From NCBI GenBank assembly GCA_009760855.2, contig WPIO01000020.1, positions 1,141,001 through 1,205,000 of the forward strand: a DNA stretch of 64,000 bases, read 5' to 3'. This DNA comes from Cristatella mucedo. Lineage: Eukaryota; Bryozoa; Phylactolaemata; Cristatellidae. Below are positions 1-64,000 of the stretch, piece after piece. Numbering within the stretch: the stretch's first letter is position 1; each line of letters starts with the position of its first letter. A program made the translations under genes and the position numbers. The notes under the pieces are model-generated. The model saw only the letters and a program-made list of their open reading frames with translations. It ran no database searches and was not told the origin of the DNA.

Positions 1-23
1 CGACTTGCGGATCTGAAGGCAGG
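1..23 (-). CDS. REPS: Possible continuation of REPS EH2 exon (cut by window edge)
   Basis: On the minus strand a T-rich tract ends TTTTCACGGCAG, and the 23 nt left before the window edge stay open in the required phase (ACLQIRKS). The spacing of Ala, a hydrophobic residue and Lys-Ser resembles the AKEFFTKS segment of EH2. The stretch is too short to prove. Confidence 0.35.
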
Positions 24-3000
24 CTGCCGTGAAAATGCAGAGCACCAAGAACTAGGATTAGTCGTAAGAGCTGCACACAAAAACCGCTCAACGAGATTCA
101 CAAGCGGGAGGGAATGTGCTGCAGCCCCCCCCCCTCAGCACAGAAGCAAGGACCTCGAAAAAGAGAAGTGAGCAGCTGGGATGACAAAAGTCACGTGGAA
201 GTCACTTGGAGGTCACGTGGGAGTAACGTGGAAGTCGGAAGCGGCTGAGCGGTACACCTACACCGCACAGCTGCTTACCAATTATCGCTGCATTCAGATC
301 GGGTTGCATTGTCTTGAATTGTTTTATGTAGTACTCCTTTTGTTCATCGTTGATGCTCCATATGTCGTCCATACTTTCTGCTTCGGAGGTGGCGTATTCG
401 GAGCTCACGGAAGAGGTCTCAATGGCGGCAGAGCTAAGCCCGCCTCTCAAAAAGCCATTGTCCGAAATCGCGTTGGCTACAGCCACGAACGGAGACGCGC
501 CGTGCACAGACGTCGAACAACTTGTGCACAAATGGTTGCGAAATGGCTGCTGCGGTGGCCAGAGGAGATAGCAATAGCGAAGAACAGACACGTATAGCAG
601 ATGTCAGGTGAACCAGTCGAGGCGAGCACCATACGTATCGTGAGCTGCAAAGTGGCTGCGGTCACGGCCAAAATATGCACCGTGCAAGGCAGCTTGGCAC
701 ATTGCAATGTAAGAGAGCGGCCGGTGACAAAGTGCCTCCCAAAAAATTAGTGCTATCAATTGATTACCTGAAGTGGCTGGATTCAATTCTCCGTCGAAAG
801 ACGCCCACCCGAGGTCACCGTCGGCAGAGTTCACGTGTGGCTACAGTGACAGACGGACAACTCGTTGCACTACCACCCAGCAGCAATTGCATGAACATTA
901 GCTACACAGGCTTCGTAACGACCATCCTTTTTGAGAAATTAGCATTTTGATGAGAAATGAGGTCGTTTATTCACTCCAATAGCGTTTACTGAGAATACCA
1001 GGCGATATTGCAATATCAAGCAATACAGTGTACGTTAAATCTTCATAAAATCTACTTAAATTAGTTGTGTACACTTGATTTGCCAGGCAAACACTTACTA
1101 AAACCGTGCAAAGCTCTATTTACCAGCCCTTAAAAGAAGAATATGGTGCATACAAATTTTTCGAAACAGCTGAGAGAGCCTACTGACACATCGCTGAGTT
1201 TACAGAACGCCAAACTCGGCTTCAAAAAGCTCTCACTCAAAGAGCATATCGACCAAGGTTCTGTCACTCACTTGTAAGTCCCTTCATTCTCTAGCTCCTG
1301 CCTAATTATCAGAACTACTCTCTCACCAGGCTAGGCATCGTACCACCAACTTTTCTGAATCAAATCGTTTAGCTACACCTTGTAGTACGAACCTCAACTC
1401 TTTTAGAGACCGTGCCTTAAGTTCGTATGCTCCCAAACCTGGAACTCATTCCTGACTGAAATCACGACATTTCCTGACTTGGCAATCAAAAAAAAGCTAC
1501 AATGCACCTATTTGTCAAGCACTTTGTAGGTCCTTGTGATTCGTCTTTTGTGTGCTTATGAGTGCTGACACTGTGCATTCTGCTATTTTTTCACGATGAC
1601 CTTGTGCATGAAACAAAATTAAAATATAATTCATTTGCATAGCGCCCTAAGAGAACTTAATCTCTATTCAGGCGCTTCACATATGCCACGGGCTCGAGCC
1701 AACGACCTCGGCATGTCACCTCTAACCATGTTATCCTTGTTGACATTGTGCATGCTATTACTAACCACATGGTCATGCTTCCTTTAAAGCATATGCAAAG
1801 TGCCTACAAAGAGATCAAGTTCTCCGAGGGCGCTATACAAATGCATTATTATTTTTATTACTATTAAATCAGGCCATGCCAATGGCCCAGCTTCAGCTGG
1901 GCAATGCTAGAAGCAACGGCCTCGGGTTATGCGAGGTTAGGCTATATAAATAACTAAGCACACCTGACCGGAGAGAACTTCTACCCTTATGAGCCGACAA
2001 TGAGCAGGAAATATCCTCCGAGAGGAACACCACAGGACGCCTCGGCGAGGCTGCCTCGACCTGACCCTCATTCGCTGCTAGCAGCACAGCAGGTTTGGCA
2101 GACAGCTGCTGCTGCTCTCCTTCCGCTAGAGTTCTAGGGTCACCGGCTACCGGCCCAGAGAAGTCAGGTCTGTAAAGGATGCTCCTAATAGTTCGGGGGG
2201 GGAGGAGCCGGCAGCTGGGTCACAGTGCATCGCCAGAGGCAAGTTGCTGCTGGCTCGAATCCCATAGATATGTAGCAGCCACTGTTGTGGCTCAGTGTAC
2301 AAATGAGTTGCACAATTTCTTGGCTACCCAATGGCAAGGCCGTTGCAAGTCCGACAGACTACAACGAGCACACGCTATACGAGATATGGGGGGGGGGGCA
2401 AAAAATATTTTTGGAAAAAAGCTCTTAATGCAGTACAGAAGGCAACTTGGCTTATCTGTTTCCGGCTACTGGGGGTTCACAAAGTGGCAGTGCTAAGAGG
2501 AGGCAACCATTAATCAATGCACGCCTGGCGGCCGACAGAATGTGCCAAGAAGTTCCACAAAAATCTGCAGTGCTAGTCAGTAAACAAAATACATATTAGG
2601 TAAGCTAGTTTTACTCGCACAAGTTTATGCGACACATTGCAAATGGGACACCGGTTGGAGAACATCAAGCAGCGTTCAGAGAAGAGAGAAACTAGCACTG
2701 CAGTAAACCCAGGAAGTTATGTGCCAAGCAAATGTCGTAAAAGCAGCAGCTACCATGAGTAAGAAATGGTTGCCTGATATTTCACGTCTGTGCAGTTATA
2801 TCACACATATAATAAGAGTGATAGCAAAACATTTGTATAGCTCCCTCGTGAGAATTTAGTCTCTTTATAGGCATTTAACATATGAAGTAAAAAGGAAAAG
2901 TGAACACGTGGTCTCGCCACACCCCCTAAATGTCCCGAGTGCCACCAGCACATGCTTTACACACTGGTAACGTGCAGTTCATGTCTACGGGGCACGGATA

Positions 3001-6000
3001 TTGAGATCAAATAGCCTTCATTAAAACCTTTCTTGCTACGATTCTTTAACATGTGGCCACGCAAACGATGCATCAAGCTCTTCTGCGGCCTAGCGACATC
3101 ACCGCTGAGGCATCTCGTGTAAACGGCTTTCCACCTGAGTGTTCAGGTGGCACGGCATACATGGTTTGTCATCAAACTGGCTATTTAAAAAAATGCAAAC
3201 ACGGCTATACCGACAGCCAGGTTTCTGTACAGCATTGTCAGAAGCCTGGCGGACATCTCGCTGCAAAACCTGACTCGCTTACCTGCTGCAAGTTATTTGT
3301 CAGGACGTTCGGTGCACTCTGTGTGTTGAGCACGGGGTGAACGATGTACGGCAACACGTTCGGAAGCACCGCTGACGTCTGCGGCCCTTCCTGGAAGCCG
3401 GCCATGCCGGAGGCCGTTCGTATGTGGCCCTTGACCCGAGGTGGTGGTATCACACCGGGCGGCAGCGCCACGTGCTGCGACGGCAGACCCATGAGGGCAA
3501 GCCTGGGTGGACGATTCAGCAGTCAGCAAATGCCCTTTGAACCCCACCGTAGGTGAGCGGCTAGCTAGCTATACAAGTGCCAGCAACTCAACGGCAGCAT
3601 TGGTACAGAGGTGCCTGCTGGGCTTCGGTGAGAGAGGCCGGAAAAAGCAACTTCCACGGCCAACAACGTCACGTCTCCCGACATGGCAAGGGGGAAAAGC
3701 GACACGATCAAGCGATATTTATTTGGATCGCAGCAGGAACGCCACAAGGTGGTAGCAAAGAGCTGCAGGGAAAGCTAGGCAGGATAACGTGGCATCGAGA
3801 GCTTAAAGAGTAGGCACTTCAAGCGAAATTGGGAGCCTATGCCGACAGCCGAGGTCCCCAGCCACGAATGGTGCATGCCCTTGTGGCAAGCAGATAAGAC
3901 AAGGTATAGTAGTAATTAAAGCACCAAAAAGTACCAGATCTGGTCACTGTCGCTTACCTTTCATTGGCCATGGCAGGCTTCGTCAGATCTGAGACGTCAC
4001 TGCTGGCCAAATCACCCACCAAGCCAAAATACGGCATAGGAGTAGGAATGCCTGCATAAAAAAGTAATTGCAAACAATAGGATTAAACAAGCTAAGAAAA
4101 GGTCTGAACAACCACACCCTAAAGAAGTGGCACAACTTTGAAACACTACTAAAACCAGAACCAGAATCCAGGACAAGGCATAATGTTGCATGATGTCATC
4201 CCGTTACAATCTGCTATGTACACACGGCCCGGCTAACTCTACTTCCGTTGGCTCACTTCTGCTAGGCTCCTGCAGTGATGATGTGGGGCTCATTTGGGAT
4301 ACACATGATACTAGTACAGGTAGGTCAGGGCATGCGAGTATTCTTCTGCTATATATGGGTATGGCAATGTACAACAGCCTTCATGCAGGACTTTGATTTC
4401 TGAATCGTAACAGCTCTCAACTGCTAGGGTGCGTCTGCATAAATATTTTAGTAATTAAAATTATGCCAGTGTGCTTCGGCAAAATGCACAAATCATTACA
4501 TTCTGGAGGCCAGAAAAGGAAGCATGGCCGCTGATTTGACCACTATGGCTTGGCCCAGCGTGTAAGGTGCTCGCCCCGACTAAGGAAGCATGGCCGCTGA
4601 TTTGACCACTATGGCTTGGCCCAGCGTGTAAGGTGCTCGCCCCGACTAAGGAAGCATGGCCGCTGATTTGACCACTATGGCTTGGCCCAGTGTGTAAGGT
4701 GCTCGCCCCGACTAAGGTCTGGCCTAGGTTGTGGGCTCAACCCCGTGGCATACGTGAAACGCCTGAATAGAGATTAAGTTCTCTTAGGGCGCTATGCAAA
4801 TGAATTATACTTATGCTTATTTATTTATTGTATTTATTTATTCAGGAAGTAACATGGCAACAACTTTCATCATAACTGCTGCTTTTAGGACACTAGTCCT
4901 AACGATGCACTACAATCCTCAAGAGGCACTCGAGGTGCAACAGCTACAGTGGACTAACTACGAAAGGAAGTCGAGTTCTTACCTAAGCCTATATACTCAC
5001 AGGACTTGGGTTGATTCTCACGATGTGTGGATTTTTCGGACTAGCACTGTAAATCAGGCAGCTGAAACAGCTAATCCTAACTTATTGCTAATAGACAGAT
5101 CGATTCAGCGCATTGCACGGCACAAGCACCCGGCATAGAATCTTGATGCACACGTAGCCAAAGTAACCCAGACCGTGCATTTACAGCCCTTAAATAGGTG
5201 GATAGCAGCTTCTTACAAGTCAAATTCTTACTTGCAAGTCTCTGAGGTAATGTTATCCAGTATGTACTGCAGCAGCTCTTTGGGAGTCGTAGTAAGCACA
5301 GAATCATACATCAGACAGCACTTTAGCCTATCTCAAATTTGTTCTATGGGATTTAGGTAAGGCAACTGAGTAGGGCAACTTAAGACTCTGACTGCTGCAT
5401 TAACATGAAACTGTTGGAAGATCTTGCTTTGCATCACTATCCCACTGGCAAATGTAACGGTTCACCAGAAGAGCTCTCTATAGCACTTGGAATCCCAAAT
5501 ATTTTTTTACGAAATCGATGCACCACAGACGCTCGTCCAAAAGTCAGTAAACACGATGCAGAATTAGGACAACATAAGAGCAGAGGCAACCCCAAGCTGT
5601 GACACTTCCACGATCGAATTTCACTGTAAGCTAGAGACAGTTAAGGTGGTACATCTGATCTTTAGATTACTTACCAATGCTCTTCATTTGCGGTTAGCAA
5701 AAAGTTTGAATTTTGAATCATCGACCCTAAAAAATCAACTCTAGCTGTCTGCCATGTGGTGGGGCGGCTCCGTCTGAGATTATCTCTTCTTTGACGTTCG
5801 GTAAGCAAAGACTTGCATTTGGCGAGCCTTCTCAATATGCCATGCCAGGCAAACCTCTGGTGCACTACCTCTAGGCTTTTGACGGCAAGGGTGAGGTCAC
5901 CAGCCACAGAGACGGCTGCAGGAGAGATGCTTTCCATCGCCATCGAAGGGCTAGCACCTTCAAGTGAAAGTCGTTCTGCTGGATCGTCTTGGCCGACCCG

Positions 6001-9000
6001 AGCACGCTCTACCAGCCACACTGTCATACGCTTTAAGCTTTCAAAGATTGTTACTCATCGCTTTAAACTGATTTTAAGAATCCACACCACTTCTCGGTTG
6101 CTTAGGCCCATTTTACGCAATCCTTCAAAGTGCTTTCGAGCACTGACCTCCTTTTGCCTTGTTGGACATGCTGCCAAAAAGAGCCGAAAAAAGCCTGCCC
6201 CCCCCCCCCGTCGGTGGGTAGGGAAAACCCATGCCCATAGCGACTGCGCAGACATGAGAGAATTTGCACCGCAGCAAACTGCTAAAATTGCAAACTTGTT
6301 GTTCTTTAGAAGTGCAATGTTTAACTACCCAAACTCCACAGCAAACACGAGACTTTTTGCAGTTTTAGCACACGAGATGCACTAAACTACAAGCAACAGC
6401 TGATTTACTGATTTGAATGCTACGGTTTACCAAGTCGGGGATGGGGAGCTACACTTGGATCTCGTGCTACATGTGACCGATTCGTGCATTTGTATACAGG
6501 TGGAACAAGACTTTAGAGAATGAGCTTATAAGTGAGCAGCACTCAGCACCCGTACATGGTGCTGTGGTGCAGCTGGCCCAACTAAGGCCGGCCCCGCCCC
6601 CAGCTTCCATCCTTGGGTAGCCGCAGGTCCTTCCCCCATCCCTGAAGAAAGCTGTTGCATGCCTTGCTAAAGAACCGAAGGATCTGCACCATCAGCCAAC
6701 CACAGCTTCCGCCAGGCCACACATTATATATCCTATTGAGTAACAGACTGGTGATTTATCCACTAAAGTCAGGCCGGCAGGTGCTGAGGGTGAGAGGTGG
6801 CCGCTTGCATGAACAAGGTTGGAAACCAACGAATGCAAACTCACCAGACGCCAAAATATCTGGCGATGGTGGATATCCTGCTTGAGCAACAGCAACTAGT
6901 TTAAGAGCAATATAGAACTGACTTCTGCCACAATAGCCAAGCCTCGATGCTCCACAAAGGTCAAGTATCTGCAAAAAACCAACAAAACAGTTGAGCAATA
7001 ATAACAACTTGCAGTTTCTGCAAAAAACAACAAAAATTAAAGTAATATGAACAATTCACTTAGTCGAGACATTATATATATAACATGTATAATATCAATA
7101 AACACAAGCATGTAATGCACTGTATAGAAATTAAGACGGGAAATCTATGTGTGAATTGCATGTCCTGTGCTATCCATACTTAACCATAAGTGTGTCTGCA
7201 AAGTATTCCATGTATTTTCCTTCCAGAAAATAATAATAACAAATTTATATAGCACCAACAGAGATCTTTCTAGTCACTTTACATATACTGTAAAAGAAGC
7301 ATGATCGAATAGTTGGTGATAATAAAATAAATAAATATTTCATTTATATAGCGCCCCAAGAGAACTTGAACTCTATACAGGCGCTTCACATATGCCTCGG
7401 GGCTCGAACCCATCCATATGTCAAAAAGCATAACATGGTCAGAGGTAACATGCACAGCATCAACATGTAAGTATGGTTAGTGGTAGCATGCACAATATTA
7501 GCACAGCATAAGCACACAAAGGACAGATTAAAAGGACCCGGCAAATGCTGAGAGAAACAGGTGCCTTTTTTTAGCTTCTTTGTAAATGTCAAGTCACAGG
7601 AGAACATGAACTAATAGCACGGTCTCAAAAGATTTGAGGTTTGTACGAGGTATAGCTAGACGATTTGAGTCTGAAAAGCAGGTGGTACGATGCCTAGCCT
7701 GGTGGGGGAGTACTTCTGATAAGTAGGCTGGAGCCAGAGAATGAAGGGAATTAAAAAGTGAGTGATAAAACATTGAAATCGATGCTCAGCTTGATTGGGA
7801 GCCAGTGCTGGTCGGTGTGAAGTGGACTGACGTGGCAACTGCAAAGATCACGAATGACACACCTAGCTGCAGAGTTTTCCGCCAACTATAAGCTCACGAT
7901 TGCACGCAGCATGCAATGAGTTACAGATCTCGTTGACTCAGGGTGCACTAAGCATGCTTTGGGACATGTGAGATGCCTAATACACCTGAGTTCCGATAGG
8001 TGATGCGGTCTCACCAATGGTCAAACTAGTGTAGCCTTCCTAACAAGGGCACGGCTAAGAGTTCGCCCTTCAGGGCTAAACCCCGACCTTGTGTAGCTTG
8101 GCACTTTTGAAACCGCCTGGTAAGACACTTTCGGGGCCCCCCCCCAATATTGTTATTTCTCATTTTGGAGGGCTCGAAGCTCTAACCCACCTCAGGTATG
8201 CCAACGAGAGCCTCTGCAGACTCATCTATTCAAAATAAAACAAATGTAAACCACATTTGTAAAGCAGGTGGCATCACTTGACAGGCTTCTTGCAGACCAG
8301 TCTCATATGAATACCCCTTTAATGCATCTAAAAATACGATCGCCCCCTTAAAAAAAATGATAGCTCGATCCCGAGCTAGCATTCCAAAGGTGTGCTACCC
8401 TGTCAACCTCCTTGGCCCCATCTAAAATAAAGAAGAAGTTGTAGCAACCCGCCCACCCACAACCCATCCCAAAAAACGCCCCGAAGCTGTGTGCTGCCAG
8501 GGCAGAGGAAGACCGGCGGTGCCCTTTCCCCTCCTGCTTCCCCCTCCCCCAGGAAGGAGCTACTGGCAGCTTCTGAAAGGGGAGGCTTTGCAGCAAAGAG
8601 CTTATTCTCGGCAATGGGGGGGGCCTTCAAAGGCTGCAGCTCTGGCTGGGGCAGTCCAGCCTAGCACCTTTCAGACAGACCCTCGGCAGGGCTCAGGTGC
8701 TCCCCCACCCAGACCCGACACTACCTTTGCCTCGTAGGATTAAGATTCACATTCAGCCTACACAGTCACAGTCCACAGCTCACAGGTGGTTCGGCCAACA
8801 TGGCCACCACAGTTTAGCCTCAAAGGCAGACCCCCGCATTTAGCACCCTAACCCGGACCCTCAAAGTAAAGCAAACATACTAGCACATTTGAGCACCATA
8901 TGAAATATTTTTCTGTATCTGACGGCCAGGTAGAAAAACCACATGGGACCCCTCGAAGTCAGCTGGAAAACATTCAAAGCATCGAGCCAACCATATATCG

Positions 9001-12000
9001 CGAATCAAATGAGAAAGGACCACCTGCCTCAAGACCAGCAGAAGCTGACTCGGTCAACTTCTGCTGACAGCTGTGGCAAAGCAGCTCACGGCTCAACAGC
9101 AGCAGCAGTGCATGAGCAGTCTCGACAGCATCAGCAGGTCAGCGACCACCAAAAATCAATCGCACAGTATAGCACAGGAAATCTGGGAGCTTGGTCAAGT
9201 GCCACTTCCTCAGCGAAAATTCCCCTTTTAAGCCAAAATCCATTTCCGGTGGCCCAAATTCACTTCCTAACTCAATTCAATGTCATGGGGTCCACATTCA
9301 ATATTATTATTATTATTATTATTCAACAACTAGTGTGAGAGCTTTGGCTCAGAATTGTGCATTTCAGAGGAGCGAGCAGGAAATCTTGTATGAGACTATA
9401 GGTCTTGCGAATAAAATACTTCGGGGGGGGCAGAGACATAGCGAATTCAACCTCGAAGAATTTGTTGGCACCCTGTTAGGACAGGCCCAGCGCTGAGGGC
9501 GGCATGTCGTTGCACACCGAAGGCCAATCTTCTGAAGGTCGCAATGCAGCCGTCGTGGCGGTGCTTCGTCAAGGGCTCACGGGTCAATCTCAACTTTGCC
9601 TTTACTCCCCGGCGCCTGATAATCCTATTACCATAGCCAGGGCTGCTTCTGGTGTGCCTAAAATAGGGCCTCTCGTCGAACGTCTGGTCGAGTCATCTGC
9701 CACTGCCGCCTTTCAAATGAAGAAGACTGCTCTTGACCCTACGATTGGTCGCTCGTTCCCGACTAAAGTGGGAGTCGGCCTTCCGCCAAAGCTTAGCCAA
9801 GCAGGAGACCGATTCTCAGCTCCGCACGCCTTCAGTCGATCTCGGACAGCATCGCCAGCCTTGTGGAGAATATGCACCATAGACGGAAATGAGACCGAGA
9901 GGAAATCGACACTGCAAATCCGGCTCGAGGCAGACGCCGCCTTCTTCGAGCTCGAAGTCGATTTGGCACATTTTTACAACACGGAGAGCCGGGCATCCGC
10001 TGAGAGCTCATTGTGCTAAGCCTGGCTCTTTGCACCCTCATTGATTCATACACAGCCGGGCCAGGGTCAGGCAGCATCAGTAGGTATCCGGCCGGTCCTG
10101 CTGGAGCACGGAGGGAGACAGACGGCTTGCTCATTCTGCCGAGAGCAGGGTGCAGGGGCACCGCAGTAGAGATGCAGTCGACAGCAAAGCATTAGATTTA
10201 TACCTGACGGTGATAAGAGCTTCAAACAAATACGACATTCGTAGTAAATTCAGAGGGTTTGCCCTATTGCACACGTCACACTTTGCATTCCTATTTCCGT
10301 GAAGCGCACCCTGGTGCGATGTTGGACTCGATATCGTACGCACAAGCCGGTTCGCTCCCACGGGCTGCATTGCATAATCTCAAGCTCGGTGTTTTGTACA
10401 TTGTCACACCGAGGTCGCGAAAGCCGGCGCTTGGCCTTGCCAAGCCCAACAACTTACCAACCGAGCGACCGGTGCTAATGGTGCTGTTAGTCAGCCATTG
10501 GGAGCTGCAATGGACAGGCAACCGAAACTGCTGGCTGTCAGGCTGGCTCGGGATTGGCAGACCTCATCGGCTTCGGTCATAGTCAAAGTCACACCAGCGA
10601 TTGCCAAGGTCCTGTGATGGAAGCCATTTTAGTGCTTGCCACTCTCGGCCACTGCTCGCTCTTTGTGCAACTGGCTGTCATATTGCAGGCAATATAAAGC
10701 CCAGCAAAGCCACCCTGCTCTGGCCCATAGGGTTAGCTAGGGTGCTTGCCTTTACGCACCAGGGTCAAGGGTTCGAACCCTGCTGCATATGTGAAACGCC
10801 CGGATAGAGAGTAAGTTCTCTTAAGCTTCGATACAAATGAATTATCTATTTTAAAGCTATGGTGCACCAGGTTCATACCAATCACAGTCATCGGATAGGT
10901 CACGTTTCAAATATGCACAACTCACTCGTGGAGATGTGCTGTTTTTCACTCGGCAGTCTGTGATGCAGTTAAGATAACATATCAAAGCAGACAATAGCCT
11001 TAGATTACAAAGAACCACACACGTAGTTAATGCATAGGGATAATTAGGTAGAATTCAAGCATCAATATGAAATCAAACAAAATTAAAAGACCCTGGTATA
11101 TTATCAACACCTAATTAATGACAGCATTTCAATCAGCAAGAGTATTTCTGATTAGAAAATCGATTAGGCATGTACGCTTGTCTACTGTCGAAGATGGAAA
11201 CATGTGTTTGCCCCCACACGCACTCGGGCATCATATACTTATTAAAAATGGTAAGTGTAACCAAAAAGTGATCGAACTGTTTTGCGAGGTACAGCTTCAT
11301 GTGTGAGCAATAAGTGAAACTTAGGTATGCTAAATCAGCCAGATCATGACAACTAAAGATTAAAAGTGGTTCCAGAATGATTAGCATTAGGAACAGGACG
11401 TTTAAAAATTAATGCTTTACAAAGTATAACTCGGCATCCCGAGTGAAGGTTGGTAATGTGTACTTTTTACTTCGAACTAGTGAGCTGCACGCTACGGCTG
11501 GTGTGGTACACATGCACACACATACCTACAGCTGCAGCTCTGGGATATAGAGCTCCATGCAAAGGACACGGACTCACTATTAAGATATGGCCAATCTTCA
11601 TTGCTGTCTTGATTGCTGTCACGATATGCTTACCGTCGCCACACCAGCACGTGTCGATGCAGCAATCTACGACTTGTCAGCCGTGCTTCGAGGCGCTAGT
11701 TCAATCAGAATGACAGTACTATAAAGACTGGGTCAAATCACATGAGCTGGGTGCTGTGGCCAAGGACAGGGACTACAGTAGGTAAATGGTAGTTCAAAAA
11801 GGCAAAGATAAACATCTGAACTCCGTGGTTTAGAACTGAAGCACACATTAGATGGGCACTAAATGTCAACCAACAGCTGGCACCAGTCATTCTCTTGTGG
11901 CCACGTCCACAGAAGCTGGCCGATGTGCCTGGCTGCTGCCGGCTCCAGTTCGACCAGTAATCAGGTCACCAAAATCATGTCCGACTAGCAGCTATCAGCT

Positions 12001-13698
12001 GCACTTCCCATGTCTTCATGTCCAGTATTTTTCGCGTCTCTTAAGAAAAACGACTGGTCCACAGCTGAGCAGCACATTGCATGACAAATCAGGCCGGCAG
12101 ATGGCAGTTCACGAGGAACTGGGGAGAGGAGGGAAAGAAGTGGGAGAGGGTCTAAAGAGTCTGCTTGCTGCACACTGCACTGCATCTGCTCCGGTCTATT
12201 GCTAGAGGCAATGGCTTGCAATCCTCTGCCTTTGGACCACCGAATGCCACGAGCCACCGAATTAGGCCAGCTGCTGCCGTACCCTTTTAGCAGAGGCAAA
12301 TCGAGTCATCTTGACTTGCCGGCAGTCTGCTGGGCCTGGCCTGGCAGGGCAGTGGTGCAAACCAGCCGCTGCCGATGTGAGAACCGGAAGGGGAGAAAAC
12401 CGAAGAACTTGATTGGTCATTCCATTGAGGTACGTCTTGCCAAGACGACAACCTGGTGGTTCTTTCTTCTCTGAGTACAGAATGGCAATTGTATCCATTC
12501 CCCCCCCCCCCCGTAGATTTTGACACTTTTCAAGTCGCTCCAATTACAATTAGGTAGATAGTTCTACCCAAGATTTCTTAATAATAATAATAATAATAAT
12601 TCACTTGATAAAGTGCCCTCAGAGAACTTAATCTCTCTCTAGGCGCTTTACATTTGCTGTAAAGTGAAATGCAATTGAATGGTAGTAAAATCATGCCTGA
12701 AAAACAAACGAAATGAATAATATGGTTAGGGGTGACATGCACAGGGTCAGCATGCAAATGAGGTTAGTGGCAGCATGCACAGTGTCAGCACGCATAAGCA
12801 CATCAAGGACGAATCACAGGGACCCACTAAATGCTGTCCTAAATAGGTGTGTTTTAGGTTCCTTTTAAATGTGGTCAGGTCAGGGGATGTTCTGACACAG
12901 GTCGGGAGGGAGTTCCAGGCTTTGGGATGAACATATTCCGCACTTTTGCACAGCTCACGAAAGCACACATTAAGAATCAAGTGCACAGTAAGGGTCAAGT
13001 GCACATGTGCAGCACATGCGAGCATGGCGGAGCTTAGCACACACAAGAGATTCGCGCTCGAAGAGAACTCAACAATACCGAAGTGGTCTGCAACTGGGCT
13101 CGACTAACAGCTTTACCAGCTGCCAGCTCACCGTAGCCGCGTGACATAGCGGCTATAGCCAAGGCCATTCACAAACGGGGCCGGGCCAATATCATACGAG
13201 TCACTCAACGATTTCGCGATCCCCTAACATTACACCTCTCAGGGCTGTACTAGGCAATCAATAGAAATTTAGGACGGCTACGGCTGGTAATCGCACGGTT
13301 CGTCCAGCAAGACATAGAAAGTGTCGGCTCCTAATTCTGAATAGCCAAGTGAAGCCGGCGCACGCCCCCATTGCAGTCGCTACCGGAAATTCTTGCACTA
13401 AGCACCCAACAGAGAGGCAGAGACCGCCGACCGATCGCTGTGTGCAGCTCTACAGCATTATCAATTACGCGACGCGAAATCTCGGGCTTGTTGCAAGCAA
13501 TCGAGGCACCGTTAGCAGCATCGCAGCGGCGCTGCACCGAGGGCTAACCTGAAGGAGGACGTCGTTTCCAATGCCCGACGACGCCAACAGCTCAAGCACG
13601 CGAGCTTTGTGGACCTTCGATATCTTTTCAATGTCGTAACTTTGAAAGAGCAGCTCATAGTGCTTCTGCTCCCGGTCGCTGAGCTTTATGGTATCCAT
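1..13698 (-). CDS. REPS: REPS1/2-like EH-domain endocytic adaptor, 5' part of gene (multi-exon)
   Basis: RalBP1-associated Eps15-homology protein; the family links the Ral effector RalBP1 to clathrin endocytosis by binding NPF-type peptides with EH domains. Exons read on the minus strand: 13698-13549, 6968-6845, 4051-3958, 3502-3283, 549-279 and probably 23-1. Phases fit throughout (150 nt phase 0; 124 nt; 94 nt; 220 nt back to phase 0; 271 nt). Exons 1-2 make the first EH domain (about residues 8-95), with DVLLQ joined to [12 protein letters not shown] and then [18 protein letters not shown], closely like vertebrate REPS1. Exon 4 carries the PPGVIPPPR segment found after EH1 in REPS1. Exon 5 starts the second EH domain ([19 protein letters not shown]). 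The rest of EH2, the proline-rich part and the C-terminal coiled coil lie beyond the window edge. The gene is head-to-head with RBBP4. An extra exon between 3283 and 549 cannot be excluded. Confidence 0.9.
189..232. repeat. 11-bp tandem repeat carrying CACGTG E-boxes (4 units)
   Basis: Four consecutive 11-bp units of the form RGTCACGTGGA, with the CACGTG core intact in units 1 and 3 and one-base changes in units 2 and 4. It lies in the REPS intron 46 bp past the EH2 exon donor. An 11-bp period places the E-boxes on nearly the same helical face. Confidence 0.85.
279..549 (-). CDS. REPS: REPS exon (inter-EH linker and start of EH2)
   Basis: The donor GTAAGC (278-273) follows ATT-G. The most likely acceptor is the pyrimidine-rich tract ending CACCGCAG just above 549. 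The open frame has a Ser-rich linker ([20 protein letters not shown]) and then [20 protein letters not shown], the first helix of the second REPS EH domain. With this acceptor the exon starts in phase 0, as exon 4 requires. The upstream boundary is less certain because a CAGCAG tandem allows a 3-nt alternative. Confidence 0.82.
1240..1870 (+). mobile_element. L2-clade LINE 3' fragment, interrupted by a SINE
   Basis: Positions 1240-1612 match the 3' coding end and 3'UTR of the L2 copies at 16.7-18.1 kb (the 'LTFRSLHS', 'PKAWNSLP' and 'TTFKRNL' equivalents, all degenerate). An antisense SINE occupies about 1613-1708. The L2 tail resumes at 1709 and ends with the GCGCC-type stem-loop and ATT-rich end near 1867. 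Fragment only; no open frame. Confidence 0.8.
1613..1708 (-). mobile_element. SINE family A (L2-tailed) nested in an L2 copy
   Basis: Antisense copy with the shared tail (TTGCATAGCGCCCTAAGAGA, then GGCGCTTCACATATGCC) and the B-box-like GGGCTCGAGCC. GCATG occurs on both sides and may be a short target duplication. Confidence 0.75.
3283..3502 (-). CDS. REPS: REPS exon 4 (proline-rich linker)
   Basis: Acceptor after CCACCCAG, donor GTAAGC after CAG. It encodes [20 protein letters not shown] followed by [16 protein letters not shown] and ends NNLQQ. The GVIPPP motif followed by basic residues is also found in vertebrate REPS1 between its EH domains. Ends in phase 0. Confidence 0.82.
3958..4051 (-). 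CDS. REPS: REPS exon 3 (linker after EH1)
   Basis: Ninety-four nt with acceptor TTTTTTATGCAG and donor GTAAGC. Read in the phase left by exon 2 it is fully open and encodes a linker rich in Pro, Ser and Asp ([20 protein letters not shown]). The phase joins exon 2 to exon 4 exactly. The assignment rests on splice signals and frame; the peptide itself is poorly conserved. Confidence 0.8.
4516..4830 (+). mobile_element. SINE family A with head triplicated in tandem (3 x 66 bp)
   Basis: Units start at 4516, 4582 and 4648 with almost no differences, each 66 bp and each containing a tRNA-like A-box region (GGCTTGGCCCAGCGTGTAAG). After the third unit comes a B-box-like GTGGGCTCAACCCC and then the L2-type tail (GTGAAACGCCTGAATAGAGA ... 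TAGGGCGCTATGCAAATG). Lies in REPS intron 2. Confidence 0.85.
5190..5400 (-). mobile_element. Tc1/mariner transposase remnant
   Basis: Across frames the minus strand reads [11 protein letters not shown], then DRLK, then [15 protein letters not shown]. This is the C-terminal LNPIE(x)(L/I)WDxLK region of Tc1-like transposases with the third acidic catalytic residue. Broken by stops; no terminal repeats found. Confidence 0.6.
6845..6968 (-). CDS. REPS: REPS exon 2 (second half of EH1)
   Basis: The acceptor is a long T-rich tract ending TTTTTTGCAG; the donor is GTGAGT. It encodes [20 protein letters not shown] and then [21 protein letters not shown], the EH1 helix conserved in REPS1. Length 124 nt, leaving one nucleotide (G) that completes a Gly codon with exon 3. 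Confidence 0.92.
7325..7900 (-). mobile_element. L2-clade LINE 3' fragment with SINE-type tail
   Basis: The antisense shared 3' stem-loop region (7335-7400) is followed by a degenerate L2 3'UTR and C-terminal coding sequence, including the stretch equivalent to QAKHRTT around 7690 and LVRHLCS near 7850. Heavily mutated. Confidence 0.75.
10725..10850 (+). mobile_element. SINE family A, tRNA-derived
   Basis: A-box-like GGGTTAGCTAGGGTGCTTGC, perfect B box GGGTTCGAACCC, then the L2-type tail with AAGTTCTCTTAAG and an AT-rich end. Single copy in REPS intron 1. Confidence 0.8.
12585..12945 (-). mobile_element. L2-clade LINE 3' end
   Basis: Antisense copy: the ATT run at the left is the LINE 3' terminus, then the CGCTTTACATTTGCTG stem-loop side, the 3'UTR, and the coding end matching [14 protein letters not shown] and [18 protein letters not shown]. 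5'-truncated. Confidence 0.85.
13549..13698 (-). CDS. REPS: REPS exon 1 (start codon, first half of EH1)
   Basis: Fifty codons from ATG (13698-13696) to CAG, followed on the minus strand by a GTTAGC donor. The peptide begins [20 protein letters not shown] and ends GIGNDVLLQ, matching the N-terminal EH helix pattern of REPS proteins. The start is chosen because it is the first in-frame ATG and gives the family's N-terminus. The exon ends in phase 0. Confidence 0.92.
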
Positions 13699-14023
13699 CT
13701 TTAAGGGGTGTCAGGCTGCTTTCGGCATCGTACTGCTTGCTATTCACAGCGAACGTGCATAAGGATGCGGAATTGGGTGCTCAACTAGGTACCTTTGCAT
13801 AGTGCATTAAAATTACAGTTATTGCTCATAGATACCATTTTTATATTTAATAATGCTTTAAATTATGGCAAGGGCTAATATTTGCATGTAGAATATTGCC
13901 TTATTGTCATCGCTGGACGGAAACAACCGCTGCGCCTCACATCCGCCATTTTGGCGGGAGTACCGGCGCGCTTAGTGGTCGACTACAGCGATAAGTGTGC
14001 GACGCCTTTTGCTAGCCAAGGTC
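13699..14023. promoter_or_regulatory. Bidirectional REPS / RBBP4 promoter region
   Basis: 325 bp separate the two divergent start codons, so both 5'UTRs and the core promoters must lie here or in upstream exons not seen. No TATA box stands out. CCGCCATTTTGGCGGG (13943-13958) is a palindrome combining an E2F-type TTTTGGCGGG and a YY1-type GCCATTTTG. It lies 65 bp before the RBBP4 ATG. Promoter activity is inferred from layout. Confidence 0.7.
13943..13958. promoter_or_regulatory. Palindromic E2F-like site
   Basis: CCGCCA and TGGCGG form an inverted repeat around TTTT. TTTTGGCGGG fits the E2F consensus. Vertebrate RBBP4 is a known cell-cycle-linked E2F/DREAM-type target, so the site is plausible; binding is not shown. 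Confidence 0.55.
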
Positions 14024-31338
<17,315 letters not shown>

Positions 31339-31715
31339 GATTATGATTTGCGACCGATTGAGAATGGCACGCATGAATGCCCTTTGTATATTATTTTTGA
31401 GTAGTGATGCTCTTTGCTTCTGCAACTAGAAGTTGGCAGAATGTAGCTGGTATGTACGTTGATTACATGCTCAACATCGGCATTTGGAAAAATTGAGTCG
31501 ACGGCCTAGGCAAGTCACTGCTATTCTATCATGTTTTGCATTGGCGACTTTCATATCTGAAGAGCTGCATCCTCGTTAGATTGGTTTCTTGCTCTCATAC
31601 GAGAAGAGTATTTTGGCACAGTCCAAAATACTGCTTTGCTCTTTGTGTTGCCGAGATCGTCGTGTCAGCCAACCAGCCAACAAATGTTTAATAAATATTT
31701 GTTACCTAGTCATCG
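31339..31715 (+). other. RBBP4: RBBP4 3'UTR with candidate poly(A) signal
   Basis: No repeats are visible. AATAAA at 31690 is the first canonical signal after the stop. The end is inferred; no transcript data were available. Confidence 0.55.
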
Positions 31716-34250
31716 TTGCCATTTGGACCGACACACTTTCTATTTAGGATCCAATGTTGGTCTGAAGTGCATTCGGTATCAGGCACTGAGATATGGTGCG
31801 ATGTGCAAGTTTTTCAGTGTACTGCAGGATAGGTTGCAATTCTTTTGGCCGTTTGTATAAGCGACAGCCTTTAGAAGTGCACTAATCCTTAAAATGAGAA
31901 TGGTAGTACATGCGATAATACGTTGTTACTACTGATATGCTACTTGCGTTCAACTCCTTGATTTTCCAGATTATTCAGCTATATCTTGCCAAAGCTTGCA
32001 GATTAAAGATCTTAGTGACTCCTAAGTCTGGTCTAACCAAGCTGGATCCTAAAATTTGAGACCGAAAGCTTATCTTGATAAGTCATGCAGAAAAAGCCGA
32101 TTTTGTGTTAATTATAGTGACCATGGTTTGAGTTGAGTTTTTAAGGGTTTAAAGGTTACTCGATGCAGTTGCTTTCTGAACCACATAGAAGCGATAAGAC
32201 AGCTCGATGTGGTTTGCTTATTGATGCAAGTCAGTGTGAAAGGAGTTACACCTGTAACTGCTTTAGCGAATGATATTGTTAGAATTAGCATAAAATATGG
32301 CTGTGTGTGAATAGGCAGCACCAATGCGAAGCATTAAGTTAACCCACACTGGATTTAGCTGGCTATTGAGTCACTGGGTTCGCGACTGCCTTACAAAAAT
32401 GGCCGTGGGTAGCTAACAGGCTTAGAATAAAAAAGGTTACTGCCCTTAAAGGACGTAGTCTTTTTATAGGTACATAGCATAGGTAGAAAACATCGTTAGT
32501 TGATTGGTTATAGCAAGCACAGCTTCAGCACACAAGTTAGTGCATTTCCATTCGCATGGCCCAAATGTGATGAAAAAAGGTTCTTTTGAAACGTCAAATG
32601 TCATGGTGTCAGTCGGTAGTTTTAGTACCAGACGTTGGGGCATAAATGATCAAAGAATTTGAGGTTGGTTGACCGAAGAGGGTGTGGCACCACGGAAGGA
32701 TAAGCTATCGTGTGTTAATTTTCTTTCAAGTCAAGAACAGTATATGATACGCTCTACTACGATACGTTCTGACGGAAGACAGGTAAACAAAGTATTTTTT
32801 TAAATTCATAAAAATCACGATTATATTTGCTTACCACAATGTGATATATTTGGGCATACAGTAGCCGGTAGTAGTAGCACTGTACATTTAATACTACTGG
32901 CAGGAGTATGATGATCTTGCTGAAGGATCATCAAATCCCTCTACCGCTAAACCGTGACTGGTAGATGGCTGAGGTTAATCAGCTGCTTTGCTAGTGTATG
33001 GTTGGTGTTCACTCGTTTCTATTTTGATGAAATAAGAATCGAGCTTTGACTGTTTTGTTATTCCTTTCTTAGTAGATTTCACGATAACAAAGTAATAATG
33101 AATGCAGTCTCTAATAAAAAGGTAAATAAAGTAATAAAGTAGCGAAGGGTAAAATCACACAACGCATCGACACGAGATCACTCAGAATACGTCCTACCTA
33201 TTGCAAGTCATGCAAGCTAGAGAGCCTTCAGTACACACAATGCATAGCTGTCAAACATCGTTTCATCCCTACTTTTTGAGGCGTTGTCAGATATACCGAC
33301 CGCCTCAAGCAGATTTTAAAAGTTTTCTTGGATACACTTTTGATTCTCCTTTACCGTGGCCGAATTCGTATCCGACTTTTCGCAAGTCAAACCGTTGTAA
33401 TTCGTGGAACGACTGTAATTCATAAGTATTGCTACCTAAGTGAACTCAATCCCTAACCTGGCGCTCAATATATGCCGCAGGGCTCGAGCCCACAACCTGT
33501 CATCAAATCATGTTCACCTTAACTTCGGTCAGTGAAGGCAAGCGAGCACCTTAATCTCTGGGCCAAACTGGTACGGCTCATCTAAGCCTATGTGATGTGT
33601 TTAATGCTGCCATTATGACGTTCACGACCGACGAGCCTACCTGCTGAGTTTTGAACTATCGGTGTCTTCTTGCTGAGGTCGAAGGACCTCCCAGGGCTGA
33701 GTTGACACATATGCATGCAAGAACCAGCTTGGCTGGGTAACCTAATCGCAGGTAGCTCGAATTTTGCTACATTGCATTGGTGAAATAGGAAGGTTTCCCG
33801 CGGATATCAGTTGCGACCAATCGAGCGAATGGTAATTTTGGAATATGGCTCTCAGTTCTCATGCAGATAGGTGACAGATGATATCCTGTGACCGAACTCG
33901 TTTTGAGTTGCTTTGATCCTGGATGTGGTTTCCTGTGACCATCACACCTCTTTGCTTACTCTCGATGACTTCTGCGGTCTTCTATCTTTGTCTCCTAACT
34001 GCCTACCTGACGTCGACGTTTATACATATCTCTCTCTCTCCAAAACGAGAATAACGCCATGCGAAAAGCGATTATAACATTAAAGAAACCGAAACAACTA
34101 TGTTGGCACCTTAACATCACAACCACAGATAGGGCTTCCGGCCACACAAAATGCCTTATGAGAAAGGACTCCTAGCGTAGGAACAAAACTATGGAGACCA
34201 ATAAGGAAATACCCACATTCAAATCAGATGATTTTTTTGGGATAGACATT
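31716..34250. other. Intergenic region
   Basis: Contains one antisense SINE (33425-33590). The rest is AT-rich with no ORF or motif that I can support. Confidence 0.7.
33425..33590 (-). mobile_element. SINE family A, antisense
   Basis: TGAACTCAATCCCTAACCTG tail region, GGGCTCGAGCCCACAACC B-box complement, then a tRNA-like head to GGGCCAAACTGG. Confidence 0.7.
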
Positions 34251-34254
34251 CAAT

Positions 34255-35575
34255 AATAATGATAAAGCACTTGATAAAGCACCCTCAGAGAGCTCAATCT
34301 CTGTCTATGCGCTTTACAATTGCTGCAAAGGGAAACGCGATTGAATGGTGAGTAATATCATGCATGATAAACAATATGAATAACATGGTTAGGGGTGATA
34401 TGCACACGGTAAGCATGCAAATGTGGTTAGTGGCAGCATGCACAGTGTCAGCACCCATAGCACATGAAGAACGAATCACAGGGACCCACTAAATGATGTC
34501 CTAAAAGTTCTTTTTAAATGTGGTCAAGTCAGGGGATGTTCTGACGCAAGTCGGGAGTGAGTTCCAGGCTTTGGGAGCATACGAACTAAATGCACGGTAT
34601 CCAAGGGATTTGCATGAACATGCTTATGTAAACGACGTTACTTTCTTTTGAGCAGCATGAAAGCTTGTGTCAGAGCTGCTGATCCAGTCTGTTTCAGTCT
34701 AGCAGTGTAGCTGGCGCTCCATCGCGTTTTTGAGGTTTGTATGAAGTATTGGGAAACTGTTGGATTCCGAAAAGTGGGTTGTACGATGCTTGGCCTGGTG
34801 GGGGAGTAGATCTGAGAGATAGGCTGAAGCCAAAGAATGAAGTGACCTAAAAGTGAGCGACAAAACCTTGAAGTCAATCCGTTGCTTGACTGGTAGCCAG
34901 TGCAGGTCTGCGAGAAGTGGTGTGGTGTGGTAACTGCGATGCTCACGACAGACAAGCCTAGCGGCAGAGTTTTGCACCAGCTGTAATCGCCTAATTGCAC
35001 ATGCCGGTAGGCCAGCAAGCAGTGAGTTACAGACGTCAAGACGGGATGTCACGAATGCATGGATCTCCTTAGACGTGGTTTCCTTATCTAAACAAACCTG
35101 AATTTTAGCAATGTTATGTAGCTGAAAGTAGGCAGACTTGACTGTGGAGCTAATGTGGTCGTCTAACGAGAGGTCACTTTCAAATATGACACCTAGATTT
35201 CGAGCTGATTCAACGGGAGATATGCTGGCAAAGCCTTTTTTGAGAGTCAGCCTTTCCATTTTCTGAATCTCACTGGGTTTGCCCATAACTAGTAAGTTAG
35301 TTTTATCATCGTTTAGTTTGAGAAAATTTGCTACCATCAATTTGCGGATGTCATCAATACAAGCAGCAAGTGAGTTGAGAGAATTCGAGGTGCTCGAAGG
35401 CTGGGAGGGATCAAAGCAAAGGTACAATTGAGTGTCATCCGCAAAGGAGTGAAAGCCTATATTGTGCTTGGCAATCACATCAGCAAGAGGGAGAGTATAA
35501 ACCGTGAAAAGAACCGGACCTAGCACGGAGCTCCGAGGTACCCCATATTTCAGAGGTACCTCGGATAATCTTTGT
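34255..35575 (-). mobile_element. L2-clade LINE, 5'-truncated, long open RT frame
   Basis: The open frame 35526-34699 (275 codons) has LGPVLFTVYTLPLADVIAKH, a SFADDTQLYLCF catalytic loop, the C-terminal HAFVTSRLDVCNSLLAGLPA, ADLHWLPVKQRIDF and HQAKHRTTHFSESN. The 3'UTR runs to the ATT-type end near 34255. Starts at nearly the same 5' point as the 16.7-kb copy. Its FADD in place of YADD is also seen in other non-LTR RTs. The most intact L2 coding fragment here; the endonuclease is missing. Confidence 0.85.
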
Positions 35576-35577
35576 GG

Positions 35578-35720
35578 GTGAATTTGTGTAATTCATTTTT
35601 ATAGCGGCCCTACGAGAACCTAAACTCTGTCCAGGCTCTTCACGAATGCCGGAAGGCTCGAGCCCACGACCTCGGACGTCAAAGTTGAGCATCTTGACCT
35701 CGGTCACGTGATGCACGCCG
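35578..35720 (-). mobile_element. SINE family A, antisense
   Basis: ATTTTTATAGCGGCCCTACG and CAGGCTCTTCACGAATGCCG form the tail; GGCTCGAGCCCACGACCTCG is the B-box complement. Sits directly at the 5' edge of the antisense L2. Confidence 0.75.
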
Positions 35721-35937
35721 TTTACATTGAAGGTGAGCTACTTCAGTTCTGCTGGGGAAAAATTCAAGCTGAAAAAACTCAAGAACTCTAAACACAAAAA
35801 GTTTCAACCAGCTGAAGTGAAGGTAGTATATATGCTAGTAGTTAGTATATCGTATTCTGGGTTGGACAAGTTTATGCTGGCTTCGTATTTCCTAGCGGAC
35901 TAGCGATTTAATGCGGTGAGTAATGGGAAAGTAACTC

Positions 35938-36835
35938 AGCGGTACCTCGGCTTGCGATTGTCTCGACATACGAGTGTTCCGAGATACGAGCTGTCTCTCG
36001 TTTTTTTTAGGCTTTGAGTTTCGAGCTCAAATTCGGGTTACGAGCCAGCTTCAGGTACTCCACCACTAGTTGCCGCGCTGTTACTCAGTCCGATAAGGGT
36101 AGAGCAGCGAACGACGCTCTCCGTCGCGAGACGCTGCCCTGCGACCCGGGTGTGACGCCTGGCCTATTGGTTCGCTCCTAAACAGGCTCGAACGAGCCAT
36201 CGTGGCGATGCTTGGACGCACGAGATCGCCAGACTCCGGTGTTAAATCCGACTACGGCATGAACAGCTAAGTACGCTCCGTACTCCATTTAGGCAATATC
36301 GTCGCGCGAGAGCTAACCGAAACTGATAGCAATCGGAGCGTCCGCGTACAAGCCCAGCCAATAAGTGGCGCTTTCGCAGGCTGTCTGCACGCTCTACGCC
36401 TGCGCGAGGCTGCCGCACCGAGGCGGTTCCGCAGCACTGCCAGCACCGCCAGCGAGCACCAAAGAAGCCTCGTGGCGCACCGTGTCCCGGCTATGACTCC
36501 TGCAGCGCCTCCGTCATCAGCCAGCGGCGGCTACAGGGCTAGCTCTCGCAGCGGAAGCAGCATCATAATACAGCATCAGTGCTGTGCTCGCGTTTGTGCT
36601 TACAAATAACGAATATTATTTTAAAAACAATATTCGTTATTTGTGTAAGTAAATTATTTTAATTTAAAGAAAAACGTGACAAAAAATCGCAATGGCTACT
36701 TTTGCAGGCCCGGAACATATTCATGACGTTTCAATTCATTGAAATGGGGAAATTTGATTCGAAATACTAGTAATTTGAGTTACGAGCTGCGGCACGGAAC
36801 GAAATTAAACTCGCAAGCCTAGGTACGTCAGTGCA
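35938..36835. mobile_element. Tigger/pogo-like inverted-repeat element (non-autonomous), about 0.9 kb
   Basis: The left end CAGCGGTACCTCGGCTTGCG and the right end (reverse complement CTGACGTACCTAGGCTTGCG) are inverted repeats. Both continue with the TACGAG / CGTTCC phrases typical of pogo-type ends. The interior has a CpG-rich block (36080-36560) and a perfect 16-bp hairpin. No transposase frame; a TA duplication could not be confirmed. Confidence 0.6.
36602..36644. repeat. Perfect 16-bp inverted repeat
   Basis: 36602-36617 pairs exactly with 36629-36644; 11-nt loop. Inside the Tigger-like element. Confidence 0.9.
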
Positions 36836-36844
36836 CCTGTAAGA

Positions 36845-37680
36845 GAATCCATGAGACATCACTTTGCTAGGATAGGCAAGTTCTAGGGTAGCTAAAGCAA
36901 TTGGTAGCATGCACGCGTTCAAGTGTACCTACAAAATTGCGACGAGCTCATACAACACTGCAGTCAACTGAAATAGCCCAGGCCTGTATCTGCTACGGAT
37001 GGGAGGGGCATTTCTGCAGTGTGAGATGGCGTCTGTAGTGGCAGCTATGACAGCGTTGGTAGTGAACGTTGTTCGTCTATATCCAGCTACTTACCGGAGA
37101 ATGTCCCTGTATTTCTCATGCTGCCGTTTCTGAAGCACTGCGTTTCAGCAGCCTGCGTATCGCATTTTGACAAACAATTCATATATGGGTTTATCGAAAA
37201 GAAGTTCTTCATGCTTTTTCAATCTTCTGTTCCTGCCATCCTGCGTCACTACCTGAGGCATTTTACCAAACAGAACTCGAATAGCCGATGCTTAAGTACA
37301 CTGTAGGAGCCGCTTTCTGGATACACCCGCATGAACCCGCATGACAACGCACCTAGGCAAGTACCGCCGAAGGTAATACAAACTAAAATGTTATGGACTT
37401 TGTAGCGACGTGGTCAAAACGTGCACACTCGTTAAAACGTTCTATGGCGACAACGGAACCTTACCACAGCTGGACACGGGGCTACACAGTGTGAACCCAC
37501 GACACGGAGAATTAATAATAATGATAATATTAACAAAAATAATAATAATACATTGGCACAGCGCCGTCAGAGAACTCAATCTCTTTCTAGGCACTTGACA
37601 TTTACTGCAAAGGAACGGAACTTTCGGTGAACTTTGTTGAGCTTTTTGTTAGGAGTCACTCTCGCTTCGGCGTTGCTCAC
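36845..37680. other. Intergenic region with an L2 tail
   Basis: An antisense L2 3' tail lies at about 37510-37605 (ATA-rich run, then CAATCTCTTTCTAGGCACTT). A 62-codon ORF at 37118-37306 has no recognisable feature. Confidence 0.6.
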
Positions 37681-38560
37681 ACACTCCACGCTTTGCTGCA
37701 CACGCTACTTCAACGCGAGCAGCCGCCCGAGTTTCAGGGCGCGAGCGGCGCCGGGCGAGCGCTCAACCTGCAGTATCGATAGCCAACGGGGCCAACGGTC
37801 GTAGGGCAGCGAGGAGCTCGCGCCGACGACTCGCTGTCCGGGATCTGCCGCCGCTTCCGCCGATGGCCGTATGGTCGACGCTCCGCAGCAGAAGGCTGCA
37901 AAGCATCCAAACACCCGAGAGAACGCAGCTGAGTTCCAATGCGCCTCAATCCTCGTCCTCCTCCCATCCTGCCTTCCGAGGCAGCGAAAAACCAAGTAAA
38001 GCGGGCTCGAGCTGTATTCCTCGTGAGCACAAGTCGACACAATTTTCGTACTATTTCGTATTTGCATATTGAACAAAAAAAGCAGCAAGCTTGCGCCACC
38101 CAATTCGGTTGGAAATCATTCGTGCCTCGTCAACGGAAGTGAATGAATTCGAAACTGCAGGCAGTGGCAGTCGCGGACCTGGCAGGTAGTGGAGCATCTG
38201 TAGGCGCTCGCGATGGCGGCTGCGCGACGAAGAGCGGAGCCGCAGACGTACAGCGAGTCGTGGCGTAGTCGACGACGGCTGTATTATATGATATAGCGGC
38301 CGTCGTGCGTGCTGCTCCGGAGCACGTGGTGTTAACAGAGAGAGAAGAGAGTGGATAGCGTGCGTATAAGCCAATGCCCGGGCAGAAAGCGAATTGCGCG
38401 GTAGGGAACGCGTCACGTGCCGGCAAGGAGCGCGACCGTTGGGCGAACGGAACCGTCGGCTGGGGGGGGGGGCGGCGGAACCACGTGACGGCGACGACAC
38501 GCCCACACAACTGCCTCTATTTTGCGAGGCAACGACACCTCGGCCGCCCCTATTTGTATT
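37680..38560. promoter_or_regulatory. Orphan CpG-rich island with paired GTCACGTG sites
   Basis: CpG-dense over about 0.9 kb, in contrast with the AT-rich flanks. GTCACGTG at 38412-38419 and its complement CACGTGAC at 38482-38489 form an inverted pair 62 bp apart (USF/TFE-type E-boxes). No conserved coding sequence was found on either strand; ORFs here are Arg/Ser/Pro-rich and look like CpG composition. It may be the 5' end of an unseen transcript. Confidence 0.4.
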
Positions 38561-38599
38561 ACCACCCCTCCTACACCGACAGTCGCCAACCTTGAAATC

Positions 38600-40175
38600 T
38601 AGGTCTTACTTTAAGTCGATGAGCAGACACCGAGCTCGTGCCAAACACAATGATTGTGCGCTATAGCTATATAGCTATATTTTTTTTCCTGCTTGCGGTT
38701 TTGCCCCTAAACAGGAAAATCTCGCGGATCTCGCCCTCCTGCATACAAATCTTAAGGGTCATGCCCCGAGACGAAAATCCGGGCTCCGTCTCTGGGTTGG
38801 AGGTCTGATCTGCAGGTGAATATCAGCAATATTTCTCAGCAGTGAAAATGAACGCGTAGTGAAATGGTGGTGCACTATATCGGCAAGGATTTTCAGTCCA
38901 AGATATTCAATTATCACGGTTTCAGAATCATAACGTCTGGTAAGAGTTTACACCACTCGAGTCGACGTAACTGTGAGTTGTGCCTAGGCAGTTGAGCCGA
39001 GTTTTGCCCAAGGCTCTGTAACGTAGTCGAGGTGTTGTAGGCGACAGCTACTGTTGTAACACTCTATGGCTGTCAAATAGACTTCTCTACACAATGGATG
39101 CAGACTCTTTTTTTATTAAGGTATGGGTGCCCTTAGTTGATGCCGTTATCAGCTCAGACAATCGTCATTCCTGCGAGAATAAGCGCTGCACGTTTAACTG
39201 CCATTCCAAGACTCGAGAGGTTCACCAGCATTTTCGCCTGCAGGCTGGGAAAGCATGGTTAGGACTGCTCTGTTAGCGGCCTATTTCTGTCCTGATCGGA
39301 AGCTGCTTTAGCTAGTTAGTAACAGCAGCCAGCTCTGGTGGTGGTAAATAAATAAAAGCAAGCAACAACATTGCGAGTAAAAATACTGGTCGTATGATTG
39401 ATCACACAAAGCCACAACTCGAAATGAGCCACGACTGGGTTGTCCAGAAAGCATAGGTATTGTTGGCCTATTGTTTTGGTCCGCCACTTTGTGTCGGTTT
39501 GGCTCTCCGTTGCCTCGGGCCGAGCCAACATCAAAAGTCGATAAGGCAGGGCCTTTCTGCTAGGCAGTGAGGCGTGATTCAACCTCGGGCATCACAAAGC
39601 GCTGCCTTTAATTCACGCAAAATCACTCCATATCCGCCGAGTGCATACCGCTCCGTCTTCAGGGCAGTCCCTCTCAATAGTCAGAACGAGTGTCCGAAAT
39701 AGCGGGTCAGGCGGCGGCAAGGTACTGCGTACCAAAGGTCGTTTGCATTGCATTCTCACGGACAAATCCATCTCTATCTAGGCACGTTAAAACTCGTGCA
39801 CGATTCAATATACAAATAATAGCATGTACGGTATCTGAATTAGACGAGCATGAACAAGTTGATGACATCCAGCTACGATCGATCTGCCCGCCCGCCTTGC
39901 CCTACCGCTTGGAATAATTAATAACAAACTTTTGTATTCCCCCGACGTAAATTGATCTCTTTCTAGGCACTTTACAATAGCATGCCAAGATCTCGGGCAG
40001 AGATTGACGAGAGGGATTATGGATAAACCAATCTCGAAGATGTAGCCTTTAAATTTTCGGTTGAGACTGGTTAACTCACAGGTCCTCCTGGGTGGACACA
40101 GTAGGTGCACCACTCGGCAGCCGGGATTGTTAGCCATGGACGTTGGAGCTGCAACGTTTCACCACTTACAGCGGT
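38600..40175. other. Intergenic region
   Basis: A short antisense L2-type tail piece lies near 39945-39975 (TTGATCTCTTTCTAGGCACT). Nothing else is supportable. Confidence 0.6.
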
Positions 40176-40177
40176 GC

Positions 40178-40342
40178 TTCAAGGTGCACCAGGTAAGGCG
40201 GTTGCTTTCACGACCTTGTTCTCGAGGTCGTGGGTTTGATTCCTGCGGTGGGCGATTCTTTATCGTCACTGCAAGCGCTGGTGATAGCCACAAAGGCTCT
40301 TCAGTCGCTATACAAAAAGAGGCTGTTTAATCAGCTAGGATT
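40178..40342 (+). mobile_element. SINE family B
   Basis: AGGTAAGGCGGTTGCTTTCA head (5' truncated), CGTGGGTTTGATTCCTGC B box, AAAGGCTCTTCAGTCGCTAT body, end CTGTTTAATCAGCTAGGA. Confidence 0.85.
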
Positions 40343-40399
40343 TAATATTTATTTATCTAAGGTGCCTTAAGGTGCCAGTAGCATCCAAGCCCCTTTAAT

Positions 40400-40553
40400 C
40401 CTGTGCTCCGACCTACTGATCTGCAATACCTCCGAATCAGGCTTTCCTCTGTGCTATCTGGCCGACTCACATTTAAGACGCAAGCTGTGCAACCTCAAAT
40501 CCTAATAACGATCCGACGGTCACTGTACCAAATATTAAGATGATAAGAACAGA
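40400..40553 (-). pseudogene. U2 snRNA 3' part (degenerate), downstream flank of element A
   Basis: Minus strand begins TCTGTTCTTATCATCTTAAT, the U2 sequence just after the branch-site recognition region, and degenerates; GGTATTGCAG of stem-loop IV is still visible near 40420-40430. Sm site and stem-loop III are not recognisable. It marks the 3' junction of retrotransposon A. Confidence 0.7.
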
Positions 40554-40594
40554 ATCATAACAGTTTATTGGATTCTGTTTACATACAGATGGCC

Positions 40595-42739
40595 TCAGTC
40601 TAGTGACGACAGACGGACACGACTGATACTAAGCAGACCCAGACGGCTCATCCAGCACTGCTGAAACAGAGCAAGCTCTTCGCTGTTGGACATCCAGCTT
40701 TGCTCGACCGGCCAGCCGTGGGGGTTCCGGATTCGCCTGCGAGGCCGTCGGCCCCCTAGCAGTAACTCATTGCCCCTTGCCGGCTCCAGCTCATAACGCG
40801 ACAGTGCTTGGTCGGGCCCGTTGGATCCCGACGCTAGACACGACCCGGAATCGTCGGTCCCCCTTGCAGTTGCTCTGCTCAGTGTACCGTCAGCTCCCCT
40901 AGCGGGTTCCGAAGCTACAGACGTTTGGCTTGTGGCACCCGGACCCAGGCAGCTCATCGCAGCGCTTGAGCTACAGTCCATTCCACCTCGTCCTGCCGCT
41001 CGGGGAGACTGACAAACTACACCGAACACTACTCTTGCTACACCGCCCGAGCAGTCGATGGTGTCGCTCACACACAACGTCTGCATGAGCTTTCAGTAAT
41101 TGACCCGGAGGGCAGAGAGCCTGGTCTCGTTGACCGGGTGCCAGCGTTAGCGCCTCCCTCGAAGGAGCCCCACCCCCGGGAAGGAAGATCATGCGTGCTG
41201 TGTCAGACGAAGCCCCTTTCAGGACCTTGGTCGCGGCGTCCAGGCCTTCATTCGCCACCAGACTCACGACCGGATCTGGCGATGTGAGCATCCTGCAGGC
41301 CTAAGTAGCCTGCAGGATGTCGATCTCCTGCCGAATTGGGACGTATCTGAGTCCCAACGCTCGGGGAGAGTGGAAGAACCCGGACGTGGCCCTCAGCTGC
41401 ATGGAGCAGGCGTGCCTGCAAAGCTCGCGGACAGCAGCATCCACCGGAGCAAAGAACTTCTTTTGCAGCCATTTCGCTCGCACAAGGTATTCCAGGCGCG
41501 GCAGCAGGAAAGTACGCAGGGCGTCTAGCTTCTGCCAGGGCGCGAGGGGGGAGGTCTGCACACGGAGAATGTCTCTAGCGAGAGACGCTTGTCGAGTCTG
41601 CGTACTTGTTGCCAACAAAGTCGATGAACTGCTGTTAGACCCCCGAGTGCTGCAGCACCTCAAGAACACTCGGAAACGCGTTCTGCAGGTCCACGAAGGC
41701 CCTGCAGAGGGCGCGGTTCGTCTTTGTCGCGTCGGCCAACGCTGACTCGACCAGGTACGATTTGCTCGAGGTAGCCTTCACATCCTGGGTGGAAGCCCTT
41801 CTGCTGCGGAGACAGGAGAGCATTCGCACAGGTATGACGTCAGGTGCATGGCCAAGCACCCCGAAAGGAGCTAATATAGGGTTGGCAGCAGTGAGATTGG
41901 CCGAAAGTTGACGGCTCATTGGGGTCCCCCTTTTTTGTGGATGAGGACCGGATGGCCCTCCTTCCACGCCGGGGGGATGTCCCCAAAGGACAGGCAGCCG
42001 TTCAACGCCGTTGTCACCAGGTGACATCGGGCATCGACCGCCTTGACCTGGTGGTACTCGAGCCTGTCCGGCCCCCGTGACGTTTTACTCGCGACACAGA
42101 CGTTGCATCACCTCTTCCCGGCGGAGGAGAGGTCAGGCTCCTGCCTTGCGGCCGGGGCCTGGCCTCCATCATGCTGGCCAGGCAGGCCTGTAGGGCTTGG
42201 CCTCAGCGGCCCCAGAAGGACCGAAGGCTTCGTGGCACCCGGCATAGGCTGTCGGGGCGGGCAGAGCACCGACCGGACAGCTCTACTCCGGTTGCGGCGG
42301 TACAGCAGCTATCAGGCGCGTTGCAGGCTCCATCCTGTGCCTCCTGCCCCCAACTGGTGGGTAAGGCAGGGCTCCTCTGGTTCCTCCTCGTCACCCGCGC
42401 ACGACTTGCTCAGGGCCTGATGCAGTTTGACCTGTTTCCGGCCCAGAGCCACCGACATTGCACGAGAGAAGGCGGGCCAGTCGGAGGAGTCAACCCTAGC
42501 GGAGAGGCGGTCGGTCCATGCAGACACGAAGACTGATGACGTCTCATCCCGTTCCCTTGCATCGTCCCCTTGCTGTGGGAAGCAGGCTCCACCAACGACC
42601 GTCAGGGGAGATAACTCGTCAGCACCTGATGTGCATTTATACAGTGGATGTGCTCGCAAGAGGTCGTGCCGGCGGTCAAGGTGGAGAGCGCCCCGCTGTG
42701 CGTACCGGCCGACGCTGAGCCAGAGGTCCCGTCCCTCAT
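40595..42739 (-). pseudogene. Element A ORF2 remnant (RT core and endonuclease deleted)
   Basis: ATG at 42739-42737 overlaps the ORF1 stop as ATGA. Recognisable pieces in order: N-terminal SSVFVSAWTDRLSARVD (about 42500), SYLVESALADATKTNRALCR and AFVDLQNAFPSV (RT motifs to A, about 41700), then directly SPLAPWQKLDALRTFLLPRL (thumb, about 41520), NEGLDAATKVLKGASSDTA (about 41220), WHPVNETRLSALRVNY and KLMQTLCVSD (41130-41070), then the EPARGADGTLSRA-type C-terminal repeats. Compared with B, about 170 residues with the catalytic ADD and about 270 residues with CCHC and PD-D are absent. Confidence 0.75.
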
Positions 42740-43800
42740 TTCGCTCTCCGACCCCTTTTGGAGGTCCGCCCGACCCTGCCCACCACAACCGTGGCAGGAG
42801 CGGGCGTGACCAGAGGGGTAATTTCCTCTGCTGACTCTTCCTCAACCTCGCTATCAACCTCGAGGACTCCCGAGCTTGCTGGGCTGACTGAAGCCTCCAG
42901 CTCAGAGCCGGAGTCGAAGGCCGTCTCGCTCTCCTGCCTGCTCGCCAGAGGGGAGTCGCAAAGCACGATCCCCGACGTCACTGGCAGGGAGCCCTTGGAG
43001 GGGCGCACTGCCTTTGCGGCCTGCTCAGTCTCGGCATTCTCCGCGATGGTGATGAAATCGGTCTCCCCCATCTCGTACTCCCACTCCTCTAGGGGAGGTC
43101 TGCGAGGTGTTTTCGCTTTAGGGCAGTCCTTACGGGCATGCCCCTCACTCCCACAACCCCTACACCTTGCCTTGATTGGGCAAGCCTTGACCACGTGGCC
43201 CACTCTCTGACACCTGAAGCAGCGGACATGCGGGCAGTCCGCCGCCAGGTGGCCCGTCTCACCGCAGCTGTGGCACGTCCGGTTTGGGCATATCCCGGCT
43301 TTGTGGCTGCTGACATTGCACAGCGAGCACGACGGGGGCATCCCCGGGTAGCGGACTCTTGCCGGAGCGTTGCACAGAGGAAACAGCAGGGTCGCCGGGA
43401 GCAGCTTCACCAGGTTGACAATGACCTGCCACATCCCGTTCAAAACGTTCGTCCCTGCCATCACGCCCCTGCGCTGGATGCCCACCTCGCCGTAGCGGGC
43501 AAGCACTTCCGCCACCGTCTTCAAGGGGACCTGCGGGTGCACTCCTACCAGGGTCACCACCACCGAGCTGTCTGCCTGGTGACGAGCTCCCGGGAACGTC
43601 TTGTGGAGGATCTCTGCCGCCCCCTTAGCACGTCCCGCCGTGAGGAACTCGAGCTCTACATGTTTGAGGGCCTTGTCCTCAAAGATGTATCTTAGGCCTT
43701 CCATGACGGCCCTCCCCGGGCGACTGTATAGGATGTCGCTCGAGTTGATACCGTCGTACCCCCACACTACCTGCGCTGAGGCAGGGACAGTCATGATCAT
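42736..43800 (-). CDS. Element A ORF1: zinc-knuckle nucleic-acid-binding protein
   Basis: Open for 354 codons from ATG at 43800 (the frame stays open to 44076 from a TTG). Residues 1-150 are a conserved domain shared with B (HKTFPGARHQADSSVVVTLV, GIHPxV-type). Four C-x2-C-x4-H-x4-C knuckles follow at residues 158-171, 176-189, 194-207 and 213-226, then an acidic Ser/Glu-rich tail. Probably binds element RNA, as ORF1 proteins of other LINEs do. The stop overlaps the ORF2 start as ATGA (42739-42736), suggesting coupled reinitiation. Unusually intact given the ruined ORF2. Confidence 0.8.
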   Translation of the reverse strand: MIMTVPASAQVVWGYDGINSSDILYSRPGRAVMEGLRYIFEDKALKHVELEFLTAGRAKGAAEILHKTFPGARHQADSSVVVTLVGVHPQVPLKTVAEVLARYGEVGIQRRGVMAGTNVLNGMWQVIVNLVKLLPATLLFPLCNAPARVRYPGMPPSCSLCNVSSHKAGICPNRTCHSCGETGHLAADCPHVRCFRCQRVGHVVKACPIKARCRGCGSEGHARKDCPKAKTPRRPPLEEWEYEMGETDFITIAENAETEQAAKAVRPSKGSLPVTSGIVLCDSPLASRQESETAFDSGSELEASVSPASSGVLEVDSEVEEESAEEITPLVTPAPATVVVGRVGRTSKRGRRAK

Positions 43801-44077
43801 CTCCTCTCTCTTTGGGACGGTCCTCGGATGAAAGTCTGTGTCAGGACGACCTGAGCAGGAACCAACCACCGGCAGACGATCGGTCGAACAGGAAACACTG
43901 GCAGTCAAGGCAGGCAGAAATGAACAGGAACAGCTGGTAGACGAACACCAGGGGAGCAGGAACCACCACCAGCAGGCGATCCACCACGTTCTCCTACGGC
44001 CGGTTATATTATTATCCAGAGCCGGTATATGGAGCTGAAAAATATATATATGCAGACATGTGTTATACAGATGCAAT

Positions 44078-44130
44078 CTGAACTATACAGACTACATGAC
44101 AATCCTAGCCAAGAAGGCCGAGAACGCTGG
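44078..44130 (-). pseudogene. U2 snRNA 5' half, upstream flank of element A
   Basis: Minus strand reads AGCGTTCTCGGCCTTCTTGG then CTAGGATTGTCATGTAGTCT, aligning with the U2 5' stem-loop I and branch-site region, and ends CTGTATAGTTCAG, which resembles the CTGTTCTTATCAG repeated at the 3' junction. That motif may therefore be a target-site duplication. Confidence 0.8.
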
Positions 44131-44216
44131 CTAGCAGCAACCGAGCAGCAGGTTCAGTCTGCTCTGGCAGCTCGATGTGGCACTTCATTTCCTTCGCATA
44201 TTTCTCCCCTCGAGGG

Positions 44217-44368
44217 GGAGTGAGCCCATCCTGGAGGTACTGCAATACCAGGCGAACTCGTGGTGAGGTTGGAGCAAGCTCCTAGACCTCACCAATTTCC
44301 AAAAATCAGATTAATATCATAACGATCCGATGGACCGTGTATCAGATATTAAGCTGATAAGAACAGAT
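44217..44368 (-). pseudogene. U2 snRNA 3' part, downstream flank of element B
   Basis: Minus strand starts ATCTGTTCTTATCAGCTTAA, passes GATTTTTGG (Sm site), AGGAGCTTGCTCC (stem-loop III) and CCTGGTATTGCAGTACCTCC (stem-loop IV, perfect), and ends near CTCACTCCCC. Stem-loop II is diverged. This is the best evidence that B inserted in a U2 gene. U2 normally base-pairs with the intron branch site in the spliceosome; the 5' half is missing on B's other side. Confidence 0.85.
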
Positions 44369-44617
44369 TGATAATGTTTATTGGGTACTGCTCTCACTAC
44401 AGTAGGCCTCAGTCTGTCGGGACGACACCCGATCGCGACTGGTACACAGAGGGCCCGGACGGCCAATCCGGGGCGCTAGGGACAGAGTGGCTTATTTCGC
44501 ACACTCCACGCTGCTGGACAGCCAGCTGCGCTCGACCAGCCTGCAGAGCAGGTTTCGGTCCGCTTGCGCTGCCGCCGGGTGCCGGCACTAATCCTACGCT
44601 AACACTGTCGCTTGCCC

Positions 44618-47600
44618 TCACGAAGGTGATGGGCCGCCGTTGCCCCTTGCGGGCGCCAGCGCAGAACGCGACAGCTCGCCACCAGGCCCCCTATAGGGTC
44701 CTGGTGCTACTCGCAGCCCGGAGACACCGGTCCCCCTAGCGGGTGCCGATGCTACGCGCGACTGGGTGCCGCTTGATCCCCTTGCGGGAGCCTGCGTTGC
44801 ACCACTCAGTGCGCCGTCCGCCCCCCTAGCGGGTGCGGGCGCTAGCAACGCTTGCGCAGTGCCTGGGCCCCTAGTGGGCCCTAGCTCTAGCGACGCTTGC
44901 GCTCCGAGTCCTCCTTCATTCTCTTGCCTCGGGAGGCCGACGAACTTCCTCCATACCGCAGCTGAGCCATTGATGGCGTCGCTCACGCAGAGCTTGCGCA
45001 TCAGCTTGCGGTATTTAAAGTTCACTCGCAGGGCCTGCAGCGTGGCCTCGTTCGCTGGGTGCCAGGTGCCAAGGGCGCCAACGACGAAGGCGTGCTGCTC
45101 GACGTGTCTGCCTTGCCTGCGGAGTTCGTCGGCCAAGCCCTGGTACTTTTCGATCTTCCGGGTCGCTGCCCTGTCCAACGCATCTATACCGTTGTCAAAC
45201 GGTACAGCAACGTCGACAATGACAGCGTAGCGGCCCGTGTCCACGACCAGGTCCGGGCGGAGGAGAGGGGACGGGTCCAGCTCGTGATGACGGTCTACCC
45301 GGGCGTAGCGTTGGAGTGCTCTCGGTAGGGCTTCAACGAGGCGCTTCAGGATGGCGTCGTGCCGCTCCGTGATGGTGGGCATCATCGGCTTGCAGTTGTT
45401 GATGGCGTGCGGCAGCGTCTCGTCGACGCCGCACCCTCGCCTGCATTCCACCGGGTGCTCGGTGTCCCATCTTGCTCTGACGACGGCACGTGGCAGTATG
45501 TCGAGTCTTGCCCTGAAAATAAACCGCCAGGACGCGAAAGAGAGAGCAAAGCCAGATAGGAGAAAGTGGGAGTGATTCGCGTGCTTGTCTGTCGCCAGAC
45601 ACGCGGCTACTTTGCCCTGATCACGCTTGGAGCACCACTCCTTGGCCCAGCCAGCCGATATGTCCTTGCGGATTATCGACACCATCGTCTTGGTGTTAAA
45701 CTGTGGCGTCGCATGCTCTCCTGCGCTCCATCCTAGGCTCAAGGCGCCCTGCGTGTAGATGGTCGCTACGTTGAGCCTCTTGAGAGCCTGTCTGGCTTCC
45801 GACCAGAGGGAGCGCGAGCCATGGTGGGCGCCCTCCTCGAACGATCCTCCTGAAAGGAAAATCGTACGTGCTTCATCCGAAGGCGTGCCTCGGAGCACCC
45901 TGATGGCATTGTCCAGACCCTCCGTTGCGACCGTTCGTATCAGTGGGTCGCTGGAGACCAGCATCCTGCACGCTTGGGTAGCGTGATGGATGTCTATCTC
46001 TTGCTTCATGGGGATGAAGCCGAGGCCTCCGTACATCCGAGGTGCGTGGAAGAAGCCAGTCGTCGCCCTAAGCGGAAGAGAGCAAGCATATCTACAGAGG
46101 TCACGGGTGGCTCTGTCGACAGGCTGCAAGAGCTTCTTCTTCAGCCACTTCGCCCTGCCCAGGTATTCGAGCCTCGGGAGCATGAAGGTGCGCAGGGCGT
46201 CCAGCTTCTGCCAGGGCGCGAGGAGCGAGTTCTGCAGGAGGAGAATGTCCCTAGAGAGGGACGTGGCTGCAGCCTCGACTTCGGCCCTGGGGTAGGCAAA
46301 ACCCTGCGGCGCTCCCAGGTACTCGTACGCCTCCTCTTGCGGCAGGAGAGGGATCTCGGCGCCTGCAATGAGGAAGACAGAGCGGTCTGTTGCGGCCACA
46401 TTACGCAGCAGAATGCGGCACTTACCTGGGCGAAAGGTTAGGCCAACCTTCGCCGCGGTGTTGTCTGCCCTATGAAGCAACCTCTGCAAGCTGAGGGGTG
46501 ACCTGGCGAAGAGGGCTAGGTCATCGGCCAGGGCACATACCGATAAGTTCGTAGAGCCGAGGGAGTAGCCATGCCTATCAGAAGCAGAAGCAAGCGAGCG
46601 GACAAGCGTCTCAATGACCGCATCAAACAGAATGGGCGACAGCGGATCGCCCTGCCTGACTCCGGCGGCTGCTGGGAAGGGGGCCAGCGACTCCGAGCCT
46701 AGGCGCAGCACAATCGTCGATCCTTGGTAGATCTTGGAGACGAGGTCTATCAGCTGCTGCTCCACTCCCAGGTGCCGCAGAGTCTCGAAGAGAGAGTCAT
46801 GCGGGACACTGGGGAAGGCGTTCTGGAGGTCCAGGAAGGCACCGCAGAGGGGCCTCTTCCTCTTTGTGGCGTCTCGGAGAGCCGATTCGACCAGAAAGGA
46901 CTGTTCGAGGCAGCCCTCGCAGCCCGGCAGGAAGCCCTTCTGCTGTGGAGAAAGGAGCTCGTGCTCGCGAAGAAAGGCTGTGAGGCGCGCGGCCAGGCAT
47001 CCCGACAGGAGTTTGTACAGCGTTGGCAGCAGCGTGATCGGGCGGAAGTTGCCCGGGTCAGCTGAGTCCCCCTTTTTGTGGATTAGGACCGTGTGGCCCG
47101 TCTTCCAGTCGGGGGGGGGGGGACATCGCCAAACAGTAGACAGCCATTCAGGACCTCTGAGACAAGGCTGCAGCGGGCATCAACTGCCTTCAGATGGCAG
47201 TATTCAAGCCTGTCGGCCCCTGGGGACGTGTTGCTGGCCCTGCGAAGCCTAGCCGCCACTTCAGTCTTCTGCAGGGGGGCAGTGAGAACCCGATCTTGTG
47301 GTTGGGCTCTCGCGTCCATTATTCTGGCCATCGTGCATCGTAGACCCGCTGTGTCAACTGGTCTAGCCTCGGCTTCCTTCAGCCAGAATTCGCGGCATGC
47401 GGCGCGGTCGCTCGAGAAGGTCGTGGGCATTGGCTGCAGCACGCTACGTACTGCTCTGCCACGATTGCAGCGGTAAAGTTTCTGCAGCCTCGAGGCCTGT
47501 TGCGGGCTCCAGCCCCTCCTAGAGGGGGGCTGGCTCGCCGGCAGTCGGGGGTTCGAGGCTGGGGATGCGCAGACGCTCGACCTGCCAAGCTGAAGCCTGT

Positions 47601-47808
47601 GTTTGACTAGGCGGCGCGCAAGCGTAAGCCATGCAGCGGACATCTCGGCTACAGAGCGGCAGAAGCCTTCCCAGTCCCTAGCTGCCATGCAGGTCGCGAT
47701 GGTGGTGCTCCAGCTCTCTACGAAGCCGGAGGGCTCGTCTGGATCTGGCTCCGGCCTCGGGTCCTCCATTTCCTCCTCCTCCCGTGCTGTCAGGAAGGCA
47801 CTAGACAT
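44618..47808 (-). CDS. Element B ORF2: reverse transcriptase with restriction-like endonuclease
   Basis: About 1,063 residues from ATG at 47808, with one frame break in a 12-G run (47111-47122). Order: acidic N-terminus; RT domain 0/1 (SNTSPGADRLEYCHLKAV); GNFRPITLLPTLYKLL; motif A region LDLQNAFPSV; GVRQGDPLSPILFD; catalytic LADDLALFARS (about 46530); thumb PWQKLDALRTFMLPRLEY; CCHC finger C-x3-C-x7-H-x4-C (about 45440-45390); RPD-x12-D then KIEKY (about 45260-45170), the R2-type nuclease. The C-terminus has about six 15-residue repeats of the form APARGxxGxxSxxxx (44881-44621). ORF2 lacks the N-terminal C2H2/Myb fingers of R2; the zinc fingers are in ORF1 instead. Start overlaps the ORF1 stop. 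Confidence 0.85.
44621..44881 (-). repeat. 45-bp coding repeats at ORF2 C-terminus
   Basis: About five and a half 15-residue units, consensus APARGxxGxxSxxxx, with GPTRG and GPYRG variants. Related units occur at the same place in element A, so the repeats predate the split of the two families. Confidence 0.8.
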
Positions 47809-49174
47809 TGCCGGGCTTAGGGGTCTTCCCTCTACCCTCTGGGGGCCTATTTGCTAGGGTGACCCTGGTTCTGGCTCGAAGGCTTCTCTGGGTGGAGGAG
47901 TCACTATCCCTGTCTGAGGGGGGATGCAGGGTTAGTGGCGCGGCCAGTCTTTTTCCCGTCTGGGCTGGTGTGCTGCGTGCGACTGGCATACATTCCACTC
48001 CTCCCTGCAGGACCGTGTCATCGTCATCCGACTCCGACATTTCCTCCCATGTCACTCATGTCGGCTATGCGGAGTGATCCCTGAGGGCTGGCGGGCTCCT
48101 CAGAGGATGCACTCTGGGTGTCCACCAGGTCCACTGAGGCCTGCTCCTCGCGTGGGGGGAGGGCAGCCACAGGTGGGGGCCTAGGGGGGGCACTCAGGGC
48201 CTCCCCCCCAGGCGCTGCTGGGAGTGTGGCCAGGGCTTTTTCGGCTTCTGCAGCCACACTCAGGAGGGCCTCCTCGTCGGCGTCTGACGCCCAGGAAGTC
48301 TCCAAGATGGCCTTTCGCCTAGGCCTGCTCTTCTGGCACTCTTTGCTCAAGTGCCCCTCGGCCCCGCACACACCGCATTTCTGCGCAACGGTGCAGGAGC
48401 GAGCCATGTGGCCTGGTTTCCTGCACCGGAAACACTTCACCAGGGGGCAGTCTGCCATGTAGTGCCCTAGTTGGCTGCACCCATTGCAGACCCTATTTGG
48501 GTATAGCAGCGCCTTGTGGCCAGCTTGGCCACACTGTCCGCACGGGGTGGCATGCCCATGTATCTTACCGCCACCAGGCCCTTGCTGCCTTCAAAGGACA
48601 TCGAGAGGGGGAGGGGTTTCTCCATCTCGAACAGGATCCGTCTGTTCCCGTTCGCGATGTTGGTGCCCCTATAGGTGCCCAATTTGTGCCTCAGCACTTT
48701 GCCAAAGGCAGATAGTGCTGCTGCCACCACCTCCACTTTAACTCTGGGGTGGATCCCTATCAGTGTGACCACGATAGAGCGGTCGACCTGGTGCCTCGCT
48801 CCTGGAAATGATTTCACCAGGACTGCTGCCGCCTCTTTTGCTTGGGCCTCGGTTGAGAAGCCCAGCTCAAACTGCTTCCGCAGTTTGTTATTGTATCCGT
48901 AGCGCAAGCCACGTAGGGTCGATACACCATTTCTCACGCACAAGATCTCGTCTATCGACTGTATCTCGAACCCTCTGCAGCCCGGGACCGAGGCCGGGAT
49001 CACCACTTGGAGAGGGTCTCCTCCTGAGGGTGGGGAGATCCCTCCGAACACCTGCTCGAGGGCAGGCACACCTGCAGCAGCCGCATACGATAGGCTCGCT
49101 GGTCTCTGGGGGGCCACTTGGGGGGGCAGCACACCGGGGGGGGGGGGGGGGGTGGTTTTAGGGGGGGCCGGCAT
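47801..49174 (-). CDS. Element B ORF1: zinc-knuckle protein (two frame breaks)
   Basis: ATG at 49174 (MPAPPKTTPPPPPGVLPP) opens the first frame, which holds the domain shared with element A (KSFPGARHQVDRSIVVTLIG). A missing base near 48544-48547 shifts the frame. The next frame has one degenerate knuckle (last Cys is Tyr) and three good C-x2-C-x4-H-x4-C knuckles (CNGC, CFRC, CGVC), then an Ala/Pro-rich tail. A third shift near 48055 would bring in an acidic SESDDDD segment ending GNV and a TAG at 47801-47803. That TAG overlaps the ORF2 ATG by 8 nt. Confidence 0.7.
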
Positions 49175-49317
49175 TTTACTGACCAGCTCAGCTGGGTGGA
49201 GGGGCGCCCTTGGAGGGGGGGCAGGCCTTATGGGAGGCAGCGAGACACAGCACTGTTGGCTCTAGGCGGGCTTACATGCCGAAGCAGCAGGCGCAATTGC
49301 CTCAGCACTAGTGGAGA

Positions 49318-49735
49318 GTTCGCTGCAGATCGCGGAATATCTAGAAACTTCAAATCTGCTTGTCGGAGCGTTCGCTGGCTGGCAGCAGAGTGCTGCACTT
49401 TGTTTCAAGCATTTCGCACTCGAATATTACATTTCGCACGAGTTCGCTGCAGATCGCGGAATATCATAAAACTTCAAATCTGCTTGTCGGAGCGTGTGCT
49501 GGCTGGCAGCAGAGTGCTGCACCTCGTTTTGAGCATTTCGCACTCAAATAACACATTTCCCACGAGTTCGCAGCTGATCGCAGAATATCTAGAAACTTCA
49601 AATCTGCATGTGGGAGCGTGTGCTGGCTGGCAGCAGAGTGCTGCACCTCGTTTTGAGCATTTCGCACTCGAATAACACATTTCGCACGAGTTCGCAGCTG
49701 ATCGCAGAATATCTAGAAACTTCAAATCTGCATGT
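49318..49735. repeat. 124-bp tandem repeat, about 3.4 units
   Basis: The GTTCGC(T/A)GC(A/T)GATCGC motif recurs at 49318, 49442, 49566 and 49690, exactly 124 bp apart, with few differences. The array abuts the 5' end of element B and may be a 5'UTR promoter array. It is cut at the right by an L2-type tail with a palindrome. Confidence 0.9.
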
Positions 49736-49778
49736 GGTTAGCGGCAACGTACACGTTGTGTACGTTGCCGCTAACCAC
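49734..49778. repeat. Perfect 21-bp palindrome with 3-nt loop
   Basis: 49734-49754 pairs without mismatch with 49758-49778 around GTT. The arm GTTGCCGCTAACCAC resembles GCTGCCACTAACCAC of the L2 3'UTR, so it probably arose by inverted duplication at the insertion boundary of the following L2 tail. Confidence 0.95.
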
Positions 49779-49870
49779 ACGACTACGATTCCTTTACAGC
49801 ATATGCAAAGTGCCTAGAAAGAGATTCAGTTCTCTGAGAGCGCTTTACAAAGGTTGTTATTATTATTACC
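49765..49870 (+). mobile_element. L2-clade LINE 3' tail
   Basis: TTACAGCATATGCAAAGTGC, GAGATTCAGTTCTCTGAGAG and CGCTTTACAAAGG, then an ATT run. Confidence 0.85.
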
Positions 49871-50064
49871 CACATTGCAGAAATCAAAATGTTCAGGACA
49901 AAAATGACGTCGTCTTAGTAGCCGCCGCCTACTTGCGCTGTTTTTGGTGCAGAGAGAGGAGAGAGGAGAGCTCCTCGCGAAGCTACAGCGAGACGAGTTT
50001 TACGAAGACAAGCGACATGCTATGCAGCTATCCATCTTTACCACGTACTCATTGAAACGTTGGC

Positions 50065-50295
50065 GTGCTACATCATCTACACTATGAATGCCGAGGAGAC
50101 GTTATTCGTGGTTACAGAATGAGAATGCTTAGAAACCAGTTCTGTCGTAAGAAAATAATCTACGTGCAGGCGAAAGAAAATCCTAAGCAGTATGGTCTCC
50201 TGTGCTGTGGCTGCAAACTCGTTCGGGTAATGAGAGGGTTTTCTACGGTGCCAGGCACAATAAAGTTATGCTCGGCATGTGAAAATCTTTACTGA
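50065..50295 (+). other. Small ORF with two Cys pairs (76 codons), function unknown
   Basis: Basic small protein with CCGC and, 28 residues later, CSAC, the spacing of a zinc ribbon. It has a normal ATG and no internal stop. No family is recognised and no neighbour supports it; an AATAAA lies inside the frame. It may be chance or an exon of an element. Confidence 0.25.
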
Positions 50296-50689
50296 CGGCA
50301 CACCTTCAGAAAACACCTATGCTGTCGTGTGTATGCGCTTCCTATGTATCTGTCCGTATGTAGCGAGACGTTGTTCCACCCTTTAGGTTCTTTACGTTCT
50401 TCTTTCATGTCGCTTTAGGCTAGAGGCCTGTGGCTCTGTGCGGTCTCTACTGCGGCAGCAAATTCCACTGAGCCTGAGCTGTCCTGGAAAAGGTCATCCG
50501 AACGCACGGCCTCAGCAGTCTGTCGATATCTCTCCTAGGTCGGTCGGTGGGTTTCGAATCGGGTGACTGGCTGCGCCGCCACTGCACGAGGATCGAACAA
50601 TGATTCGTGGCAAAGCACTTTAATAGAATAAGTAGGCGGTATAAAATCTCAGGCGATAGCCAGAAGGGGCCCACGCAAGAGGGCTTCGC

Positions 50690-51050
50690 GTCGAGCTGTC
50701 GTGCGATGTAACGTACTTCCGTCTGTAACTCCACAAAACCTAAGTTGGTTTTTAGCGTGAAAGTGTCCATAGTGCACTCAAAGTCTAAGCGGCTTTCGGT
50801 ACGCATTAGTAGCCAACATACTTCTAAGAGAACTAACCAAGACTAAGAGCTGAGAAGCATAGCTGAATCGCGAGGGCTGTTGACGTAGTGAGTAGCATGG
50901 AAGTATCAGCTCAGGGCGGCTGGAAAGGATGCGCCACAGTCGGTAGCAGGAGAGTAGTTGTCGCTGCCTAAGAGTCATGGAAGCGAGCTCCACAGTTTGG
51001 GACCCGTACTCGGCTACCTTCGGCTTTATCAATAGTCTCCGCAATGTAGT
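50690..51050 (-). mobile_element. L2-related LINE C-terminal fragment (second family)
   Basis: Same order as the 23.3-23.7-kb fragment: CTTCCGTCTGTAACTCCACA, CTTTCGGTACGCATT, then a decayed coding end (GGAAGCGAGCTCCACAG). Confidence 0.65.
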
Positions 51051-51139
51051 CAGTTCAATACAAACTCACCAGGATCGATTCTAGGCAGCTCCTTTTTAAA
51101 GGCAGGAGCGTTACAGGAGGATAGCTCGGCGTTTGAGGA

Positions 51140-51250
51140 TGATCATAATAATAATAACAATGATACACTTGATATAGCACCCTCGGAAAACTAGATCTAA
51201 GCACTTTACATTGGCTGCAATGAAAGCACGGTCGAATGGTCAGTGGCAGA
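51140..51250 (-). mobile_element. L2-clade 3' tail fragment
   Basis: Antisense: AATAATAATAAC run, TATAGCACCCTCGGAAAACT, AAGCACTTTACATTGGCTGC. A poly-G tract of more than 20 bp follows at 51291. Confidence 0.7.
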
Positions 51251-51314
51251 TAAGGTGGTAGGAACTTGAGGCATCTTTTCCGGAACACGCGGGGGGGGGG
51301 GGGGGGGGGGGGGG

Positions 51315-51455
51315 TAAAAAATGCTAGCTGATTTAACAGCCTCTTTTTGTATAGCGACAGAAGAGCCTTTACGGCTATCACCACCGCTTGCAGTGGCGAT
51401 TAAGGATCGCCCACTGCAGGATTCGAGCCCACGACCTCGGGGCCGAGGTAGATAC
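51315..51455 (-). mobile_element. SINE family B, antisense
   Basis: ATGCTAGCTGATTTAACAGC, CGACAGAAGAGCCTTTACGG, GGATTCGAGCCCACGACCTC. Head truncated. Confidence 0.85.
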
Positions 51456-51819
51456 TTTTAAGCCGACGGCTTTCTTTGTGAGATCTGCAGGCAAGTACAT
51501 TTAGACAACATAAAGTGTGATGATGCTGTAAGCGTATTTAGAAACGCCTACTTCGTTCAGAGGACTTACTAGCGAACCTATGCCGAACGGCATTCCCCAG
51601 TGCCAGCGTACAGTGAGAAGCTTTCGGCAATTTTCCTTGCAATTTAGACTGTTAGCCCAGCCCAGAAGACGTTGACCCTCTTTTTTATAGCAATAATAAG
51701 GAAAATAATAATGGCAAGTCGATCGCATAACACTCGTAAGAGAAGGGGATCTCTATCCGAGTTCTGTACACATCGCTTCGGGAGAATCTGTAGCCTAGCA
51801 GCGGTCAGCACGAAAGGCG

Positions 51820-51825
<6 letters not shown>

Positions 51826-51854
<29 letters not shown>

Positions 51855-51868
51855 GCCGCCGCCGCGAA
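51826..51868. repeat. (GCC)n trinucleotide repeat
   Basis: A nearly pure GCC run translating to poly-Ala in a plus-strand ORF (51672-52028). The ORF has no other recognisable feature. Confidence 0.95.
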
Positions 51869-52175
51869 GGACGGAAGGCAAGTTTTACTTGCCAGAAGCA
51901 CTTATCCGAACCGAACCACCGAAGACCCAGCCAGGCTGGCGCTATACAAAAAGTATCGGAAAACCAGTGCCACAAACACGGCGGTGAGCAGGAGCAGGAG
52001 TTTGGAAGACGAGGAAGTGGAAGGATAAGCCTCTCTGTACAGCAGCTGTACGCGAAATACTCGGCAGTAGCTGAGGTTGTCGATAAGCTCGGAATACTGG
52101 GTTTCGCTACAATATTAGAAGCCAACACAGAGAGGCTGTGCCATCTGTGCCGTCTGAGCGAGCGACCAGCCAGAA

Positions 52176-52394
52176 CGGCGGCTCTCAAAGCCTTCCTTCA
52201 AAGCCTTCCTTCAAAGCCTTCCTTCAAAGCCGCGCCCCGCCAATTCAGTTCCTCGTGTTGTGGCGATCCCCAACCGTAAAGTTGTTTTGTGCAAAATGTG
52301 GAAATGCGTGTTTTCCGATGGTCTTAGGCGACCCCTGTGAAAGCCGGTCGTTCGACCCTAAAAGGGCTCGCGACCCACAGGTTGAGAGCCGCTG
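52176..52394. mobile_element. SPIN-like hAT MITE (219 bp) with 8-bp target duplication
   Basis: The right end (reverse complement CAGCGGCTCTCAACCTGTGG) and left end CGGCGGCTCTCAA are inverted repeats, 12 of 13. Flanks AGCCAGAA (52168-52175) and AGGCAGAA (52395-52402) match 7 of 8. The interior phrases TTTTCCGATGGTCTTAGGCG, ACCCCTGTGAAA, GGTCGTTCGACCC and CTCGTGTTGTGGCGATCCCC are those of the SPIN (Space Invader) hAT family. Left part holds three tandem CCTTCCTTCAAAG units. Identification relies on remembered consensus. Confidence 0.85.
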
Positions 52395-52402
52395 AGGCAG
52401 AA

Positions 52403-53635
52403 TATGGCTGTGGGGGGGCCTCGTGGGTCAGGCAGGTAAGGGGTGGGAGTATGACTGATGCTCAGTACGAGAGACTCGTCGGCTCTCTGGAGCTCCAAAT
52501 TTGTGCGCGAGTCTTATTTGAATGCGAAATGCGAAACCACGACGCCTTGCGAAACCACGACGCCTTGGACGGTCAGGTAAGGTCAGGTAAGGTCAGGCAA
52601 CGGTCTGAGGTCACAACGGAAAAGAGCCGTCCAGCGTCCGGCCGTGAGCTCGCAGAAAGTGCATCCGAGCTAAATCACGCATGGTCGCGAGGTGTTTTCG
52701 CTAAATCTGTAACGCTTGCGGCAGAGTTAGTCGACCAAGCTGGCTGGCTCTACACTCGAGTCAGACGAAGCAGTTTGCTGCACCGCTCTCCTCGGTTTAT
52801 TACTCTCGGCAAGAACGTACTTTCCTCTCCGGCCCGCTCGGTTGGTTGGATGGCAGCCGCGAACAGACTTTCAGCCATGAGGTGCTCTGGCTGGAAGAAA
52901 ACAGCTCCAGGTCCTCGTTAGTGGTCGCAGCCATTAACGGCTATGGATGCAGGCTGGAACTGCACCACCCCCCCTCCGACCGACCGCTGGCTCTCTTGTC
53001 ACCCTGACGCACCCCTCCCCCCTTACAGCCAAGCAGCCTGTGCCGGATCGGTAGTGGGTGGTGGGGGTCAGGGCTTCCGGCAGCTTCCCAGGCTAAATGC
53101 ATGGCAGATGGTTTAACTAATGCTCTGCTTCATTGAAAGCAAGCGATACCGCGAATGCCAAAAAGCAGGAGCACTGGTTTTCTTTACTCAAAGTGAGCAA
53201 GATCCGGCGCCCAGTAGCTAAGCAACCGATGCTCACCGGCGATTCGTCATCAAGTCAGGCCTTAATCGGGCACCGTGGGTAGAAGCTGCTTCGACGGTAG
53301 CTTTAACGGAGGTGGGGAGTAGATCCAGTTTGCCGGCTTCTCAAGGTACCAGTTACCACCGCCAGGCAGGCTGACATGTCGTACAAAGCGATTGCACCAG
53401 ATCCCAGCAGAGAATGCTGGCATGTAGATGGAAGCAGCAGCTTGCTGCACCTGTGCGTGGTCATTCGAGCCAGCTGCAATTATCCTCTGTGAGCATGGAA
53501 GACTTAACTCGAGCACCATTTACCATCGCTAAGCATTGTCGACTGACGAAAGACCGTCCGAAGTGGGACTGAAGAGCAGAGAAAATTGACCTTGAGGGGG
53601 ACTGATCGGGCAGCCTCTGGTTGGCCAGGTCAGTG
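52403..53635. other. Unannotated region with short tandem repeats
   Basis: GCGAAACCACGACGCCTT is duplicated (about 52533-52568) and GGTCAGGTAA repeats three times (about 52573-52602). Otherwise no coding or element signal. Confidence 0.6.
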
Positions 53636-53636
53636 C

Positions 53637-53816
53637 TTAAAAAAAATCCTAGCTGATTAAACAGCCTCTTTTTGTATAGCGACAGAAGAGCCTTTACGGC
53701 TATCACCACCGATTGCAATGGCGACAAAGGATCGCCCTACGCAGGAATCGAACCCACGACCTCGGGACCGAGGTCGTGAAAGCAACCATCTTACCTAGTG
53801 AGCCATCACGGCTCAC
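53637..53816 (-). mobile_element. SINE family B, full-length antisense
   Basis: From AATCCTAGCTGATTAAACAG to TTACCTAGTGAGCCATCACG. The reverse strand has the A box TGGCTCACTAGGTAAG, a tRNA-like anticodon arm and the B box GTGGGTTCGATTCC, so the head is tRNA-derived. The most complete copy of the family here. Confidence 0.9.
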
Positions 53817-54175
53817 CAGTTGAGGCCACGAGTCTCCTTTCTCCTTCTCTCAACACAGCGCCTAAGCCCTTGGCTCTAAATGACGTCGAATCTGCTCAAG
53901 TCAACTTCTAGTAAACCGAATTAGTTCCTACTAAGTAACGCGAGAAAGTTCGTCCATTCTTCCGGCATGCATTAAGATGGCGACAAGCACTTTCGGGAGT
54001 GGCGAGTGTAACAGACGTGTAATTCTACTATGACTCTGCGAAGCAAGTCCACAGGCAGCCAGCTCTAGTATATGCATATATTTCAAATTCAATTGGTTGC
54101 CAAGTTGCAACCAGTTCGTGGCTGCCTAAGGCCGCCGTTCAGAGACTCGGCTTCTCTGGCGACCGGGGCTGGCTT

Positions 54176-54440
54176 CAGTGGTGGAACTAGGATTTTCCAT
54201 TAAGGGGCAAGCTCTGCAAAAATCTTATGTGGGGCAAGGCCCGAAAAATTATCAAGCAGATATGGCGAGACGTGAAAATAATGAAACGTTATAGTGCCAA
54301 ATGATAATGTTTATTCAACACGAACTAGTAGAGTGGATTTGAGCCATAATTTCGTCCTCGGTGACGGTCGGGTGGGGTGGCAGGGCATAGAAATAGGGGG
54401 GGGGGGTTGCCCAGCTGTGGCCCCTCAGGCTCGGCCACTG
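54176..54440. mobile_element. hAT MITE (265 bp) with 8-bp target duplication
   Basis: Ends CAGTGGTGGAAC ... CTCGGCCACTG (8 of 10 in the terminal inverted repeat). Flanks GCTGGCTT (54168-54175) and GCTGGCTG (54441-54448) match 7 of 8. Non-coding, with a poly-G tract near its right end. Confidence 0.75.
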
Positions 54441-55049
54441 GCTGGCTGCAGTGGGATTGTGAGCAGAGAAATTTCTAGCATGCCAAAACACGGCATTCGA
54501 TCAGCTCACCTGTTGCAGGCTGCTGCTTAAGTGCTAGCTACTGTGCTGAGCCTCTCACTTGACATAGGATTGCCACCTAGGGCGGTGGCTTGCAAACTTG
54601 GGTTTTGTTGGTTTTTGCACCACGAAGCGACCCTCAAGGGCTCAAGTGTCAGCATACACTCATTATTCCTTTAGTTTACCCCACCGATTCGCCGGGCCCG
54701 CCCGTGTGCGAGCTCAGCAGCCGTCAGTCCTCCCTTAAAAAAATGCCACAGTGCAGCTGTAATTGTGGACCAGTCGTCAGCAGACCCCGCTTCCTGCTGG
54801 GGGGGGGGGGGCTGTGGTCTGACCCGGCAAGTCTGAGAGATTAACTCAGTGCATGTCTGTGGCAGCTAGTTAATTAATGGTCCACCGAGGAGCTGTGCCT
54901 ATTACCGGATGTGCCAGAGGCTGGCTAAGGTGAGCCTTGTGTCTGAGGAAAGGCCACGACCGAGCACAACTTCCAAGGAAATTAGTGCTTCAGTGTCTCA
55001 CTCCCTCCGCATCACATTTCTCGCTCTCTCTTCAAAGTCGTCGAGATTG

Positions 55050-55331
55050 CTTTCAATTTACAAAAAAACTCCTTAAGATGCGCCGTGTTAAGCGCAGGCT
55101 GGAACGTCGTTTCAAGAAATCGGGGTCTGAGGCAGACCTAGTCAATTTTAAAGACTTCCTTCGAGTTTACACCCGAAAGCTTAAAAAAAACCAGGGCTTC
55201 TTTTTTCATTAGAAAACTGAATTCCTGCCAGTCGGACACTAAACAGATTTATAAGACAGTAAACCATTTACTGACCAATGCTGTCAGGTCTGACTCCCCA
55301 GATATTAAGGGCTCAGCCGAAAAGTTTTCAG

Positions 55332-55335
<4 letters not shown>
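55050..55335 (+). mobile_element. LINE ORF2 fragment (endonuclease-RT linker)
   Basis: KKLLKMRRVKRRLERRFKKS then DLVNFKDFLRVYTRKLKKN, the basic Arg/Glu-rich linker between endonuclease and RT of L2/CR1-type ORF2. The sequence continues in another frame as KQIYKTVNHLLTNAV. Truncated by the following CT array. Not otherwise seen here, since all other L2 copies lack this part. Confidence 0.65.
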
Positions 55336-55527
<192 letters not shown>

Positions 55528-55690
55528 AAAAAGTAAACCTTAGCTGATTTACAAGCTGACTTAGTGGCTGAAGAGCCTCGATGGCTGTCACCATAGCAGG
55601 CAGTGATCATTAAATAATAATAATACATTTGTGATAGCGCCCTCAGATAACCCTGTCTAGTTCTAGTTACTTTACGCTGGCTGCAAAGGA
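55528..55690 (-). mobile_element. SINE family B body joined to an L2 tail fragment
   Basis: CTTAGCTGATTTACAAGCTG and AGAGCCTCGATGGCTGTCAC (SINE B), then AATAATAATA and TGTGATAGCGCCCTCAGATA (antisense L2 tail). Both diverged. Confidence 0.6.
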
Positions 55691-55699
55691 TTGCTTGCT

Positions 55700-57116
55700 G
55701 TAGGACCCAAAGCCAGTCGGCAGTGCATTTGTAGTACAAACAGGGTGCTGCTGTAAAACAGGTTCAGTACGTGCGGAGCCAGTAGCAGACGCACGAGATG
55801 GCCTCTATAATATCCATCTGCTCAATGTTTGGTCTGTGCCTGCTGTGAGTGGAAGTGCGAGCTCGGAGCGACAGAAGAATGTTCTTCTGTCACGTTTCGA
55901 GCATGGCGGTATGGGTCTGGAACGCCGTTCTCAGCTTTGTTAAGGCGAATGCAAGCATCGTTGACTGCCGAGTTTGTATCCTAAATCACGGATCCTTGGG
56001 TCTTGGCCCACGTTGCTTCCTTTAGCATAGTGAGTTTTTCCGTGGCCTCTGCTGGTGCCCCCCCCCCCCCCCCCCCGTACATGGGCGGCGCCCGTGGAGC
56101 CGTCAGGGCAGACTGACAGGACTGCGGACCGTGCAAGTCCTGCTGCTGCATCTGGGCCTCCTGCGAAGTGGTAGGTAGCAGTGAAACCGAGCTGCACTGG
56201 TGAGAAGGAGGAGCGGAGAAGGGGAGCACATGCACAGCTTTGGAGCAGATCTGCTGACGCTCCCACTTCCTCTGAAGTTTGCCGCGATTGCATCTATTCG
56301 AAGCCGAGCGCCGTGCTGCCCTGTACACGTCGCGTTCGCAGTAGCAAAATGCCGCGAACGTGGCTCGCAAGAAGGGGCTCGCTTGTCAGAGATGACCGGC
56401 GGCAGCTCTTCTGCCGCCAGTGCAGGAATACCTCGCAGGACCAAGCCGAGCTTGCTTTGGTGGCGTCTGGCTTACACTAAAGAGGGCTCCTTGCGGTTGC
56501 TAGTCAGGCGGAGCCTGGCTGCTTGATTGATGGATGGAAGCCTGGTCTCGCCCAGGCTCTGGTGATTGACATCATCGCGACCTCACGGAATTCATCGACA
56601 GGTGGTAGACTGTCGCAGGCTACAAGACTGCCTCTTGGCAAGCTATGCAGCAGCAGTGCAGAGATGTGCCCGGTTTCAACGATCGTGTCGGTTGTCACTT
56701 CGTACGGTGCGTAGGCTTGCTTCGTACTGTACGACCGAGACCACTCGGGCTGGCTGATCATCATTGCTGGTCGTCATTCCTTCGGGCCGTGCAGGAAAGC
56801 TGCATCATAGCGCTGGTCGCAGGTGCTCGTCACAGGTGCTGGTCGCAGGTGCTCGTTAGCCCCATCTTTCGGACGAGCTTCTGCTGGTCCTGTTCTACAG
56901 CTAACTGTGGAGGTTGGTCTCGGGGCAGATAGAGGGCGACGGATTAAGCAATGAACCGAGATTGGCCGTCGGTATCTGAGTAGCCTTCCTAACAGAGAGA
57001 AGCTGAGCAAGACATAGTTGGATAGTCTTTCTGGAGAAGTTATTTGTAGATCTATCACGACGAGGCCCTTGACACTGCACTTTCATCAAAGGCGTTTCAT
57101 CCATAGGATAGTGCTG
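55700..57116. other. Unannotated region
   Basis: A perfect 10-bp hairpin (55870-55879 with 55882-55891) and a poly-C run (about 56059-56076). ORFs on both strands overlap and resemble no family known to me. Confidence 0.6.
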
Positions 57117-57275
57117 TCTCTCTCACCCTCCTTTATTCTCTCTCTCTCTCTCTCTCTCTCAGCATCCTTTCTCTGTCTTTCCCTATTTTTCCCAGTACCC
57201 TCTCTCGGTGTCTCTCTATCTCTGTCTGTCTCTTTTTCTCTCTCGCTAAGTGACTGGGCTACGATTAGCTCCTAG
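57117..57275. repeat. CT-rich low-complexity tract
   Basis: Interrupted CT/TCTG repeats; ORF here is Ser/Leu repeat. Confidence 0.9.
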
Positions 57276-57444
57276 GTCGGCACGAGGTGCCACGGCTATT
57301 AATGACTGCCGTCGAGCCACCAATTTACTCTGAAAATAGCACTGTTGAGTGCCAAGCGTGTAAGCGTGCCGAAATTTACAGTTTCGTTACTTTAGCCAGG
57401 CTATGGATAAAGGAATAAAAGAAAAATAAAAATAAAAGAAAAAA

Positions 57445-57530
57445 TCCCTTTGCAGCAAATGTAAAGCGCCTAGAGAGAGATTGAGTTCTCCGAGGGCGCT
57501 TTATCAAGTGCATTATAATTATAATTATTA
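57445..57530 (+). mobile_element. L2-clade 3' tail
   Basis: CCCTTTGCAGCAAATGTAAA, GAGAGAGATTGAGTTCTCCG, AGGGCGCTTTATCAAGTGC. Tail only. Confidence 0.85.
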
Positions 57531-57849
57531 AAAGTTGTAATTGCGTGACAATGCTCGCCGTATTAATTTGTACGACCGATGGTGGATTAAAAAAAGTCAA
57601 TGTGGCAAGCACTTAAAGAGGATTAACTGAAAAGAAATTGGTCATTTGGCCGAACTACGATATGGGTGAGGAAATACTTGGAGCCTGTGCTAAAATCCTT
57701 AGATGACTTTCGCTAAGCCACAGTTAGTTCCTGAAGGTCGCATCTATTAAATAGATTAGCCTACATAACGTACCGCAATTTTTGTCCTCATATTGTTTAT
57801 GCTATTTCCAATTGCTCATGCCTAGCAAAATTTAAAAGGGCCACTGATA

Positions 57850-58350
57850 CTTCATTCTTTGGCTCCAGCCTATCTCTCAGATCTACTCTCCCACCAGGCC
57901 AAGCATCGTACCACCCATTACCACCCACTTTTCGGAATCCAACAGTCTACAGATACCTCGTACAAACCTCAAATCCTGTGGAGACCGTGCATTTAGTTCG
58001 TATGCTCCTAAAGCCTGTAACTCATTCCCGACTTGCGTCAGAACATCCCCTGACTTGACCAAATTAAAAAAGAACTTAAATAAACACACCTATTTAGGAC
58101 AGCATTTAGTGGGTCCCTGTGACTTGTCCTTCATGTGCTTATGGATGCTGACACTGTGCATGCTGCCACTAACCAGATTTGCATGCTGACCCTGTCCATG
58201 TCACACCTAACTACGTTATTCATTTTGTTTATCAAGCATGATATGACTCACCATTCAATCGTGTTTCCATTTGCAGCAAATGTAAAGTGCCTAGAAATTG
58301 GTTGAGTTCTCTGAGGGTGCTTTATCAAGTGCATTATTATTATTATTATT
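57850..58350 (+). mobile_element. L2-clade LINE 3' end
   Basis: CTTCATTCTTTGGCTCCAGC through the CCACCAGGCCAAGCATCGTA and CCTAAAGCCTGTAACTCATT equivalents, the 3'UTR and the tail with ATT run. An 8-bp internal duplication (ACCACCCATT) breaks the frame. Confidence 0.85.
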
Positions 58351-58369
58351 GCTACTATTTCCTTAAAAC

Positions 58370-61300
58370 TTGGCTTTTATGACCAGGACATTGATTTACT
58401 TGAAGTTAACTAATTTCCGGTGGGCAAAGTGATAAATTAGCTTAGGGCAGCTCGGTGCTAGGGCAACGGATGGTAGAATGTGCGTGATACATGATGGGTG
58501 ACAAGTTCTGGCCAGTTTTATGCTTAGTAGAGTCCCCCCCCGTGCAGAAGTATCAGTTGCTTTCTCGGCGGTTATTCGGTTCCTGAAAAACTCTTGGGTG
58601 AGATACGTTGCTGCTGTCTTTTCTCCGCCTGCACCGGCCAATGAACAGCAGAACTATTTTAATATTTTTTTTATTTCAAGCGCATCTCCTGATAGTGTTC
58701 GAAAAATTCCATGTAACGAGCAGCAATTGTTCACCTTATGTTTAAGAGTTCTCGTGCAATGTTTGCATGTGAAATGAGGTGCCCATGGCATGTCTCGATT
58801 CCACCACGCACGCTGAAGTGTGCTTTGTAGGCCTCGCACATATTGAGGTACGCTGTCACGGGACTCCTTTTTCGCTCTTATCAGTCTTAATGACAAGTTG
58901 TCCACATACGTAGCGAAACGAATCTGCTGGGTGCAAGCAATCTCTCAATGTCGTGCCAATCAATTACGGCTATTAACTGTTCTCTTACTCTGCAATGACA
59001 CTAACTACGGTGTTCTTTGTAAGCACATGTACTGTTACACTTTTGTGGATTTTACTCTACGGTTTTATTTTAACCTGGATCTCAATACTTTGGGTAGGGG
59101 CACAACGCGTGATATTTGTGCGACGATGACGTACGCACTGTGCCTAATGGTAAAAACTGAGAATTTTGACATATCAATCTCCTGACGACGGAAGTGAAGT
59201 TTCTGTTGGACAATGGGTATTTTCACTTTATTTTTGGCACGAGGGATTAGGAAAACACGCTTCTTGCCAGGGGCAAAAATCAAAATCTATACCGCAGTGC
59301 AAAACTATTAGCAGTAATTAACTTAGTTTCCCGCCGCAGGCTAGGTAAATTCATTTCCAGCACATTTAATGTGCTGTAAAAGAAGCACGTCGACTCTGAT
59401 TTTTGATCATGACAATCAGCACAATTACGCCATCTAAAGAGGTAATCGCGCGCGGACAGAATGAATCCGCAGAGGAGCAACCCTATAGTTCCGGCTAGCA
59501 ATTTGAGAATAGGGCAACGCTTGCCGAAGGTCGCTGTCGCTGCCAGCCAACCTAGATTTGCTGGACGGTTTCCGTGAGAACAAAAGACGTGGGTGGAGAG
59601 CATCTGCGTTCTCGAGCGGCGAGCAAGGGGACGCAGAGGTCGTTGAGGTGATTGATACTGGCTGGAGTGTCAACCCCATTGTCCCGGCTAGTTATTTAAT
59701 GATAGGGCGACACGTAATTGTAGTCTAACTTGTCGTCGCGAGCGGCACAGCACGCTAGCCAACGAGGAACACCACCAGTTTATTTCCTCCACACTCACAG
59801 CCGGCGGAAGCACTACTGCCCGCCGCAGACGTCGCACGCTTCTGTCCTCTGCGGTACCGGAACGCTGCGCTCTCATTCGTTGGCGCCGTTGCCAACGCCT
59901 AGCTGCGCTCCGATTGCCTAACCGGTGGCCGGGAGGGCCACCCAGCCTAGTACTGGCAGATAACAACATTTAGGTGCTGTCACCGACTGCGGTCTACATA
60001 AACAAAAACCACAGTAATTAGGCCTCTTCTTCATCTTCGGCTCCGTCTCGACGCCGTCGCCGGTAGTTGCCGGACTCGTTTCTCTGAAAGCGAGAGAGGA
60101 GGGCGGGCTGTTCTCCGGCGATTGAGGGACAAGACGAGACAGCGCCAGGAGGATTCGGTGGACGCCACCGTATACGGCCGTATAGCGCTCGAGCTCGCAT
60201 TTTGTGTTTCTTCTGTTTTGTATGTGTGCGCGTTCACGTGGTCTCACCAAGAATGCTTGGCGTAGTGTATGAGGTATTCTGCCGGAAGGTGGAAGCGGAG
60301 CCCTAGTTCTCCAGTCAGGGTCTAGGCTCCGGTTCGGGCTCCTCGTCCTATTTGGGTCGCTCCCCACGATAGACGTAGGTAGCTTAAGTTCGGGGACGTA
60401 TTCCCTCGGCAAGAGTGCTTGTGCTGTTGGGAGCGTGTTAGGAGTGTGGAGATAAAACTGAACTAGACGCGCGGCGACTTTGTGCGCTTGCGAATAAAGC
60501 TCAGTAAAATCCCCAATTTGTGTGTCTCGCTTTCCGATTCACGCCGCAGACTAACGGCCCCCTTTAGTAACAATAAGTAGGTCAGCGCCAGAAACGCTCG
60601 TTTCATGGCGGCCTGCTTATTGGGCGTAGACGCGCACCGAACGGCTTCAGCGCTAGGTTACGCCGCTAGGTAAGCCGCAGGTTAAGCCTACCCTGCCGAG
60701 CCGTCGGCGTTACAAATAGATGTTTGAGTTAGGAAATGAGTTAGTTAATTCGGAAGAGGGGAACCTCTCCATTCGTAAGCTGGGCATAAATATGGAAGGA
60801 TTTAGTATAGCAAAAGGCGACAACATGCTCAGCAGAAGATTAGACAGATCTTGAAAAATTGTGATTAAAATTAAATATTTCATCTTACGACGGCAATGTT
60901 GTGTTGACTGGCTGTACCAATTCAAATGAGTTAAGCTCTTTACTAGAATCGAGATTTGATCATGCATCGGGCCTTACGATAAGAAGTTAGCAGATCGCAA
61001 ACAATCTATTGGGCTACGTGTGACAAATTAAACAGGTTTGGCTCTCGATTCCTTTTTTAGGGCCACAATAGAGATAATGACCAGGAATGCAGATCTGATG
61101 TGAAACAGTCGGGACTTGCTTAGCAAAGAACTTGGCCGTGGAGCTAACTGTACGAACCTACGCGGATCTCTTTACTACCAGTCGCTTCCAATCGAAAAAG
61201 TGGTGGATCGAATCAAAACCAGAGGTTTGAGCTTTGTCAACACAGCAGCTAACTCCCCATGCAGCAGCAGCTACAAAAGGCATAAGTAAAGTCCTACCAG

Positions 61301-61985
61301 GCCGTTGGCCTGGTTGTGACGTCATCCGACCGCTCGCACGCCCATTTCACTTATATTAAGCACGAGTGCACTGCGAGTGCAACGGACCGCTCCGCCCTAC
61401 CAGCACGGGGCTCCTCGCTCTAAAGCACAGCAAGCCTGGCCCGCCACCACCAGCCGCTGCATGCAACAGCACAAGCTGAGCTCATCGGTTCTTGTCGAGC
61501 GCGCACTGTTGGACGACTCCGACGTCTGCAAGTCACTCAAACCAGCCGGGCGCAAAGGAACGAGGCGCATTTCAGAGCAGAGCTGCTCGTGCGACGTCAC
61601 GTCGCCTCGGCGTCGAGCAGCTTGGCGTGCTTACGCTCTGCAGGGCAGATCAAGCAGCAGTAGCAGCAGAAGCAGTGACCTTGTGCAGGTGTGACTGCAG
61701 AAAGTGCAGGGAGTCAATGCTGCTAAACGACGCCGGCACCCTCCTCATTGCACTCGACCTCATTCCGGCCGACTAAGCGGCACCACCTGTAGCAGGCCGT
61801 TAGCCTCACGAACTGACCGACCCGTGCAAGAGAGCGTGTCTGCGGTGTCTGAGGTGTCTGTGGTGCGTCCTACGAGCGCCACTCGCAACTAGTCGGCTAG
61901 CCGGCCCGCGGCCAACAGGCATGGTAGGCGATTGGTCTGCTGGCGTGCGCGCTGGCCACATCGCTCGTGATGCAGCTGCCGCCGG
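58370..61985. other. Intergenic region upstream (left) of TAB exons
   Basis: CpG-rich stretch 59460-60720 with a duplicated motif (CCGGCTAG(C/T)(A/T)ATTT ... ATAGGG) at about 59490 and 59683. ORFs there have no recognisable domain. A solo LTR is possible near 60424-60571 but not proven. Confidence 0.5.
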
Positions 61986-62434
61986 TCAGACGTGGCCGCT
62001 GCCGCGTGCTGCACCCACGTGGCAGTAGCAGCCCGTCTGGTGGCAGCAAGCAGCCGCTCTCGCCACCGCACGGCCGGTCATTCGAGGAGCCTCGCATATC
62101 TCGCACATGTTTAACATGGCATGGTTGAGAAACGTGCACATGTCGCAGTTCCAGCCGGCTGCGTCGCCTTCGTCGGGTGCGCGGGCGTTGCCGGATGCGC
62201 CGCTGCTGCTCGAAGCCGACGAAGAGGCGGCAGCCTCGGCGTCGAAGCGTCGAGGCTGCTGCTGTGAGAACGACTCTCGGCGAGTATCCGGCCGCTGCTG
62301 TGAGAACGACTCTCGGCGAGTATCCGGCCGCTGCTGAGAGAACGACTCTCGGCGAGTATCCGGTCCAGCCGCTCCGGCCATGCATATCTCTGGCCACGTG
62401 TCAGCTCTGCATTTGGCTTGCTCGACACCTTCGC
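61986..62434 (-). CDS. TAB2: TAB-like terminal exon with NZF finger and 12-residue repeats
   Basis: Acceptor TTTTCTCGCAG. The frame starts GEGVEQAKCRADTWPEICMA, then the repeats (62363-62256), then the RanBP2-type finger (62153-62082) WNCDMCTFLNHAMLNMCEIC. In human TAB2 the matching residue of Ile in CEIC is Gln686, one of the ubiquitin contacts. Confidence 0.78.
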
Positions 62435-63366
62435 CTGCGAGAAAACGAGGTCACAGTGATCTCGGCAGGCTGGGCCATGAGTGCGCCATGGGCAGAGAAG
62501 CTGTCTGCGCCGGCAGAGGGGCCATCGTCATAGCAAAGGGGTTTGGGCCATCGCCACCAGTTCTCCTGGCGCATGCACAGTTCACGGGTACTAGATCATT
62601 CTCTCTCGTCGCACCGCACTCTCGCCAAACACTTCTACTCCACGCCCCATTGGTCGAACTGCCAGGCTGTCTTGCCGGAGACCTCCGAAACGGCGGCAGC
62701 AGCAGCAGCAGCACCAGCAGAATTCCCAGTCCAGCCTGAGCAAAGGGGAAGGAGGAGAGAGGGAGGAGGGATAAAGGCACCACCCCCCCCCAGAGCTGGC
62801 AGCATCGCTTACGTGCAGCAGCAAGCAGTCGAGCACGAGTGGACTACCCGCTGGAAAGCTCCGGCTCGTGTGCAATGCAACCCAAAAAAATGTCTGCTGC
62901 TGATAGGCAGCTCACAACCAAAGTAGGCCCAATGCAAGGTGGCCAAGCCGTTGGCAGACTGGCTGCCGGCACTAAGCGATTCCATGGGTAGGCCAGCAAG
63001 CAGAGGCTCGAGGCTAGCCACTTGGTGGCCACCTACTGCTAGCTGCCGGAGCCGTGCAGTCCGGTCTGTGGCCACGTCCTCCAATGCCGAACCTTTCAGC
63101 AGCTTCTCCTTGGATGAGGGAGACCTGAACATTTCCGTGGCGAACTGGAAGAGACGAGGGAAGAGACGAGCTGAGACTGAGGTACCAGCTCAAGGAGACT
63201 ACTCATTCGCACCCTGCAGCAGCTGTGTGACATGCATGTGCAGCGCTGCCTGCCAAGTGTGGCCAATGAGCACGTGCTCGTACTCACCCGAGCTCAGCTC
63301 TCTTTCCAAGTCTTCGATGTTTGCCAGCAAATGGCTATTGTCGAGCCGAAGCTTGACGACCAGCTC
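61986..63366 (-). CDS. TAB2: TAB2/TAB3-like TAK1-binding adaptor, 3' exons
   Basis: TAB2/TAB3 bring TAK1 kinase to Lys63-linked ubiquitin in NF-kB and JNK signalling; cytosolic. Two exons on the minus strand: 63366-63288 (79 nt) and 62434-61986. Exon 1 here encodes a heptad-like coiled coil (ELVVKLRLDNSHLLANIEDL then EREL), as in TAB2 before its finger. Its leftover G joins GC of the next exon in frame. The last exon has three 12-residue repeats (PDTRRESFSQQR), a Ser-rich linker, then the NZF finger GWNCDMCTFLNHAMLNMCEI ending CEAPR. C-x2-C-x10-C-x2-C and the ubiquitin-contact Thr-Phe pair are kept. A Cys-rich tail of about 39 residues follows before TGA, longer than in TAB2, where the finger ends the protein. 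CUE domain and other exons would be at higher coordinates outside the window. Confidence 0.75.
62256..62363 (-). repeat. 36-bp coding tandem repeat, 3 units
   Basis: Three units differing at one or two bases each, translating to PDTRRESFSQQ(R/Q). In-frame expansion inside the TAB-like last exon. Confidence 0.95.
63288..63366 (-). CDS. TAB2: TAB-like coiled-coil exon
   Basis: Acceptor TTGCTTTCAG, donor GTGAGT. Encodes ELVVKLRLDNSHLLANIEDL plus ERELSS, with leucines in heptad spacing. Linked to the NZF exon by phase and spacing. Confidence 0.7.
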
Positions 63367-63369
63367 CTG

Positions 63370-64000
63370 AAAGCAAGTGTAGACGGTCCGTCAGCTCCGG
63401 CAGCATGCCGCCAGCGAGAACGAGGCTGGCACATCCTGTCGTGGTCACTGGCTCGGAGCAACCGGTCGCAGCTGGTGCAATTCGCTTGACCGGCAGCAGC
63501 AGCAGCAAACGCATCGCTGCTACTGGTCTTAGAGGGTTGTAAGATTGCTCACTTCACGCAAGCCGAATAAATTCAATAAATTCTAGAGCATTGCAGCGGC
63601 CTTCTTCATGCTGGATATGGACGCCCACACTCCCACCCACGATAGACATTCACTATATTTCCTGACTACTTTGATTGTTCATTGAGTCCACAATCGAACA
63701 GCAGCACAGGTCTCACTTGTCGGTCTCACACGAAGGTCTCATTCAGGCCGAGGTATTCTAGTCAATGCACAAACCAAACGAATTCATATAGGATGATTTT
63801 ACGAGCATCTTGTTCGGTGGGGACTGATTGATACAGGTAAGATATTTCTACTACTGGCTTGTCTTTCCGGCAGTCGATGGGCTAGCATCATGGTTTCTGG
63901 ACTTCAAGATCCCGAGCATTAATCATGCTGGGCTAGGACTATTTGCCGAGAAGGCAATGCCATTCCTGCAAATGCAGCCATATAATTCCTCCAGCCTGCT
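63370..64000. other. TAB upstream intron or flank
   Basis: No further exon could be recognised on the minus strand up to the window end. Confidence 0.5.

Follow-up and report, generated by a model that had tools for sequence, protein, structure and literature searches.

Two Utopia-like LINE insertions at one U2 snRNA site in the bryozoan Cristatella mucedo, probably from a lineage with a separate ORF1

The two mobile elements found on the minus strand of the window (the whole 64-kb stretch of C. mucedo DNA analysed here) are very probably, at roughly 0.87, insertions of U2-targeting LINEs with a restriction-like endonuclease (RLE), of the Utopia kind, whose lineage has an additional, Type I-like ORF1. 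Direct observations for this reading are one U2 register in several copies that adjoin different U2 types, the RLE class of element B, and an ORF1 that is linked to ORF2, contacts it by stop and start codons and evolves under purifying selection. The targeting of U2 by RLE LINEs is already known; what is new is the two-protein plan. The elements are therefore Utopia-like rather than plain Utopia, because they depart from the usual one-protein plan and the trees of their reverse transcriptase (RT) cover no named Utopia. An earlier note on this DNA had described them as Utopia-like LINEs, which holds for the RLE and the U2 site, but it had missed the separate ORF1.

On the minus strand, a satellite is followed by element B, U2 nt 39-193, about 90 bp, a U2-like stretch, element A and a decayed piece of U2 (Table 1). 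Element B is a rather recent 5'-truncated copy and element A is old. The range first assigned to the elements, 40400..49735, has to be shortened, since 49735-49316 is satellite. This block was considered as a 5' UTR repeat of B and rejected, as it has at least 278 matches in the genome, with arrays on other contigs too, and is missing from the copy of B at C570.

Table 1. Features of the two insertions and their flanks (positions in the window)
Feature	Position	Strand	Basis or remark
Satellite block	49735-49316	-	Genome-wide repeat, outside element B
Element B, 5'-truncated U2-targeting RLE LINE	44369..49316	-	3' end by C570 copy; similarity of both copies begins at 49316
ORF1 of B	47801..49174	-	Region upstream of CCHC knuckles, and knuckles; reading frame broken at two places
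ORF1 pieces of B	49174-48467, 48590-48027, 48055-47801	-	zf-CCHC in 48590-48027
ORF2 of B	44618..47808	-	One frame break at C run (47122-47111); ATG overlaps ORF1 stop (ATGTCTAG)
RT domain of B	46313..47083	-	Pfam RVT_1, 114.2 bits, residues 10-266 of P0001
C-terminal CCHC and RLE part of B	45008..45643	-	PDB R2 alignment, 47.8 bits, residues 490-701 of P0001
U2 snRNA gene nt 39-193, 3' flank of B	44214..44368	-	Rfam and the genome's own U2
U2-like stretch (about nt 6-56), 5' flank of A	44075..44124	-	U2 gene or U2-like spacer site
Element A, old decayed relative of B	40554..44074	-	5' end approximate
ORF1 of A	42736..43800	-	Open, 354 aa, three zf-CCHC stretches
ORF2 remains of A	40595..42739	-	Frame breaks, RT core missing; ATG overlaps ORF1 stop (ATGA)
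Decayed U2 nt 40-88, 3' flank of A	40505..40553	-	Genome U2 alignment, weak Rfam

Junctions with U2 in the window and across the genome

Downstream of element B, the Rfam U2 family (RF00004) matched 44379-44215 of the minus strand with 121.4 bits (cut-off 46; E 4.5e-24) and was the only Rfam family to reach its cut-off within the 64-kb window. The alignment takes in the Sm site as well as both stem-loops, III and IV, and none of its pairs is marked as non-standard. Against the genome's own U2, nt 39-193 at 44368-44214 scored 295, and this sequence differs from the complete U2 gene on C682 by only 3 mismatches in 155 nt. These results confirm the earlier claim that B ends exactly where U2 resumes, at 44368, with the Sm site and both stem-loops behind it. 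After element A, as had also been proposed, U2 resumes at 40553: nt 40-88 (40553-40505) scored 63 against the genome's U2, and the maximum among 60 mononucleotide shuffles of 20 other loci under the same scoring was 28. This piece is judged to be decayed because its Rfam score, 16.9 bits, lies below the cut-off.

The stretch before A (44124-44075) reached a U2 score of 19, which was equalled by 1 of 5,000 dinucleotide shuffles and attained by 13 of 6,388 window tiles on both strands, all of them at the three U2 places. Its alignment continues beyond nt 39 to about nt 56, consistent with a target duplication. This stretch had been taken for a U2 5' half; the likeness to U2 stands, but a U2-like site located within the U2 array's spacer fits slightly better (22 versus 19 for U2 itself). 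By alignment score, the left flank of A may thus be either a U2 gene or the U2-like spacer site. The left side of B carries satellite instead of U2. Chance resemblance to U2 at the window junctions is rejected on the basis of the shuffles and of the near-identity to the C682 gene. U2 picks up again at nt 39 after B and at nt 40 after A, which places the joints of the two elements at nt 38/39 or 39/40. The same site was therefore used by both, as the earlier note held, and the junction is repeated in other copies in the genome.

A search of the 572-Mb source genome returned 45 Rfam U2 matches, 34 near-complete (at least 163 bits) and 11 weaker, including that of the window. Thirty-two of the 34 near-complete genes are arrayed on C672, where the period is close to 1.6 kb. 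Two U2 types are present, the C672 array type and the C682 type, and the U2 after B is of the latter. The two U2 places about 90 bp apart had been described as tandem copies; the spacing is real, but it is not the normal U2 spacing of the array, and B's U2 is of C682 type. As for the U2-like spacer site, its exact 26-nt core occurs 1 to 3 times per locus in the nine array loci read. In the one array unit examined, the site begins 226 bp before the U2 gene and covers U2 nt 10-49 with a score of 24 (best of 100 shuffles, 18).

The copy of B at C570 is 95.6% identical over 49316-44229. It passes into array-type U2, and the window copy into C682-type U2, at one and the same base, which fixes B's 3' boundary. 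At least 63 genome matches to B's ORF2 merged into 46 clusters, and the 3' regions of 20 matches were examined: 3 had B's 3' end, 16 belonged to a family D and 1 to neither. U2 nt 39 came next at four of five B-family 3' ends (window, C570, C528 and C199), the U2 piece being short at C528 (21 nt) and C199 (37 nt), and no U2 followed the copy at C36. Among 17 family D ends (the 16 plus a C570 copy used as query), one led into U2 nt 39 (C528), three into the U2-like spacer site (one copy on C570 and two, possibly mutual duplicates, on C672) and 13 into other sequence. On this small sample, B looks strongly U2-specific, unlike D. The search with U2 itself brought out additional U2-flanked copies on C570 and C624, which are uninformative on frequency. 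The short pieces at C528 and C199 would also suit a U2 segment that belongs to the element's 3' end and is carried along, with no U2 site targeted here. This is highly improbable, as one family ends in two U2 types and in pieces of differing length, elements at C310 and C672 have the 5' part of U2 in front of them, and C36 and 13 of the 17 D-family ends lack U2.

At left junctions, U2 before an element stops at nt 58 (C310), at nt 62 (C672) and at nt 38 in two C672 copies where nt 13-38 is repeated; at two further C672 places, it stops at nt 27 and 32. Since U2 resumes at nt 39 on the right, the stops at 58 and 62 imply duplications of 20 and 24 nt and those at 27 and 32 imply deletions. The stretch before A in the window is compatible with a duplication-type junction. 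Furthermore, a U2 fragment of nt 39-62 (C528) or nt 39-55 (C570) separates one element's 3' end from a recurrent 5' start of the next. A duplication would leave an intact target upstream of each insertion, making trains of elements possible. No HDV-like ribozyme family appeared at element 5' ends among matches up to E 5 at five loci.

We propose that the ORF2 protein would recognise the left-hand portion of the U2 site (..GTGTAGTA) and nick the bottom strand just 3' of it; the element would then be joined to the U2 end by target-primed reverse transcription. The top strand may, in some families, be cut about 17-24 nt downstream. The upstream U2 part would then retain the whole target and could accept another element, giving trains of the form element / U2 39-62 / element.

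Endonuclease class and relatives of ORF2

The ORF2 of element B is open for 830 aa after the frame break at its C run. The best solved relatives of its RT are R2 proteins, and its C-terminal part aligned with R2 proteins of the PDB over their CCHC-RLE region (47.8 bits). The N-terminal piece matched no Pfam family, hence no endonuclease family and no recognised zinc fingers, and an apurinic-type endonuclease (APE) domain was absent from the Pfam matches. The ORF2 of A is a wreck without an RT core; consequently, A's endonuclease class follows from its kinship with B. The RLE class attributed earlier to both elements is thus observed for B through its R2-type RLE part and reaches A through that kinship. 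Keno, an APE-type LINE, has the identical target site (PMC4640811), and an APE-style ORF1 would also suit it. That the elements are Keno is nevertheless highly improbable, given the RLE part that aligns to R2 and an N-terminal ORF2 piece that matches no endonuclease family.

A database search with the RT of B gave 194 relatives at E 0.001 among 7,991 candidates scored; among the matches listed, named sources include Pycnogonum, octocorals, nematodes, insects, a springtail and a sponge. In RT trees of 53 and 27 rows, B groups with family D of the same genome (support 98/96 in one tree), and the pair is joined by P0003, family C, P0004 and P0007 (100/100). B stands apart from the three R2 rows, which also served as outgroup, in trees whose rows include no named Utopia, NeSL, R4, R5 or Hero. 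P0003, the nearest RT in the database, comes from contigs that measure up to 5,646 bases, and its short N-terminus lacks a C2H2-like motif; P0004 and P0007, neighbours of the two-ORF family C, have long single-ORF N-termini with such a motif. Either gain or loss of ORF1 within B's RT group is therefore possible. Viral contigs yielded no relatives in a single protein scan and a single scan for a U2 pattern.

A separate ORF1 linked to ORF2

Both elements carry an ORF1 with CCHC knuckles, open in A (354 aa) and broken in B. Two structure models predict an RRM fold directly upstream of the knuckles and are poor outside this RRM-like domain; by sequence, Pfam saw no RRM in ORF1. On these models, the ORF1 product is probably an RNA-binding protein. 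It would coat the element RNA through its RRM fold and knuckles, and the ORF2 protein might be translated from the same RNA via termination-reinitiation.

ORF1 is linked to ORF2, in stop-start contact with it and under purifying selection. In the genome, the ORF1 of A has 78 matches, which merged into 59 clusters. In 19 of the 46 ORF2 clusters, belonging to several families, an ORF1 match sits at a steady distance upstream, on the same strand and no more than 4.5 kb away; as controls, 12 clusters had one downstream in the same orientation (as trains would give), and the opposite strand gave 1 and 1. None was seen upstream in the other 27, an absence to be expected because many ORF2 clusters are 5'-truncated or partial. 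In all five readable junctions (three of the B family, window A and one A-like copy on C672), the stop codon of ORF1 and the start codon of ORF2 either overlap or are separated by a few bases. There was no ORF2 start near the ORF1 stop in one family-C copy, and none was found in the A-like copy at C570. In 7 pairs, dN/dS of ORF1 was 0.12-0.29, three pairs having dS above 1 and the two with window B including a frameshifted end.

It is important to consider whether ORF1 could come from another element lying beside or inside the RLE element. The 27 clusters without an upstream match could be read this way, as could the long C2H2-like N-termini within the single ORF of P0004 and P0007. Such an origin is very improbable, since the upstream distance is steady in the 19 clusters, the stop-start contact recurs in three families, and absence is expected where clusters are 5'-truncated or partial. 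Furthermore, no APE LINE of the same genome was associated with this ORF1 in the two weak ORF1 matches examined (C365 and C507), both of which are close to RLE or RT pieces that resemble the same lineage by eye. No homolog of ORF1 was found among 5.8 billion proteins at E 0.001 (4,374 candidates), nor with an alignment query at E 0.01 (7,998 candidates sharing most words); these results are weak evidence of absence because candidates must share short words.

Comparison with known elements and meaning

R2 is likewise an RLE LINE and gave the top match of B among solved structures, but it has a 28S target and a single ORF, whereas the elements described here have U2 flanks, two ORFs and an RT apart from the R2 rows. 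Two ORFs are also found in CRE-clade elements such as SLACS, and two-ORF U2-targeting RLE elements may already be catalogued, for example in Repbase, the plan being ordinary in some invertebrates. P0003 is compatible with this, as its short N-terminus lacks a C2H2-like motif and its contigs leave room for an ORF1. The description of Utopia in PMC4640811 also leaves space for it by speaking of variable domain structures and of "generally" one protein. Against it, the literature searched, Repbase aside, yielded no two-ORF element of this kind, and the text of PMC5678591 that deals with the RLE group gives it a single ORF. We consider prior cataloguing rather unlikely and retain the reading of a Utopia-like lineage with its own ORF1.

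Utopia is an RLE LINE of the NeSL clade that targets U2, with U2 resuming at nt 39 (PMC4640811, Kojima and Jurka 2015). Several families may share a genome, some strict and some loose, and tandem insertions occur in Nasonia (PMC4640811). The elements described here share the RLE after the RT, the resumption of U2 at nt 39 or 40, strict and loose families and tandem insertions. The differences are the separate RRM-CCHC ORF1 and an ORF2 N-terminus without recognised fingers, whereas Utopias generally, though not universally, encode one protein with 1-3 N-terminal zinc fingers (PMC4640811). Moreover, duplications of 17-24 nt are seen here, and arthropod Utopias are said to make none (PMC4640811). 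With Keno, the elements share the identical 3' flanking U2 site and differ in having RLE rather than APE. The Type I ORF1 of the APE LINEs I, Jockey, R1, Tad1, plant L1 and L2 consists of an RRM followed by CCHC knuckles (PMC4120745), an order also found here with a predicted RRM. In our elements, such an ORF1 is paired with an RLE-type ORF2, and no sequence relative of it was found. No literature report of an RLE LINE with an RRM-CCHC ORF1 was found, Repbase lying outside that search.

We tentatively suggest, against somewhat adverse odds, that an RLE LINE lineage independently gained a Type I, APE-style ORF1, without N-terminal zinc fingers, and would work as a two-protein RNP like Jockey or L1. 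Since Keno uses the same U2 site and duplications permit trains, ORF1 could have been captured through cross-insertion at U2. A site-specific RLE element with an RRM-CCHC ORF1 would make the contribution of ORF1 to target-primed reverse transcription testable at a fixed target. For target recognition, the same genome offers natural controls in true U2, in the U2-like spacer site with its different right half and in the related family D, most copies of which are found outside U2.

Repeats flanking and surrounding the U2 elements

The tandem array that adjoins element B, the 5'-truncated U2-targeting LINE, is not confined to this locus, as a genome search returned at least 278 matches to this 124-bp satellite, distributed over many further contigs. 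Directly past this satellite block lies a near-perfect inverted repeat, which was read in the sequence and recovered as a self-match. Elsewhere in the window, a fragment of another LINE and a dispersed short repeat were observed. By eye, the latter looks like a tRNA-derived SINE, but tRNA gene calling found none there.

Repeats and element parts observed in the window
Feature	Window position	Observation
Another LINE, reverse transcriptase fragment	34699-35526	RVT_1 match under cut-off
Dispersed short repeat	40187-40343	75-92% alike at several loci elsewhere
Repetitive tail of element B ORF2	44618-44900	PARG-like motifs; end of the ORF
124-bp satellite	49316-49735	3.4 copies
Inverted repeat	49733-49776	Near-perfect

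C-terminal tail of ORF2

In element B, the protein carrying the reverse transcriptase and restriction-like endonuclease has a repetitive C-terminal tail that contains PARG-like motifs. Element A, the old decayed relative, retains traces of this tail.

Element copies and U2-like sites on the U2 array contig

Copies of ORF1 and ORF2 are dense on the U2 array contig (C672) and on C570, the contig with the 95.6% identical copy of element B, and on both contigs they frequently form trains of adjacent insertions. At two C672 loci (L042 and L044), an element's left junction carries a tandem repeat of U2 nt 13-38. Additionally, the spacer 5' of the U2 genes in the C672 array (L002-L008, L020 and L021) holds a U2-like site equivalent to U2 nt 10-49. 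Insertions of family D, a family related to element B and found mostly outside U2, occupy this spacer site at a position corresponding to that in U2.
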